Source of the DNA: Cupriavidus sp. IDO
Lineage (GTDB): Bacteria; Pseudomonadota; Gammaproteobacteria; Burkholderiales; Burkholderiaceae
Length of the DNA stretch: 64,000 nt
Assembly (NCBI RefSeq): GCF_000812465.1
Contig: NZ_JWMA01000055.1
Location: 1-64,000, forward strand
Reading direction: 5' to 3'
The notes under the pieces are model-generated. The model worked only from the letters and a program-made list of their open reading frames with translations. It was not told where the DNA came from and searched no databases. Made by a program: the position numbers and the translations under genes. Positions 1 to 64,000 of the stretch are shown here, one piece after another (position 1 is the stretch's first letter; each line of letters begins with the position of its first letter).

Positions 1-61
1 ACGGCGCCGCAAAGTTAACATTGCGGCTCACGGTTTACAACTGCTTCTGCGGCTAACAATG

Positions 62-95
62 AAAAATGCCGTTCAGCGCTTAACTGAACGGCATT
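62..95 (-). terminator. Rho-independent terminator of aceB
   Basis: A perfect 12-bp inverted repeat (65-76 with 84-95, loop 77-83) is followed, reading on the minus strand, by a run of five T. It lies about 50 bp beyond the aceB stop codon. Confidence 0.8.
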
Positions 96-142
96 ACAGC
101 CAAAGCTGCGGTTTTTTCATCTTGCAAGAGCCCTACCCCCGC

Positions 143-1729
143 TCAAACTTCCTCATACAGCGGCAACGTCAGAAACTCAGCAAAATCCTCCGACGTAGAC
201 ATCTGCTCAAAAATCTCAGCAGCCCGGTCATACGTCTTGGTATCGCCACCAACCAGCGCCTTCACCTTAGCCAGCTCCTCCGGAATCAGCTTCCGCACCA
301 GCTCAGCCGTAACCTTGGTGCCATCTTCCAGCTTGCCCTTCGGCGAGCGAATCCACTGCCACACCTGCGAGCGCGAGATCTCAGCCGTAGCGGCATCTTC
401 CATCAGGTTGTGGATCGGCACGCAACCATTGCCGGCCAACCAGGCACCCAGGTAGTGGATGCCCACGTTGATGTTCATGCGCAGGCCGTGCTCGGTGATC
501 GGCGTTTCCGGCTTGAAGTCGAGCAGGTCGGCGCCCTTCACTTGCACGTCCGGGCGTTGCTTTTCGAACTGGTTGGGCTTGTCGCCCAGCACTGCCACGA
601 ATTCCTTCATGGCCGGCTCGACCAGGCCCGGGTGGGCAACCCAGCCGCCGTCGTAGCCGTCGGTGGCATCACGACGCTTGTCGCTGATGATGCCTTCCAT
701 GGCGATGGCGTTCTTCTCCGGATCGTTCTTGATCGGGATCAGGGCGCTCATGCCGCCCATGGCGGGGGCGCCGCGGTGATGGCAGGTCTTGAGCAGCAGC
801 AGCGCGTAGGCGCGCATGAACGGCGCGGTCATGGTGACCTTGGCGCGGTCGGCCAGGCAGAAGTCCTTGTCGTTCTTGAACTTCTTGATGCACGAGAAGA
901 TGTAGTCCCAGCGGCCGGCGTTCAGGCCAGCGCTGTGCTCGCGCAGTTCGTACAGGATTTCATCCATTTCGAACGCGGCGAGGATGGTCTCGATCAGCAC
1001 GGTGGCCTTGATGGTGCCTTGCGGCAGGCCGATTTCCTTCTGTGCCATCACGAAGATGTCGTTCCACAGGCGCGCTTCCAGATGGCTTTCCATCTTGGGC
1101 AGGTAGAAGAACGGGCCGTCGCCGCGGGCGATCTGTTCCTTGGCGTTGTGGATCAGGAACAGCGCGAAGTCGAAGATGCCGCCCGAGATGCGCTTGCCGT
1201 TGATGGTGACGTGCTTCTCATCCAGGTGCCAGCCGCGCGGACGCACTTGCAGCGTGGCGATCTTGTCGTTCAGCTTGTACTGCTTGCCCTTCGATTCCAG
1301 GGTCAGCGTGCGGCGCACGGCGGCCTTCAGGTTGACCTGGCCCTGCAGCTGGTTGTGCCAGTTGGGGGTGTTGGAATCTTCGAAGTCGGTCATGTAGCTG
1401 TCAGCGCCCGAGTTGAAGGCGTTGATGACCATCTTGGCTTCGACCGGGCCGGTGATTTCCACGCGGCGGCATTCCAGCGCCTTGGGGATCGGGGCTACCT
1501 TCCAGTCGCCTTCGCGGATGCTCTTGGTTTCCGGCAGGAAATCGGGGACTTCGCCGGCGTCCAGGCGTTTGGCGCGTGCGACGCGCGCGGCCAGCAGTTC
1601 CTGGCGGCGCGGTTCGAAGGCGCGGTGCAGCTTGTCTACCAGGGCCAGGGCTTCCGGCGTGAGGATATCTTCGTAGGCCGGCAGGATCTCGCCGGTAATC
1701 TTCATGCCCGCGGGCAGCGTGATAGCCAT
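143..1729 (-). CDS. aceB: Malate synthase A
   Basis: Condenses glyoxylate with acetyl-CoA to malate, the second step of the glyoxylate shunt, in the cytosol. The 528-residue length fits the short A isoform. The conserved core is visible: the block ATVLIETILAAFEMDEI around residue 245 and the C-terminal MEDAATAEISR segment that carries the catalytic Asp. I start at ATG 1729 because AGGAG lies 7 bp upstream and the family N-terminus begins there; a longer reading to 1789 adds 20 unlikely residues. Its partner aceA lies 8 kb away on the same strand, with unrelated genes between, so the two are not one operon. A strong terminator follows the stop. Confidence 0.96.
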   Translation of the reverse strand: MAITLPAGMKITGEILPAYEDILTPEALALVDKLHRAFEPRRQELLAARVARAKRLDAGEVPDFLPETKSIREGDWKVAPIPKALECRRVEITGPVEAKMVINAFNSGADSYMTDFEDSNTPNWHNQLQGQVNLKAAVRRTLTLESKGKQYKLNDKIATLQVRPRGWHLDEKHVTINGKRISGGIFDFALFLIHNAKEQIARGDGPFFYLPKMESHLEARLWNDIFVMAQKEIGLPQGTIKATVLIETILAAFEMDEILYELREHSAGLNAGRWDYIFSCIKKFKNDKDFCLADRAKVTMTAPFMRAYALLLLKTCHHRGAPAMGGMSALIPIKNDPEKNAIAMEGIISDKRRDATDGYDGGWVAHPGLVEPAMKEFVAVLGDKPNQFEKQRPDVQVKGADLLDFKPETPITEHGLRMNINVGIHYLGAWLAGNGCVPIHNLMEDAATAEISRSQVWQWIRSPKGKLEDGTKVTAELVRKLIPEELAKVKALVGGDTKTYDRAAEIFEQMSTSEDFAEFLTLPLYEEV

Positions 1730-1772
1730 CAGTCTTCTCCTGTTAATCGATAGGCTGGTTGGGTGTGCCCTA

Positions 1773-2474
1773 CTAGACCGCCACACCACGGGTGCGGACG
1801 AATTCGAGCAGGTCGTTCATGTCGTGCCCGGTGCCGGAGGGGGCTACGTCGAGCCGCTCCGCCGGATGGCCGGCACGATTGATCCAGAAAGTGGTGTAGC
1901 CATACCAGGTGGCGCCGCACGCATCCCAGCCATTGGACGAGACAAAGAGGATCTCTTCCACCGGGAGCTGGAACGCTGCAGGCCCGAGTGCGTAGGCAGC
2001 CGGGGCGGTCTTGTACTGTCGCACGGCGTCGACCGACAGCACGTGGTCGAACAGCCCGTGCATGCCGGCGCTCTTGACCGAGATGTCGAGCATCTCGGGG
2101 TTGCCGTTGGACAGGATGCCCAGCGGCAGGCCGGCACGGCGCAGTCGCTTGAGCGCGCCCAGGTTTTCGGGGAACGCGGACAGGCAGGCATATTCCTTGA
2201 GCAGCTGCGCCTCGGTGGCCTCGTCCAGCTCCAGTCGCAGGCGCTCGGCGGCGTAGCGCAAGGCATCCACCGTGAGCGCCCAGAACGGTTTGTAGTATGC
2301 GCCGTCCGGCGCGGCCAGGGTACGGATGCGGGTGTAGTCGATCTGCCGCTCGCGCCAGAGCAGGGCCAGCGCCTCGCCCTTGCCCGGAAACAGCTGCTCC
2401 GCGCGCGCCGTGACGGAATACACGTCGAACAGCGTGCCATAGGCATCGAACACGACTGCGCGGATCTTGGACAT
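1773..2474 (-). CDS. Haloacid dehalogenase, type II (HAD superfamily)
   Basis: A 233-residue L-2-haloacid dehalogenase-like hydrolase. The HAD motifs are all visible: the nucleophile Asp in VVFDAYGTLFD near residue 9, Ser in LSNGNPEMLD, Lys in QYKTAP, and the SSNGWDACGA block typical of type II 2-haloalkanoate dehalogenases. The family hydrolyses 2-haloacids to 2-hydroxyacids with inversion, but close homologues also act as phosphatases, so the substrate is open. The start is ATG 2474, which gives the standard MSKIRAVVFDAYG N-terminus; the 23 residues available upstream have no family support. It is transcribed away from a LysR regulator whose start lies 249 bp off, a typical regulator-target arrangement. 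It ends 43 bp before the aceB start. Confidence 0.88.
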   Translation of the reverse strand: MSKIRAVVFDAYGTLFDVYSVTARAEQLFPGKGEALALLWRERQIDYTRIRTLAAPDGAYYKPFWALTVDALRYAAERLRLELDEATEAQLLKEYACLSAFPENLGALKRLRRAGLPLGILSNGNPEMLDISVKSAGMHGLFDHVLSVDAVRQYKTAPAAYALGPAAFQLPVEEILFVSSNGWDACGATWYGYTTFWINRAGHPAERLDVAPSGTGHDMNDLLEFVRTRGVAV

Positions 2475-2723
2475 GGACTGGTTCGGAACCCTGAAAACGT
2501 GCCTGGCCCACGCATGCGTGGCCCTGTACACCATTGAATGCATCGCATTGTAGAAGTCCGCTGCAGTGCGGCAAAGTGGGGGCGGGTCACTTGATCTTTT
2601 ACTTTTAGACCACTAATCTTGCCTGACTCTTAGAACAATCCGCACCAAATCCTCCCCATTGCCGACCATCCCGACACGAATCCCGCGCCGGAGTGGCCGC
2701 GCAGGCATAACCGGCGAACATTT

Positions 2724-3674
2724 GTGGACCATTTCAAACAACTGGAGACCTTTGTATCCGTCGCCTCGCGCGGCAGCCTGTCCGCCGCGGCGGCGGCCGA
2801 GGGCGTGGCGCCCGCCATCATCGGGCGGCGCATCGACGCGCTGGAGGAGCGGCTGGGCGTGAAGCTGCTGGTGCGGACCACGCGCAAGATCAGCCTGACC
2901 TTCGAGGGATCGGCATTCCTGGAAGACTGCCAGCGCATCCTGAATGATCTGCACAACGCCGAGGCCAGTGTCTCGGCGGGTGGCGTGAAGGCCAGCGGCC
3001 ACCTGCGTGTAACGGCGCCGGCCGGCTATGGGCGCAAGCATGTGGCGCCGCTGGTGCCGCTGTTCATTGAGTCGCACCCGGATGTGTCGATTACGCTGGA
3101 TCTGTCGGATCGCGTGGTCGATCTGGTCAATGAAGGCTTCGACTGCGCCATTCGCCTGGGCGACCTGCCCGATTCGAGCCTGGTCTCGATCCGCCTGGCG
3201 GAGACGCGGCGTGTGGTGGTGGCGTCACCTGACTATCTCGCGCGCGCCGGCACGCCGAAGCAACCCGAGGATCTCCAGCGTCACAATTGCCTCGCCTTCG
3301 GCGCGAGCGCCAATGTGCAGCGTGGGTGGGTCTTCCAGCAGGATGGGAGCACAACCACCGTGAAGGTCGGCGGGACTATGGAATGCTCCGACGGCGCGGT
3401 GCTGCACGAGTGGTGCCTGCAGGGCAACGGGTTGGCCTGGCGTTCGTGGTGGGAGGTCGGCCAGGAGGTGGCCAGCGGGCGGCTGGTCACCGTGCTGGAC
3501 GACTTCCAGGCACCGCCGATCGGCATTCACGCAGTCTTTCCGCAGCGCAAGCACCTGCCGCTGCGCGTGCGGCTCTTTATTGACCATCTGAAGAACACTT
3601 ACGGCAATCCGGCCTACTGGCGGCGCGCCGAACAGGTCCCTTTGCATGCCGTAGCGGAGGCGATAGCGAGCTGA
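2724..3674 (+). CDS. LysR-family transcriptional regulator
   Basis: A 316-residue LysR-type regulator. The N-terminal winged helix-turn-helix covers about residues 4-62 (DHFKQLETFVSVASRGSLS through LLVRTTRK) and an effector-binding domain follows from about residue 90. It belongs to the large group resembling DsdC/AaeR-like regulators of unknown ligand. The start is GTG at 2724, chosen because it gives the canonical LysR N-terminus; no convincing ribosome binding site is visible. It is divergent from the haloacid dehalogenase gene, which is its most likely target by the usual LysR rule. The ligand cannot be told from sequence. Confidence 0.9.
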   Translation: MDHFKQLETFVSVASRGSLSAAAAAEGVAPAIIGRRIDALEERLGVKLLVRTTRKISLTFEGSAFLEDCQRILNDLHNAEASVSAGGVKASGHLRVTAPAGYGRKHVAPLVPLFIESHPDVSITLDLSDRVVDLVNEGFDCAIRLGDLPDSSLVSIRLAETRRVVVASPDYLARAGTPKQPEDLQRHNCLAFGASANVQRGWVFQQDGSTTTVKVGGTMECSDGAVLHEWCLQGNGLAWRSWWEVGQEVASGRLVTVLDDFQAPPIGIHAVFPQRKHLPLRVRLFIDHLKNTYGNPAYWRRAEQVPLHAVAEAIAS

Positions 3675-3723
3675 CGGCCCAAGGATGGGACAGGCGTCTG
3701 TCTGCTGAGGCACTTTGTTGCAA

Positions 3724-3764
3724 TTGATATTGCGCAATGCCCTACTCGGCACACTGACTACAAT
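3724..3764 (+). promoter_or_regulatory. FNR/Anr-type box with -10 element in front of the universal stress protein gene
   Basis: TTGATATTGCGCAA (3724-3737) matches 8 of 10 informative bases of the FNR consensus TTGAT-N4-ATCAA. A -10 element TACAAT lies at 3759-3764. This puts the box centre about 40.5 to 41.5 bp before the predicted start near 3771, the class II activation position. It overlaps a perfect inverted repeat, GCAAT-tgat-ATTGC (3720-3733). Confidence 0.45.
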
Positions 3765-3837
3765 GAATTGCAGACAGGCACATTCCGGCCATGCTTCCGG
3801 GCCTGCCCCATCCCCCCTCGCCAGAAAGGAGCCCCGC

Positions 3838-4272
3838 ATGTTCCAACACATACTGCTACCGACCGACGGATCGGAACTGTCCAGGAAGGCCATCAATGGC
3901 GGCCTTGAACTGGCCAAGACCATTGGCGCGCGTGTCACGGCCTACGTCTGCCTGGAGGAGTATCCATATACCCCGTTCAGCGAGATCGTGGTGGAAGCGC
4001 CCCAGGCCTTCAAGGACCGCATCGAGAACCAGGCCAAGCTGTACCTGAAGGAAGTGGAGAATCTCGCCATCGCGGCGGGCGTGACCTTCGATGCCGATAT
4101 GTCGACCTTCGCGGTGCCCTATCTCGGCATCATCGACGCCGCGGAGCGCCACGGCTGCGACGTGATCTTCATGGCGTCGCACGGACGGCGCGGGCTGTCG
4201 GGCCTGCTGCTCGGCTCCGAGACCCAGAAGGTGCTGACGCATACCGACATCCCGGTGATCGTCTATCGCTGA
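3838..4272 (+). CDS. Universal stress protein (UspA family)
   Basis: A 144-residue single-domain Usp. The N-terminus MFQHILLPTDGSELS is typical, and the ATP-binding signature G-2X-G-9X-G(S/T) is visible near the C-terminus as GRRGLSGLLLGSETQ, so this is probably an ATP-binding UspFG-type protein. The start is ATG 3838, with AGGAG 7 bp upstream; a longer open frame begins at 3715 but has no ribosome binding site and poor composition. The promoter carries an FNR-like box, so oxygen limitation may induce it, as is common for Usp genes in related bacteria. A strong terminator follows, so it is monocistronic. Confidence 0.93.
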   Translation: MFQHILLPTDGSELSRKAINGGLELAKTIGARVTAYVCLEEYPYTPFSEIVVEAPQAFKDRIENQAKLYLKEVENLAIAAGVTFDADMSTFAVPYLGIIDAAERHGCDVIFMASHGRRGLSGLLLGSETQKVLTHTDIPVIVYR

Positions 4273-4297
4273 ATGTAGTCCAGCCTCTCAAAGCGAA

Positions 4298-4334
4298 AAT
4301 GCCCGCACCGGGCTAACCGGTGTGGGCATTTTTT
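4298..4334 (+). terminator. Rho-independent terminator of the universal stress protein gene
   Basis: A 14-bp stem (4298-4311 with 4317-4330, two G-T pairs) and a five-base loop are followed by a T run. It starts 26 bp after the stop codon. Confidence 0.85.
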
Positions 4335-4468
4335 CATCCGGAAGAAGGCTTACTCGCCCTTGCGGATGCGGTCTTCCATGTACCTGGGGCGGTCAGGACA
4401 TGAGTTGGCACTGGCTCATTACAGGCGGCCAGCGCCAACTATCACAGGCTTCGGCTACAGGTGCTTGC

Positions 4469-6121
4469 TCACATGGTGCCAGGCTTGTTCACCGAAAAGC
4501 TCACGCTATACGTGCTGGGCGTGACAAACGGGGACCCGTTCCATGCCAGCGTCAACCCGCCCAAGGGCAGTTGCCACGTCTCCTTGCAAGAAGTGGCGAC
4601 GCCGGACGTATTCGTGCAGACCTTGGTACCAGGACGGTAGCGCAGGCCATTGAACGGATTGTTGTAGCTGATCTGGTCCGTATGGTTATCCGCAAAGGTG
4701 CGGGTGACGGTCGAACCGTTCACGGCAGTGATGGTATGGCTGTCTTCCGAGACCGGTCTCAGGCCGGTGCTGCTCACCGTGCTTTGCCAGAAGGCGCTGG
4801 TGGTGCTGACCGCAGGCACGGACAGCGTCGTCTGCGGAGCAAACACGCCCACGCCTCCGACCATCGTGGCGATCCAGACAATGTTTCCTTGCGCGTTCTG
4901 GAATCCATAGGCATGGAAGTCCACGGTGCCTGCCGAGGCGCCATCGTCAACCCAATCGGCGCCACCGTCCGACGTGGCGACCAGATGCCCATAGGGCGAT
5001 TTGGTATCCACCGCGCAAGGGAAGCCGACCGAGCAGTTCGTGGCTGCCGTGGTGACGCCCTTCGAATAATTGTGGGTGCCATACTCGCCTTGGGCTGACC
5101 CGCTCAAGGCCGCATAGTTATAGGCCCCGTTGACCACGCTCGGGTCCATGGTCTGCCTGGGCATCGAAATCGAGAGCGTGCCCGTGCTGCCGCTTCCGTT
5201 GGTCCAGACCGCCAGCCCCGACCTGGCCACGAGCACGCGCGTCGAGCCCGTATCGTTCAACGAGAAATCGCAGGCCGTCGCGCCTTGGGTGAGCTGATAG
5301 CTAGACGCGCCCATGGCGACGGTCAGCGTGGTCGCGTCGATGGTCACCACTTGCGCAGACCCATCGGAGAACTTGATCAGCCGGTGATCGCCGCTCTTGA
5401 GCGCCGGACAGGCTGAATTCGCCGGAGCGAGGACGGTGCCGATGGTCGAGGTTGCGGCGGTGGTGCTGCCGGTAGTGCTGGCCACCGCCGTGCTCAGGTC
5501 GGTCAGGGTGACGCCGGCGCTGGTCAGCGTCGATTGCAGCTTGTCCAGCACCCCGTCGTAGCCCTGGCCACTACCCGCGCTGATCGTGCCGCTGATGAAG
5601 TCGCCGACGCTCGAAGCATCGAAACCTGCGCTCTGGAGCACTTTGGTCAGGGTGGATTGGGCGGTGCTGACGTCGGCGGCACTCACGGTCGTGGTCGGAC
5701 CGAATGCCGCCACGTACTGCGCCGGATCCTGCCTGGCCACCTGGGCGACCAGCAGCTCGGTGAGCGGCGTGATCTGCACGGTCGCGTTGCTGCTGCTCGA
5801 CCCGGCGCCCGGAAGCACGGAATGCAGGACGGTCTTGCCGTCGCTGCCCGTAGCGGTCAGCACGCAAGGCAAGCTGACGCCATTGACCGGGATCGAATAG
5901 CTACCATCCGCAGCGCTGGTTGCCGCTCCCGAACCAGATGCGCAGGCCAGATTGACCGCGGCGCCAGACAAAGGCAAACCGGTGGCGACCACCCCGCTGA
6001 CGGTCTGCGACGCCGGCTTTTGGGTGGACGTTCCGTCCGACGTGGGCGCGGAATCCCCGCCCCCGCCGCAGGCCGACAAGGCAAATGCGCTAACGGTTAA
6101 GGCAATCCATGACAGTTTCAT
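4469..6121 (-). CDS. Putative outer-membrane lipoprotein of unknown function
   Basis: 550 residues. A lipoprotein signal peptide ends in the lipobox LSAC at residues 15-18, followed by a Gly-rich linker (GGGGDSAPT). Residues about 40-100 resemble a carboxypeptidase-regulatory-like beta-sandwich (repeated GxxLSGAxVNL / GSYSIPV pattern). The rest is rich in Thr, Ser, Gly and Val and looks like an extracellular beta-rich protein. I do not recognise a catalytic domain. The ATG at 6121 follows AGGGGGAAAA. It is divergent from the STAND-BTAD regulator, and its upstream region carries SARP-type direct repeats, so it is probably that regulator's target. Its stop lies 130 bp from the convergent Usp terminator. 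Confidence 0.8.
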   Translation of the reverse strand: MKLSWIALTVSAFALSACGGGGDSAPTSDGTSTQKPASQTVSGVVATGLPLSGAAVNLACASGSGAATSAADGSYSIPVNGVSLPCVLTATGSDGKTVLHSVLPGAGSSSSNATVQITPLTELLVAQVARQDPAQYVAAFGPTTTVSAADVSTAQSTLTKVLQSAGFDASSVGDFISGTISAGSGQGYDGVLDKLQSTLTSAGVTLTDLSTAVASTTGSTTAATSTIGTVLAPANSACPALKSGDHRLIKFSDGSAQVVTIDATTLTVAMGASSYQLTQGATACDFSLNDTGSTRVLVARSGLAVWTNGSGSTGTLSISMPRQTMDPSVVNGAYNYAALSGSAQGEYGTHNYSKGVTTAATNCSVGFPCAVDTKSPYGHLVATSDGGADWVDDGASAGTVDFHAYGFQNAQGNIVWIATMVGGVGVFAPQTTLSVPAVSTTSAFWQSTVSSTGLRPVSEDSHTITAVNGSTVTRTFADNHTDQISYNNPFNGLRYRPGTKVCTNTSGVATSCKETWQLPLGGLTLAWNGSPFVTPSTYSVSFSVNKPGTM

Positions 6122-6192
6122 TGTGTTTTCCCCCTGATGTTGGCTCTGGCGGCTTAGTCATCGACCCACAGTCGATAACGCCGCGTGTGGGG

Positions 6193-6225
6193 ATTAGGCC
6201 ATGCGTGCACTTACCGATCACTTAC
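6193..6225 (-). promoter_or_regulatory. Candidate SARP/BTAD-type operator and -10 element for the lipoprotein gene
   Basis: CACTTAC occurs twice, at 6208-6214 and 6219-6225, with an exact 11-bp period. Read toward the lipoprotein on the minus strand it is GTAAGTG-ATCG-GTAAGTG, followed after 9 bp by a -10-like CCTAAT (6193-6198). SARP regulators are known to bind heptamer direct repeats at 11-bp spacing about 8 bp upstream of the -10. The adjacent divergent gene encodes a protein with that DNA-binding module. Confidence 0.5.
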
Positions 6226-6314
6226 ACATAACACCAGGCGAAAAATGGGCGATGGCAACTGCCTGCCTTGGCTCACATATTTTCGGCGGATCCTGAGCGG
6301 AGACTGGGCGGTCA

Positions 6315-6334
6315 ACCCCCTCCTTAGAGGGGGT
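6315..6334 (+). other. Perfect hairpin in the leader of the STAND-BTAD regulator
   Basis: ACCCCCTC-ctta-GAGGGGGT forms an 8-bp stem with a 4-base loop. Its 3' arm is a Shine-Dalgarno-like GAGGGGG 12 bp before an in-frame ATG at 6346. No T run follows, so it is not an ordinary terminator. The rest of the 6122-6468 gap holds the SARP-like repeats, an inverted repeat ATCGAC-ccaca-GTCGAT (6160-6176) and no other gene I can support. Confidence 0.4.
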
Positions 6335-6468
6335 CGTTTGCGTGAATGGCTGAGCGGGCGCGGAACGGCGAGAATGGCTGGCCCTTTGCCGCCGACTGGA
6401 AGGACGTTGAGCTGGCAGTCCCCGCGAGTACAGGGACATGGCGCGCTTGTTGCAAACGTTTTTCGCCG

Positions 6469-9400
6469 ATGACTTCGACCTCCGCCTCCATTTATTCCAA
6501 GATCAGCCGCCCGCAATCGGGCAGCATCGTGCCCCGCCCCCGGCTGCTGGAGCATCTGCAACAGGTCTATAGGAAAAGCCCCGTGGTCTGGGTCAGCAGC
6601 CTCGCGGGTTCTGGCAAGACCAAACTGGCGGCCAGCTACCTCGACGCGAGTGCGCTGCCTGCAATCTGGTATGAGGTGGACAGCGGTGATAGCGACCCAG
6701 CCAGCTTTTTCCACTACCTCAGCCTGGCCTGTACTGCGCATTCCCTGACCGCATCGCTGCCGCAATTCAAGCCGGATCATTTGTTTGATCTGGCAACGTT
6801 CGCCAGCCGATACTTCCGCGCGCTGTTCTCGGGCTTTTCCGGACCCGCGCTGTTGGTGATCGACAACTATCATGCCGCGGAGGCCGAATCCAGCTTCAAT
6901 CTCATTCTGCGCGAGGCCTTGTGCTCGGTACCTGACCATATCCAGGTGCTGGTTCTTAGCCGCTCCGTGCCACCACCCGAATTGGCGCGACTGCAGGCCA
7001 ATCAACGGCTTGCCCTGCTGGATTGGCAGCAACTCAGGCTGACCGAGGAAGAAACGGGCGCGATCCTGGCTCGCCACACAGCCGCGCTGGCACAACCCCG
7101 GGATGCGTCCCATGACCACCGCCTGCAGACACAGTCAGACCTTGCCCGAAAGCTTCATGCACGCAGTGAGGGCTGGGTGGCCGCCGTGGTGCTGCTGCTG
7201 GACCAGATTGGCCGGCTAGGCAGCGACGACCTCGACCGGTTGGACTCGCGCAAGGTGCTGTTTCCGTATTTCGCCCAGGAAATGTTCGCTGCTGCTTCGC
7301 CCGATCTGCGTCATTTCCTTCTGTGCACCGCCATCCTGCCCCACTTCGATCTGGCGGACGCCCGGCAAATCAGCGGAGACCCGGAAGCCGGGCGCTTCGT
7401 TGATCTGACCTACCGCCAGCAATACTTCGTCGATCAGTTCGGCGCGGGAGCCAATGCTTCCTACCAGTATCACGCGCTGTTCCGTGAATTCCTGCTTACG
7501 CAGCTAGCGGACGCTTTCTCGGTCGAGGAGCGCCACAAGCTTGTCATCAAGGCGTCCGCCATGCTGGAGGCTCGGGGAGAGATTACCGGGGCGGGCGAGC
7601 TGCTGGCCGGCACCGGACTGCAACAGCAGTTGGCGACGCTGGCGCTGCGGTGCGCCCCGGAGCTGATGCAGCAAGGCCGCTATCGCACGCTGAGCGACTT
7701 GCTGGTGCCGCTACCCTCAACCATGCTCACCGGCGACCCCTGGCTACTGTTCTGGGCGGGGTCTTGCCGCATCGCGCTCGATCCGGCCGGAGCCCGTCAG
7801 TACTTCGACCCGGCGCTGGCCTTGTTTGAGAGCCAAAGCGATGCGGTGGGTTGCTTTTTGGCATGGTCCAGCATTGTCGACTGCATCTATTTCGAATCTC
7901 GGGACTATCGGCCGCTTGGCCACTGGCTCGAAGTTCTCGACACGCTATGCGCCCGCTATCCCGTCTTCCCCGAAGCACAGATCGAGGCACGGGTGCTGGC
8001 GAGCGTGCTGGCCGCTCTGGCCTTTTACGCCATGGACCACCCCGATCGTACGGTTTGGACGGATCAGGCATTGGCTTTTATTGGCACGGTGGATGTGCAA
8101 ACGCAGGCGTCGCTTGGCTTCATGCTGACGGTCTACCATCTGTGGACAGGCGACCTTGAGCGTGCCCGCGTGGTACTCCAGCTGATGCGGGCTGCCGTCG
8201 CGGCACCTGAGACCAGCGACTTGCTGCGCACGACCATTCTGACCACCGAGGCCATGGGCTACTGGTTCTTCGGTGATAACGACGCCTGTATTGCCGTGGT
8301 GGAGCAGACCGAGGCACTGATGCATGCCAGCGGTATCTACCTGTGGAAGCACGCTTTGCTGAATCATGGGCTAGCCGCAGCGATCTCCGCCGGAGACTAC
8401 TCCGTGGCGGAATCCTTCCGCGCTAAGCTGACACAGGACATCCACACCGGTCGTCCGCTCGACCAGGCAATGCATCACTTCGAATGTGGATGGCTGGCGT
8501 TGCAGCGAGGCCAGCTGCGCGAAGCCGAGCTCAAGATCGAATTTGGCCTGAATGGCTTCCGCGCACTCAATTTCCGCTATGGCGTTGCGTTTAGCTTGTC
8601 CACTTGCGCCTACGTCAACCACTTGCTCGGTCATGGCGCACAGGCGGACACGCTCGCCGCTCACGCGGAAGCGCTCGCGCGCCAGATCGACAGCCACGTG
8701 GCGCTCTACCAGGCCCTGATGGTACGCGCGGCGATTGCCCTTGAGCGCGGCTTATCGACCAGCCCATGGCTGGCCGAGGCGCTAGCCCTTGGCAAGCGCT
8801 TTGGGATCATGAATTTTCCGGGATGGCATGCAGGCATGATGGCCCGCCTGGCTGCACATGCCTTGGCGACGGGCGTTGAAGCGGACTACGCGACGGCCTT
8901 GGTGCGCAAGCGCGATCTGCAGGCGCCGGCCGCTCGACTGAAGAACTGGCCGTGGGAGATTGACATCCGCGTCCTGGGAGCCTTTAGCGTTTACCGGTCT
9001 GGCAATCCATTGGCGCAGAGCGGCAAAGGCAACCGGCGCACGCTGGACACGCTCAAGGCGATCATCGCGTACGGCGCACGAGAAGTCGCCATCGATCATC
9101 TGGCAGCAGCGTTGTGGCCAGACGCGGATGGCGACAGCGCCAAGGGCGCGTTCGACGTGGCCATCCACCGGCTGCGCAAATTGCTCGGCAATGCCGACGC
9201 TATCCAGGTTGCCAATGGCAAGGTCAGCCTCAATACGAGCTTGTGTGGACTCGATCTATGGACCTTTCAAGCCGATTGCCAAGCCGTGCTCGAACTGGCG
9301 ACGATGCCCGAGCCTGATGCCGACACGCTTCTGGCGGCAGCCCTGGAGATGCTGATGGCCTACAAAGGGGATTTTCTTGCCGGCGAAGCCGAGCAGCCCT

Positions 9401-9702
9401 GGCTTCTTCCACAGCGGGAGCGTCTACGTGCCCAGTCAGTGCGCGCCGTTTTGGCCGCTGGCGAACGACTGGAAGCGCGCAAGGCAAGTCCTTCGGCCGT
9501 CGCCCTGTACCAGCGCGCACTCGACCTTCACCCGACAGCGGAAGCCGTATGCCGACGCCTGCTGGGATGCCTGCGGGCGGAAGGCAAGGCTGATGAAGCC
9601 AAAGCGTTCTTCATGGAATGGGAGCGCACACTAAAGATCGTCCATGGTGCCGCGCCATCTCCAACTCTGGCGGCAATGCTGGACTGGACGCGACAGGCGT
9701 AG
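6469..9702 (+). CDS. MalT-like STAND ATPase with C-terminal winged helix and BTAD (SARP-like) regulator
   Basis: 1077 residues. The N-terminal segment SKISRPQ...VPRPRLLEHL is the start of the MalT-type NTPase; the P-loop SLAGSGKT is at about residues 44-51 and a Walker B-like ALLVIDNYH near 129. A long TPR-like helical region follows (about 330-810). At about 828-920 is a winged helix of the OmpR/SARP kind (IDIRVLGAF, LWPDADGD, IHRLRKLLG), then a bacterial transcriptional activator domain (about 930-1070). MalT relatives normally end in a LuxR helix-turn-helix; here a SARP module replaces it. I start at ATG 6469 because the family begins there; ATG 6346 has a better ribosome binding site and would add 41 residues without homology that I know. 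The likely target is the divergent lipoprotein gene. The inducer is unknown. Confidence 0.85.
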   Translation: MTSTSASIYSKISRPQSGSIVPRPRLLEHLQQVYRKSPVVWVSSLAGSGKTKLAASYLDASALPAIWYEVDSGDSDPASFFHYLSLACTAHSLTASLPQFKPDHLFDLATFASRYFRALFSGFSGPALLVIDNYHAAEAESSFNLILREALCSVPDHIQVLVLSRSVPPPELARLQANQRLALLDWQQLRLTEEETGAILARHTAALAQPRDASHDHRLQTQSDLARKLHARSEGWVAAVVLLLDQIGRLGSDDLDRLDSRKVLFPYFAQEMFAAASPDLRHFLLCTAILPHFDLADARQISGDPEAGRFVDLTYRQQYFVDQFGAGANASYQYHALFREFLLTQLADAFSVEERHKLVIKASAMLEARGEITGAGELLAGTGLQQQLATLALRCAPELMQQGRYRTLSDLLVPLPSTMLTGDPWLLFWAGSCRIALDPAGARQYFDPALALFESQSDAVGCFLAWSSIVDCIYFESRDYRPLGHWLEVLDTLCARYPVFPEAQIEARVLASVLAALAFYAMDHPDRTVWTDQALAFIGTVDVQTQASLGFMLTVYHLWTGDLERARVVLQLMRAAVAAPETSDLLRTTILTTEAMGYWFFGDNDACIAVVEQTEALMHASGIYLWKHALLNHGLAAAISAGDYSVAESFRAKLTQDIHTGRPLDQAMHHFECGWLALQRGQLREAELKIEFGLNGFRALNFRYGVAFSLSTCAYVNHLLGHGAQADTLAAHAEALARQIDSHVALYQALMVRAAIALERGLSTSPWLAEALALGKRFGIMNFPGWHAGMMARLAAHALATGVEADYATALVRKRDLQAPAARLKNWPWEIDIRVLGAFSVYRSGNPLAQSGKGNRRTLDTLKAIIAYGAREVAIDHLAAALWPDADGDSAKGAFDVAIHRLRKLLGNADAIQVANGKVSLNTSLCGLDLWTFQADCQAVLELATMPEPDADTLLAAALEMLMAYKGDFLAGEAEQPWLLPQRERLRAQSVRAVLAAGERLEARKASPSAVALYQRALDLHPTAEAVCRRLLGCLRAEGKADEAKAFFMEWERTLKIVHGAAPSPTLAAMLDWTRQA

Positions 9703-9770
9703 GGCAGACCGATCTGGATGACGGTGCCTGCAGGCTAATCGAGGCGCTGCGGTATCGCCCGGACTCAGAA

Positions 9771-9807
9771 TAAAAAACCGCGCCGTCCCTGAGAGAGAAC
9801 GGCGCGG
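9771..9807 (-). terminator. Rho-independent terminator of aceA
   Basis: CCGCGCCGT (9778-9786) pairs with ACGGCGCGG (9799-9807); six T follow on the minus strand. Two further hairpins (about 9813-9837 and 9845-9869) lie between it and the aceA stop. Confidence 0.8.
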
Positions 9808-9883
9808 CGCCTAAAGAGAAGGCGTGATGGTCGCACGCCTTCGTTCCGCCGGATCAGGGACCCGGCGGAGGTGACCAGGAGAG

Positions 9884-11176
<1,293 letters not shown>

Positions 11177-11512
11177 GGTCACTCTCCTGAAAGCTTCGGC
11201 GGATGGCTGAGAATCTCTTGAACCACCTGTCCTGGGGCGCTCGCTGGTTGCAGCGTTCTTTGCGCCTCAAGTCATGTGTCTTATATAAGAGTGTAGGGAA
11301 CCATCCCGCGTCGCAACAAGCTCTGAATGGCGCTGACGCTTAGTTTTTTTACTCTTTATTTTCAATGCTTTGCAAGATTCATCTCACGATGCGGCAAGTA
11401 ATCTTCCATCATGAGAAATGGGCATGCTGCCGCGCAACCATGTATTTTTGCGCATCAAAAAGGCTTTCCGCATCGTGAAAAATGGAAATCCTGGCTATGG
11501 AAAGCAGGCTGG
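11177..11512. other. Intergenic leader of aceA with an 11-bp inverted repeat
   Basis: No gene is supported here. It contains a TATATAAG stretch (about 11281-11288) that could be the aceA -10 region without a good -35. It also contains a widely spaced perfect inverted repeat, TCACGATGCGG (11384-11394) and CCGCATCGTGA (11468-11478), which could be paired operators or the foot of an RNA stem. Confidence 0.4.
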
Positions 11513-12466
11513 CTAGCGAACGCGGGACCGCAGCAGCAGCGGTGTAGCTGGTGCGCCCTCCATGTGCTCGACAAACTCGCGCACCATCCCGGCAAAAAGC
11601 TGGGGGTCCGAGAGCGGCAGCCAGTGTTTTGCACGCACCGGCCGGCGCCACAACTGCGCGGTCCAGCGGTGAAGGTCTTCGGTGAGGAATGGCTTGACGT
11701 AGCGGTCCAGGGTCGGAACGATCACCTGCACTGGCGCATGCGCGTGACGCTCGCGCGGCGCGCGCAGCGTGGGAAGGAAGTTGGCGCGATAGAGTTTTAC
11801 ACCATGGCGGCCATCTTCTACCTGCGTGGGACTGTGCCCTGCCCTCACCCCTTCCGTGATTCGAAGATATAGCGGCCATGCGCGGCCCAGCCACAGGCGC
11901 CAGGTCAACTCCGGCAGCCAGGGCAAATGGAATGCGCCGATGTACCACGACGCGGCAAGCTGGCGCAGGGTGCGGCCCAGCGATGCCAGAGAGCGCTGCG
12001 CCCGCAGCTCGCGCAAACCCATTGCGGCATGGTCCAGGCAAGGACCGGAACAGGAAGTCAGCGATGCGATGCGTCCGCGCAGGCGCGCATCGGTCACGCA
12101 CTCCCAGCTCTGGATCGACCCCCAGTCGTGGCCGACGAGGTGGACCGGCCGTTCAGGCGAGACCGCGTCGATCACGGCGATAAAGTCGTCGGCCAGCCTT
12201 TGCAGCCGGTAGGCAGACACCGCGTCCGGAGCACTGGAGCGCCCTGCCCCGCGCACGTCATAGGCCACCACGTGGAATCGGTCCGACAGTCGCGCCGCGA
12301 CTTCATGCCAGACGTGGCTGTTGTCGGGATAGCCATGCACGAGCACGATGGTCGGCCGGCCGGGTGCAGGCGCTGCGCCCCATTCCGAGACGGCCAGGCG
12401 GACCTCGCCGGACTGAACGAAGCATGTACTGGCAGGGCCCGATGGCAAGGCGGCGTCCGAGGTCAT
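11513..12466 (-). CDS. Alpha/beta hydrolase, epoxide hydrolase/haloalkane dehalogenase-like
   Basis: 317 residues with an alpha/beta hydrolase fold. The oxyanion motif is HGYPDNSHVW (near residue 45) and the nucleophile elbow is GHDWGS (near 115), where Asp replaces Ser. An Asp nucleophile marks the epoxide hydrolase/dehalogenase branch rather than esterases. A lid region rich in Trp and Leu follows (about 165-215). The start is ATG 12466, with AAGGAT 8 bp upstream; TTG 12469 is the preceding codon. It stands alone on the minus strand between aceA and the GGCT-like gene, so its substrate is not indicated by context. Confidence 0.87.
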   Translation of the reverse strand: MTSDAALPSGPASTCFVQSGEVRLAVSEWGAAPAPGRPTIVLVHGYPDNSHVWHEVAARLSDRFHVVAYDVRGAGRSSAPDAVSAYRLQRLADDFIAVIDAVSPERPVHLVGHDWGSIQSWECVTDARLRGRIASLTSCSGPCLDHAAMGLRELRAQRSLASLGRTLRQLAASWYIGAFHLPWLPELTWRLWLGRAWPLYLRITEGVRAGHSPTQVEDGRHGVKLYRANFLPTLRAPRERHAHAPVQVIVPTLDRYVKPFLTEDLHRWTAQLWRRPVRAKHWLPLSDPQLFAGMVREFVEHMEGAPATPLLLRSRVR

Positions 12467-12576
12467 CAATCACATCCTTCGATGTCATGGTTGACCACGG
12501 ATGCTACGCGGAAGACGGCAGCACCGCGAATGCGGCGTTGCCGTTTGAAACATCGCCGGCAGCGGTACTTCGGGAG

Positions 12577-12993
12577 TCAGGCCGCCGCGGCGTCCCTCGC
12601 CCGGCGGTAGGCCACCCAGTCGCCGCCGTCGATGCGTGGCAGCGTCGCCACGGCAGCCTCGTCCACGGGATACAGCAGGCAGGTCACCGGCTTGCCGCCG
12701 TGGTTCACCGCTTGCTCTGTGCGGACGAACAGCGTGGCCTGACCCGGATAGACTTCCTCGATCTCGTCGAGCACGGGCACCAGCGCCTCGGGCACATCGT
12801 AGATGTCACCCACTACCTGGCCGGCGGCTGCATCGGGCACCAGCCCGGGGTAGGTGCCGAAGTCATACAGGCGCCCCGCCACCGTGCCGGTGCCGACCAG
12901 CGTGGGCGCGGCAATGCCGTGCTTGCGCGCGGCGGCGTTCAGGTCGTTGACCTCGCCGGCGCGCAGCGTGCCGTAGACAAACACCATCGGCAT
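12577..12993 (-). CDS. Gamma-glutamylcyclotransferase-like (AIG2/GGCT fold) protein
   Basis: 138 residues beginning MPMVFVYGTLRAGEVN, the YGTLR signature of the gamma-glutamylcyclotransferase fold that forms the substrate pocket. The catalytic acid is probably Glu79 or Glu80 in LDEIEEVYPG, the position expected for this family. These enzymes release 5-oxoproline from gamma-glutamyl amines or peptides, but many family members have unknown substrates. It starts 2 bp after the RraA-like gene stops, so the two are very likely co-translated. It is the last gene of the MFS-TPP-RraA-GGCT unit. Confidence 0.85.
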   Translation of the reverse strand: MPMVFVYGTLRAGEVNDLNAAARKHGIAAPTLVGTGTVAGRLYDFGTYPGLVPDAAAGQVVGDIYDVPEALVPVLDEIEEVYPGQATLFVRTEQAVNHGGKPVTCLLYPVDEAAVATLPRIDGGDWVAYRRARDAAAA

Positions 12994-12995
12994 GG

Positions 12996-13493
12996 TCAGG
13001 CTCCCAGCTTCTCGTCCGACACCAGCACGCCATCCGCGTCGACATAGATCCAGTTGCCGGGACGCACCACCGCACCGGGCATCTGCACGGTGACGTCGCG
13101 CTCGCCGGCCCCACGCTTCTGGCTCTTTTGCGGATGCACCGCCAGGGCGCGGATGCCGATGTCGCACACGTCCAGCTCGCCCGTGTCGCGCACGCAACCG
13201 TTCACCACGATCCCGACCCAGCCGTTCTTCTCCGCCAGCAGGCCAAGGTTGCCGCCCACCAGCGCGCAGCGCAGCGAGCCACCGCCTTCCACCACCAGCA
13301 CGCGGCCCTGTCCGGGCGATTCCACCGCCTCGCGCACGAGCGAGTTGTCTTCGAATACCTTCAGCGTGGCGGCCGGGCCGGCAAAGGCCTCCTGTTTGCC
13401 GAATGCGCGGAACACCGGCGCCAGCACGCGCAGCGTACCGTCGGCCAGGCGAGCTTCGTTGGCATCGCACAGATCAGTGGTGACAGGCTTCAT
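12996..13493 (-). CDS. RraA-family protein (RNase E inhibitor RraA or HMG/CHA aldolase-like)
   Basis: 165 residues, the usual RraA length. The block [19 protein letters not shown] and the following [11 protein letters not shown] are highly conserved. It carries the G-X20-R-D-X2-E pattern (Gly in GGNLG, then RDTGE) that lines the divalent-metal active site of 4-hydroxy-4-methyl-2-oxoglutarate aldolases and oxaloacetate decarboxylases, and it also resembles E. coli RraA, a regulator of RNase E. Sequence alone does not separate these roles. It lies in a tight unit with a TPP-dependent enzyme and a transporter, which favours a catabolic enzyme here, but this is inference. Confidence 0.85.
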
Positions 13494-13536
13494 CGATGAA
13501 CTCCAAAGAATGGAAACGGGAAATCGGTTCGGCGGC

Positions 13537-15243
13537 TCAGCCTTTGTGGCTGGCCAGCGCCTGGGCGCGGATGGCGCTGAGCGTGGTGCGCGGCGTGATC
13601 ACGTCGGGATCGACCTGGATCTCGATCAGCGTCGACACCGGCGCGGCCAGTGCATCGCGCAGGGCGGGCTCGAAGGCCTCGGTCGTGGTCACGGTCGCGC
13701 CCCTCGCTCCGTAGGCGCGGGCCAGCGCGGCAAAATCCGGGTTATGCAGCTCGGTGCCCGAAACATGGGCCGGGTACTCACGCTCCTGGTGCATGCGGAT
13801 GGTGCCGTACATGCCGTTGTTGACCACGATGAACACCACCGGTGCGCGGTACTGCATGGCGGTGGCCAGCTCCTGTCCGTTCATCAGGAAGCAGCCGTCG
13901 CCAGCGAGCGCCACCACCGTGCGTTCAGGGAAAGCAATCTTGGCGCCCACCGCTGCCGGCACGCCGTAGCCCATGGCGCCGCTGGTCGGTGCCAGCTGCC
14001 CGCGGCCGCCGCCGGAAAACGGGCGGTAGCGGAAATAGCGATGCAGCCAGCTTGCATAGTTGCCTGCGCCGTTGGTGACGACGGCATCGTCGGGCAGCAG
14101 CCGGTCCAGCGTGCGGATGACCTCGGCCATGTCGACGCCCTTCCCCGTGAACGGCGGCGGCGTGAGATAGCGCTCGTAGTCGGCATGCGCGGCGGTGGTC
14201 CAGTCCTTCCAGCGCGCGGATTCCGGCGCGGGCTCCAGCCCGGCCAGCCGCGCGGCGATGGCGGGCATCGACGCCTGCACCATCAGGTCGGCCTGGTAGA
14301 CGCTGCCCAGCTCTTCGGCGCCGGCATGGACATGGATCAGCTTCTGGGCCGGGCGCGGCGCGGCAATCAGCGAATAGCCACCGGTCGTCATCTCGCCCAG
14401 GCGCGGGCCGATGGCCAGCACCAGGTCCGCATTGCGGATACGCTCGGCAAGCGCCGGATTGATGCCGATGCCGACATCGCCCGCGTAGTTCGGATGCCGG
14501 TTGTCGAACAGGTCCTGGCCGCGGAAGGCGCAGCCCACCGGCAAGGCAAAGCGCTCGGCAAACTGCCGGAGCTGGCCACACGCCTCGGGCGTCCAGCCGC
14601 TGCCGCCCACGATCACGAACGGCCGCTCGGCGGCATTCAGCATCTCGGCCAGGCGCTGCATGTCGGCATCGCCTGGCCAACTCATCACGCGCTGCCAGGC
14701 GGCCAGCTGCGGCGTACTGACTTCCTGCGTGAGCATGTCTTCGGGCAGCGCCAGCACCACCGGCCCCGGGCGGCCGGACGTAGCAGTCTGGTAGGCGCGG
14801 GCGATGTACTCGGGAATGCGTTCGGCGCGATCGATCTGCGCCACCCATTTCGCCATCTGGCCGAACATGCGGCGGTAGTCGATTTCCTGGAAGGCCTCGC
14901 GGTCCATGAAGTCCGTACCGACCTGGCCGATGAAGAGGATCATCGGCGTTGAATCCTGGAAGGCGGTGTGCACGCCAATGCTGGCGTTGGTGGCGCCCGG
15001 CCCGCGCGTGCAGAACACCAGCCCCGGCCGGCCGGTCAGCTTGCCGTAGGCTTCAGCCATGACCGCCGCCCCGCCCTCCTGCCGGCAGATCACGAAGCGC
15101 ATCTGGTCGCGCCGCAGGTGAAAGCCGTCCAGCACCGCCAGGTAGCTTTCGCCCGGAACGCCGAAGGCCAGTTCGGCGCCGTGCGCCAGCAAGGCATCCA
15201 CCAGGATATGTCCGCCGAGCTGCGGGGTATCTGTCGAAGACAT
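13537..15243 (-). CDS. Thiamine diphosphate-dependent acetolactate synthase-like enzyme
   Basis: 568 residues with the three-domain layout of the acetolactate synthase/benzoylformate decarboxylase family. The catalytic Glu is in CRQEGGAA near residue 55, and the ThDP-binding motif [15 protein letters not shown] with its NN end is near residues 445-475. No small regulatory subunit (ilvN) is adjacent, so it is probably not the biosynthetic acetolactate synthase but a 2-oxoacid decarboxylase or carboligase of the 'IlvB-like' group. It lies 43 bp upstream of the RraA-like gene and 47 bp downstream of an MFS transporter gene, consistent with one operon for handling an organic acid. Confidence 0.88.
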
Positions 15244-15290
15244 CCTTGTTCCTCTTTAATGCGCTGCAAATGCCGAATTGAAGCCGCGCG

Positions 15291-16547
15291 TCAGACCGCC
15301 GCCGCCGCGCTGCGGCGCGAACGATTGCCGTTGCCGACCGTGACCGCGGTGAAGATGGAGGCTAGCTGGAAGGCGCCGATCATGAAGAACACCCAGTTGG
15401 GCAGGTGCGCATCCATCAGCGCGCCAAAGAACAGCGGCCCGCTGGCCAGGCCGATATCGAGCCCGGAATAGACCACGCCATAGACCCGGCCGGTCGCGCC
15501 GGCAGGCGCCGCGGCGCGCACCAGCAGGTCGCGCGACGGGCCGGCCGTGCCTGCGCCGAAGCCGATCACGCCCAGCAATACCGGCACCAGCAGGCCAGGC
15601 GCCACGTTCAGCCCGACCAGCACGGCCATCAGCCCCGACAGCGTGAAGCTCACTGCAATCAGGCGGTCGTGGTTGCTGGTGCGGCTGGCGGCAAACCCGC
15701 CGACGACCATGCCGCCGGCGCTGCACAGCATATAGATGGTGTACGAAGCCGTGGCGAGCGTGAACGGAATGCCGTAGAGCTGCGTCAGCGCGGTCGGGGC
15801 AAAGCTCTGGATGCCGGCCGCCGAGAACGTCGTCAGCAGGAAGAAGGCCCAGCAAACCCACACCTGCGGCAACCGCAGGAAGCCCAGCAGGCTGCCGCCC
15901 GCCGCCTTCGGAGCCTTGGCTGCCGGGCGGCCAACCGCGTCGCTCAGTTCGCGCGGGTCGAGCACGTGGCGCAGGACCAGCAGCACGGCGAGCACCGCAA
16001 ACGCGACCAGCGAGGCGGCTGCCAGCGCCACGCGCCAGCTTGCCAGGTTGGCGATCGTCACCAGGAAGACCGGCGCCGCGGCCCAGCCCAGGTTGCCCGA
16101 AATGCCATGCACGGAGAATGCGTGGCCGAGCCGCGGCTGCGAGACGTGCTTGTTGAGCAGCGTGAAATCGGCCGGATGGAATACTCCGTTGCCCAGGCCC
16201 GCCACGCCGGCGCCCAGCAGCAGCGCCGCATAGCCGGAACTGGCGGAAAGCAGCAATGCCGACGCCCCGAGGCAGGCCAGCCCGCCGAAGAGCACCGGCC
16301 GCGCGCCGAAGCGATCCACCACGAATCCCGAGGCCGTCTGCACGACGGCGGAGACCGCAAAGAACACAGTCATCAGCAGCCCGAGTTCGGCATAGCTCAG
16401 GCCAAACTCTGCCTTGATCCATGGGAACAGCGGCGCCAGCAACAGGTGATAGAAATGGGAAACACCGTGCGCCAGTCCGACCAGGCCGATCACCTGGGCG
16501 TCATGACGAAGGGGGTTGCGGCTGGGTTCGAGGGTGGCGGTGGACAT
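15291..16547 (-). CDS. MFS transporter
   Basis: 418 residues with about twelve hydrophobic segments and the family loop GFVVDRFGARPVLFGG after the second segment. The N-terminal region (HGVSHFYHLLLAPLFPWI) resembles the fosmidomycin-resistance (Fsr) branch of the major facilitator superfamily. It is first in the unit with the TPP enzyme, the RraA-like protein and the GGCT-like protein, and so may import or export the pathway substrate. The start is ATG 16547. Confidence 0.88.
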   Translation of the reverse strand: MSTATLEPSRNPLRHDAQVIGLVGLAHGVSHFYHLLLAPLFPWIKAEFGLSYAELGLLMTVFFAVSAVVQTASGFVVDRFGARPVLFGGLACLGASALLLSASSGYAALLLGAGVAGLGNGVFHPADFTLLNKHVSQPRLGHAFSVHGISGNLGWAAAPVFLVTIANLASWRVALAAASLVAFAVLAVLLVLRHVLDPRELSDAVGRPAAKAPKAAGGSLLGFLRLPQVWVCWAFFLLTTFSAAGIQSFAPTALTQLYGIPFTLATASYTIYMLCSAGGMVVGGFAASRTSNHDRLIAVSFTLSGLMAVLVGLNVAPGLLVPVLLGVIGFGAGTAGPSRDLLVRAAAPAGATGRVYGVVYSGLDIGLASGPLFFGALMDAHLPNWVFFMIGAFQLASIFTAVTVGNGNRSRRSAAAAV

Positions 16548-16714
16548 GACGCGTGCGGATTCGCGGGGATGGAGGGACGGACGACATCGCGCGCCGGCCG
16601 CTTGCGCGGGAGCGAGGGAAAGCGCGCACCGAAGCTCGCATCATAGAGGAAAACCGCGCCGCGCTGCAGCGGGGTGCCGTCCACGCCGCAATCTGTGCGA
16701 CATGGCGCCGGATG

Positions 16715-17533
16715 TCACATCTGCTTGAAAAGATGCGCGTACTGGCGCGCCACCGGCAGCGACTCGGGCCGGTCGCGCAGGCGCAGCGACAGCCGCCCCA
16801 GCGACTGGTTGACCGCGCTGGCCACGCAGGAGATGTTGACCACCGTGCCGCGATGGATCTGCCAGAACCGCTCCGGATCGAGCTGCTGGATCAGTTCGCG
16901 CAGGCTGGTGCGGATCAGCGCCTCGCCACTGGCCGAGACCACGTTGACGTACTTGTCGGTGGCCTCGAGGTAGATCACTTCGTCCACCGGGATGATGCGC
17001 ACTTCCTGCCCGACCAGCGCCTTGATAAAGCGCAGGTACTGGCCGCGCTGGCCCGGCGCGCCGCGTTCCGGCGTGGCGTTTTCCAGCGATTCGAGGCGGG
17101 TCAGCAGTTGCGCCAACCGGTCGTTGTCCAGTTGCGCCGCAGCCGGCTCGTCTTCCGCCATCACCGCCAGCCGGGCCTTCAGGCGGTTGACCGTGGCCTC
17201 CAGCCGCTCGTGCTGCACCGGCTTGAGCACATAGTCGACCGCTGCCCGCTCGAAGGCCTCCAGCGCAAACTGGTCGTAGGCGGTCACGAAAACCACCAGC
17301 GGCGGCGGATCGAACTCGATCAGCTCGCGCGCCACGTCCATGCCGCTCATGCCGGGCATGCGGATGTCGAGGAACGCCACGAGCGGCTGGTGCTCACGGG
17401 CGGCTTCCAGTGCCGCCACGCCGTCGTGCACCACCGAGACGATCTTTGACTCAGGCCAGAGGGCCGTCAGTTCGGTCTGCAGCACGCGGGCCAGGAGCAC
17501 TTCATCATCGGCGATCAGGATGGTCGGGGTCAT
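16715..17533 (-). CDS. LytTR-type response regulator
   Basis: 272 residues. The receiver domain spans residues 1-120 with acidic residues DDE near 9-11, the phospho-acceptor Asp56 in LDIRMPG and the conserved Lys in VLKPVQ. A LytTR DNA-binding domain covers about 165-270 (VDEVIYLEATDKYVNV, FWQIHRGTVVN). The start is ATG 17533; an in-frame TTG at 17605 would add 24 Pro-rich residues. It follows the sensor kinase gene by 83 bp and is its cognate partner. The pair resembles AlgR/AlgZ-like or LytR/LytS systems; the regulon is not evident. Confidence 0.93.
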   Translation of the reverse strand: MTPTILIADDEVLLARVLQTELTALWPESKIVSVVHDGVAALEAAREHQPLVAFLDIRMPGMSGMDVARELIEFDPPPLVVFVTAYDQFALEAFERAAVDYVLKPVQHERLEATVNRLKARLAVMAEDEPAAAQLDNDRLAQLLTRLESLENATPERGAPGQRGQYLRFIKALVGQEVRIIPVDEVIYLEATDKYVNVVSASGEALIRTSLRELIQQLDPERFWQIHRGTVVNISCVASAVNQSLGRLSLRLRDRPESLPVARQYAHLFKQM

Positions 17534-17616
17534 GGGAGACGAGTCGGGGGCCAGGTCTGGTGGGATGACGGGAAGTCCGGGCACGTCCGCTGGCGCGCCC
17601 GGCAACCATCAGGTAT

Positions 17617-18789
17617 TCAGGGGCGCTGCATGGCCGGGGTGGAGACCGCGGGCGTGCCGTGGTGTGCCGTGCCAGCGGGCGCAGTTGCCGGGGCCGGCGC
17701 TTCCGCCTGCCGCGTGACCGGCAGCGTCAGGCGCACCACCACGCCGCGCGGCGCATTTTCCTCCATCTGCATGGAGGCAGCGGCGCCGAAGATCCGCGCC
17801 AGCCGCTCGCGCACGTGGGTGATGCCAAGGCCGGAACCCTTGCCCGAGCCATGGCCGACGCCTACGCCGGTATCGGAAATGGTGACCTGCACGGCGTTGT
17901 CGCCAATGGCCCGCGCCGACAGCGTGATATGGCCGCCCCGCATACAGGGCTCGATGCCGTGCGTGACGGCATTTTCCACCAGCGGCTGGATCAGCATGGG
18001 CGGGATCTCCACGCCAGCCAGGGCGGGCGGCAGGTCGATCTCGAAGCCGAGGCGCGTGCCAAAGCGCATGCACTGGATCTCCAGGTAGCTGCGCAGCAGC
18101 TCGAACTCCTGCCGCAGCGTGCACTGCTCGGCGCGCGTATGGGCCAGCGACATGCGCAGGAAGCCGATCAGGCGCTGCAGCAGCTGGCGCGCCGCGCGCG
18201 GATCGGTGGCGATCAGGCCGTCCAGGTTGGCCAGCGAGTTGAACAGGAAGTGGGGTTCGATCTGGGCCTGCAGCGCCATCAGCTGCGCGCGCACGAGCTG
18301 CTTTTCGGCTTCTTCGCGCTGCAGGGCATCGAGAGCGGCCTGCCGCTCCAGGTAAGCCAGCTTCTCCCGCGACCAGTAGAAATAGATCATGCTGGCCGAC
18401 GCCAGCATGCCGACCACCAGGCACATGCGCAGCATGTCGCCGGTTTCGGCGGACAGCTTTGGCGGCAGGTTCAGCACCACGCGCGTGGCCCAACTGCCCA
18501 GCACCACACCCATCGGCACCGCTGCCACGGCCAGGCACAGGAACGGCCAGCGGCGCGGGCGGTCGTTCCACCAGATCAGCACGCGGGGGATATCGATCAG
18601 GATCCAGATCGACAGGCCGATCAGCTGGCTGTAGACGAAGTTGTGCCAGAACGTGCCGCCGGTCTGGAAGCCGTAGTTCAGGCTCACCGCGATCACGGTG
18701 TTCATGCAGAGCACGAACAGCAGGTCCCGGCCGAGGATCGACAGGCGGGAAGGAATGGCGGTTGAGAGACAGCGGTTCATGGCGTTCAT
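17617..18789 (-). CDS. LytS/AlgZ-like membrane sensor histidine kinase
   Basis: 390 residues. Four predicted membrane segments lie at about 21-40, 52-72, 84-104 and 119-139, then a coiled coil (141-175), then the His_kinase domain with phospho-acceptor His180 in IEPHFLFNSLANL, and an HATPase domain with N box VENAVTHG and G box DTGVGVGHGSGKGSGLG. There is no large periplasmic sensor domain. A Pro/Ala-rich tail ends the protein. The start is ATG 18789, with ATG 18780 possible. It is upstream of, and probably co-transcribed with, the LytTR response regulator. Confidence 0.92.
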   Translation of the reverse strand: MNAMNRCLSTAIPSRLSILGRDLLFVLCMNTVIAVSLNYGFQTGGTFWHNFVYSQLIGLSIWILIDIPRVLIWWNDRPRRWPFLCLAVAAVPMGVVLGSWATRVVLNLPPKLSAETGDMLRMCLVVGMLASASMIYFYWSREKLAYLERQAALDALQREEAEKQLVRAQLMALQAQIEPHFLFNSLANLDGLIATDPRAARQLLQRLIGFLRMSLAHTRAEQCTLRQEFELLRSYLEIQCMRFGTRLGFEIDLPPALAGVEIPPMLIQPLVENAVTHGIEPCMRGGHITLSARAIGDNAVQVTISDTGVGVGHGSGKGSGLGITHVRERLARIFGAAASMQMEENAPRGVVVRLTLPVTRQAEAPAPATAPAGTAHHGTPAVSTPAMQRP

Positions 18790-18861
18790 GTTAGCTTGGC
18801 CTGCGCCGGGTGCAATGGGGGTAAGTCGGAAGGCTCGCGCACGGGTGTGACGGCTCCGCCG

Positions 18862-19245
18862 TCAGCCACCCGGACCCGGTCCTTGTCCGCTACCCTGCAC
18901 ACGCCCGGTCAGCGCCGACCACCACTGGCCGGACAGCACATAGCGCGGAAAGGTGATCCATTGCTCGGCCAGGATGCGGCCAAGGATATCGGCCGGCCCG
19001 GCAAAGGGCTCGGGCGCCACGGCCTCGAGCCGGTGCCCGCGGCCCTGCAGCGCCATCGACATGCCCATGCAGACCAGCCCGAGCACGCCAGCGGGCAGGC
19101 TCAGGCGCAGCACACCATAGACACACAGCAGCGTGCCGGCCATGAACATCGGCACGGCCACGATATGCAGCAGCAGGTTGCGGGGATGCTGGTGATTGCG
19201 GCCATAGCCGCGCCACTGCCAGCGCAGCAGCGGTTCGTCGCGCAT
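18862..19245 (-). CDS. Small membrane protein, DUF962/Mpo1-like
   Basis: 127 residues. The N-terminal YGRNHQHPRNLLLHIVAVPMF has the H-x-x-x-N-x-x-x-H spacing of the DUF962 (yeast Mpo1, Fe-dependent fatty-acid alpha-dioxygenase) family; two or more hydrophobic segments follow. The C-terminus is a Gly/Pro-rich tail. The family link is from pattern recognition, so the enzymatic role is uncertain. The start is ATG 19245 with AAGGAG upstream. It lies between the two-component system and a tiny membrane protein. Confidence 0.65.
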   Translation of the reverse strand: MRDEPLLRWQWRGYGRNHQHPRNLLLHIVAVPMFMAGTLLCVYGVLRLSLPAGVLGLVCMGMSMALQGRGHRLEAVAPEPFAGPADILGRILAEQWITFPRYVLSGQWWSALTGRVQGSGQGPGPGG

Positions 19246-19310
19246 TGTTGTCTCCTTGGGCGGCTGGCCCGGCGGGCGCCGCAGAAGTATCGGTGCCGTG
19301 GGACCTGGGA

Positions 19311-19496
19311 CTAGTGGCGGCGGAAGGCCAGGCGACGCAACAACAGCACGGCGCCCGCAATCAGCAGCAGCACCGGCCACCACTCATGCGCGAAATGATG
19401 TGGCAACAGGCCACGGTTCTGTAGGAGGAACACGCCTCCCACCAAAATCAGGAATACCGGGACAAACAGCCCCCGGCCGCTGCGGCCAGTCCTCAT
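19311..19496 (-). CDS. Small LiaI/DUF5668-like membrane protein
   Basis: 61 residues with two hydrophobic segments separated by a short loop: PVFLILVGGVFLLQNRGLL and WWPVLLLIAGAVLLL, ending LRRLAFRRH. This is the LiaI-LiaF-like transmembrane pattern often found alone as a short protein. The start is ATG 19496 with GGGAGG 7 bp upstream. It lies 65 bp before the DUF962-like gene and on the same strand. Confidence 0.7.
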   Translation of the reverse strand: MRTGRSGRGLFVPVFLILVGGVFLLQNRGLLPHHFAHEWWPVLLLIAGAVLLLRRLAFRRH

Positions 19497-19671
19497 GGTC
19501 TCCCTCCCTCGCTGGTGGCTGCCGTGCGCAATATTTGCTGCGCTGCGGCGGTCGCCATTGACGATGCCAATGCACATCGTCCGGCACGTGCAGGGACTTT
19601 ACGCCTCACAGTGGCGGGAAGAAAGATTCTTGCGACGAACGGTGCACGCAGGGCGCGAACAGCACCGCGCG

Positions 19672-19705
19672 CGGGCCGGACAGCGGCAAAGTGGCGTCCG
19701 GCCCG
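19672..19705 (-). terminator. Hairpin after the cysB-type gene
   Basis: CGGGCCGGAC pairs perfectly with GTCCGGCCCG (10-bp stem, 14-base loop) about 20 bp beyond the stop of the last gene in the cys operon. There is no T run, so termination may be imperfect or Rho-assisted. Confidence 0.5.
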
Positions 19706-19723
19706 CCTGGCGACGCTTGCAGC

Positions 19724-20671
19724 TCAGGCCGCGATGGCCTGTTTGACGTCCGCTTCGGTCAGCGCGCTGGTGACCGTGTCGCGCGACAGATGCGGGGCGA
19801 ACATATTGATGAAGGCGTGCGCATAGCCGCGCAGGTAGGCACCGCGGCGCACGGCCACGCTGGTGGTGTTGGGCTCGAACAGGTGATCGGCCGAAATGCG
19901 CACCAGCCCGGAATCCTTGCGCTCGTCATAAGCCATCGACGCAATGATCCCCACGCCCAGCTCCAGCTCGGCGTAGGTCTTGATCACGTCGGCGTCCAGC
20001 GCGGTCAGCACGATTTCCGGCTGCAGCCCGGCTTCGGCAAAGGCGCTGTCGATCTTGCGGCGGCCGGTGAAGCCGGCGTCATAGGTAATAATCTGGAAGC
20101 CGGCCACGTCTTCGAGCGTCGGCTCGGGCAGGCGCGTCAGCGGATGGTCGGGCGAGACCACCAGCACGTGCTGCCAGCTGTAGGCTTCGAACGAGGTCAG
20201 CCCGGCCTCGCTCGCCAGTGCTTCGGTGGCGATGCCGATGTCGGCCTGGCCGGTCAGCAGCAGCTCGACGATATGCGTCGGCGATGCCTCCTGCAGCGCC
20301 AGCGTCACATGCGGAAATTCGCGGCGGAAGGACTGCACGACTTTGGGCAAGGCGTAGCGCGCCTGCGTGTGGGTGGTGGCGATCGTCAACCGGCCGGTGT
20401 GGCGGCCAGCGTACTCGTCGCCGGCCTGGCGCAGGTTTTCGGCTTCGAGCAGCAGGCGCTCGACGATGCGCACGATCTCGCGGCCCGGCTCGGTCAGCCC
20501 GGTCAGGCGCTTGCCATAGCGCTCGAAGATTTCCACGCCGAGCTCTTCCTCCAGCTCGCGGATCTGGCGCGAGACGCCGGGCTGCGAGGTGTAAAGGGCA
20601 TTGGCCACCTCGGTCAGGTTGAACTGGCGGCGCACCGCCTCGCGGATGGATCGGAGTTGCTGGAAGTTCAT
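19724..20671 (-). CDS. cysB: CysB-type LysR regulator of sulfur assimilation
   Basis: 315 residues. The N-terminus [23 protein letters not shown] and the helix-turn-helix region [17 protein letters not shown] match the CysB/Cbl branch, not ordinary LysR proteins. The effector domain keeps the Thr-rich TTHTQARY segment (near 100) that binds sulfate or N-acetylserine/APS in that family. CysB or Cbl activates sulfate and sulfonate genes when sulfur is limiting. It is the last gene of cysTWA-cysB, with a 4-bp ATGA overlap with cysA. Whether it is functionally CysB, Cbl or SsuR is not decided by sequence alone. Confidence 0.92.
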
Positions 20672-21798
20672 GGTGCCGCCTTTTCTTGTTGGGTTGCCGC
20701 GGTGCCGGTGGCACGCGGCTGAGTGTTCGGTTGCGTGAACACGCGCAGCTGGCGCGGACGCACGGCAAGCAGCTCGCCTTCGCGGAAGCCTGCGTGGCGG
20801 AAGCGTTCCAGCGGCAAAGCCACCTCGATCACATCCTGGTTGTCTTCGCGTTCCAGTTCGAGCTGCGCGACCGGGCCCAGCGTCAGCGCGCGGCGCAGCG
20901 TGACGGCAATGCCGTCCGCGCCCGGCGCATAGCGCTCGAGGTCCAGGTCGTGCGGACGGACATAGGCGACCGCATCGCCGGCGGTCTCGTGGCCGCTGCC
21001 GATCACCGGCAGCACGGCCTCGCCGGTATGCAGCAGCCCGCCGCTTTCGCCCACTTCCAGCCGGCCGTGGAACAGGTTGACGTTGCCGAGGAAGCCGAAT
21101 ACGAACGGCGTGGCCGGATGGTTGTAAACCGCCTCGGGCGAGCCGAACTGCTCCACGCGGCCGCGGTTCATCAGCACCACCTGGTCGGCCACTTCGAGCG
21201 CCTCTTCCTGGTCGTGCGTGACGAACACGCTGGTCACGTGCAGCTCATCGTGCAGGCGGCGCAGCCAGCGGCGCAGTTCCTTTCGCACCTTGGCATCGAG
21301 CGCGCCGAACGGCTCGTCCAGCAGCAGCACGCGCGGCTCCACCGCAAGCGCGCGGGCCAGTGCGATGCGCTGGCGCTGGCCGCCCGACAGCTGCGACGGA
21401 TAGCGGTCAGCCAGCCAGTCCAGCTGCACCAGTTCGAGCAGCGAGCGCACCTTCTCGTGGATCTGCGCTTCGCCCGGACGTTCGCCGCGCGGCTTCACGC
21501 GCAGGCCGAAAGCCACGTTCTCGAACACGCTCATGTGCTTGAACAATGCATAGTGCTGGAACACGAAGCCCACTTGGCGCTGGCGCACGTGCTGCTGCGA
21601 GGCGTCACGGCCGGCCAGCACGATCTGTCCGGCATCGGCACGCTCCAGGCCAGCGATGATGCGCAGCAGCGTGGTCTTGCCGCAGCCCGACGGCCCCAGC
21701 AGCGCGGTCAGCTCGCCTTCGTCGAAGTCCAGCGAGACATTGTCCAGCGCGACGAAATCGCCAAAGCGCTTCTCTACGTTCTTGACCTGAATGCTCAT
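20668..21798 (-). CDS. cysA: Sulfate/thiosulfate ABC transporter ATPase
   Basis: 376 residues. Walker A is GPSGCGKTT at 35-43, the signature LSGGQRQR near 137, Walker [14 protein letters not shown] near 155, and the H-loop THDQEEA. A C-terminal regulatory TOBE-like region covers about 240-360. The protein energises sulfate and thiosulfate uptake with CysT and CysW. The ATG overlaps the cysW stop by 4 bp (ATGA), and its own end overlaps cysB likewise, so the four genes are translationally coupled. Confidence 0.96.
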
Positions 21799-22724
21799 GA
21801 TGCCTGTCCTTGCAGTGTTGCCAGCGGCCGCTCGACGGCGACGTCTTCGTGTTCCTTGCGGGCGCGGAATTCCACCAGCGTCTTGATGCCGAGGGTCACC
21901 AGCGCCAGCAGGGTCAGCAGCGAGGCCACCGCGAAAGCTGCCGCGAAGTTGTACTCGTTGTAGAGAATTTCCACATGCAGCGGCATGGTGTTGGTCAGCC
22001 CGCGGATATGGCCCGACACCACCGACACCGCGCCGAACTCGCCCATCGCCCGTGCGTTACACAGGATCACGCCATACAGCAGGCCCCAGCGGATGTTGGG
22101 CAGCGTGATATGGCGGAAGGTCTGCCAGCCCGAGGCACCCAGCACGATGGCGGCCTCTTCCTCCTCGCTGCCCTGCGCCTGCATCAGCGGGATCAGCTCG
22201 CGCGCCACGAAGGGAAAGGTCACGAAGATGGTCGCCAGCACGATGCCTGGCACCGCGAACATGATCTTGATGTCGTGCGCTTCCAGCCACGGCCCGAACC
22301 AGCCCTGCGCGCCGAACAGCAGCACGTAGACCAGGCCGGAGATCACCGGCGACACCGAGAACGGCAGGTCGATCAGCGTGATCAGCAGGTTCTTGCCGCG
22401 AAAGTCGAACTTGGCGATGGCCCAGGCCGCCGCCACGCCGAACACCACATTCAGCGGCACCGCGATCGCCGCCACCGTCAGCGTGAGCTGGATGGCCGAC
22501 AAGGCGTCCGGCTCGATGAGCGCTTCCCAGTAGGTCTGCACGCCCTTGCGCAGCGCCTCGTAAAAGACGGAGGCCAGCGGCACGAACAGGAACAGCGACA
22601 GGAACAGCACGGCCACGGTGATCAGCGTGTAGCGCACCCATGGCACCTCACCGGTGGCGTCGAAAGTGTGATGGGCCCTGGCCGGAGGTTGTCCGCCTAG
22701 CCGGCGCGAAACTGCGCCTGCCAT
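21795..22724 (-). CDS. cysW: Sulfate ABC transporter permease
   Basis: 309 residues with six or so membrane segments and the EAA-loop typical of importer permeases ([23 protein letters not shown]). It forms the channel with CysT. The start is ATG 22724, which makes it begin 2 bp before the cysT stop codon ends; the longer frame to 22772 overlaps cysT and lacks support. Confidence 0.94.
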
Positions 22725-22725
22725 G

Positions 22726-23685
22726 TCAGAACTCCTTGCCCGTGGCGGGCGCTTCAAGTGCCAGGCCGGCACGCGCGCCCGACTGGTGGTGGCGTGTCCA
22801 GGCCTGCAACAGGTTGATCAGCAGCAACAGCGCGAAGGAGATCACCAGCATCACCACCGCCACGGCGGTAGCGCCGGCGTAGTCGTATTGCTCCAGCTTG
22901 GAATAGATCATCAGCGGCGCGATCTCGGAGACCATCGGCATGTTGCCGGAGATGAAGACCACCGAGCCGTACTCGCCCGTCGCCCGTGCGAACGACAGCG
23001 CAAAGCCCGTCAGCAGCGCCGGCAGGACGGCCGGCAGGATCACGCGGATGAAGGTCTGCAGCCGGGTTGCGCCCAGGCTGGCTGCGGCCTCTTCCAGCTC
23101 CTGCTCCACATCTTCCAGCACCGGCTGCACCGTGCGCACCACGAACGGCAGGCCGATGAAGGTCAGCGCCACCACCACGCCCAGCGGCGTGAATGCGACC
23201 TTGATGCCGAGCGGCTCCAGGTAGCGGCCGATCCAGCCGTTGCCGGCGAACAGCGCGGTCAGCGCAATGCCGGCCACTGCGGTCGGCAGCGCGAACGGCA
23301 GGTCCACCAGCGCATCGATCAGGCGCTTGCCCGGAAAGCGGTAGCGCACCAGCACCCACGCCACCACCAGGCCGAATGCCGTATTGATCAGCGCCGCGAT
23401 CAGCGATGCGCCAAAGCTCAGTTCAAGGGAAGCCACCACGCGCGGCGCCGTCACCGCAACCCAGAAGGCCTCCCACGTCATCGTGAACGTCTTCAGGAAC
23501 GTGGCCGACAGCGGGATCAGGACGATCAGCGTCAGGTAGAACAGCGTGAAGCCCAGCGACAGGCCAAAGCCCGGCAGCACGGTAAAGCGCTGGCTGGTCT
23601 TGCCGGCCGGCGTGCGCCGGCTGGCGCGCGGCGCTTCCGGCGTTGCCGGTGGCGGTGTTTCCGCCCGGGAAATAGAGGGTGGCAT
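22726..23685 (-). CDS. cysT: Sulfate ABC transporter permease
   Basis: 319 residues, first gene of the cysTWA-cysB operon, with six predicted membrane segments after a Pro-rich cytoplasmic N-terminus (about 1-45). The coupling helix region [19 protein letters not shown] is visible near 205-225. The start is ATG 23685. The periplasmic sulfate-binding partner gene is not next to it but 7 kb upstream (sbp at 30672). The leader carries a hairpin and a motif shared with the sbp leader. Confidence 0.95.
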
Positions 23686-23758
23686 GTCGTCTCGTCTGTC
23701 ATCGGCCCGCCACCACCAGAGACAAAACACCGGCGCTGCGTGGGGGCTTCTTATGAAA

Positions 23759-23777
23759 CCGGCGCATATTGCGCCGG
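23759..23777. other. Hairpin in the cysT leader
   Basis: CCGGCGCA-tat-TGCGCCGG, a perfect 8-bp stem with a 3-base loop, sits 74 bp before the cysT start and downstream of the predicted transcription start. It has no T run, so it may stabilise the mRNA or influence translation. Confidence 0.35.
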
Positions 23778-23805
23778 CCTACGAGACAAATTCTGCAGAT
23801 GCGCC

Positions 23806-23827
23806 CTTATAAACAGAACGAATCTTT
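23806..23827 (-). promoter_or_regulatory. cysT promoter with candidate CysB-family site
   Basis: On the minus strand the motif AAAGATTCGTTCTGTT ends just before a -10-like TATAAG (23806-23811). The -35 position (AATTCG) is poor, as expected for an activator-dependent promoter. The same ATTCGTTC-Y-GTT block with the same distance to an AT-rich -10 occurs in front of sbp (31781-31805). Confidence 0.5.
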
Positions 23828-23846
23828 ACGAATTTTCTTAGACGTT

Positions 23847-24524
23847 TTAGATATAAGGGACGGCAGATGCGACTTCGACGCCAGCCTCCCAAGGGCCGAT
23901 TCCGTCACCTGCGGTCTCAGAACTGCCTTCAGACTCGATCCGCTGGATAAGTGTGGCAAGCATGGCGAGGCCTTCAGGCCACTCGCCCAGCCCGGAATCG
24001 GCATTGATGTGCCCCACGTTGCCCGCATCGACCAGTTCGCTGCCCCACAGGGTGCCCCAGCTGAACGCCGTGCGCTGGGACATCCATGGATCGTTGCGGC
24101 TCGCCACCAATATCGTCGGGAACGGCAACCGATAGGCGGGCAGCAGGCTGCCGACGGCAAACTTGTCCGGATCAGCGGGCGCCACCAGCAAGGCGCCGGC
24201 AATTCCGGCAGGATCGAGTGCAGCCTGCCGCAGCGATGCCAGGCAGCCGAAGCTGTGCGCGACCAGCACCGCGCCGCGATGCGCCACGCGCTGGGCCCGC
24301 ATCACGCCTTCGGACACCCGCTCCGCCCACAGCGGCAGGCTCGGGCGCGACCAGTCGTGCTGCTCGATGCGCTGCCAGTCCGGGAACCGGTGCTCCCAGC
24401 GGCTTTGCCAGTGGCCCGGCCCGCTGCCGTGCAGCCCCGGCACGGTCAGCACCTGCAAACACTTCGGGACCGCCAGCCGCGCCAGCGGCTCGTGCTCGCT
24501 GGCAGGCTTGATCGACTGCGTCAT
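23847..24524 (-). CDS. RBBP9/YdeN-type alpha/beta hydrolase
   Basis: 225 residues. TVPGLHGSGPGHWQSRWE opens the RBBP9 fold, the nucleophile Ser is in VAHSFGCLA (near residue 90), and the catalytic His is in NVGHINADSGLGEWPEG (near 190). Family members are serine hydrolases of poorly known substrates. Its ATG overlaps the stop of the EAL-domain gene by 4 bp (ATGA), so the two are translationally coupled. It lies between the ssu and cys operons, which suggests a role in sulfur metabolism, for example hydrolysis of an organosulfur ester, but this is inference. Confidence 0.85.
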   Translation of the reverse strand: MTQSIKPASEHEPLARLAVPKCLQVLTVPGLHGSGPGHWQSRWEHRFPDWQRIEQHDWSRPSLPLWAERVSEGVMRAQRVAHRGAVLVAHSFGCLASLRQAALDPAGIAGALLVAPADPDKFAVGSLLPAYRLPFPTILVASRNDPWMSQRTAFSWGTLWGSELVDAGNVGHINADSGLGEWPEGLAMLATLIQRIESEGSSETAGDGIGPWEAGVEVASAVPYI

Positions 24525-25402
24525 ATCGGCTCCTCGTTCAGTTCCCCTCTTCTTGTTCCGGATACAGCATGTTCCGTGCCCGCGCTGGCATTCCAGTGCC
24601 TCAAGCCGGCCGGGCTGACCCGCGCGCCCGCAAAGGCGCCCTGCCCCAGCACGATGCCGGCGGCCTGCAGCCGCTCGATGCTCAGCGCGTCCTGCAGGCG
24701 GCGCCCGATCAGCGTCACGCCGGCATTGGCCGCGCTGGCGCGCAGGCCGGCCAGTTGGCGGTCGGTCCAGGTGCGCCGCATGTCGAGCTTGAGCCAGTCC
24801 GGCAGCGCATGCGCCATCAGCGCGCCAGCCTCGGCCGGGTCCGATGCCTGCAGGCTCACCGCAAACCCGTTGCGGCGATAGTTGCCGACCACGTGCAGCA
24901 GCAGTGGCAGGTCATCATTGGCGCTGGCCGGCACCTGGATCACGAAGCGTTCCAGCGGCAAGCCCAGCGACTGCAAGGCGCGCCGGAAGGCCGCGCCGTG
25001 ATCGTCGGCCACCGCCGCCAGCAGGCGGTTGTGCACGTTGAGCACCAGCTTGTGGCTGCCTTCCGAGGCGAAGTAGTTGATAGCGTGGACCAGCCGCGAG
25101 AGGCGATCCAGCGAGACCAGCGAGGCATCGTCCGCCGCCATCGCGAACAGCTTCCATGCGGCCAGGCCCACGCCGTCCTCGGCATAGGTGTGGATGGCAC
25201 CTTCATGCGCGACCACCTCGCGGTCGGCAAGCGTCACCAGCGGCTCGAACGCGCTGGTCAGCGAACAGTTGAAGAACTGGCCCTGCACCTGCCCGCGCGC
25301 ATCCCGCCACAATTGCCGGTCAGCCAGAGGCTTGCGCGGCAGCGTTTCAAGATAGCGTTCGAGCGCGCTCAGTCCGGTTCCGGTTTCGTTCGCGCCTGCC
25401 AT
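24521..25402 (-). CDS. Degenerate EAL-domain protein
   Basis: 293 residues. The EAL fold is recognisable: AFEPLVTLADREVVAHEG corresponds to the signature strand, LVLNVHN to the Asn motif, LPDWLKLD to the KLD motif and VLGQGAFAGARVSP to the C-terminal GQG motif. However, the signature EAL is replaced by EGA, the DDFG-type metal loop is absent, and the late Glu motif is missing. Such proteins normally cannot hydrolyse cyclic di-GMP and act by protein or ligand binding. The start is ATG 25402 with AAGGA upstream; ATG 25420 is an alternative. It lies 78 bp downstream of ssuF and overlaps the RBBP9-like gene. Confidence 0.8.
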   Translation of the reverse strand: MAGANETGTGLSALERYLETLPRKPLADRQLWRDARGQVQGQFFNCSLTSAFEPLVTLADREVVAHEGAIHTYAEDGVGLAAWKLFAMAADDASLVSLDRLSRLVHAINYFASEGSHKLVLNVHNRLLAAVADDHGAAFRRALQSLGLPLERFVIQVPASANDDLPLLLHVVGNYRRNGFAVSLQASDPAEAGALMAHALPDWLKLDMRRTWTDRQLAGLRASAANAGVTLIGRRLQDALSIERLQAAGIVLGQGAFAGARVSPAGLRHWNASAGTEHAVSGTRRGELNEEPI

Positions 25403-25480
25403 GGTGATTCCTTCTGTCATAGGTATGGACGTCAAGGGCGCGGGATGCCGGCATTGTGTCGCCGGCAGGTCCCTGCCCGC

Positions 25481-25696
25481 TTACAGCTTGGCGATCGACA
25501 CCTCGGTGGCCTTCACCAGCGCCACGACTTCGCTGCCCAGCGTGAGGCCGAGATCGCGGATCGAGCGCGTGGTGATGACCGAGGTGACAATGCCGGCCGG
25601 CGTTTCCACGTCCACTTCGGAAACCACCGGGCCTTCGATGATGGCGGCGACCTTGCCGCGGAACTGGTTGCGTACGTTGATGGCCTGAATGCTCAT
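25481..25696 (-). CDS. ssuF: Molbindin-like TOBE-domain protein of the sulfonate operon
   Basis: 71 residues forming one TOBE/Mop domain (SIQAINVRNQFRGKVAAIIEG through LGSEVVALVKATEVSIAKL). Mop domains bind molybdate or other oxyanions. In Pseudomonas putida the ssuEADCBF operon ends with ssuF, a molbindin-like gene needed for sulfonate and sulfate-ester use, and the position here, after ssuB, matches it. The precise role of SsuF is not settled. The start is ATG 25696, preceded by AAAGGAG. Confidence 0.85.
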   Translation of the reverse strand: MSIQAINVRNQFRGKVAAIIEGPVVSEVDVETPAGIVTSVITTRSIRDLGLTLGSEVVALVKATEVSIAKL

Positions 25697-25791
25697 GATA
25701 GAAGCTCCTTTCGTGATGGCGTATGAAGATTCGGTAATGACGATCTGCGGGTCTCCCGCAGTGCACCCGCCCCTGCCAGGGCAGGCGGTTG

Positions 25792-26718
25792 CTACACTGC
25801 CCAGCGCACGGATTCGACGGTGCGAATCAGCGACCAGTCGGCCGTGGGCGCCTGCTCTTGCACATGGAGATCGACGTCTCCATTGCGCTCCGCTTGCGTC
25901 GGGTGCTGCATCACCCGCCGCAATACGGTGTCCTCAAGCTGCGCGAAGGCTGCCGAGCCACGCTGGCGCGGGCGCGGCAATGCCACCCGCTCATCCATCG
26001 CGATGCAGCCGTCTTCGATCAGCACGATGCGATCGGCCAGCGCCACGGCCTCAGACACATCGTGCGTGACCAGCAGCGCCGTGAAGCCGAGACGGCGCCA
26101 CAGCGATTCGATCAGCCCCTGCATTTCGATGCGCGTAAGTGCATCGAGCGCCCCCAGCGGTTCGTCGAGCAGCAGCAGGCGCGGGCGATGCACCAGGGCG
26201 CGGGCGAGCGCCACGCGTTGCCGTTGGCCCCCTGAGAGGCGCGCCGGCCACGCCTGTGCGCGCTCGGCCAGGCCGACCTGCGCGAGCACGGCCGCGGCTT
26301 CGGCGCGGCGTTCGCGCGGCAGGCCCAGCGCGACGTTGTCGAGCACCCGCTTCCACGGCAGCAGCCTGGCGTCCTGGAACATCACGCGAATGTCCTGCCG
26401 CTGCGCGCGGCCGGCCTGCGCATCGAGCGTGACCGCGCCTTCGTCGGCAGGCTCCAGCCCGGCCACCAGCCGCAGCAGCGTGCTCTTGCCGCAGCCGCTG
26501 CGGCCGACGATGGCGACGAATTCGCCGGGCACGGCGTGCAGGTCCACGCCGTGCAGCACTTCGCGTCCGTCGTAGCGCTTGACCACCTGTTGCACGTTGA
26601 GCGCAACGCCACCAGGCGCTGCCGTTTCAACGCGTGGATCGGGCTGCGTCGAATGGCTTCGGGCAAGCCCTGCGTCCAGCAGCGCCAGCGCCGCCTGTTC
26701 CACCGGATTGCTTTGCAT
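25792..26718 (-). CDS. ssuB: Aliphatic sulfonate ABC transporter ATPase
   Basis: 308 residues. Walker [10 protein letters not shown] is at 72-80, followed by the Q loop [10 protein letters not shown] typical of the nitrate/sulfonate/taurine subfamily, the signature LSGGQRQR near 162, and Walker [13 protein letters not shown]. An N-terminal extension of about 37 residues precedes the domain. It couples ATP hydrolysis to sulfonate import with SsuA and SsuC, and starts 24 bp after the ssuC stop. Confidence 0.94.
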
Positions 26719-26742
26719 GGGGATTCCTTCGCGAATAGTGGG

Positions 26743-27546
26743 TCAGGCGGACTGGTAGCCCGGATGCCAGCGCAGCCAGTAGCGTTCCAGCCCGCGCGAC
26801 AGCAGGTCGGCCAGCTTGCCCAGCAGCGCATAGAGCAGGATGCCGACCAGCACCACATCGGTCTGCAGGAATTCGCGCGCATTCATGGTCATGTAGCCGA
26901 TGCCCGACTGCGCCGAGATGGTCTCCGCCACGATCAGGATCACCCACATCAGGCCCAGCGAAAACCGCACGCCGACCAGGATGCCGGGCAGCGCGCCGGG
27001 CAGGATCACCTCGCGGTACAGCCGCCAGCCGGACAGGCCGTAGCTGCGCGCCATCTCGACCAGGCTGGGATCGACCGAGCGGATGCCGTGATAGGTATTC
27101 AGATAGACCGGGAAGAACACGCCGAGCGAAACCAGGAAGAGCTTGGCGGTCTCGTCGATGCCGAACCACAGGATCACCAGCGGGATCAGCGCCAGCGGCG
27201 GGATGTTGCGCACCATCTGCAGCGTGCTGTCGAGCAGCGTGGCCGCGGAACGGAACGTGCCGGTCAGCAGCCCCAGCAGCAGGCCCAGGCCGCCGCCGAT
27301 GGCGAAGCCGGCCAGTGCGCGCCAGGTGCTGACCCAGACGTGCGTCCACAATTCGCCCGAGACCGCTAGGCTCCAGGCCGCCTGCAGAACTGCCAGCGGT
27401 GCCGGCAGGACACGGCTCGACAGCCAGCCGTAATGGGAGGCCGCCTGCCATACGAAGATCAGCAGGACGGGAACGATCCACGGCGCCAGCGCATGCGCCA
27501 GCGCATGCCGGTCATGACCCGGGATGGGAGTCTTCGGAGCAGACAT
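26743..27546 (-). CDS. ssuC: Aliphatic sulfonate ABC transporter permease
   Basis: 267 residues with six membrane segments and the permease loop SYGLSGWRLYREVILPGALPG near 155-175. It forms the membrane channel for sulfonates. It is 10 bp downstream of ssuD and 24 bp upstream of ssuB, in the conserved ssuEADCB order. Confidence 0.94.
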   Translation of the reverse strand: MSAPKTPIPGHDRHALAHALAPWIVPVLLIFVWQAASHYGWLSSRVLPAPLAVLQAAWSLAVSGELWTHVWVSTWRALAGFAIGGGLGLLLGLLTGTFRSAATLLDSTLQMVRNIPPLALIPLVILWFGIDETAKLFLVSLGVFFPVYLNTYHGIRSVDPSLVEMARSYGLSGWRLYREVILPGALPGILVGVRFSLGLMWVILIVAETISAQSGIGYMTMNAREFLQTDVVLVGILLYALLGKLADLLSRGLERYWLRWHPGYQSA

Positions 27547-27556
27547 GGCGTTGTCC

Positions 27557-28720
27557 TCAACTCTGCGACGCGCGCGGCACGATGCCAGTCGCCATCACTT
27601 CGCCGAACGGCCCCGACAGCACCTTGCCAGGCAGCTTGTCGCGCACCGAGCGCGGCAGCAGCGGGAACACCAGTTCGGCGAAGCGGTAGGCCTCTTCCAG
27701 GTGCGGGTAGCCGGACAGCACGAAGGTGTCGATCCCCAGTTCCGAGTACTCGCGTATGCGCTCGGCCACGGTATGTGGATCGCCTACCAGCGCCGTGCCG
27801 GCGCCGCCACGCACGAGACCCACGCCGGCCCACAGGTTGGGGCTGATCTCCAGCGCCTCGCGCGTACGCCGCGCGCCGCCTGCGTGCAGCGCGGCCATGC
27901 GGCGCTGCCCTTCCGAATCCATTTTCGCGAAGACCGCCTGCGCCCGGGCCACGGTCTCGTCGTCGAGCCGGCTGATCAGGTCGTCGGCGGCAGCCCAGGC
28001 AGCGGCCTCGGTCTCGCGCACGATCACGTGCAGGCGAATGCCGAACTTCACCGTGCGGCCGTGGCGCGCGGCATGCCGGCGCACGTCATCCAGCTTCTGC
28101 GCCACGTCGGCCGGCGGCTCGCCCCAGGTCAGGTAGGTATCGACCTGCTCGCCCGCCAGCTCGTGCGCCACCGCCGACGAGCCGCCGAAGTACACCGGCG
28201 GATGCGGACGCTGCAACGGCGGATACAGCACGCGAGCGCCCTTGACCCTGAGATGCCGGCCTTCGTAGTCCAGCTCCGCATTGTCGTGGCTGGCGGCCAG
28301 CACCTCGCGCCAGATCCGGATGAACTCCGCCGAGGCCTCGTAGCGCGCAGCGTGATCGAGGAACAGGCCATCGCCTTCCAGCTCAGCCTGATCGCCACCG
28401 GTTACCAGGTTGACCAGCAGCCGCCCGCCGGAGATCCGGTCGAAAGTGGCGGCCATGCGTGCAGCCAGCGTGGGCGCCATCAGGCCTGGGCGCACTGCCA
28501 CGAGGAAGCGCAGGCGACGGGTCACTGCCGCCAGCGCGGATGCCACCACCCAGGGGTCTTCGCAGGAGCGGCCAGTAGGAATGAGTACGCCTTCGTAGCC
28601 GAGCGTGTCGGCGGCGACGGCCACCTGCTTCAGGTAGTCGAAACTGACCTCGCGCGCGCCTTCGGAGGTGCCGAGGTAGCGGCTGTCGCCGTGGGTGGGG
28701 ATGAACCAGAAGACTTGCAT
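27557..28720 (-). CDS. ssuD: FMNH2-dependent alkanesulfonate monooxygenase
   Basis: 387 residues, TIM-barrel luciferase-like flavin enzyme. The N-terminus [23 protein letters not shown] is highly characteristic. Cleaves alkanesulfonates to aldehyde and sulfite using FMNH2 supplied by SsuE. The flavin/substrate residues of the family ([12 protein letters not shown] near 55-66 and the C-terminal [17 protein letters not shown]) are present. It lies between ssuA and ssuC. Confidence 0.97.
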
Positions 28721-28756
28721 GTCGTTGCCTCGCGTTGTGATGGGGGAACGCCGGAT

Positions 28757-29812
28757 TTATCGCTGCGCCTCCTGCCAGCTGGCGTCGGCGACGCGAATCG
28801 GCTTCGGAATCAGCTTGAGCGTGTGGAAGACGTCGGCAATGCGCTGCTGCTCGGCCAGAACTTCAGCGCTCACCGGACGCGCACCGTACGAGAAGCGCGA
28901 CACGGCCAGGTCCAGCACGGCGGGTTCCAGCCCCACTTCGCGGGTCAGCACGCTGGCCGCTTCCTTCGGGTTCTTCTCGGCCCACGCGCCCAGCGCGGCG
29001 AGTTCATCGAGAATGAGCTTCACGGTCTGCGGCCTGGCCTGCGCATAGGGTCGCGAGGCCAGGTAGAACTGATGGTTGCTGACGACGTTCTTGCCATCGG
29101 CGCCGCGGCCATCGGCCAGCACGCGCGCGCCCAGCTGCTTCTCGGCGGCGGCCAGGAACGGATCCCAGATCACCCATGCGTCAACCGCGCCGCGCTCGAA
29201 GGCGGCGCGCGCATCGGCCGGCGGCAGGTAGACCGGCTGGATCTCGCTGTAGGGGATGCCGGCCTTCTCCAGCTGGCGCACCAGAAGGTAATGCACGTTC
29301 GAGCCCTTGTTCAGCGCCACGCGCTTGCCGCGCAGGTCGGCCACGGACTTGATCGCCGAGCCCTTGGGCACCACGATGGCTTCCGCCGTCGGCGCGGGCG
29401 GTTCATTGCCGATATAGGCCAGCTGCGCGCCGGCCGCTTGCGCAAAGATCGGAGGCGCTTCACCCACGGTGCCGAAGTCGATGGCGCCGACGTTGAGGCC
29501 CTCCAGCAGCTGCGGGCCGGCCGGGAACTCGGTCCATTTGACGGTGATGCCTTCGGGCGCCAGCCGCTTTTCGAGCGTGCCGCGTGCCTTGAGCAGCGTC
29601 AGCGTGCCGTACTTCTGGTAACCGATGCGCAGCACCTTAGGGTTGATGGTCTGCGACTGCGCTTCGGCACGGCCGGTGACCAGGCCATAGGCGAGCCCGG
29701 TGGCGGCCACCAGCGCAGCAATGATCAGGCGGCGACGGCGCTGGCCGGTCAACGGCGCGAAGCGGGTATCAGCGGGTTGGCCATTGGCCGAAGACAGGAT
29801 GGGCGATGTCAT
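28757..29812 (-). CDS. ssuA: Aliphatic sulfonate-binding periplasmic protein
   Basis: 351 residues. A basic segment with RRRRL is followed by a hydrophobic stretch and a cleavage region GRAEA-Q near residue 52, so it is exported; the N-terminal region is longer than in E. coli SsuA. The mature domain begins LRIGYQKYGTLTLLKARG, the signature of sulfonate-binding proteins. The start is ATG 29812 with GGAGGAAA upstream. It follows ssuE by 186 bp, a long gap in which I see no gene. Confidence 0.93.
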   Translation of the reverse strand: MTSPILSSANGQPADTRFAPLTGQRRRRLIIAALVAATGLAYGLVTGRAEAQSQTINPKVLRIGYQKYGTLTLLKARGTLEKRLAPEGITVKWTEFPAGPQLLEGLNVGAIDFGTVGEAPPIFAQAAGAQLAYIGNEPPAPTAEAIVVPKGSAIKSVADLRGKRVALNKGSNVHYLLVRQLEKAGIPYSEIQPVYLPPADARAAFERGAVDAWVIWDPFLAAAEKQLGARVLADGRGADGKNVVSNHQFYLASRPYAQARPQTVKLILDELAALGAWAEKNPKEAASVLTREVGLEPAVLDLAVSRFSYGARPVSAEVLAEQQRIADVFHTLKLIPKPIRVADASWQEAQR

Positions 29813-29998
29813 GCGATTTCCTCCGGGGCCGGAACCAGTCCGGCGTGGTGTTCTGAAATTCGGGAGCGTGGCCGGGCAATGCCGGCCGGCAAGGGTGTGC
29901 GACGGCAACAGTCATCCCTGCCGACCCGCTTCGCGGGTGGCACGGGGTCAGCGTTGCCGCTGGTGCGCCGGGACGGCCCGGCGCCACGTCCATTCAGT

Positions 29999-30607
29999 TC
30001 AGGCGGAACATCGCTCGGCCACAGCGACTGCGCTCTGCACGAATGCGCCGGGCAGGACGTCGAGGGGTACTTCAATGCGCGAATGCGCCAGCGCGTCGCG
30101 CACGCGCAGCACACCCTCGTCCAGGCGGGCCGCCAGGGCGGCGTCGAAGCGCACTTCGCGGGTATCGGAGACTTCGATCTGCTGATCGACGGCAAAGATG
30201 CCGGGCAGGATCTGGCGCGAGCCGAGCGCCGAGAGGACCGGCCGCAGCGCGTAGTCGATGGCCAGCGCATGCGCCAGGCTGCCGCCGGTGGCGATCGGCA
30301 GCACGACCTTGTCGCGCAGGCCGGTTTGCGGCAGGAGATCCAGGAATGCCTTGAGCAGGCCGCTGTATGCGGCCTTGTAGACCGGCGTGGCCAGCACGAC
30401 CACCTTGGCATCGGCCACGGCACGCGTGGCCGCGGCGATGGCGGGATCATCCACCCGCGCGGCCAGCAGCGGGCCGGCGGGCAATTCGCGCAAGTCCATA
30501 TGGCCGGTGCGCTCGCCGGCGGCTTCCAGCACGGCACGCAGGTGCGCAAGCAGATGCGCGGAACGGGACTGGGCCGACGGGCTGCCGGACAGGGTCAGGA
30601 TGGACAT
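29999..30607 (-). CDS. ssuE: NAD(P)H-dependent FMN reductase of the sulfonate system
   Basis: 202 residues, flavodoxin-like fold. MSILTLSGSPSAQSRSAHLL and the flavin-binding ATPVYKAAYSGLLKAFLDLLP segment are typical of SsuE/MsuE. It reduces FMN for SsuD. The start is ATG 30607 with AAGGAAG upstream. It is 64 bp downstream of sbp, suggesting that sbp and ssuEADCBF form one transcript. Confidence 0.94.
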   Translation of the reverse strand: MSILTLSGSPSAQSRSAHLLAHLRAVLEAAGERTGHMDLRELPAGPLLAARVDDPAIAAATRAVADAKVVVLATPVYKAAYSGLLKAFLDLLPQTGLRDKVVLPIATGGSLAHALAIDYALRPVLSALGSRQILPGIFAVDQQIEVSDTREVRFDAALAARLDEGVLRVRDALAHSRIEVPLDVLPGAFVQSAVAVAERCSA

Positions 30608-30671
30608 CGGGCTTCCTTCTTTTTGGTGGCCGGGACGGTGCCGGCCTGGAGCCAGCCCGTCCGTCTTGTGC

Positions 30672-31676
30672 TTACTTCTTGCCGGGCTGGTAGATCTGGT
30701 CGAACGAGCCGCCATCGGCAAAGTGCGCCTTCTGTGCCTTCTGCCAGCCGCCAAATGCTTCATCGATGGTGAACAGCTTCACCTTCGGGAAGTTCGCCGC
30801 GTACTTCGCAGCCACCTTCGCGGAGATCGGACGGTAGTAGTTCTTCGCGGCGATTTCCTGGCCTTCGTCGGTGTACAGGAACTGCAGGTAGGCCTCGGCC
30901 GCCTTGCGCGTGCCCTTCTTGTCGACCACCTTGTCGACCACGGCGACCGGCGGCTCGGCCAGGATCGACACCGACGGCGCGACGATGTCGAACTTGTCCG
31001 GACCCAGCTCCTTGATGGCGAGGATGGCTTCGTTCTCCCAGGCGATCAGCACATCGCCCAGGCCACGCTCGACAAAGGTCGTCGTGGCGCCGCGAGCGCC
31101 GGAATCGAGCACAGGCACGTGCTTGAGCAGCTCGCCGACGAACTCGCGCGCCTTGGCGTCATTGCCGCCCGGCTGGCGCAGCGCGTAGCCCCACGCGGCC
31201 AGGTAGTTCCAGCGGGCGCCGCCCGAGGTCTTGGGATTGGGGGTGATCACCTGCACGCCCGGCTTGACGAGGTCGTTCCAGTCCTTGATGCCCTTGGGGT
31301 TGCCCTTGCGCACGAGGAACACGATGGTGGAGGTGTACGGCGAGGCGTTGTGCGGCAGGCGCTTCTGCCAGTCGGGCTTGAGCAGGCCCTTCTCGGCAAT
31401 GGCGTCGATGTCGTAGCCCAGGGCCAGCGTCACCACGTCCGCATCGAGGCCGTCGATCACCGAGCGTGCCTGCTTGCCCGAGCCACCGTGCGACTGGCGC
31501 ACCGTCACGGCGTCGCCGCCCTGCGCCTTCCAGGCCTTGGCAAACGCGGCGTTCACATCGACGTACAGCTCGCGCGTGGGGTCGTACGAAACGTTCAGCA
31601 GATTGGTGGCGAAGGCGCTCTGCGCGGCGCCGATCGCACTCAGTACAGCAAGGCCGATGGCCAGCTTGCGAATCAT
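30672..31676 (-). CDS. sbp: Periplasmic sulfate-binding protein
   Basis: 334 residues with a signal peptide (residues 1-23, ending AQSAFA). The mature protein has the family core: [34 protein letters not shown] (sulfate-binding Ser/Gly loop), and [11 protein letters not shown]. It binds sulfate or thiosulfate for CysTWA. Unusually it heads the sulfonate operon while the cysTWA genes lie 7 kb downstream. Its promoter shares a motif with that of cysT. Confidence 0.95.
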
Positions 31677-31780
31677 CTTGTATTGCTCCCGTCAGGTGTC
31701 GTGAATGAGCGCCGGAGCGCTTCGTTTGCCTGCCCGCCTTTTTCTGGCGGGCTTCTGTCAGGAGCAAGACTACCGAGGGG

Positions 31781-31805
31781 GCTATCTGAACGGAACGAAT
31801 GCTTT
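31781..31805 (-). promoter_or_regulatory. sbp promoter with candidate CysB-family site
   Basis: On the minus strand AAAGCATTCGTTCCGTT is followed by AT-rich CAGATAGC, at the same spacing as the cysT promoter element (23806-23827). Eight bases, ATTCGTTC, are identical in the two, plus GTT one base later and AAAG before. It lies about 105 bp before the sbp start. Confidence 0.5.
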
Positions 31806-31919
31806 CGCCGATCCTTGCATGTTTTCCGCATAAGATCGGGCGGAAATATGCACATGCCGGCAGCACCGCGGCCGATGGCGCAAAAGCGGTGCTTCCTGCA
31901 CGCCCTGAACGAGGCGCAC

Positions 31920-32017
31920 AAAAGAAAACGCCCGCGCCGTTTGACCGGCGCGGGCGAAGTTTCCATTCTGGAAACGGGTAGACAAGTCATGAAGAGCGCC
32001 CCCGCATCTCCATGACA
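31920..32017 (-). ncRNA. Candidate FNR/Anr-controlled small RNA
   Basis: A predicted transcript of about 100 nt in the sbp-ferritin gap. Three stem-loops are visible in order of transcription: GTCATG with CATGAC (31986-31991, 32011-32016, with a G-rich 19-base loop), GTTTCC-agaat-GGAAAC (31959-31975), and an 11-bp GC terminator stem (31929-31939 with 31946-31956) followed by TTTTCTTTT. The predicted start, 32017, is set by the FNR-like box and -10 upstream. No open frame here looks real. Established FNR-dependent RNAs in other groups (FnrS, PhrS) share this layout, but I know of no named homologue for this one. Confidence 0.5.
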
Positions 32018-32023
32018 GGATGG

Positions 32024-32065
32024 ATGTTATCGGCACGCCGGCGGCCGCGGGTTGATCAAGGTCAA
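32024..32065 (-). promoter_or_regulatory. FNR/Anr box and -10 of the candidate small RNA
   Basis: TTGACCTTGATCAA (minus strand, 32052-32065) matches TTGAT-N4-ATCAA at 9 of 10 bases. A -10-like TAACAT is at 32024-32029. With a start at 32017 the box is centred at -41.5, the exact class II position for FNR-type activators. There is no -35 element, as expected for such promoters. Confidence 0.55.
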
Positions 32066-32116
32066 TTGCAGGGCTATCGGATCCGCGGGACGAGAGCAGG
32101 CTCGGATGCGTAGCGC

Positions 32117-32668
32117 TCAGCCGCCCTCCTTCCCGGATTGCCGGCTGAGCAGGTCGGCCATTTCGTCCGCGTGCTCCTCTTCCACCGCGAGGATGTCTTC
32201 CATCATGCGGCGCGAGGTCGGGTCACGCTCACCCAGGAACTGGATGATCTCCCGATAGCTGTCGATGGCGATGCGCTCGGCGACCAGGTCTTCCTTGATC
32301 ATTTCGGTCAGCGTAGTCCCCTCCATATACTCCGAGTGGGAGCGGCCGCTCAGGCCACCTGGCGCAAAGTCGGGCGCGCCGCCGAGCTGCACGATGCGCT
32401 CGGCGATCTGGTCGGCATGGGCTTGTTCTTCGTTGGAGTGCGCGAGGAACTCATCGGCCACGCTTTTCGAGTTCGGGCCCTTGGCCATGAAGTAGTGGCG
32501 GCGATAGCGCAGCACGCAAACCAGTTCGGTGGCCAGCGCATCGTTGAGCAGCTTCAGCACGGTATCGCGCTCCGCGGCATAGCCAGCGGTCACCGCGCCG
32601 TCGTCGATATGCTTGCGGGCGCGCTCGCGCAGCGTCTTGACGTCTGTGAGGAAAGGCTTGTCGGTCAT
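32117..32668 (-). CDS. Ferritin-like (bacterioferritin-family) protein
   Basis: 183 residues of helical ferritin-like fold. Metal-ligand patterns are visible: Glu in DALATELVCVLRYRRHYF (near 54), E-x-x-H in SNEEQAHADQIAE (near 85), Glu in VAERIAIDSYRE (near 131) and E-x-x-H in VEEEHADEMADLL (near 167). This gives a di-iron centre like bacterioferritin or Dps-like DUF892 relatives; haem-binding Met is not evident. The start is ATG 32668 with AGGAG upstream. It probably stores iron or protects against peroxide. It is single, with the candidate FNR-regulated RNA just downstream. Confidence 0.85.
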   Translation of the reverse strand: MTDKPFLTDVKTLRERARKHIDDGAVTAGYAAERDTVLKLLNDALATELVCVLRYRRHYFMAKGPNSKSVADEFLAHSNEEQAHADQIAERIVQLGGAPDFAPGGLSGRSHSEYMEGTTLTEMIKEDLVAERIAIDSYREIIQFLGERDPTSRRMMEDILAVEEEHADEMADLLSRQSGKEGG

Positions 32669-32872
32669 GGATTGGCTCCTGTGGGGATGGGCTGCGGACG
32701 GTGCAGCGCATTGCAAGGAAACTCAGCCCTTCCGCAACGCGAAAAGTGTGCCACTCGGCGTCCGGAGCGGAAACTGCGGCCTGGCAACGCCCGTCAGTAT
32801 CCTGGCCGGCGTACCGTCTTGAAAAATTTGCACGGCCCGCGACCGCCTTACACGCAATGCGTGGTCACAGGA

Positions 32873-32907
32873 CGAAAAAAAACCCCACGCTTTCGCGCAG
32901 GGGTTTT
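32873..32907 (-). terminator. Rho-independent terminator of clpB
   Basis: AAAACCCC (32879-32886) pairs with GGGGTTTT (32900-32907), with an inner CGC/GCG extension; on the minus strand a run of T follows. It lies 45 bp beyond the clpB stop. Confidence 0.8.
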
Positions 32908-32951
32908 CAGGGTGCAGACCGGCAGCCCGCCAAGGGCCGCCGGGTCTTCAC

Positions 32952-35540
<2,589 letters not shown>

Positions 35541-35648
35541 TGGGAACTCTCTCTCGGAAAGGTGTCCTGATGCGAGGGATGGCTTGGGTCCGCCATGGTT
35601 GCCGGACCGTACCTGGATGCCCTGCCGGACACTGGATGTCTTTCCGAA

Positions 35649-35676
35649 AGATAAGGCTTTGTCGTGACATTTCAAG
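35649..35676 (-). promoter_or_regulatory. Heat-shock (RpoH) promoter of clpB
   Basis: On the minus strand CTTGAAA (35670-35676), a 13-bp spacer and CCTTATCT (35649-35656) match the sigma-32 consensus CTTGAAA-N11-15-CCCCATNT at all seven -35 bases and five of seven informative -10 bases. Confidence 0.75.
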
Positions 35677-35731
35677 GCCGCAATCTGTGCATTGCACGTC
35701 CAGGAGAAAGTGGAGCAAGAGATACGCTCCC

Positions 35732-36637
35732 CTACGCCGCCCTGGCTTCGCCCTTGTCCTCCAGATTGCGCACGAGCACCAGCGACTCTCCCTGAACCAC
35801 CACCCGGCCATCACTACCGGTCACCAGGCTTGCCAGGTTGACCAGATCCTTGTCGGCGCGCAGCCGCACGATCCGGACCGACGCCGTCAGCGGCTCGCCC
35901 AGCCGGGCAGCCGAACACAGCCTCAGCGATTGCTTCATCCACCCCGTGCCCCGCCCCGGCAGCCGTGTGCCGAGCAGGTCGGAGAACATGCCGGCCAGCA
36001 GCGGCAGCGGCACGACGGCACCGTCAAAGCCACGACGCCGCGCGAAGGCAGGATCGGCATGGAACGGACTGGCATCGCCGGTCAGCGACACATACTCGTC
36101 GATATCCGGTGTGCTGAACGCACGCCCGGCCTCCGCCTGCTGCCCGCGCCGCAGGTGGTACAGGGCAGCGTCACCAGATGGCGCGGCCTGGCCGGCCTCC
36201 GCCAGGGGCGGCAGCAAGGCCAGCGCCCCGGCGTGCGCGTCCGTCATCAACAAGGCCTCGCCGAGTGCAGTAACAGGCTGTTCCCCTTCGCGGAGCGGCT
36301 GCCCGCCGCGCTGCACGCACCGGATCGACGTTTCCAGCCCGAGCAGGTTCCCGCCGTGCGCCTCTTGCGGCACCAGCACCGCCTCCACCCCATCGGCAAC
36401 GAACGTTGGCAGAGGAAACATCAGTGTCTGCCCCACCGGCAGCACCGGTTCCGGCTGCTGGCGCGCCATCCGGGCGCACAGCAGCGAGAACAGGAACATC
36501 CCATGGGCCACGGTGGCGCCGAAGTGCGTAGCGCGGGCGAACGCCGGATCGCAGTGGATCGGGTTGTCGTCACGCGACAGTGCGGCGAAGCGGTCGAAGT
36601 CCGTCTGCGTCAGGACGCGCGGGGGGGAAGCGTTCAT
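35732..36637 (-). CDS. Double hot-dog MaoC-like dehydratase
   Basis: 301 residues with two MaoC-type hot-dog repeats. Each carries the hydratase-2 motif: [18 protein letters not shown] near residue 23 and [19 protein letters not shown] near 187 (Asp and His catalytic). It probably hydrates (R)-specific enoyl-CoA or a related acyl thioester. Its ATG overlaps the phaY stop by one base (TGATG), so translation is coupled. An (R)-specific hydratase beside a 3-hydroxybutyrate oligomer hydrolase would make sense in polyhydroxyalkanoate turnover, but the substrate is not proven. Confidence 0.85.
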
Positions 36638-38757
36638 CAGTCTGGTACCTGTACGGCGGATGGGCTGACGAGAATCAGGTTGCCTGGGGCCGGGGTTGCC
36701 GCGATCGGCGGCACGTTGGCAGGCAGCAACGTGGGCGCAGTCGTCGTATTGGTGGCACCGCCGCGCGGGATGGTGCGCACCACCTGCGATGGCGGCAGCG
36801 CCTTGCCGGTTGTCAGGTTGTCGAAGACGGCATCGAGCGAGCGGATCAGGTAGACGTGCAACGGCACATAGCGGTTGCTGTAGCCCGACACCGCCCCGAT
36901 GAATGCATCGAAGTGCTGGGCGTTCTCGACCTCGACGTAGCTCAGCTTGCTCGCACTGCCCTCCTGTTGCCGGTTGAAGCCAAGGTAGGGCCGCGAGGTA
37001 TGGTTGACGGGCAACAGCCCGTCGCTGCGCCCATGCACGATCACCGCCGGCTTGCCGTGCAGGTTGCCGGAGCGCAGTGTCTGCAAGAGGCCGGACTGCA
37101 ACGCCTGCGCCTGGGTATCGGTGCCCGTCAGCAGCGCGCGCAGGCAGTTGGCGCCATCGAAGTTGACGTCGGCGCGCGCTGTCGAGGCCGAGATCGACCT
37201 CCCGTTCAGGAAGGGCCCGTTCAGCGGATCGCGGTCATTGATCAGCTGCACCGTGCTGGTGGGCGGCACGCCGTTGCCGGTAGCGAACATCGATGCCAGC
37301 GCCGCCGGTGCAATCGCTGCCGGCTTGAAATCGGCCAGCGTGGTGGCAAAGCTGTAGCCGCACAGGCGGTCCGTCACGCTGGCGCGCGCGTATGAGTTGG
37401 CATACGTGATCGAGATCGAGGCCGCCGTATCGAACGCGGCAAGCGACGGATGGAGATCATCCGATTCCGGCTCCCAGCCGGCCGCATGCAGGGCAGCCAG
37501 TGCACTGGCTGCCTGGTCGCCCAGCGTGGTCCCGGAGACGATGCCCTTGTCCGCCAGGGTCTGGCAGCGATTGGCGAAATTGACGTTCCCGGCAAACGCC
37601 GGCGCCAGCGTCAGGGCCGTCGCCTGCGACGCGCACAGCTGCAGCAGGTTGGCAGTGGTGATGTAGTCATACAGGACCCGGCCCGAGGCGCTGACGCGAC
37701 TGGTGCCGCGCTTGACCACAACGCCCGTGTTGGCCGGCAGGTTCAGGTTGGGCTCGCCCACTGCCACGCCGTCGATCAGGCCATCGGTATCCTGCTCGGC
37801 TGCGGCAACCGCCGCCCCGCCGCCGTTGGACACGCTCGAGGCAATTACCACGATCTTCTTCTTGTCCAGGCTGAGCTGGCGTGTGCCGTCGCCCGCCACC
37901 GAGCCGAAGCGCTCATTGATCGCCCAGATGCCGAACCGGATCGCCTGCAGCGTGAACTTGCCCCAGTCCTTCTCCGGGTTCTGCTGCGAATGCGCATGCT
38001 TGAAGGCCAGCCGGTGCGGCGCCGAGGCGGTGAAATCCGACAGCGAGATCACGCCCGGCGACGCCGCGAACTGCGCGTTCTTGCCAGCCGCGGCGCGGGT
38101 GGTGCGCGTGCCGTCGATCAACGGCACGGTGTCGGTATCGAGGTCGTGCGGCGCGGCGCCAGTGCCCTTGTCGGTATAGGCCACGGCGCAGCCGCGCTTG
38201 AGGCCCCATTCGCCGACGGCGATGGCGCCGTACACGCCGCGCGATCCCGACGACGTGGCGGTGATCATGCAGGGCTTGCTGGTATTGAACGTGTTCGGGA
38301 TCTGCACCAGCATCGTCACATTCTGCTTGCCGGTGCCATCGTCCGAGAATGCCAGAAATTCCACGCCGGCGATCTTGCCCTGGCCGGATGTCACATTGCC
38401 CTGGGCGTCCACGTTGGGGCCGTAGAGCGTTCCGTAGCCGCCGCCGGATGTCGTATCGACAATGGCGCGGTAGTTGGTGTAGATCGCCAGGCGGCGCAGT
38501 TCGGCGGCAGTGGGCGCGATCTGGTCGGCCGGTACCGGTGCTGTGCTGCTCGACAGGCCGTCCTTGCCGAGACCGGCGGTCAGCAGGTCGTCGGTGGTGC
38601 CGTCGTAGGCGGTAATCGTTACCGTGCCGATGAAGGACGGCTTGACATTCGGATTCGGATTGGTGTTGTCGCTGCCGCCGCCGCACGCTGCGGCAAGCAG
38701 CGCCGCGGCGGCCGCGATGGCGGCGCGGCGCAGGCATGCACTGTTGACGTGTTGCAT
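36637..38757 (-). CDS. phaY: D-(-)-3-hydroxybutyrate oligomer hydrolase (lipoprotein-type signal)
   Basis: 706 residues. A signal peptide with lipobox-like LAAAC near residues 20-24 is followed by GGGSDN. The nucleophile Ser is in SSVSNGGGAAV near residue 310, and a catalytic His probably in VENAQHFDAFIG near 616. Hydrolyses oligomers of (R)-3-hydroxybutyrate to monomers in PHB turnover; close to the Ralstonia/Cupriavidus enzyme. The start is ATG 38757, because GGAGGGG lies 5 bp before it; ATG 38769 is an in-frame alternative. It is followed at once by the MaoC-like gene. Confidence 0.92.
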   Translation of the reverse strand: MQHVNSACLRRAAIAAAAALLAAACGGGSDNTNPNPNVKPSFIGTVTITAYDGTTDDLLTAGLGKDGLSSSTAPVPADQIAPTAAELRRLAIYTNYRAIVDTTSGGGYGTLYGPNVDAQGNVTSGQGKIAGVEFLAFSDDGTGKQNVTMLVQIPNTFNTSKPCMITATSSGSRGVYGAIAVGEWGLKRGCAVAYTDKGTGAAPHDLDTDTVPLIDGTRTTRAAAGKNAQFAASPGVISLSDFTASAPHRLAFKHAHSQQNPEKDWGKFTLQAIRFGIWAINERFGSVAGDGTRQLSLDKKKIVVIASSVSNGGGAAVAAAEQDTDGLIDGVAVGEPNLNLPANTGVVVKRGTSRVSASGRVLYDYITTANLLQLCASQATALTLAPAFAGNVNFANRCQTLADKGIVSGTTLGDQAASALAALHAAGWEPESDDLHPSLAAFDTAASISITYANSYARASVTDRLCGYSFATTLADFKPAAIAPAALASMFATGNGVPPTSTVQLINDRDPLNGPFLNGRSISASTARADVNFDGANCLRALLTGTDTQAQALQSGLLQTLRSGNLHGKPAVIVHGRSDGLLPVNHTSRPYLGFNRQQEGSASKLSYVEVENAQHFDAFIGAVSGYSNRYVPLHVYLIRSLDAVFDNLTTGKALPPSQVVRTIPRGGATNTTTAPTLLPANVPPIAATPAPGNLILVSPSAVQVPD

Positions 38758-38866
38758 GGACCCCTCCATGGTTTGCTGGCTTATCTGTTATCGGAACGAA
38801 GACTCGCGAACTGCAAACTGCCGACGCCCGTGCACGTCGTGCCACGGGCGGGATTTCAGGGACCGC

Positions 38867-40426
38867 TTATGACGCGGAAGCGGGATCCGGGAAGCGCTTG
38901 CGCAACTTGTGCTTTTCCACCTTGCCGGACGGCGTTCGCGGCAGCGCCTCGATGAAGCGCACGTGCCGCGGCACCTTGTAGCCGGCGAGGCGTGCGTTGC
39001 AGTGGGCGATCACCGCATCCTCGTCGAGCGCCACGCCCGGGCGCAGCACCACCAGCGCCAGGCCGACCTCGCCCCAACGCGCATCGGGCGTGCCTATGAC
39101 CGCGGCTTCGGCCACGCCGGCCAGCTGGAACAGCACGTTTTCCACCTCTGCAGGATAGACGTTCTCGCCACCCGAGATGAACATGTCCTTGGCGCGGTCG
39201 ACGATGTAGTAGTCGCCCTCTTCGTCCATGTAGGCGATGTCGCCCGAATGCAGCCAGCCGTCGCGGATCGCCGAAGCCGTGGCCTGCGGCAGGTTCCAGT
39301 AGCCCGGTGTGACACCCGACCCCTTGATCAGCAGTTCGCCGCGCTCTCCCGGCGCCACGTCCGCGCCCAGCGGGTCGACGATACGCGTCAGCATCGACCC
39401 GACCGGCTTGCCGATGGTGCCGATCTTGCGCCGCGCGGTGGCTTCGTCGCAAACGAACACGGTGGGGCCGGTCTCGGTCATGCCGAAGCCGAAGCAGATC
39501 GTCACGCCCTTGGCCAGGTAGGCTTCCAGCAGCGGCCGCGGCACCGGCGAGCCGCCGGCCGACATATTGCGCACGGCCGAGAAGTCGGCTTGTCCGAATG
39601 CCGCATGCTGGCTCAGGAACAGGTACACGGCCGGCACGGCAAAGAACAGGGTGATGCCCTCGCCCGAGCGCCGGTCCAGCTTGTCGAGCACCACCTGCGG
39701 GTCGAACTGCCGCATGACGTGCACCGTACCGCCGGCATGCAGGACCGGGTTGGCGTACAGGTTCAGTCCGCCGGTATGGAAGAACGGCAGCACGTTCAGG
39801 AACACGTCGTCGCGCGTGATCTTGTTGGCCAGCATGGCGTTCACGGCATTGAAGAACACCATGCCATAGGTCTGGATCACACCCTTGGGCTTGCCCGTGG
39901 TGCCCGAGGTATAGAGCAGGTGCCAGACTTCGTGCTCGTCGCGGCAGGGCATCTCGATGATGCGGCCGGAGGCGGCATCCAGCACCGCCTCGTACTCGGT
40001 CCAGCCACCCGGCACATCCGCCGCCTCGTCGTCCGCGAGATGCAAGACAGCGCGCAGCGGCACGGCACGGCTGAGTTCGGCCGCCGTGCCAAGGAAGCCA
40101 TCGCCGGCGACCAGCACGTCTGGCGTGCAGTCCTGCAGGATTGGCAGCAGTTCGGCCGCGGGCAGCCGCCAGTTCAGGCACACCATCACCATGCCGGCCT
40201 TGGCGCAGCCATACAGCATCTCGAAGTAGTCGGAGCTGTTGTGCGCCAGCACCGCCACGCGCGCCCCCGCAGGCAACGCCAGGTGCTGCAGCAGATACTC
40301 CGCGAAGCGGCTGGCGCGTTCGTCGAACTGGCGATAGGTCACGCGGCGGCCGCTTTCCACGTCGACCAGGGCGACCTTGTCGGGAAAGTGCTGGGCATTC
40401 TTGTGCAGCCAGTCGATTACGTACAT
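38867..40426 (-). CDS. AMP-forming acyl-CoA synthetase
   Basis: 519 residues, ANL superfamily. The P-loop-like YTSGTTGKPKG is near residue 177, FGMTETGPTV near 315, the hinge YxxxDRxKDMFISGGENVYPAEVE near 405-425, and the catalytic Lys in PRTPSGKVEKHKLRK near the C-terminus. It ligates CoA to an organic acid. It starts 24 bp after livM, so it probably activates the acid imported by the Liv-type transporter. The acid, possibly aromatic or medium-chain, cannot be told from sequence. Confidence 0.9.
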   Translation of the reverse strand: MYVIDWLHKNAQHFPDKVALVDVESGRRVTYRQFDERASRFAEYLLQHLALPAGARVAVLAHNSSDYFEMLYGCAKAGMVMVCLNWRLPAAELLPILQDCTPDVLVAGDGFLGTAAELSRAVPLRAVLHLADDEAADVPGGWTEYEAVLDAASGRIIEMPCRDEHEVWHLLYTSGTTGKPKGVIQTYGMVFFNAVNAMLANKITRDDVFLNVLPFFHTGGLNLYANPVLHAGGTVHVMRQFDPQVVLDKLDRRSGEGITLFFAVPAVYLFLSQHAAFGQADFSAVRNMSAGGSPVPRPLLEAYLAKGVTICFGFGMTETGPTVFVCDEATARRKIGTIGKPVGSMLTRIVDPLGADVAPGERGELLIKGSGVTPGYWNLPQATASAIRDGWLHSGDIAYMDEEGDYYIVDRAKDMFISGGENVYPAEVENVLFQLAGVAEAAVIGTPDARWGEVGLALVVLRPGVALDEDAVIAHCNARLAGYKVPRHVRFIEALPRTPSGKVEKHKLRKRFPDPASAS

Positions 40427-40450
40427 TGCCTGAACTCTCCGTGTCGATCG

Positions 40451-41527
40451 TCAGGATGCCACTTCATGCGTCGCATTGTCACCGCGCAGGCGGCCTACCA
40501 CGCCTTGCGGGAAGTAATACACGCTGAGGATGAACAGCAAACCCAGCCACAGGAGCCAGCGGTCCGGATGCAGCAGCGCGGACAGCAGGGGCACCGCGGC
40601 GGCCGCCTCGCTCGCCAGCTTCATGACGTCCTGCAGGTAGGTCTGCGCCAGCAGGAACAGCACCGTGCCGATAATCGAGCCATACAGCGTGCCCATGCCG
40701 CCGATCACCACGATCAGCAGGATATCCACCATGATTTCGAACGACAGCGAGGTGTCCGGGCCGTTGTAGCGCAGCCAGACCGCCATCAGCACGCCGGCCA
40801 TGGTGGCAAATATGGCAGACAGCACGGTCGAGACAGTGCGGAAGACCACGGTCCGGTAGCCGATTGCCTCGGCGCGGAAATCATTTTCCCGGATCGCCTG
40901 CAAGACCCGCCCGAACGGCGAGTTGACGATGCGCAGCAACAGCAGGAACAGCACGAGCGCGCCGACGAAGACAAAGTAGTAGCTCAGCAGCTTGCCGTTG
41001 AGCGGCACGCCGAACCATTCCGCATCGCCCAGCGAGAAGCCCGGGCGCAGGATTTCCGGCACCTTGAAAGTCAGGCCGTCCTCGCCGCCGGTCCATTCCG
41101 AGAGCTGCGAGACCAGGGTGGCAAAGGCGCTCGCCACGGCCAGCGTGATCATCGCAAAGAAGATCGCCCGCACCCGCAGCGAAAACAGCCCGATCAGGAA
41201 CGCCAGCAGCGCCGACACCACCAGCGCACCAAGTGTGCCGGCCAGCAAGGCGCCCCACCCTGGCTCCATGCGCGACATCGCAATCGCCACGCCATAGCCG
41301 CCGATGCCGAAGAACATGGTATGCGCGAACGAGACGATGCCGGTATAGCCCAGCAGCAGGTCATAGCTCGCCACCAGCACCACGAAAATGCAGATCTTGG
41401 CCGCCATGTTCAGCGCGCGCGCACCGGGGAACAGGAACGGCGCACAGGCCAGGGCCACGAGGATGACCAGCAGGAGGAGCGTCAGCGTTCGGCTGCGCGG
41501 CAGGTCGCCGGAAAGGATTCGGATCAT
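40451..41527 (-). CDS. livM: Branched-chain-type ABC transporter permease (LivM-like)
   Basis: 358 residues with about nine hydrophobic segments and the LivM loop IRENDFRAEAIGYRTVVFR near residues 210-230. It is one of two permeases of a HAAT-family importer with LivH. Homologues also carry aromatic acids or amides, so 'branched-chain amino acid' is only the family name. The context with a CoA ligase suggests a carboxylic acid substrate. Confidence 0.9.
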   Translation of the reverse strand: MIRILSGDLPRSRTLTLLLLVILVALACAPFLFPGARALNMAAKICIFVVLVASYDLLLGYTGIVSFAHTMFFGIGGYGVAIAMSRMEPGWGALLAGTLGALVVSALLAFLIGLFSLRVRAIFFAMITLAVASAFATLVSQLSEWTGGEDGLTFKVPEILRPGFSLGDAEWFGVPLNGKLLSYYFVFVGALVLFLLLLRIVNSPFGRVLQAIRENDFRAEAIGYRTVVFRTVSTVLSAIFATMAGVLMAVWLRYNGPDTSLSFEIMVDILLIVVIGGMGTLYGSIIGTVLFLLAQTYLQDVMKLASEAAAAVPLLSALLHPDRWLLWLGLLFILSVYYFPQGVVGRLRGDNATHEVAS

Positions 41528-41543
41528 GGTCGGGATGCCTCGC

Positions 41544-42569
41544 TCAGCGCCTGGCTACCGGGAACAGGCCCTGCGGCCGCCACAGCAGGATCAGCATCAT
41601 CAGCAGGATGTTCGAGAACAGCGCCACCTTGGGGAACAGGAAGCCCGTGTAGTTGGCCATCAGCCCGACCAGCAGCGCGCCGACGAAGCAGCCGGTGGTG
41701 GAGCCCAGCCCGCCGATGATGATGACGATAAAGATCAGCACATTCACCTGCGCGCCGATCGCCGCAGTGATGTTCTGCTGATACAGCCCCCACAGCACGC
41801 CGCCGAGCCCCGCCAGCGCGGCGCCGGCCACGAACACGCCGATAAAGAGGCGGCGGATGCGGTAGCCGAGCGACTCGACCATCTCGCGGTTCTCCACGCC
41901 GGCGCGGATCAGCAGCCCGATGCGCGTGCGATTGAGCACCAGCAGCATGACAATGAAGATGACCAGCCCCAGCACCATGGCGATCAGCCGGTACTTCTCG
42001 ATGGCGGCATCGCCCAGCAGCACCGCGCCGCGGAAGGTGGTGGGTACCTGCAGCGCGATGGTCTCCGGGCCCCAGATGGCCTTGATCAGCTGCTCGGCGA
42101 CGATCATGCCGCCCATGGTGATCAGGATCTGCTTGAGGTGCTGGCCGTAGACCGGGCGCACCACCACGCGCTCGAAGAACAGTCCGACGGCGCCGGCGGC
42201 TACCATCGCGGCCAGGATCGCGAGGCCAAACACCGCCAGGTTCAGCGCCAGACTGTCAGCCTCGACCCAGCCGACCAATGGCAGCAGCACCGACGCCGCC
42301 ACATAGGCCCCCAGCGCGATAAAGGCGCCGTGGCCGAAGTTGAGGACGTCCATCAGGCCGAACACGAGCGTCAGCCCGGAGGACACCACGAAGATGATCA
42401 TGCCCATCGCCAGCCCGGCTATGGTCAGCGTGAGCCAGGTCGAAGCACTGCCAACCAGCGGATAGGCCAGCAGCATCAGCAACGGCGCCAGCGCCAGCGG
42501 CGTCCAGTCGAGCCGGACCTTCGGCAGGTCGGCCGGGGCGGCGCTTGATAGGGTCGTTGTTGTTGTCAT
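41544..42569 (-). CDS. livH: Branched-chain-type ABC transporter permease (LivH-like)
   Basis: 341 residues. LTLVFGLMDVLNFGHGAFIALGAYVA near residue 65-90 is the LivH signature, with about eight hydrophobic segments. The start is ATG 42569 (MTTTTTLSS); a longer open frame up to 42875 only runs through a repeat element. It begins 17 bp upstream of livM and is separated from livF by the inverted repeat pair at 42634-42757. Confidence 0.9.
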   Translation of the reverse strand: MTTTTTLSSAAPADLPKVRLDWTPLALAPLLMLLAYPLVGSASTWLTLTIAGLAMGMIIFVVSSGLTLVFGLMDVLNFGHGAFIALGAYVAASVLLPLVGWVEADSLALNLAVFGLAILAAMVAAGAVGLFFERVVVRPVYGQHLKQILITMGGMIVAEQLIKAIWGPETIALQVPTTFRGAVLLGDAAIEKYRLIAMVLGLVIFIVMLLVLNRTRIGLLIRAGVENREMVESLGYRIRRLFIGVFVAGAALAGLGGVLWGLYQQNITAAIGAQVNVLIFIVIIIGGLGSTTGCFVGALLVGLMANYTGFLFPKVALFSNILLMMLILLWRPQGLFPVARR

Positions 42570-42633
42570 GTGTCTCGTCCTGCGGCTGGGTATGTTCCCC
42601 GCGCGCTGTTCGCTCCCAATCGCTGATTGTGTG

Positions 42634-42757
42634 CTCCCTCTCCCGCTTGCGGGAGAGGGTTGGGGAGAGGGCCGATGCTTCGACGAAGTGATGCGTGTCG
42701 GTATGCCGGCGCCTGCCCTCTCCCCCTGCCCCTCTCCCGCAAGCGGGAGAGGGGAGC
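42634..42757. repeat. REP-like palindromic element, two inverted copies
   Basis: The first copy has the palindrome CCCTCTCCCGC-tt-GCGGGAGAGGG (42636-42659) followed by a GGGGAGAGGG tail. The second is the reverse arrangement, CCCTCTCCCCC head then the palindrome with an aa loop (about 42716-42754). The copies are about 80 bp apart in inverted orientation, like a BIME. Such short CTCTCCCGC-type repeats are widespread between genes in GC-rich Proteobacteria, and their spurious translations read as Pro/Leu/Arg-rich peptides. It lies within the liv operon. Confidence 0.8.
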
Positions 42758-42774
42758 AAACAATCGGTTCAGTG

Positions 42775-43518
42775 TTACTGGTGCGCTGCCAGCGACAGCC
42801 CCAGCAGCTTCTGCTGCAGCGAGTCGTCACCTGCCAGCGCCGCCATGGTCCCGGCATGCACCGTCCGCCCGTCATCCATCACCGCAACCGTATCGCCCAC
42901 CGACTTCGCCATATGGAAGTTCTGCTCCACCAGCAGGATCGACACTTCGGTCTGCTTCAGCTCCCGAAACACGGCAATCATGTTCTTGATGATGGCCGGC
43001 GCCAGACCCTTGGTCGGCTCGTCGACGATCAGCAGCTTGCGCGGCTCGATAATGGCGCGCGCCACCGACAGCATCTGCTTCTGCCCGCCCGACAGCACGC
43101 CGGCACGCTGGTGCCAGAAGGTCTTCAGCGCCGGGAACATGCGGAACACCCAGTCCAGCCGGCGTTCGTCGATGGCGCCGGTGCGGGCGGCCAGGCGCAT
43201 GTTCTCGGCCACGGTCAGGTCGGAGAACACGCTCATGTTCTCCGGCACGTAAGCGATGCCGCCCTGCGCGACGGCCGGTGTGCTGCGCCGCGTGATGTCG
43301 GCGCCGTCGAACTCCACCGTGCCGGCGCTGGCCTGCCACAGACCCATGATGGTGCGCAGCGTGGTGGTCTTGCCGGCGCCGTTGCGCCCGAGCAGCATGG
43401 TCACGCCGCCGCGCGGCACGTCGAGGCTGACGCCGTGCAGGATGTGGTACGGGCCGATATGGGTCTGTACGTCGCGCAAACGCAGGATCGGCGCCGGAGT
43501 CTGTTGCGGTTCAGCCAT
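42775..43518 (-). CDS. livF: Branched-chain-type ABC transporter ATPase (LivF-like)
   Basis: 247 residues. Walker A is GRNGAGKTT near residue 47, signature LSGGQKQM near 145 and Walker B KLLIVDEPTKGLAP near 165; the KGLAP end is the LivF subtype mark. The start is ATG 43518 with GGAGG upstream, overlapping the livG end by 8 bp. ATPase subunit of the importer. Confidence 0.92.
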   Translation of the reverse strand: MAEPQQTPAPILRLRDVQTHIGPYHILHGVSLDVPRGGVTMLLGRNGAGKTTTLRTIMGLWQASAGTVEFDGADITRRSTPAVAQGGIAYVPENMSVFSDLTVAENMRLAARTGAIDERRLDWVFRMFPALKTFWHQRAGVLSGGQKQMLSVARAIIEPRKLLIVDEPTKGLAPAIIKNMIAVFRELKQTEVSILLVEQNFHMAKSVGDTVAVMDDGRTVHAGTMAALAGDDSLQQKLLGLSLAAHQ

Positions 43519-44374
43519 GCGAGGCCTCCGTATCGCTTTCCATTGTGCCCAGATAGGCCTGCTGCACGATCGGCGAGGCAATCACCTCGGCCGGATTGCC
43601 GTCCGCCATCAGCGTCCCGTTGTGCAGCACGATGATGCGGTCGGCCAGCGAGCGCACCACGTCCATCTTGTGTTCCACCAGCAGCACGGTCTTGCTCCGG
43701 TCCTGCCGGATTTCCTGGATCAGGTCGAGGATCACCGGCACCTCGTCCACGCTCATGCCGGCGGTGGGCTCGTCGAACATGAAGATGCGCGGCTGCAGCG
43801 CCAGCAGGATGCCCACCTCCAGCTTGCGCTGGTCGCCGTGCGGCAGCGATGCCACCGGCAGGTGCCGCTTGTCGGCCAGCGCCACGCGCTCCAGGCAGGC
43901 CTGCGCCTGTGCGCGCACGTCGCGATGGCTGGTCCACATCGAGAACAGGTCGACGCCGCGCTGCTGGCGCGCCTGCACTGCCAGCCGGACGTTCTCCAGC
44001 ACCGACAGGTTCGGGAACAGACTGGTCAGCTGGAACGCACGGCCGATGCCGCGCCGGGTCTTCTGCGATACCGGCAGGCGTGTCACGTCCTCGCCGTCGA
44101 GCAGGATCTGTCCGGCGGTGGGCGGCAGCTGGCCCGAGATCAGGTTGAAATAGGTGGTCTTGCCTGCCCCGTTCGGTCCGACGATGCAGGTCAGCTCGCC
44201 CGGCCGGAACGCGCAGGACACCGCATTGACGGCGACATGGCCGCCAAAGCGGATGGTCAGGCCGCGCGTTTCGAGCAGAGGCGGGACGCCGGCACCGGCG
44301 GCAGCACCCTTCCCGCTTACCGGGCGGCCCTGCGGCGCCGCCGCGGCCCGCGCAGTGGTTGCGTCCACGTTCAT
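43511..44374 (-). CDS. livG: Branched-chain-type ABC transporter ATPase (LivG-like)
   Basis: 287 residues. Walker A GPNGAGKTT is near residue 67, RAFQLTSLFPNLSVLENV is the LivG Q-loop region, and Walker B IFMFDEPTAGMS follows near 195. The ABC signature region reads LPHGDQRKLEVG, as usual for LivG. The N-terminal extension of about 30 residues is Ala/Gly-rich. Its start codon overlaps the stop of the substrate-binding protein gene by one base. Confidence 0.92.
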   Translation of the reverse strand: MNVDATTARAAAAPQGRPVSGKGAAAGAGVPPLLETRGLTIRFGGHVAVNAVSCAFRPGELTCIVGPNGAGKTTYFNLISGQLPPTAGQILLDGEDVTRLPVSQKTRRGIGRAFQLTSLFPNLSVLENVRLAVQARQQRGVDLFSMWTSHRDVRAQAQACLERVALADKRHLPVASLPHGDQRKLEVGILLALQPRIFMFDEPTAGMSVDEVPVILDLIQEIRQDRSKTVLLVEHKMDVVRSLADRIIVLHNGTLMADGNPAEVIASPIVQQAYLGTMESDTEASHG

Positions 44375-45561
44375 CAGCGATGGTTGCGGATCGGCACGTT
44401 CATCTCTTCGGGCTTTATCTCGCGCACGAGCTCAGGCACGCCCCACGCAAAGGCCGGATCGACCTTGATCTTGAAGTGGTACATCGACTGCATGGCCTGG
44501 TGGTCCTCCTTGCGGAAGGTCATCTTGCCCTTGGGCGTATCGAACGACATGCCTTCCATCGCCGAGATCAGCTTCTCCGTGCCGGTATCGCCGCCGGTCT
44601 TCTTCAGCGCCTCGACCAGTGCGATGCCGGCGGTCATGCCACCCGCGGTGAAGAAATCGGGCGGCGACTTGAACTTGCTGTAGTGATTCGACACCAGCCA
44701 CTCGTTGGCCTTGTTCTTCGGGATGCCGAAGTAGTAGTACGTGGCGCCTTCCATGCCCGGAAAGCTCTTGTAGCTCGTCATGGCCGGCAGGATGTTGCCG
44801 CCGGTGGCGATCTCGATGCCGTAGCGCTTCGGGTCCAGGTCCGCAATCTTGAACGGGTTGCCTGCGCCGGCCCAGATGATGAAGATCACCTTGCGGCCCG
44901 GCTTGTCCTTGAGCGAATCAAAGAGGCGCTGCGCACCGGCGGTGAAGTCCGTGGTGTTGGTGGGCAGGTATTCCTCGTGGACGATCTTCGCGTTCTTCAG
45001 TGCGCCCTTGAAGGCCTTCACGCCGTCGCGGCCAAAGGCATAGTCCTGCGCGAGCGTGGCGATCTGCACGCCCGGCTTGTCGAGCGCCACGGCATTGGAG
45101 ATGGCGTCCTGCGACGAGTTGCGGCCGGTACGGAAGATGTAGCGGTTCCACTTGTCGCCGGTAATCGAATCGGCCACGGCCGGCTCGACCAGCAGGATCT
45201 TCTTGTATTCCTCGGCCACCGGCAGCATCGCCAGCGCAGTGCCCGACGAGGTCGGCCCCAGCGCGATGTCGGCGCGGTCATCGCTGTACGCCGCGGCCAG
45301 CTGTGCCTTGGCCACGTCCGGCTTGCCCTGGGTGTCTTTCTCGATCACCACCAGCTTGTTGCCGTTGACGGTCATGGTGCCGTTGGTGGCGTATTCCAGG
45401 CCCATCATCAGCCCGGTCTGGGTCTGCTTGGCGTAGGCCTCGAGCGCACCGGTCTTGTCATAGACGTGGGCAATGCGGATATCCTTCGCCAGCGCGCCGC
45501 CGGCGGCCAGCAGGCCGGCGGCAAGTGCCACGGCAAGTGTTGCGGTGTTCTTGCGTTGCAT
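44374..45561 (-). CDS. Periplasmic substrate-binding protein of the Liv-type importer
   Basis: 395 residues with a signal peptide (1-25, ending GGALA-K). Type I periplasmic-binding fold of the Leu/Ile/Val or amide family: IRIAHVYDKTGALEAYAKQTQTG near the mature N-terminus and ALGPTSSGTALAMLPVAEEYKK near 110. These proteins in catabolic operons often bind aromatic or aliphatic acids. It is the first gene of the transporter set (order: binding protein, livG, livF, livH, livM, acyl-CoA synthetase). Confidence 0.92.
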   Translation of the reverse strand: MQRKNTATLAVALAAGLLAAGGALAKDIRIAHVYDKTGALEAYAKQTQTGLMMGLEYATNGTMTVNGNKLVVIEKDTQGKPDVAKAQLAAAYSDDRADIALGPTSSGTALAMLPVAEEYKKILLVEPAVADSITGDKWNRYIFRTGRNSSQDAISNAVALDKPGVQIATLAQDYAFGRDGVKAFKGALKNAKIVHEEYLPTNTTDFTAGAQRLFDSLKDKPGRKVIFIIWAGAGNPFKIADLDPKRYGIEIATGGNILPAMTSYKSFPGMEGATYYYFGIPKNKANEWLVSNHYSKFKSPPDFFTAGGMTAGIALVEALKKTGGDTGTEKLISAMEGMSFDTPKGKMTFRKEDHQAMQSMYHFKIKVDPAFAWGVPELVREIKPEEMNVPIRNHR

Positions 45562-45648
45562 GGTTGTCTCCTCTCTCCGGTTTCGTTTCTGTTTGTATGA
45601 CTGAAACCTGCAGCAATCAGCGAACTCTCGGCACGCGTTCCGGACCGG

Positions 45649-46431
45649 CTATGCGCGTGTACGACCCTCCAGAAACCTGCGCATCCCGGCGGCGGTCTCG
45701 GCGCTCGCCACCTGCGCCACAAACTCGATCCGCTCGCGCTCCAGCCTCCCGGCGAGCCATTCGGGCTCCCAGCGCAGCAGCCCGCGCGTGCGCGCCACGC
45801 TGCCAGGCACCTTGTCGGCCAGCCCGCGGGCCAGGCGCATCGCCGCCGGCTCGGCTTGCCCGGTTTGGGACAACATGGCCGCCAGGCCGAGCGACACCGC
45901 CTCTTCGGCAGCCACCACGTTGTTGTTCAACTGCCAGGCGCGCGCGCGGGCCGTGCCAATCAGGTCGGGCAGCATCGCGGTCCAGCCGCCGTCAGGGCTG
46001 AACCCGACCACTGTGTAGTAGGGCGCGATCCGCACGCCCTGCGCCACCACGGCCATGTCGCAGGCCAGCACCAGCCCGAGCGAGCCCCCGGTCAGCCAGC
46101 CCTCCACCGCCGCGACGACCGGGCATCGCAATGCGCTCAGGCGCAGGATGGCGCGGTTCAGCAGGGTGAGCAGGCGGTCGGCGTAGGCCGCAATGCCGTC
46201 ACCTTGATCGGCAAAAGCTTCCACGTCGCCGCCGGTCGAGAAATTCGGGCCGGCATGCGTGAACACGACTGACTTGATCGTGACATCCGCCTCGACGGTA
46301 TCGAGTGCCGACAGCAATGCTTCCAGCAAACCCGGCACCAGACTGTTGTGGCGTTCAGGGCGGTTCAGCCGCAGCACCGCGATGCCGTCGATCCGCTCCA
46401 GCAGCACCAGTCCGTTCGCGGGCAGGTTCAT
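45649..46431 (-). CDS. Enoyl-CoA hydratase/isomerase family protein
   Basis: 260 residues of crotonase fold. LLERIDGIAVLRLNRPERHNSL opens it; the oxyanion-hole region is FSTGGDVEAF (near 67) and the active-site loop is WLTGGSLGLVLACDM (near 105-119). The two Glu residues of canonical hydratases are not obvious, so it may be an isomerase, thioesterase or dehalogenase-like member. The start is ATG 46431, overlapping the tetR stop by 4 bp (ATGA). Expected to act on the CoA thioester made by the nearby synthetase. Confidence 0.88.
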   Translation of the reverse strand: MNLPANGLVLLERIDGIAVLRLNRPERHNSLVPGLLEALLSALDTVEADVTIKSVVFTHAGPNFSTGGDVEAFADQGDGIAAYADRLLTLLNRAILRLSALRCPVVAAVEGWLTGGSLGLVLACDMAVVAQGVRIAPYYTVVGFSPDGGWTAMLPDLIGTARARAWQLNNNVVAAEEAVSLGLAAMLSQTGQAEPAAMRLARGLADKVPGSVARTRGLLRWEPEWLAGRLERERIEFVAQVASAETAAGMRRFLEGRTRA

Positions 46432-47033
46432 CGCGCTTGCAGCCCGTGCGTGATCAGGTCGAAGGCTGTATCCACCACCTTGTCCATCGAGGCCGGGCGC
46501 TTCCACAGCGCGTAGCGCATGCCCAGGAAGTTGCTGATGCCGATCAGGCACCAGGCGCGCACTTCCGCGTCGCCGGGCGTGACTTCGCCCTGCTCTTCGG
46601 CACGCGTGAGCCGGCGGCTGTAGAGGTCGGCAAAGACCTGGAAGTAGCTGCTGTAGATGGTCTCGTCCACCGAATACGAGTCGAGCACGATCCGGTAGAG
46701 GTTCTTGTGGCGGGAAACGAACGAGAGGAAGGCTTTCAAGCCGAGCCGTTCGGCTTCGATCTGACTGGTGGCCGGCGCCACGTGCTTGCGCAGGTGGGCG
46801 CGCACCAGTTCCAGCATGTGCTGGACCAGCGCCCGGAAGATGTCTTCCTTGTCCTTGAAGTACAGGTAGAAGGTGCCCATCGCAACTTGGGCTTCCTGCG
46901 TGATTTCAGAGATCGACGCGACGTAGTAGCCCTTCTCGCCGAACACCTTCTCTGCGGCGCGCAGCAACGACTCGCGCGTTTTCTGTCCGCGCGCTGTCTT
47001 GGGCGGGCAAATGCCGGACTCGGTCTGGGACAT
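46428..47033 (-). CDS. TetR-family regulator
   Basis: 201 residues. The helix-turn-helix covers about 17-63 (SLLRAAEKVFGEKGYYVASISEITQEAQVAMGTFYLYFKDKEDIF). It resembles the fatty-acid/aromatic regulators (FadR/PaaR-like TetR) often found with CoA-thioester catabolic genes, where an acyl-CoA is the inducer. It is first in the operon, overlaps the enoyl-CoA hydratase gene, and is divergent from an alpha/beta hydrolase. A palindrome in the shared intergenic region is a likely operator. Confidence 0.9.
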   Translation of the reverse strand: MSQTESGICPPKTARGQKTRESLLRAAEKVFGEKGYYVASISEITQEAQVAMGTFYLYFKDKEDIFRALVQHMLELVRAHLRKHVAPATSQIEAERLGLKAFLSFVSRHKNLYRIVLDSYSVDETIYSSYFQVFADLYSRRLTRAEEQGEVTPGDAEVRAWCLIGISNFLGMRYALWKRPASMDKVVDTAFDLITHGLQAR

Positions 47034-47134
47034 CGTGTCTCCGCTGTGGCGTCCTGTGATGGGAACGCCCTCTTATAAGTAATGACTGATGTCTTGCCGC
47101 CGATCCTGCCATCCTGCCGCGATCCAAGGCCGCA

Positions 47135-47158
47135 AAACATGATAACTGATTCATGTTT
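47135..47158. promoter_or_regulatory. Candidate TetR operator between tetR and the hydrolase gene
   Basis: AAACATGA-taactgat-TCATGTTT is a perfect 8-bp inverted repeat with an 8-bp spacer, in the 217-bp divergent intergenic region. Dyads of this size are the usual target of TetR-family dimers, and the position suits control of both directions. Confidence 0.5.
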
Positions 47159-47250
47159 CATGATATAAAGTTAGGATCGCGGATGTCAATAGATGGCTTA
47201 CCCGTAGCACAAGGCCACTCCGCACCACCCAAATATGGGGAGACACGCCG

Positions 47251-48123
47251 TTGGATGCTTCAGACTCGGCACCGGCCAGGGGCGGCGCCACGCCGTTTGT
47301 GGATTACCCGGCCAGCGCCGCCCTGCCCGGCTGGCGCGAAGCCGGCAGCGGGTGGCCGCTGTTGCTGCTGCACGGCTGGTCGGTCAACGGCGACGCCTTC
47401 CTCGGGCAAGCGGCACTGGCGGAAAGCGGCTATCGCGTCATCGCGCCGGACCACGCCGGCCATGGCCTGTCGCGCCTGCGCGGCTCCCCGGCTGCCTCCA
47501 TCGCCAGCCTTGCGGCAGACACAGCGGCTCTGATCCAGCACCTGAACCTGCGCGATGTCATCATCGTGGGCTGGTCAATGGGTGCGATGGTCGCCTGGGA
47601 GCTGATGCGCAGCGAGCCAGGGCTGCCGCTGGCGGCGATCGGCGCTATCGACATGACACCCCGGCTGGTGGCCGGACCCGACTGGCCGCATGGCCTGTAC
47701 GGCCGCTATGACGCTGTGCAAGCCGACCAGATGGCAGCCCGCATCCGCAAGGACTGGCGGCGCCTGGCACCTTCGGTCGCGGCCGGGCTCTGGGCGGACG
47801 GCCGGCAGCCGGACGCCGGACTTGTCGCCCGTGTCGAAGCCATGAACGATCAGTGCGATGCCGTGGCGCTGGCAGCGTTGTGGGAAGACATGGCGCGGCA
47901 GGACTTCCGCGAGACATTGCGCGCGGCAACACTGCCGCTCTTTCATCTGTACGGGGAACGAAGCCGCCTGTACGCGCCGGCGGTGGGCCGCGCCACGCTG
48001 GCGCTGCGGCCCGATGCAGGATTTGCCACCATCGCCGATACCGGACACAGCCCCCACATGGAACGCCCGCAGGCCTTCAATGCCGCGCTGGTGGCCCTAT
48101 GTGATCAGGCCAGCACCCGGTAG
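47251..48123 (+). CDS. Alpha/beta hydrolase, BioH/3-oxoadipate enol-lactonase-like
   Basis: 290 residues. [14 protein letters not shown] is the oxyanion region, the nucleophile Ser is in [12 protein letters not shown] (near 115), and the catalytic His in [13 protein letters not shown] (near 270). The fold resembles BioH or enol-lactone hydrolases. The start is TTG 47251, with GGGGAGA 7 bp upstream; no ATG or GTG fits. Divergent from the TetR/liv system, so it may hydrolyse an ester or a CoA intermediate of the same pathway. Its 3' end overlaps the convergent crcB by 19 bp. Confidence 0.86.
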
Positions 48124-48485
48124 GTCCACAAGCCGAGCACGGTCAGCAGCAGCGAGCCACCGAGGTGCAATATGAGATGCATCAGCGCCCAGCCGAAGTC
48201 GCCGGCCGTCAGGTTGGTCACGACCTCACTGGAGAAAGTCGAGAACGTGGTCAGGCCGCCGAGGAACCCGGTAATGGCCAGCAGGCGCCACTCCGGCGAC
48301 AGCCCCGCATGGGTATCGAAGAAGCCGACCGCCAGCCCGACCAGGTAGCCACCGAGCAGGTTGGCCGCGAGCGTCCCGTACGGCAGCGCCGGGTTCAGCG
48401 CGTTCCACATCACCGAGAAGCCCCAGCGCAGCCAGGCACCCAGCGCAGCCCCTACGCCGACGGCAGCAAACCCTAGCGGCCCCAT
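48105..48485 (-). CDS. crcB: Fluoride channel CrcB/Fluc
   Basis: 126 residues with four hydrophobic segments. The signature [15 protein letters not shown] near 73-87 carries the Na+/fluoride site Phe and Thr residues, and the N-terminal [11 protein letters not shown] is conserved. A dual-topology homodimer exports fluoride. It starts at the moaE stop (one-base overlap TGATG), so it is translated with the molybdopterin genes. No fluoride riboswitch is visible; the gene has no leader of its own. Confidence 0.95.
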
Positions 48486-48979
48486 CAGTCCTTGCCCCCG
48501 GCGTCCTCGCCAGTGGCGTTGAGCGAGGGAATGCCCCAGCGCTGCAGCGCCGCTTCGTCGGTCACGCGGGCATCGACCCAGCGGGCGCCCTCGGGCGTTT
48601 CCTCCTTCTTCCAGAACGGGGCTTCGGACTTGAGGTAGTCCATGATGAATTCGCAGGCGGCAAAGGCATTGCCACGATGCGCCGATGCGACCGCGACCAG
48701 CACGATCTGGTCCTGCGGCATCAGCGGGCCGACGCGATGGATGATGGTCACACCGAGCAACGCCCAGCGCTCGCAGGCAGCCGCCTCGATCTGGGCCAGC
48801 GCCTTCTCGGTCATGCCGGGATAGTGCTCCAGCTCCATCGCGCTCACGGCACTGCCTTCGCTGACATCGCGCACGGTGCCGATAAAGCTCGCCACCGCGC
48901 CGATCTCGGGCCGGCCGGCGCGCAGCGCCGCGACTTCGGCGCCGAGGTCAAAATCTTCGCGCTGTACCCTGACGCTCAT
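48485..48979 (-). CDS. moaE: Molybdopterin synthase catalytic subunit
   Basis: 164 residues. [10 protein letters not shown] near residue 30, the [19 protein letters not shown] block near 88, and the catalytic Lys region [10 protein letters not shown] near 125 are typical. Together with MoaD it adds the dithiolene sulfurs to precursor Z. The start is ATG 48979, two bases before the moaD stop codon region; the longer frame to 49111 runs through moaD. Confidence 0.95.
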
Positions 48980-48980
48980 G

Positions 48981-49238
48981 TCAGCCTCCGGTGACCGGTG
49001 GAAAGAAGGCAACCTCGCAGCCGTCGGCAATCGGCGTGTCGGCGCGGGCAACAGCGTGGTCCACGGCCATGCGCAGCGCGCGGCCTTCGGCCAGCGTTTC
49101 CGCCCATGCACCGCCCCGGCTGCGCAGCCATTGCCGCAGCTCGCCTACGGTACGCACATCCTGCGGCACTTCAGCGCGCTCGGCAGCCAGCCCGAGCTGC
49201 TCGCGCACGCTGGCGAAGAATCGGAGTTCGATATGCAT
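48981..49238 (-). CDS. moaD: Molybdopterin synthase sulfur carrier subunit
   Basis: 85 residues, ubiquitin-like fold, ending VAFFPPVTGG; the Gly-Gly terminus is the site of thiocarboxylation. The N-terminus is MHIELRFFASVREQLG. The start is ATG 49238; GTG 49241 is the preceding codon. Lies between moeA and moaE. Confidence 0.94.
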   Translation of the reverse strand: MHIELRFFASVREQLGLAAERAEVPQDVRTVGELRQWLRSRGGAWAETLAEGRALRMAVDHAVARADTPIADGCEVAFFPPVTGG

Positions 49239-49267
49239 CACGACTTCTCTCGTCCTGAACCCGGCCG

Positions 49268-50509
49268 TCAGCCGAGCAGGCCATCAAACGGAATGAACTG
49301 CACGGTGTCGCCGCGCGCGATCGGCTGGTTGGGCGGATTGTCGACCAGGCCGTCGCCCCATACGGTGGACGTCAGCACGCCCGAACTCTGGTTCGGGAAC
49401 AGGTCCAGCCCGCCTTCGGCGTTCAGGCGCGCGCGCAGGAACTCGTTGCGGCGGTCGCCCTTGGGCAGATCGAAGTCCGCACGCAGCGGCAGGCGTTTCG
49501 GTGCCACGTCGGCCACGCCCTGCAGGCGCAGGATGAATGGCCGCACGAACAGCAGGAAGGTGACGAAGCTCGACACCGGGTTGCCAGGCAGCCCCAGGAA
49601 GAAGGCCGCATCCGAGCTGGCATTGCTCACCTGCCCGAAGGCCAGCGGCTTGCCCGGCTTGATTGCGATCTGCCACATGTCGAGGCGCCCTTCGGCTTCC
49701 ACCGCGGGCTTGATATGGTCTTCCTCGCCAACCGAGACGCCGCCGGAGGTGATGATCAGGTCGTGCCCCTGTGCCGCACGCCGCAGGGTGTCGCGCGTTG
49801 CCGCCAGCGTGTCCGGCACGATGCCGAAGTCGCTGACTTCGCAGCCGAGGTTTTCCAGCAGGCCGCGCAGCGTGAAACGGTTCGAGTTGTAGATCGCACC
49901 CGGCTTGAGCGGCTCGCCCGGCATCGCCAGTTCGTCGCCGGTAAAGAACACCGCGACGCGCACGCGGCGCACTACGTCCAGCTTTGCCTGGCCAACCGAA
50001 GCGGCCAGACCCAGCGCCTGCGGCGTCAGCCGCGTGCCGGCAGGCAGGATCACGCTGCCGGCCTCGATGTCCTCGCCCGCGCGCCGGACCCACTCACCGG
50101 ACTGCGGCACATGGTTGACGATGACGTCCTCGCCCTCGGCGGTGCACTGCTCCTGCATCACCACGGCATCGGCGCCCCCCGGGATCAGCCCGCCGGTAAA
50201 GATGCGTGCAGCGGTGCCGGGCTCGAGCGCGGTACCGACATGCCCGGCGGGAATCCGTTGCGACACCCGCAGCCGCGTGCCCGCGGCCGGGATATCCGCG
50301 GCACGCACGGCGTAGCCATCCATCGAAGTGTTATCTGCCGGCGGCACGCGCAGCGTGCTGGTCACGGGCGCGGCCAGCACGCGGCCGTTGGCGGCGAGCG
50401 TGTCGGCCTGCTCCACCTGCGCCAGCGGACGGGCGGCGCCAAGCAGCGCGTCAAGCGCCTGGGCCATGGTCAGCATCGGGGGACGGGAAGGTGCTGCGGC
50501 TTGGGTCAT
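49268..50509 (-). CDS. moeA: Molybdopterin molybdenumtransferase
   Basis: 413 residues. Domain motifs visible: DNTSMDGYAVRAADIP near 60, the IFTGGLIPGGADAVVMQEQ region near 110, FTGDELAMPGEPL near 190, and ITSGGVSVGEEDHIKP near 255. It inserts molybdate into adenylated molybdopterin. It lies 176 bp after thrC, and 29 bp before moaD. Confidence 0.95.
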   Translation of the reverse strand: MTQAAAPSRPPMLTMAQALDALLGAARPLAQVEQADTLAANGRVLAAPVTSTLRVPPADNTSMDGYAVRAADIPAAGTRLRVSQRIPAGHVGTALEPGTAARIFTGGLIPGGADAVVMQEQCTAEGEDVIVNHVPQSGEWVRRAGEDIEAGSVILPAGTRLTPQALGLAASVGQAKLDVVRRVRVAVFFTGDELAMPGEPLKPGAIYNSNRFTLRGLLENLGCEVSDFGIVPDTLAATRDTLRRAAQGHDLIITSGGVSVGEEDHIKPAVEAEGRLDMWQIAIKPGKPLAFGQVSNASSDAAFFLGLPGNPVSSFVTFLLFVRPFILRLQGVADVAPKRLPLRADFDLPKGDRRNEFLRARLNAEGGLDLFPNQSSGVLTSTVWGDGLVDNPPNQPIARGDTVQFIPFDGLLG

Positions 50510-50685
50510 GGTGCGATGTGGAAAAGGGTTGGCCCATGAAAAACGGCCCGCGCATTGCCGCCGCGAAGCATGCCGCGGCAGACAATCCGGGGGCCGGAGT
50601 TCGGGCCCGCAGCCTGATTGTAACGAGTTGGCGCCGGCACGGCACGCGGCGGCGCCGCAGCCGTGCCCGTGGCGACAACGCGTGC

Positions 50686-52131
50686 TTACAGGCCGGTGTG
50701 ACGGGCGATGTAGGCCTTCACCTGGCTGGCGTCGGCCGCCATCACTTCAAAGCGCTGCGGCAGGCTCTCGATGCCCTCGAAGCGGGCGGGCCGCTCCGGC
50801 TCGTGACCCAGCGCCTCGCGGATGGTGTCGGCAAACTTGGCCGGCAGCGCGGTCTCCAGCACCACCATCGGCACGCCGGGACTGAGATGCTCGCGCGCCA
50901 CCTTGACGCCATCGGCAGTATGGGTATCGATGGTGATGCCATAGCGCGACGACAGGTCACGGATGGTCGCCACGCGGTCATCGTGCGTGCTGCGGCCCGA
51001 CACAAAGCCGAACTGGCGGATACGGTCGAATTTTGGCGTGCCGGACAGGTCGAAACCGCCCTTGTCTTCCACGTCGCGGAACAGCGCGGCCAGCTTGCCG
51101 GCATCCTGCCCCAGCAGGTCGAACACGAAGCGCTCGAAGTTCGATGCCTTCGAGATATCCATGCTCGGGCTGGAGGTGTGGTACGTCTCGGCCGACTTGC
51201 GCACGCGATAGGCGCCGGTGCGGAAGAACTCGTCGAGCACGTCGTTCTCGTTGGTGGCGACCACCAGCTTGTCGATCGGCAAGCCCATCATGCGCGCGAT
51301 ATGGCCGGCGCAGACATTGCCGAAGTTGCCCGACGGCACGCAGAACGACACCTTCTGGCGCGGGCCGCTGGTGGCCAGCAGCCAGCCCTTGAAGTAGTAC
51401 ACCACCTGGGCGACCACGCGGGCCCAGTTGATCGAATTGACGGTGCCGATGCGCTGGCGCGCCTTGAATTCCAGGTCGTTCGAGACCGCCTTGACGATGT
51501 CCTGGCAGTCATCGAACACGCCTTCCACGGCCAGGTTGAAAATGTTCGGGTCCTGCAGGCTGAACATCTGCGCGGTCTGGAACGCGCTCATCTTGCGGTG
51601 CGGGCTCAGCATGAACACGCGGATGCCGCGCTTGCCGCGCATCGCGTATTCGGCAGCGCTGCCGGTGTCGCCCGAGGTGGCGCCGAGGATGTTCAGCTCC
51701 AGCCCGGCACGGCCCAGCGCGTACTCGAACAGGTTGCCGAGCAACTGCATCGCCATGTCCTTGAAGGCCAGCGTCGGGCCGTTGGACAGGCCTAGCAGTT
51801 GCAGCTTCGCGCCGCCTTCCTCGCCCAGCGTGCGCAGCGGCGTGATGTCGGCGGTGTTGTCGCCCTCACGCGCGTTGCAGTACACCTCGGCGGTATAGGT
51901 CTTGCGCGTCAGGGCGCGCAGGTCATCGGCCGGGATGTCGTCGCAGAACTTGCTCAGGATCTCGAATGCCAGGTCGGCATACGAAAGCTCGCGCCACGCT
52001 TCGAGCTCGTCGGCGGTGACTTGCGGGTACTGCGTCGGCAGGTACAGGCCACCGTCCGGCGCGAGGCCGCCCAGCAGGATCTCGGAAAAGGTTTGCGGCA
52101 CCTGATGGCCGCGGGTCGACTGGTATTTCAT
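50686..52131 (-). CDS. thrC: Threonine synthase
   Basis: 481 residues, the long form found in many Proteobacteria. The PLP-binding Lys is in NGPTLAFKDMAMQLLG near 110, and the phosphate-binding GNFGNV region is near 270. Converts O-phosphohomoserine to threonine. It starts 19 bp after hom, so the two form one unit with alaA upstream. Homoserine kinase (thrB) is not in the window. Confidence 0.96.
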   Translation of the reverse strand: MKYQSTRGHQVPQTFSEILLGGLAPDGGLYLPTQYPQVTADELEAWRELSYADLAFEILSKFCDDIPADDLRALTRKTYTAEVYCNAREGDNTADITPLRTLGEEGGAKLQLLGLSNGPTLAFKDMAMQLLGNLFEYALGRAGLELNILGATSGDTGSAAEYAMRGKRGIRVFMLSPHRKMSAFQTAQMFSLQDPNIFNLAVEGVFDDCQDIVKAVSNDLEFKARQRIGTVNSINWARVVAQVVYYFKGWLLATSGPRQKVSFCVPSGNFGNVCAGHIARMMGLPIDKLVVATNENDVLDEFFRTGAYRVRKSAETYHTSSPSMDISKASNFERFVFDLLGQDAGKLAALFRDVEDKGGFDLSGTPKFDRIRQFGFVSGRSTHDDRVATIRDLSSRYGITIDTHTADGVKVAREHLSPGVPMVVLETALPAKFADTIREALGHEPERPARFEGIESLPQRFEVMAADASQVKAYIARHTGL

Positions 52132-52150
52132 GGGAATCCGGGGCGTGCGC

Positions 52151-53461
52151 TCAGTTCAGTTCTTCCATGCGCAGGCGCGTGACATCGGACAGCACGGTCG
52201 GCAGCGCCTCGATCTTCGCGATGGCGGCGTTGACTTCCTTCTCGCGCGTCACGTGGCTCAGGATGATGATGTCGGTCTGCGGCTCGCCTTCGCGCGATTC
52301 CTTCTGCAGCATCGCGTCGATGGAGATGCCGGACTCGGCCAGGATACGGGTGATCTCGGCCAGCACGCCGGTTTCGTCGGCCACGCGCATGCGCAGGTAG
52401 TAAGAGCTGTTGATTTCCTCGATCGGCAGCACCGGCACGCTCGACAGCTCATCGGGCTGGAACGCCAGGTGCGGCACGCGATGGCCCGGATCGGCGGTGT
52501 GCAGGCGGGTCACGTCGACCAGGTCGGCGATCACGGCCGAGGCGGTCGGCTCGGCGCCGGCGCCCTTGCCGTAGTACAGCGTGGCGCCCACGGCGTCGCC
52601 CTGCACCAGCACGGCGTTCATGGCGCCTTCCACGTTGGCGATCAGGCGCGAGGCAGGCACCAGCGTCGGATGCACGCGCAGTTCCACGCCATCGTCGCGG
52701 CGGCGGGTGATGCCCAGCAGCTTGATGCGGTAGCCCAGTTCCTCGGCGTACTTGATGTCGATGGCGGACAGCCTGGTGATGCCTTCCACGTGCGCCTTGT
52801 CGAACTGCACCGGCATGCCGAAGGCAATCGCGCTCATCAGCGTGACCTTGTGCGCGGCGTCGATGCCTTCGATGTCGAAGGTCGGGTCGGCTTCCGCGTA
52901 GCCCAGTTGCTGCGCTTCCTTCAGTACCACGTCGAAATCCAGGCCCTTGTCGCGCATCTCGGACAGGATGAAGTTGGTGGTGCCGTTGATGATGCCGGCG
53001 ATCCACTGGATGCGGTTGGCGGTCAGGCCTTCGCGCAGCGCCTTGATGATGGGAATGCCACCGGCCACGGCGGCTTCGAACGCCACGATCACGCCCTTGC
53101 GGCGCGCGGCCTCGAAGATCTCGTTGCCGTGCACGGCCAGCAGCGCCTTGTTGGCGGTGACCACGTGCTTGCCGTTCTCGATCGCCTTGAGCACCAGCTC
53201 GCGCGCAATGCCGTAGCCGCCGATCAGCTCGACCACGATATCGATATCGGGACGCGTCACCACCAGGTTGGCGTCGTTCACGACCTCGACTTCCCCGTTG
53301 GTCAGCTCGCGGGCGCGTTCGGTGTTGAGATCGGCCACCATGGCAATCTCGATGCCGCGGCCAGCGCGGCGACGAATTTCTTCCTGGTTGCGCTTGAGCA
53401 CGTTGAACGTGCCGCTACCGACGGTACCGATGCCGAGCAGGCCAACTTTGATGGGGTTCAT
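52151..53461 (-). CDS. hom: Homoserine dehydrogenase
   Basis: 436 residues. The NAD(P)-binding GLLGIGTVGSGTFNVL is at 8-23, the catalytic domain includes GINGTTNFIL (conserved GGT/NFIL block), and a C-terminal ACT domain (about 350-430, SSYYLRMRVADETGVLAEITRIL) is the threonine feedback site. Reduces aspartate semialdehyde to homoserine. Lies 50 bp after alaA. Confidence 0.97.
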   Translation of the reverse strand: MNPIKVGLLGIGTVGSGTFNVLKRNQEEIRRRAGRGIEIAMVADLNTERARELTNGEVEVVNDANLVVTRPDIDIVVELIGGYGIARELVLKAIENGKHVVTANKALLAVHGNEIFEAARRKGVIVAFEAAVAGGIPIIKALREGLTANRIQWIAGIINGTTNFILSEMRDKGLDFDVVLKEAQQLGYAEADPTFDIEGIDAAHKVTLMSAIAFGMPVQFDKAHVEGITRLSAIDIKYAEELGYRIKLLGITRRRDDGVELRVHPTLVPASRLIANVEGAMNAVLVQGDAVGATLYYGKGAGAEPTASAVIADLVDVTRLHTADPGHRVPHLAFQPDELSSVPVLPIEEINSSYYLRMRVADETGVLAEITRILAESGISIDAMLQKESREGEPQTDIIILSHVTREKEVNAAIAKIEALPTVLSDVTRLRMEELN

Positions 53462-53511
53462 GAACGTTTGACTCTGAGTTGCTAAGGATGAGGTTGCGGC
53501 GCGGCCCGCGA

Positions 53512-54747
53512 TCAGGCCGCTGCCTTGCCGTGGCGTTTTCGGTACGCCTCCAGGAAGCGCGCGATGCGGCTGATGGCCTCGCGCAGGTCTTCCTCGTGCG
53601 GCAGGAATACGATGCGGAAATGGTCGGGCCTGGCCCAGTTGAAGCCCGAGCCCTGCACCAGCAGCACCTTGGACTCCTGGAGCAGTTCGTAGATGAACTC
53701 CTGGTCGTCCTGCACCGGGTACATCGACAGGTCCAGCTTGGGGAACAGGTAGAGCGCCGCCTTGGGCTTGACGCAGCTGACGCCCGGGATGGCGGTGATC
53801 AGCTCATAGGCCAGGTCGCGCTGGCGGCGCAGGCGCCCGCCTTCCGCAACCAGGTCGTTGATGCTCTGGTAGCCGCCCAGCGCGGTCTGGATCGCCCATT
53901 GGCCCGGCACGTTGGCGCACAGGCGCATCGACGACAGCATGTTCAGGCCCTCGATATAGTCGAGCGCCGGACGCTTGTCGCCCGAGACCACCATCCACCC
54001 CGCGCGGTAGCCGCACGACCGGTAATTCTTGGACAGGCCGTTGAAGGTCACCGTGAGCACGTCGGTCGACAGCGAGGCGATCGAGGTATGGGTGTGACCG
54101 TCATACAGGACCTTGTCATAGATCTCGTCGGCGAAGATGATCAGGCCGTGCTCGCGCGCGATGGCGACGATCTCAAGCAGCAGCTCGTCCGAATACAGCG
54201 CCCCGGTGGGGTTGTTCGGGTTGATGATGACGATGGCCTTGGTATGCGGCGTGATGCGGGCCCGGATATCGTCCGGGTCGGGCATCCAGTCGTTCGACTC
54301 GTCGCAGATATAGTGCACCGGCGTGCCGCCGGACAGGCTCACCGCGGCGGTCCACAGCGGGTAGTCGGGCGCCGGCACCAGCACTTCGTCGCCGCTGTTG
54401 AGCAGCGCGTTCACCGACATCACGATCAACTCGGACGCGCCGTTGCCGACATAGATGTCTTCCAGCCCGACGCCCTGGATATTTTTTTGCTGGGTGTAGT
54501 GCATGATCGCCTTGCGCGCGGCAAAAATGCCCTTGGAATCGGAATAACCTGCCGAATTTGGCAGGTTTCGCATCATGTCCTGCTGAATCTCTTCCGGGGC
54601 ATCAAAACCGAATACGGCCAGGTTGCCGATATTCAGCTTGATGATCTTGTGCCCTTCTTCCTCCATCTGCTTGGCCTTTTCCAGTACCGGGCCGCGGATG
54701 TCGTAGCAAACATTATTGAGTTTGTTGGATTTCTGGATGGGTTTCAC
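53512..54747 (-). CDS. alaA: Alanine transaminase AlaA-like PLP aminotransferase
   Basis: 411 residues, close to E. coli AlaA over its whole length (KSNKLNNVCYDIRGPV, NPNNPTGALYS, and the PLP Lys in FNGLSKNYRSCGYRAGW near 245). Transfers amino groups between glutamate and pyruvate. The glycine loop reads NIGNLAVFGFD where E. coli has NIGNPAPFGFD. The start is taken as GTG 54747 (VKPIQKSNKLNN) since the family begins there; the frame continues upstream to 54849 with unlikely sequence. Upstream of hom-thrC in one transcript. Confidence 0.92.
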   Translation of the reverse strand: MKPIQKSNKLNNVCYDIRGPVLEKAKQMEEEGHKIIKLNIGNLAVFGFDAPEEIQQDMMRNLPNSAGYSDSKGIFAARKAIMHYTQQKNIQGVGLEDIYVGNGASELIVMSVNALLNSGDEVLVPAPDYPLWTAAVSLSGGTPVHYICDESNDWMPDPDDIRARITPHTKAIVIINPNNPTGALYSDELLLEIVAIAREHGLIIFADEIYDKVLYDGHTHTSIASLSTDVLTVTFNGLSKNYRSCGYRAGWMVVSGDKRPALDYIEGLNMLSSMRLCANVPGQWAIQTALGGYQSINDLVAEGGRLRRQRDLAYELITAIPGVSCVKPKAALYLFPKLDLSMYPVQDDQEFIYELLQESKVLLVQGSGFNWARPDHFRIVFLPHEEDLREAISRIARFLEAYRKRHGKAAA

Positions 54748-54856
54748 GGCGATGTCGGCGGAGGCGAATGAGTGCCGCGGCAGCGGCAGCAAACAAGGGA
54801 ATCTGGGCGAACCTGAGCGAAAGCGGGGGCGCCGTCCGCTGCGGTGCAACGCGAAC

Positions 54857-54885
54857 GTGGCAGACGGGGAGGCAAAAGCTATAAT
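54857..54885 (+). promoter_or_regulatory. Sigma-70-like promoter for the Mth938-like/bcp genes
   Basis: GTGGCA (54857-54862), a 17-bp spacer and a perfect TATAAT (54880-54885). The start would be near 54892, leaving a 177-nt leader. The gap 54748-55068 also has to hold the alaA promoter on the other strand; CATAAT (about 54896-54901, minus) is a possible -10 for it. I see no other gene in the gap. Confidence 0.45.
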
Positions 54886-55068
54886 TTATCGGATTATGAC
54901 AGACTTCGGCAGGGATTCTTGCATTGCAGCGTGCACCCGAGGCACGCGCCGAGAACGCCGGCGACCGGCCGGCAAGCCCTGCCACCAACCCGCTGCCCGC
55001 CCGCGCTGTGGCCGCCCGTCCCGCGGGCCGGACCGGCTGCCTGCGGCGGGCGCCTCCGAGGCCCCCAA

Positions 55069-55458
55069 TTGAAACTCCACGCCGACCAGCCCCAGACACT
55101 CAATACGGTCACCGCCTACGGGCCGGGATACATCGAAATCAACCTGGTACGTCACACCACTTCCGTGCTGGTCATGCCCGAGGGCGAGATCCAGCCGTGG
55201 CCGGTCAGCCGTTTCGAGGACCTGGAACCGGCCCATTTCGAGGCCCTGGCCGAACTGGGCCCCGAAGTGGTGCTGCTGGGTACCGGCTCGCGCCTGCGCT
55301 TCCCGCACCCGCGGCTGACGGCTTCCCTGACGGGCCGCCATGTGGGCGTGGATGCCATGGATCTGCAGGCAGCATGCCGTACCTACAATATCCTGATGGC
55401 CGAGGGCCGCAAGGTGGCTGCCGTGCTGCTGGTCGAACCCGAAGCCCCGGCCGCCTGA
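55069..55458 (+). CDS. Mth938-like domain protein (DUF498/NDUFAF3 family)
   Basis: 129 residues. TVTAYGPGYIEINLVRHTTSVLVMP and ELGPEVVLLGTGSRLRFP, then GVDAMDLQAACRTYNILMAEGRKVAAVLL are characteristic of the Xcc1710/Mth938 fold. Human NDUFAF3 of this family helps complex I assembly; the bacterial role is unknown. The start is TTG 55069 with GAGG upstream; no ATG or GTG gives a family-like N-terminus. It lies 144 bp upstream of bcp. Confidence 0.82.
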   Translation: MKLHADQPQTLNTVTAYGPGYIEINLVRHTTSVLVMPEGEIQPWPVSRFEDLEPAHFEALAELGPEVVLLGTGSRLRFPHPRLTASLTGRHVGVDAMDLQAACRTYNILMAEGRKVAAVLLVEPEAPAA

Positions 55459-55602
55459 ACCGTCGCCGGAGCGGGCGCCCGCCCGCCGCAATGAAAGTTG
55501 AGTCAACGCCACGCTTGAAGTCTTCCGGTGCGCCCCAATCTGCTCGCGCTATGGCGGCAGCCCCTCTCCGATTCCTGCCCCCTCCTCCAGGAGCCACTAA
55601 GC

Positions 55603-56067
55603 ATGACAGTCAGTCTCAACAAGGCCGTACCGGACTTCAGCGCGCCGATGACCGGCGGCGCCACGTTCAGCCTCGCCGCCCAGCGCGGCAAGACGGTGGT
55701 CCTGTACTTCTACCCCAAGGACAACACCCCCGGCTGCACCACCGAGGCCATGAACTTCCGCGACCAGTACGACGACTTCGTCAAGGCTGGCGTGCATGTC
55801 TTCGGCATCTCGCGCGACAGCATGAAGTCGCATGAGAACTTCAAGGCCAAGCTGGAGTTGCCATTCGAGCTGATCTCGGATGCCGACGAAGCGGTCTGCA
55901 CGCTGTTCGATGTCATCAAGATGAAAAAACTCTATGGCAAGGAGTACCGCGGCATCGAACGCAGCACCTTCATCATCGACGGCAAGGGCATCCTGCGGCA
56001 CGAAATGCGCAGCATCAAGGTGCCCAATCATGTCGACGAAGTCCTGGAAATCGTAAAAGGGCTCTGA
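55603..56067 (+). CDS. bcp: Thiol peroxidase Bcp/PrxQ
   Basis: 154 residues, thioredoxin fold. The peroxidatic Cys is in DNTPGCTTEAMNFRD (near residue 46). In E. coli Bcp a resolving Cys lies five residues later; here that position is Met, and the only other Cys is in EAVCTLFDV (near 97), so it is either 1-Cys or uses that atypical partner. The start is ATG 55603 with AGGAG upstream. Reduces peroxides with thioredoxin. Followed by a gap holding a predicted RNA and terminator. Confidence 0.93.
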   Translation: MTVSLNKAVPDFSAPMTGGATFSLAAQRGKTVVLYFYPKDNTPGCTTEAMNFRDQYDDFVKAGVHVFGISRDSMKSHENFKAKLELPFELISDADEAVCTLFDVIKMKKLYGKEYRGIERSTFIIDGKGILRHEMRSIKVPNHVDEVLEIVKGL

Positions 56068-56137
56068 TCCGGGATGCCATCCGCAGGTGGCGTTGGCGCA
56101 GCCGCGACACACCGCAGCACGGTGGCGTGGCAAGCGA

Positions 56138-56166
56138 TTGCCAAACCGAAATCCTTCGGATACATT
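56138..56166 (+). promoter_or_regulatory. Sigma-70-like promoter in the bcp-phoH gap
   Basis: TTGCCA (56138-56143), exactly 17 bp, then TACATT (56161-56166); predicted start near 56173. It drives either the candidate RNA at 56173-56314 or the phoH transcript with that structured leader. Confidence 0.45.
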
Positions 56167-56172
56167 GGGCCG

Positions 56173-56314
56173 TAATGAGTTCAGATTCCGGATGCCACGC
56201 TGTTTCGACTTCCCGGCCCAGGCGGTTCGCGCCACAGGCCGGTAGCGGACCTGCCGTGTCGCCGGTCCGCGAAGAAGCCGCCTTACCTGTCTTGCAGGGA
56301 TGGCGGCTTTTTTG
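56173..56314 (+). ncRNA. Candidate structured RNA or phoH leader ending in a terminator
   Basis: Successive stem-loops: CCGGCC...GGCCGG enclosing GGCG-gttcg-CGCC (about 56211-56242), then GCGGACC...GGTCCGC (about 56245-56270), then the terminator. No credible open frame lies here. A promoter fits at the 5' end. The RNA could stop at the terminator as a small RNA of about 140 nt, or read-through could feed phoH, whose start codon is 118 bp further on. Confidence 0.4.
56275..56314 (+). terminator. Rho-independent terminator upstream of phoH
   Basis: AAGCCGCC (56275-56282) pairs with GGCGGCTT (56302-56309), with an inner CCTG-tcttg-CAGG stem; a T run follows. It may end bcp transcripts as well as the candidate RNA. 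Confidence 0.75.
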
Positions 56315-56431
56315 TTTGTCCGCGCCGGATGCCTCGCGCATGCATGCCCCGGCCAGCGGTCGCGCCTCGAATCACTGGCGCGATGCGGACACCACCGCCC
56401 CCTTCCCGTCCCCCTGAAAGGAAAGCCAAGC

Positions 56432-58135
56432 ATGCCGCTGCCTACCATGCCCGCCAAGCCTGCCCAATTGCTGGATCCGAGCGAATTTGCTCCGGTCTCC
56501 GTGGTGCCCAAGGCCAAATCCGCCGCACAGGGGAAGAAACCCGTGCCGGCACTTGAGCGCGTGGCATTGCTGGAAACCGGTGAATCGAAAGCGCCCGATG
56601 TCACGGCGCGCGCCGCCGGTGGCACACGCGCCCGCTCCACCGAAACACCCGCCGCGCCGGTTGCACCGGTCAGCGCCGCGCCGGTCAGCCTGGTCAAACC
56701 GGCCACCGGCACCACGCGCCGCACGCGCAAGGCCGAGGGCCCGAGCAAGCTGTTCGTGCTCGATACCAACGTGCTGATGCACGACCCGGCCTCGCTCTTC
56801 CGCTTCGAGGAACACGACATCTATCTGCCGATGATGACGCTCGAAGAGCTGGACAACCACAAGAAGGGCATGAGCGAAGTCGCGCGCAACGCCCGCATGG
56901 TGAGCCGCACGCTCGATTCGCTGGTGGGCGGCACCGACGGCGTGCTCGACGAGGGCCTCCCGCTGGCCAAGCTTGGCAACCGCGACGCGCAGGGCAAGCT
57001 GTTCTTCCAGACCCGGCTGAACGATATCAAGCTCCCCGAGGGCCTGCCGCAAGGCAAGGCCGACAACCAGATCCTGGGCGTGGTCAGCGCGCTGCAGCAG
57101 CAATACCCCGAGCGCCAGGTGGTGCTGGTGTCGAAAGACATCAACATGCGCATCAAGGCGCGCGCCCTTGGCTTGCCCGCCGAGGACTACTTCAACGACC
57201 AGGTCCTGGAAGACAAGGACCTGCTCTATGCGGGCGTAATGCAACTGCCCGGCGACTTCTGGGCCAGACATGGCAAGGGCGTGGAAAGCTGGCAGGACCC
57301 GAAGTCCGGTGCGATGTTCTACCGCCTGACGGGCCCGCTGGTGCCGTCGTTCCTGGTCAACCAGTTCGTCTACCTGGAGCCGGTGGACGGCAGCCTGCCG
57401 TTGTATGCCCAGGTCAAGGAAATCAATGGCAAGACCGCGCTGCTGCAGACGCTCAAGGACTACACGCACCACAAGAACAACGTGTGGAGCGTGACCGCCC
57501 GCAACCGCGAGCAGAACTTCGCGCTCAACCTGCTGATGAACCCGGACATCGACTTCGTCACGCTGCTCGGCCAGGCCGGTACCGGCAAGACCCTGCTGGC
57601 GCTGGCGGCGGGCCTTGAGCAGGTGCTGGACCAGAAGCAGTACAACGAGATCATCGTCACCCGTGCCACGGTGCCGGTGGGCGAGGACATCGGCTTCCTG
57701 CCCGGCACCGAGGAAGAGAAGATGCAGCCGTGGATGGGCGCCTTCGACGACAACCTCGAAGTCCTGCAAAAGAGCGACGACAGCGCCGGCGAATGGGGCC
57801 GGGCTGCCACCCAGGAGCTGATCCGCTCGCGCATCAAGGTCAAGAGCATGAACTTCATGCGCGGCCGCACCTTCGTCAACAAGTTCGTCATCATCGATGA
57901 GGCGCAGAACCTGACGCCGAAGCAGATGAAGACCCTGGTGACGCGGGCCGGCCCCGGTACCAAGATCATCTGCCTGGGCAATATCGCGCAGATCGATACG
58001 CCGTACCTGACCGAAGGCTCGTCCGGCCTGACCTATGTGGTGGACCGCTTCAAGGGCTGGAGCCACAGCGGCCACATCACGCTGGCACGCGGCGAACGCT
58101 CGCGCCTGGCGGACCACGCCGGCGACGTGCTTTAA
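56432..58135 (+). CDS. PIN-PhoH fusion protein (PhoH2-like RNA helicase/ribonuclease)
   Basis: 567 residues. A low-complexity Ala/Pro/Lys-rich N-terminus (1-105) precedes a PIN domain (about 107-240) with acidic residues in FVLDTNVLMHD and LEELDNHKKG. The PhoH ATPase follows: Walker A GQAGTGKT near 379, Walker B FVIIDEAQNLT near 487, and GNIAQIDTPYL near 515. PhoH2-type proteins unwind and cleave RNA with ATP. The start is ATG 56432 with AAAGGAAA upstream; the open frame extends to 56300 without support. Not adjacent to ybeY, so this is not the ybeZ gene. Confidence 0.92.
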   Translation: MPLPTMPAKPAQLLDPSEFAPVSVVPKAKSAAQGKKPVPALERVALLETGESKAPDVTARAAGGTRARSTETPAAPVAPVSAAPVSLVKPATGTTRRTRKAEGPSKLFVLDTNVLMHDPASLFRFEEHDIYLPMMTLEELDNHKKGMSEVARNARMVSRTLDSLVGGTDGVLDEGLPLAKLGNRDAQGKLFFQTRLNDIKLPEGLPQGKADNQILGVVSALQQQYPERQVVLVSKDINMRIKARALGLPAEDYFNDQVLEDKDLLYAGVMQLPGDFWARHGKGVESWQDPKSGAMFYRLTGPLVPSFLVNQFVYLEPVDGSLPLYAQVKEINGKTALLQTLKDYTHHKNNVWSVTARNREQNFALNLLMNPDIDFVTLLGQAGTGKTLLALAAGLEQVLDQKQYNEIIVTRATVPVGEDIGFLPGTEEEKMQPWMGAFDDNLEVLQKSDDSAGEWGRAATQELIRSRIKVKSMNFMRGRTFVNKFVIIDEAQNLTPKQMKTLVTRAGPGTKIICLGNIAQIDTPYLTEGSSGLTYVVDRFKGWSHSGHITLARGERSRLADHAGDVL

Positions 58136-58164
58136 GTCACCAGCACATCATCATCCTGCAAGCC

Positions 58165-58200
58165 AAGACAGCCGACGCCTCCCCGGGCGCCGGCTGTCTT
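58165..58200 (+). terminator. Hairpin after the PIN-PhoH gene
   Basis: AAGACAGCCG pairs perfectly with CGGCTGTCTT (10-bp stem). No T run follows; the arm runs into the next promoter. Probably terminates with reduced efficiency. Confidence 0.5.
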
Positions 58201-58203
58201 GAC

Positions 58204-58231
58204 TTGCGGGCCTCCGTTTTCCGGTTATGAT
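58204..58231 (+). promoter_or_regulatory. Sigma-70-like promoter of the secreted protein gene
   Basis: TTGCGG (58204-58209), a 16-bp spacer and TATGAT (58226-58231). The start would be near 58238, 44 bp before the ATG. Confidence 0.45.
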
Positions 58232-58281
58232 TTCCGCGTGTTCTCTCGTATTCCCTCGTATCCAGTCGATTGGAGGTATCG

Positions 58282-58764
58282 ATGAACAACCAGCATTGGC
58301 CCGACAGATACCGCACCCGCAGCGATAGCCTGGCGCGCGCCGTGGCCAGCCCTCACCTGCGGAGGCAACAGCTGGTCCTCGCCGCGCTGGTCGGAGCCGG
58401 CATCGCGCTGGCCGCTTCCTGGCGCCCTGCGCATGCGGGCGAAGATATGGTGATCCGCACCATGGGCCCGGTCAGCTATGTCTGCGGTGGCATCGCGGAA
58501 GACGAGCGCAAACAGCTTGCCGCGCAGGAGAAGAGCTTCAATATGGGCATCCTGTTCACGCAGGGCGCCGAAGGCGAATACCTGTCCGACGTCGCCGTAC
58601 GCCTGATCCGCGACGAGCAGGAGGTCGCCTCCTTCAGGGCCGCAGGGCCGCGCTGCCTGATACGTGCGCCGGAAGGCAGCTACAATATCGAAGCCAGTTA
58701 CAAGGGCCAGGCCAAGTCCATCAAGATCAGCACCGGCACCCGCAACGCCCAGCTTCGCTGGTAG
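58282..58764 (+). CDS. Secreted protein of unknown function
   Basis: 160 residues. A basic stretch (RRQQ) and a hydrophobic helix end in a signal-peptidase-like RPAHA-G near residue 52. The mature part (about 105 residues) contains two Cys that may pair (SYVCGGI, PRCLIRA) and beta-rich sequence SDVAVRLIRDEQEVASF. It resembles the carboxypeptidase-regulatory-like periplasmic proteins of Burkholderiales, but I do not recognise a named family. ATG 58282 has GGAGG 6 bp upstream. It lies 47 bp before an NlpC/P60 lipoprotein gene. Confidence 0.72.
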   Translation: MNNQHWPDRYRTRSDSLARAVASPHLRRQQLVLAALVGAGIALAASWRPAHAGEDMVIRTMGPVSYVCGGIAEDERKQLAAQEKSFNMGILFTQGAEGEYLSDVAVRLIRDEQEVASFRAAGPRCLIRAPEGSYNIEASYKGQAKSIKISTGTRNAQLRW

Positions 58765-58811
58765 CGGCATGGTCGCCGGCGCAAGCAAGGCCCGGCGACC
58801 GGATCAAGAGG

Positions 58812-59501
58812 ATGCCCCTGCGCCGTACCACCCTTCGTCCTATCCTGAACCTGCGCCCGCAGGCTGCGCTCGCCTCGGCGCGCTTTCCGCTGCTTTGTGC
58901 AACGGTTCTGTTGCTGGCCGCCTGCGCCGCGAGCCCGCCCTCCCGTCACGGCGCTCTGCCGCGCACGCCCGGTAAACCGATGATCGATCCCAGCGCCGGG
59001 CTCGAGGAGATCTCGATCCAGGCCATGTCGCTGGTCGGCACGCCATACCGCTACGGCGGCAACACGCCCGATGCAGGCTTTGACTGCAGCGGACTGGTCC
59101 GCTATGTGGTTTCCCGCGCCGCCAACGTAAACCTGCCGCGCACGACAGAGGCCATGGGCGAGCGCGGAACCGCACTCGATCGCAGCGAAGTCGCCTCGGG
59201 CGACCTGGTGTTCTTCAATACGACCGGCCGCGCCAACTCGCACGTCGGCATCTATGTCGGCCAGAACCGCTTCGTGCACGCCCCCTCCACCGGCGGCACG
59301 GTGCGGCTGGAGGACATGGGCAAGTCCTACTGGGCGTCGCGCTACAACGGCGCGCGGCGCGTGGTGGCGGCGATCAACCAGCCACCCTTGCCCGCGCCGG
59401 CACCCTTGCCTGCGGTGCCCGCTGCCCCGCTGCCGGCGCCGGAAGCGCCACCACCGCCTTCGGACGACGACGATCCCATCGCCGCCTTCGCCAACCGTTG
59501 A
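58812..59501 (+). CDS. NlpC/P60 family lipoprotein (cell-wall peptidase)
   Basis: 229 residues. The lipobox is LLAAC near residue 37. The NlpC/P60 catalytic residues are visible: Cys in DCSGLVRYV (near 96), His in SHVGIYVG (near 143) and a third polar residue with HAPS (near 156). It cleaves peptidoglycan cross-bridges of the gamma-D-Glu-diaminopimelate type. A Pro/Ala-rich tail (about 193-220) ends DDDDPIAAFANR. Transcribed with the preceding secreted protein gene; convergent with pit across a shared terminator. Confidence 0.9.
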   Translation: MPLRRTTLRPILNLRPQAALASARFPLLCATVLLLAACAASPPSRHGALPRTPGKPMIDPSAGLEEISIQAMSLVGTPYRYGGNTPDAGFDCSGLVRYVVSRAANVNLPRTTEAMGERGTALDRSEVASGDLVFFNTTGRANSHVGIYVGQNRFVHAPSTGGTVRLEDMGKSYWASRYNGARRVVAAINQPPLPAPAPLPAVPAAPLPAPEAPPPPSDDDDPIAAFANR

Positions 59502-59517
59502 TCTGACGAGGGGAGCC

Positions 59518-59555
59518 AAAAACAACAAAGCCAGGCAGCGCCTGGCTTCGTTGTT
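59518..59555. terminator. Bidirectional terminator between the NlpC/P60 and pit genes
   Basis: AACAACAAAGCCAGGC (59521-59536) and GCCTGGCTTCGTTGTT (59539-59554) form a long stem with few mismatches. An A run precedes it, giving T on the minus strand; it serves the two convergent transcripts. Confidence 0.75.
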
Positions 59556-59574
59556 CATGTGGAGATGGCCGGAC

Positions 59575-60582
59575 TCACAGGATCTGGCGGCCGATCCACC
59601 ACGCAATCGCTGCCATGAAGGCCGAGGCCGGGATCGTCAGCACCCAGGCCCAGACGATATTGCCAGCCACGCCCCAGCGCACCGCCGACATCTTCTGCGC
59701 CGAACCCACGCCAACGATGGCGCCGGTAATCGTGTGCGTCGTCGACACCGGCACGCCCAGCGCCGAGGCGAAGAACAGCGTCAGCGCGCCGCCCGTTTCC
59801 GCACAGAAACCGCCGACCGGCTTGAGCTTGGTGATCTTCTGGCCCATGGTCCGCACGATCCGCCAGCCGCCGAACAGCGTACCCATGCCGATCGCCACGT
59901 AGCAGCTCGCGATCACCCAGATCGGCGGCTCGCCGCCCGCGGCAACGTGGCCGCTGGCGATCAGCAGCATCCAGATAATGCCGATGGTCTTCTGCGCATC
60001 ATTGCCGCCGTGCCCCAGGCTGTACAGCGATGCCGAGGCCAGCTGCAGGCGGCGGAACCAGCGGTCCACGCGCGACGGCGGCGTGCGGAAGAAGGTCCAG
60101 CCCACCACCACCATCATCAGCGAGCCGAGGATGAACCCCAGCAGCGGCGAGATCAGGATAAAGGCCACGGTCTTCAGCAACCCGCTGCCGACCAGCGCGC
60201 CGGTGCCGGCCTTGGCCACCGCCGCACCCACCAGCCCCCCGATCAGCGCGTGGGACGACGACGACGGAATCCCGTAATACCAGGTGATGACGTTCCAGGC
60301 GATGGCGCCCATCAGCGCCCCGAATATGACGTAGTGGTCAACGATGTGGACGTCGATGGTGCCGGTGCCGACGGTCGCCGCCACCTTAAGGTGGAAGATG
60401 AAGATCGCGACAACGTTGCACATGGCGGCCATCGCCACCGCGTGGTGCGGCTTGAGCACGCCCGTGGACACCACGGTGGCGATCGAGTTGGCGGCGTCGT
60501 GAAAGCCGTTCATGAAGTCGAACAGCAGCGCGAGCGCTACCAGCAGGGCGATCACCCACAGGCTCATTTGAATGGTCTGCAT
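59575..60582 (-). CDS. pit: Inorganic phosphate transporter, Pit family
   Basis: 335 residues with about ten hydrophobic segments and two internal repeat signatures: LFDFMNGFHDAANSIATVVSTG near 20 and GHGGNDAQKTIG near 190, with the second half GVPVSTTHTITGAIVGVG near 290. Moves metal-phosphate with protons. It follows the DUF47 gene by 12 bp, as in many bacteria where the pair is co-regulated. Confidence 0.95.
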   Translation of the reverse strand: MQTIQMSLWVIALLVALALLFDFMNGFHDAANSIATVVSTGVLKPHHAVAMAAMCNVVAIFIFHLKVAATVGTGTIDVHIVDHYVIFGALMGAIAWNVITWYYGIPSSSSHALIGGLVGAAVAKAGTGALVGSGLLKTVAFILISPLLGFILGSLMMVVVGWTFFRTPPSRVDRWFRRLQLASASLYSLGHGGNDAQKTIGIIWMLLIASGHVAAGGEPPIWVIASCYVAIGMGTLFGGWRIVRTMGQKITKLKPVGGFCAETGGALTLFFASALGVPVSTTHTITGAIVGVGSAQKMSAVRWGVAGNIVWAWVLTIPASAFMAAIAWWIGRQIL

Positions 60583-60594
60583 GCCGATTCCGCC

Positions 60595-61221
60595 TCAGGC
60601 GTTTTCCAGGACGATGCCTTCGATGATGTTGGCAACGTCCTCGCACTTGTCGGTGATCGTCTCGAGCTGCTCGTAGATGGCCTTCAGCTTGATCAGGCGC
60701 TTCACGTCGGTCTCCTCGCGGAACAGCTTCGACATCGCGGAACGCATCACGCGGTCGGCTTCGGATTCGAGCTGGTCGATCTGCTGCGCCGTCTTCAGGA
60801 TGGTGCTGGCGTTGCCCATGTCTTCCAGCAGGCCGACGGCGATCTTGACCTGATCGCAGCACTGCACGCAGATTGCAGCCAGGCGGCGCGCTTCATCGGT
60901 CAGGCTGGTGACGTCGTACAGCGAGATGGTCTCGGCCACGTCTTCCATCAGGTCCAGGATGTCATCCATGGTCGTGATGAGCTTGTGGATTTCATCGCGG
61001 TCCAGCGGCGTGATGAACGTCTTGTGCAGCAGGTCGATGGTGTCGTGGGTAATGCGGTCGGCCTTCTTCTCGGTGGCCTGGACCCGGCGGGCATGCGCCT
61101 CGGCATTGGGCAGGTCGTTGACCAGCGCCTCCAGCTCATGGGCGGCAGTCACCGCGCAGTCGGCATGCTGGTTGAAATACTCGAAAAACTTGCCCTCGGT
61201 GGGCATGAATCGGCCGAACAT
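60595..61221 (-). CDS. PhoU-like DUF47 protein (TIGR00153)
   Basis: 208 residues, all-helical. MFGRFMPTEGKFFEYFNQHADC at the N-terminus and the two E/D-rich repeats (KKADRITHDTIDLLHKTFITPLDRDEIHKL, and EADRVMRSAMSKLF) are characteristic. It is the usual partner of Pit transporters and thought to regulate them. The start is ATG 61221 with AAGGAA upstream. First in the two-gene operon with pit. Confidence 0.9.
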   Translation of the reverse strand: MFGRFMPTEGKFFEYFNQHADCAVTAAHELEALVNDLPNAEAHARRVQATEKKADRITHDTIDLLHKTFITPLDRDEIHKLITTMDDILDLMEDVAETISLYDVTSLTDEARRLAAICVQCCDQVKIAVGLLEDMGNASTILKTAQQIDQLESEADRVMRSAMSKLFREETDVKRLIKLKAIYEQLETITDKCEDVANIIEGIVLENA

Positions 61222-61289
61222 GGAATGTTCCTTGTCGAAGCGCGAAGGCGCTGCTGAGTTTGTTGCTGGATGGTGCGAACGCACTACAA

Positions 61290-61315
61290 GACAGCCGCCT
61301 TGTCAGGCGGCTGTC
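61290..61315. terminator. Hairpin between dnaB and the pit operon
   Basis: GACAGCCGCC pairs perfectly with GGCGGCTGTC (10 bp, 6-base loop). No T run on either strand; it may end dnaB transcription with Rho help or mark an mRNA processing site. Confidence 0.4.
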
Positions 61316-61414
61316 ATCAAAGCGCAATATTTTACAGGGTTGTGAACGCAATGCCCGTCGATTTGACGCAAACGAGACGACCAGGTGCAACCTGGTGCAA
61401 CGGGCTTGACTTCG

Positions 61415-62806
61415 TCAGTTGTCGTTGTCGAAGAAGGCGGGGCCGCCGCTGAAGTTGTCGAACTTCGTGAACTGGCCGAGGAAGGTCAGGCGCACGGTGC
61501 CGATCGGGCCGTTACGCTGCTTGCCGATGATGATCTCGGACGTGCCCTTGTCCTGGGAGTCCGGGTTATAGACTTCATCGCGATAGATGAACAGGATCAC
61601 GTCGGCATCCTGTTCGATAGCGCCGGATTCTCGCAAATCGGACATCACCGGACGCTTGTTCGGGCGCTGTTCCAGGCTTCGGTTGAGCTGCGACAGCGCG
61701 ATGACCGGACAGTTCAGTTCCTTGGCCAGGCCCTTGAGCGAACGCGATATCTCGGAAATTTCCGTCGCGCGGTTCTCGCCGCCGCCGGAACCTGACATCA
61801 GCTGGAGGTAGTCGATGATGATCAGGCCAAGCTGCCCGCACTGACGCGCCAGGCGCCGCGAACGGGCACGGAGTTCCATCGGGTTCAGCGCCGGCGTTTC
61901 GTCGATGAACAGCTGGGCATCGTTCATGCGCTGGATAGCATGCGTCAGCCGCGGCCAGTCCTCGTCCAGCAGGCGCCCGGTACGCAACCGGTGCTGGTCG
62001 AGGCGGCCCACCGAGCCGAGCATACGCATGGCCAGCTGGGTGCCCGCCATTTCCATCGAGAACACGGCCACCGGCAGACCTTGCTCCACGGCCACGTGCT
62101 CGCCGATGTTCAGCGAGAACGCCGTCTTACCCATCGACGGGCGGCCGGCCACGATGATCAGATCGCCCGCCTGCATGCCGCTGGTCATCTTGTCCAGATC
62201 GATGAAGCCGGTCGGCACGCCGGTCACGTCCGTGTTGGAATCGCGGTGGTACAGCTCGTCGATGCGCTCGACCACCTGGGTCAGCAGCGGCTGGATCTCC
62301 TGGAAGCCCTTCTGGCCGCGCGAGCCCTCTTCGGCAATTGCGAAGACCTTGGACTCGGCCTCGTCGAGCAACTCGCGGACTTCGCGCCCCTTCGGCGCAA
62401 AGGCCGCCGATGCGATATCGTCGGCCACCGTCACCAGCTTGCGCAGCACCGAGCGTTCGCGCACGATTTCCGCATAGCGCCGGATATTGGCCGCGCTCGG
62501 CGTGTTCTGCGCCAGCGAATTGAGGTAGGCCAGCCCGCCCACTTCTTCGGCCTTGCCGGCCACCTGCAGCATTTCGTAGACGGTAATGACGTCGGCAGGT
62601 TTAGTGGCGGAGATCAGCCGGGCAATGCTCTGGAAGATCAGGCGATGGTCGAATCGATAGAAATCCGCTTCGGACAGGAAATCGGCAATACGGTCCCAGG
62701 CGGCGTTATCCAGCAGCAGGCCGCCGAGAACCGATTGCTCGGCTTCGATGGAGTGCGGTGGGACCTTGAGACTGTCGAGTTGGGGATCGGCGACGGGCGC
62801 GTTCAT
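61415..62806 (-). CDS. dnaB: Replicative DNA helicase
   Basis: 463 residues. N-terminal DnaB domain (LKVPPHSIEAEQSVLGGLLLDN) and the RecA-like C-domain with Walker A AGRPSMGKTAFSLN near residue 220 and Walker B GLIIIDYLQLMSG near 330. Unwinds DNA at the replication fork. Follows rplI by 220 bp with a terminator between. The ATG at 62806 is not preceded by a strong site but gives the usual N-terminus. Confidence 0.97.
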   Translation of the reverse strand: MNAPVADPQLDSLKVPPHSIEAEQSVLGGLLLDNAAWDRIADFLSEADFYRFDHRLIFQSIARLISATKPADVITVYEMLQVAGKAEEVGGLAYLNSLAQNTPSAANIRRYAEIVRERSVLRKLVTVADDIASAAFAPKGREVRELLDEAESKVFAIAEEGSRGQKGFQEIQPLLTQVVERIDELYHRDSNTDVTGVPTGFIDLDKMTSGMQAGDLIIVAGRPSMGKTAFSLNIGEHVAVEQGLPVAVFSMEMAGTQLAMRMLGSVGRLDQHRLRTGRLLDEDWPRLTHAIQRMNDAQLFIDETPALNPMELRARSRRLARQCGQLGLIIIDYLQLMSGSGGGENRATEISEISRSLKGLAKELNCPVIALSQLNRSLEQRPNKRPVMSDLRESGAIEQDADVILFIYRDEVYNPDSQDKGTSEIIIGKQRNGPIGTVRLTFLGQFTKFDNFSGGPAFFDNDN

Positions 62807-62940
62807 GGGGTGGGATTATAACGGCGGGCGGACGCTCATCGCCGGACATTTGATCGCAACAATCCGGAGACAGCCCTTGACACGCATGGTTGTGGCGTAA
62901 GCAGAACCGTTCGCCGGCCGCTCAGTCCGTGTGCGGACAA

Positions 62941-62972
62941 TAAAAAAAGGCAGGAGCATGGCTCCTGCCTTT
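62941..62972 (-). terminator. Rho-independent terminator of the rpsR-rplI transcript
   Basis: AAAGGCAGGAGC (62946-62957) pairs with GCTCCTGCCTTT (62961-62972) across a 3-base loop; a run of seven T follows on the minus strand. It lies 55 bp past the rplI stop. Confidence 0.88.
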
Positions 62973-63027
62973 CCTGCTTCGGCTGACAGACGGACAGACC
63001 GGCTGCCGGCAGAGGCGCTGTCGCGTC

Positions 63028-63480
63028 TTAGACCTGATCGCCCAGGACCGACACGGTCACGTCGACCACGACGTCCGTGTGCAGCGCAACGGTGACCGGG
63101 TGGTCGCCAACGACCTTCAGCGGGCCGTTCGGCAGACGAACCTGCGCCTTTTCAACCTTGAAGCCTTGGGCACCCAGGGCATCGGCGATGTCGGCGTTGG
63201 TCACGGAACCGAACAGGCGGCCGTCCACACCCGACTTCTGGGTGATCTGGACGGTCAGGCCGTTCAGCTTCTCGCTTTCGGCTTGCGCGGCGGCGAGCTT
63301 CTCGGCGGCGGCCTTTTCCAGCTCGGCGCGCTTGACTTCGAATTCGGCGATCGCGGTTTGCGTAGCGCGGCGGGCCTTCTTGCTCGGGATCAGGAAGTTA
63401 CGGGCGTAACCGTCCTTCACGCGAACGATGTCACCCAGGTTGCCCAGGTTGATGACTTTTTCCAGCAGAATAATTTGCAT
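63028..63480 (-). CDS. rplI: 50S ribosomal protein L9
   Basis: 150 residues. [36 protein letters not shown] is the L9 N-terminal rRNA-binding domain; a long connecting helix (about 45-75, rich in Ala/Glu/Lys) leads to the C-terminal domain. It begins 36 bp after rpsR. Confidence 0.97.
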
Positions 63481-63516
63481 CGTGTTCTCTCCTTTACGGA
63501 CCTATGGCCTGGACTA

Positions 63517-63795
63517 TCAGTTCTTGTGCAGGTCGGTGTACGGCATCAGCGCGAGGAAACGCGCGCGCTTGATGGCCGTATCCAGCTGACGCTGATAGTG
63601 GGCCTTGGTACCGGTCAGGCGGGCCGGCGTGATCTTGCCGTTGTCGCCGATGAAGTCCTTCAGGGTGTCCAGATCCTTGTAGTCGATCTGTTCCACGCCA
63701 GCCACGGTGAAGCGGCAGAAGCGCTTGCGCTTGAACAGCGGGTTCTGTTGCTGGAAGCGCTTCTTGTTCTTGTTGTCACGTTTGACGAATGCCAT
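63517..63795 (-). CDS. rpsR: 30S ribosomal protein S18
   Basis: 92 residues. [46 protein letters not shown] is the S18 core. Starts 3 bp after the priB stop; its ribosome binding site AAGGAT lies inside the end of priB. Confidence 0.97.
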
Positions 63796-63798
63796 GAT

Positions 63799-64000
63799 TC
63801 AATCCTTTACGAATGCTTTACATCCGGTGATGTGAAAGACGAGAGCCTTGCTGTTGCGGTGCTTGCGGGCGAGGAATCCTTCGCAGTCGAGCAGCGTGCC
63901 GAGCGGTAGCCGCTCCAGCCGCTGGCCCACCGGGCCGATTCCCATCGCTGCGATTGCAAACTCGACCTGGCGCGGCGTTTCCGCCTCGACGGCCTCGCCG
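63799..64000 (-). CDS. priB: Primosomal replication protein N (PriB), 5' part missing
   Basis: The last 66 codons of priB are present and the gene runs off the window edge. The sequence RQVEFAIAAMGIGPVGQRLERL and LDCEGFLARKHRNSKALVFHIT, ending CKAFVKD, fits the OB-fold PriB found between rpsF and rpsR in Betaproteobacteria. It binds single-stranded DNA in PriA-dependent restart. Partial only because of the window boundary. Confidence 0.9.
   Translation of the reverse strand, partial: GEAVEAETPRQVEFAIAAMGIGPVGQRLERLPLGTLLDCEGFLARKHRNSKALVFHITGCKAFVKD

Follow-up and report, generated by a model that had tools for sequence, protein, structure and literature searches.

Small RNAs under FNR control are an already known kind, to which FnrS and PhrS belong. 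FnrS, found in Escherichia coli and its relatives, is an intergenic RNA with a class II FNR site and is similar in size to the RNA described here. In the excerpted part of its source, the FnrS promoter is placed in the FNR regulon and the RNA is stated to repress more than 30 mRNAs that are dispensable without oxygen (PMC8139620). PhrS of Pseudomonas aeruginosa depends on Anr, the Fnr homologue, and is induced in hypoxia; it is described as a dual-function RNA, which acts by way of an upstream reading frame to activate pqsR (PMC8395346). Homologous small RNAs can occur together in one genome, for example NgncR_162/163 in Neisseria and AbcR1/2 in rhizobia, as far as the excerpted reports on them go. 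In addition, the Rfam family RF02278 (Betaproteobacteria_toxic_sRNA) is order-wide and often multi-copy, and it combines a UGUCU start, a terminator, and a CUCCUCC-type anti-ribosome-site motif.

Cupriavidus is a genus noted for hydrogen use and CO2 fixation, bioplastic, metal resistance, denitrification, and legume nodulation. The window analyzed here (the whole stretch of 64,000 nucleotides from Cupriavidus sp. IDO) carries on its minus strand a candidate small-RNA gene, whose promoter layout is like that of FnrS and also like that of PhrS. The RNA has no Rfam match over threshold, which separates it from both; it differs from FnrS further in having several siblings in most genomes and in its taxon, and from PhrS in keeping no reading frame across 22 hairpin variants, as read by eye. 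Sibling RNAs within one genome are shared with NgncR_162/163 and AbcR1/2, and in every copy read the Cupriavidus siblings are preceded by an equally spaced FNR-like site, a comparison confined to the Cupriavidus promoters. The UGUCU start and the terminator are as in RF02278, whose CUCCUCC-type motif is absent from the Cupriavidus RNA of the type found in the window (type A).

The reading preferred here, with a probability of roughly 0.7, is that the locus belongs to a stand-alone small-RNA family, which is switched at low oxygen by an FNR-type regulator and most probably works by pairing with mRNAs in trans. That the gene and an FNR-type site before it are real is itself very probable; sequence and comparison support the gene together with its structure, conservation, and siblings, as well as the box and its spacing. 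A sequence-only reading of the window had proposed an FNR/Anr-dependent small RNA candidate at this place, and box spacing and covariation argue for that proposal. At low oxygen, Fnr would bind the box centered at about −41.5 (class II activation), and an RNA of ~96 nt, ending at an intrinsic terminator with a U-tract, would accumulate. It would pair in trans with mRNAs through a single-stranded linker, perhaps also through an exposed GGGG loop, and the pairing would lower the output of genes unwanted at low oxygen. Hfq-bound RNAs likewise finish at an intrinsic terminator followed by a U-tract. We infer transcription, Hfq binding, the mode of pairing, and the direction of regulation.

On this basis, the Cupriavidus RNA would be a new family of the FNR-controlled kind. 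That no RNA of such a layout had been named in the genus, as the sequence-only reading held, agrees with the Rfam comparison, in which neither the window nor six sibling loci matched any of 4227 families above its gathering threshold, and with the literature searched, which consisted largely of papers outside subscription and contained no description of the small RNA and no named oxygen-responsive Cupriavidus small RNA. The literature without a description includes the excerpted parts of studies of B. cenocepacia (PMC5688073) and H. seropedicae (PMC7011215). A copper study of C. metallidurans reports 35 likely small RNAs, and 'FNR' is absent from its main text as excerpted (PMC7563307).

The gene lies in a 440-bp gene-free gap between the end of a ferritin-like frame (32117, minus strand) and the start of a sulfate-binding-protein frame (31676, minus strand). 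In the direction of transcription, the FNR-type box TTGACCTTGATCAA (32052..32065) matches TTGAT-N4-ATCAA at 9/10 bases and is followed by a −10 element, TAACAT (32024..32029), which is conserved among type A copies. The box and the −10 element together suggest a transcription start at 32017 (or 32016), which puts the box center (32058.5) at −41.5. The proposed RNA, a type A family member of ~96 nt (31921..32017), consists of three hairpins, the last of which is a terminator. Hairpin 1 (31986..32016), with a GCG-GGGG-CGC tip that is common to the sibling types, is followed by the single-stranded linker UUGUCUACCC (31976..31985), near-invariant in type A and a possible pairing region, by hairpin 2, GUUUCC-AGAAU-GGAAAC (31959..31975), and by hairpin 3 (31929..31956), the intrinsic terminator stem with 11 G-C pairs here, which covaries in the genus and runs into the U-tract TTTTCTTTT (31920..31928). 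The sequence-only reading had described a 440-bp gap with an FNR box, a −10 element, three stem-loops, and a terminator in that order, and all were found where it put them; the box scored 9 of 10 consensus bases as it had claimed, and its box-to-start distance of −41.5, with the start 7 bp past the −10 element, holds for a start at 32017. A two-hexamer scan for sigma-70 promoters between 31000 and 33000 returned 0 sites (0.3 expected), which fits an activator-dependent promoter. FNR-like sites with at most two mismatches number 24 in the 64 kb, three of them with one mismatch, against 8.6 expected from shuffles. Within the window alone, the box is therefore not beyond chance, and it is the box-like site at the same distance in 113/113 copies of the RNA that lifts it above chance.

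These copies were collected across the genus. The small-RNA sequence was found by DNA search in 59/60 genus genomes, the sole miss being a genome of 54% completeness (G047), and a hairpin pattern search gave 127 matches in 58/60 genomes against one for the reversed pattern. Siblings at other loci share the GCGGGGGCGC hairpin tip. When copies from the pattern, covariance-model, and BLAST searches are classed by hairpin sequence, types A, B, and C occur in 59, 45, and 25 of 60 genomes, respectively, with one to five copies (usually two or three) per genome; of the 59 genomes with a copy, 51 hold two or more types; the genome G056, for example, has five covariance-model matches. The genome of the window holds all three types, on contigs C168 (which holds the window), C148, and C24. 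Types B and C sit at loci other than that of type A, and the three type B loci whose neighbors were read lie near dicarboxylate-transporter-like and GntR-like genes (named by eye). The linkers differ by type, being UUGUCUACCC in type A, the anti-ribosome-site sequence CUCUCCCC in type B, and GCUUCCGG in type C.

The spacing of the box was examined in a first set of 100 loci, from which five (L078 and L238-L241) were dropped as terminator-like chance matches; 95 had the hairpin pattern and 94 of these had 80 nt of upstream DNA, the other lying at a contig end. The loci were picked by hairpin and not by box, but the first BLAST query included the promoter. The best FNR-like 14-mer within 80 nt lay 50-52 nt before the hairpin in 94/94 loci (63 of type A, 25 of type B, and six of type C), and 19 further type C copies had their best site at the same position in 19/19 cases (searched within 100 nt of the tip), so that the best site lies at this distance in 113/113 copies with upstream DNA. 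Absence of the FNR box from neighboring species, together with absence of covariation, had been named beforehand as a result that would refute the candidate, and a box-like site was present in all 113 at the same spacing. Class II geometry, with an FNR/Anr box near −41.5 of the RNA's own promoter, is thus found for a start that is proposed from sequence.

Box scores of at least 8/10 were reached in 104/113 copies, against 3/1786 displaced windows taken from the first loci. A match of 9/10 or 10/10 is limited to 51/113 copies, including that of the window, with 8/10 in 53 and 7/10 in nine. Among 63 type A copies, the score is 9/10 in 35, 8/10 in 25, and 10/10 in three; among 25 type B copies, 8/10 in 12, 10/10 in nine, and 9/10 in four; and among 25 type C copies, 8/10 in 16 and 7/10 in nine. 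In the type A alignment (63 copies), eight of the ten box columns are 84-100% conserved and the inner two 54 and 70%; five of the six −10 columns are conserved at 76-92%, with the first T-A and last A-T columns at 84-92%, while conservation is mostly 35-60% in the flanking columns and 90-100% over the RNA's first 45 nt. Many copies carry TTGAC-N4-GTCAA instead of TTGAT-N4-ATCAA, and the type C copies read carry TTAAY-N4-GTCAA. The left half-site is TTAA, not TTGA, in all 25 type C copies (L234-L237, L242, L244, and L447-L465), at the same distance, which speaks against one regulator for all types; type C may therefore answer to a different or weaker signal.

Four Crp/Fnr proteins are encoded in the genome, and a single one of them passes the NCBIfam Fnr cut-off (250.9 vs 228 bits). 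Its gene lies on the same contig as the window, 148 kb along, and adjoins a cbb3-like oxidase cluster (read by eye). Two perfect 10/10 boxes are present there, one ~70 bp upstream of the cbb3-like operon's first frame and the other ~50 bp upstream of the large frame that follows. FNR activates cbb3-type oxidase genes. These two boxes (L350, 16201-16214 and 19080-19093; contig C168, ~154-157 kb) would make a good positive control, and the frame that follows is copper-ATPase-like. We infer that Fnr, and not another Crp/Fnr-family protein, drives the small RNA. The same RNA might instead be driven by another family member with the same half-site, for instance a nitric-oxide sensor of the Dnr/NnrR type, with nitrogen oxides as the signal. 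Dnr and Fnr boxes are nearly alike, three of the four Crp/Fnr proteins fall below the Fnr cut-off, and the TTGAC-N4-GTCAA boxes of many copies and the TTAAY-N4-GTCAA boxes of type C would suit such a sensor. Against it, the protein that matches Fnr best is the one encoded beside the cbb3-like genes, close to consensus boxes, and the retention of the RNA in 59/60 genomes makes a core regulator the likelier driver; control by another Crp/Fnr-family protein is judged unlikely.

The second line of support for the preferred reading, a low-oxygen small RNA switched by Fnr, comes from the fold. Both the minimum free energy and the centroid structure of 32019-31922 consist of three stem-loops (−53.9 kcal/mol, z = −6.5, 0/200 shuffles as stable). 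Five folded siblings gave z values from −3.1 to −6.3, with 4/200 shuffles as stable in one of them; hairpin 1 and the terminator stem formed in 5/5 and a separate middle hairpin in 3/5. In the type A alignment, 97.6% of cells pair, and seven pairs change on both sides, six of them among the 11 pairs of the terminator, against 0-2 when the alignment is slid. This count is not above shuffles (199/500), and the covariation score is (0/500). Among 19 distinct 31-nt variants of hairpin 1, 5/13 pairs change on both sides, a count reached by 3/500 shuffles and against 0-1 in slides. Covariation, which had been named in advance as a test of the candidate, is therefore present in hairpin 1 (5/13 pairs) and in the type A terminator (6/11).

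The tip GCGGGGGCG is invariant across the 19 hairpin-1 variants, an invariance that is partly due to selection because the collecting patterns required the tip; an unbiased DNA search also found it in 79/80 loci, the remaining one being a chance terminator match. Since the stem covaries and the tip is constant, it is base pairing that is conserved in the lower stem and sequence in the tip, which is what an exposed loop with a function would show.

The pairing region was approached through preference for ribosome-binding sites over coding DNA, measured for eight segments, uncorrected for their number, with 100 shuffles each at 342 start sites (of 502 frames) in two 400-kb stretches. The 5' part of RF02278, the positive control, prefers ribosome sites (0/100 shuffles as low), as does the type B linker (1/100), with 8/100 for type B' and 16 and 10/100 for type C. 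The type A linker was rejected as a generic anti-ribosome-site pairer (66/100 shuffles as low), and so was the G-rich loop (49/100). The suggestion of the sequence-only reading that Shine-Dalgarno-like sites could be masked by the G-rich first loop thus gained no support, and its alternative of C-rich sites was negative in the one two-species duplex scan that bears on it. In that scan (113 gene pairs), the top-20 mean was no better than shuffles (12/30 as good for the linker and 23/30 for the loop); the best linker match beat 29/30 shuffles, but contained a long bulge and looked spurious, and the best loop match was beaten by 28/30 shuffles. Similarly, complements of the linker 14-mer with at most two mismatches gave 30 hits in the own genome, including itself, and 88 for the reversed control, which is no enrichment.

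The motif 'CGGGNAGACA' within 8 nt before an ATG occurs in the own genome five times besides the RNA itself, against 0 for the reversed control. By eye, the five were named as livH, benzoate-CoA ligase, an anti-sigma-like gene, a TRAP small-permease-like gene, and one without a long frame. The gene livH (a branched-chain amino-acid permease, named by eye) carries an 11-nt complement of the type A linker in which one position is free. Among 50 loci examined, drawn from 58 genomes with a livH match, the ribosome site is CGGGNAGACAATG in 41/50, a near-match in four, and absent in five, while the bases before it vary more. Because the complementary stretch overlaps the Shine-Dalgarno sequence, livH is a weak candidate target of the type A linker. 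Two other candidates were read by eye and rejected, in loci of which those from minus-strand matches displayed the wrong end. For benzoate-CoA ligase, 13 of 18 readable loci (of 30) keep GGGGAGACA, which is largely Shine-Dalgarno, and the preceding bases vary; for atpC, 9/30 loci were readable and the match was kept in 0/8 relatives.

The exposed G-rich hairpin could also serve as a protein-binding decoy, or sponge, with base pairing being secondary. The tip is kept in all types while the stem covaries and the linker and hairpin 2 differ, and the loop does not favor ribosome-binding sites; both points speak for a decoy. The CsrA/RsmA consensus site contains GGA, and the loop, which has no GGA, is therefore not a site for this protein. 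The linker is likewise near-invariant within type A, and the constancy of the tip stems in part from the search pattern. Taken with these points, a sponge seems quite improbable, and pairing in trans remains the preferred mode of action.

At the type A loci, clpB often precedes the RNA, with or without a ferritin gene, and in 46/64 cases a codirectional sulfate-binding-protein gene lies 260-460 nt beyond the start of the hairpin. This arrangement would suit an RNA that acts in cis on the downstream gene, as a leader or attenuator. The RNA is closed by a strong terminator, however, the gene is 644-1361 nt away in four loci and outside the examined stretch in 14 (two of these stretches being truncated), and types B and C sit at other loci, which makes a leader very unlikely beside a stand-alone RNA.

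Beyond single loci, a scan of named genomes for hairpin 1 gave 54 stretches, of which 50 were from Cupriavidus (one a MAG), two from 'Burkholderiaceae bacterium 16', and two from 'Ralstonia sp. 25mfcol4.1'. When 63 type A copies were used to build a covariance model, its best scores were 98.9-127 bits in the 30 genus members of the family-level sample, against weak matches of 27-36 bits (best 36.4) in 34 of 219 family genomes of other genera. At the order level (300 genomes), two matches were strong, both in Cupriavidus, and 8/298 of the others were weak. Loci from 28 of the 41 genomes with weak matches had no hairpin tip at the match, two of the 28 having the 9-mer elsewhere, on the other strand and outside a hairpin, and no FNR box was seen in place at the 20 weak-match loci inspected by eye. 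A loose hairpin pattern occurred in 8/396 non-genus genomes across the order; these eight had no FNR-like site above 7/10 upstream and none at 50-52 nt, and by eye one of them (G440) could pair its lower stem and the other seven pair poorly. On the loci checked, homologues in other genera were rejected, and conservation across Burkholderiales, to which the sequence-only reading had looked, was not borne out, the RNA being found, among the genomes searched, in Cupriavidus only.

In another genus of the family (L206-L214 and L218), a different conserved small-RNA-like element was seen, with GGCCCCGTCGCC followed by a hairpin and terminator; no FNR box was seen in place there by eye.

The RNA might also be a diverged member of RF02278, which gave the top Rfam alignment (26.2 bits), the matched parts sharing the UGUCU start and a GCCCG...CGGGC terminator. 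The family cut-off is 50 bits; of 30 RF02278 loci, all carry the GUCUCCUC-type motif and none has the GCGGGGGCG tip in the 150 nt preceding it; the RF02278 copies of the own genome are separate loci; and the RF02278 5' end prefers ribosome-binding sites while the type A linker does not. Membership is accordingly rated as highly improbable. The own genome has six RF02278 matches (L094 and others; contigs C18, C148, C51, C65, C162, and C1), two of them over the cut-off. The RF02278 5' end is complementary to AGGAGAC, the commonest ribosome-site motif in two relatives, and its preference for ribosome sites could explain the toxicity in the family name. Four of 30 RF02278 loci (L086, L087, L098, and L110) have an FNR-like site of at least 8/10 (one of 10/10), 113-142 nt before the motif.

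The weakest alternative, a short leaderless peptide (M-E-M-R-G-R-S-S-stop) read from an eight-codon frame at 31986-32013 in the window, with its AUG 3-4 nt past the proposed start and its stop inside hairpin 1, has in its favor the in-frame AUG to UGA of the commonest type A hairpin and is scarcely credible, as the changes track stem pairing and not synonymous codons, the frame is lost in type C, which is shorter by 2 nt, and some variants lack the stop (all by eye).

For the family as read here, an FNR-like site before every copy read predicts induction at low oxygen, for which the three copies in the genome are ready probes. A wider and more tentative proposal is that the G-rich GCG-GGGG-CGC hairpin is a reusable module, joined to a different linker in each sibling, and that Crp/Fnr-family regulators activate all the siblings through one promoter geometry, with Fnr acting on types A and B and a TTAA-reading relative perhaps on type C. 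Low-oxygen signals might in this way reach several sets of targets, and symbiotic plasmids might have recruited extra copies. If the siblings do share one hairpin and differ in the linker, they would offer a clean system for how duplicated small RNAs divide targets. Extra type A copies (L032, L044, L054, and L062) were found on a 770,893-bp contig and on contigs of G042 and G056. The 770,893-bp contig, which has the same length, may be the symbiosis plasmid pSym of strain UYPR2.512, a nodule isolate. All four extra copies keep the box and hairpin 1, amid frames of weak codon bias.
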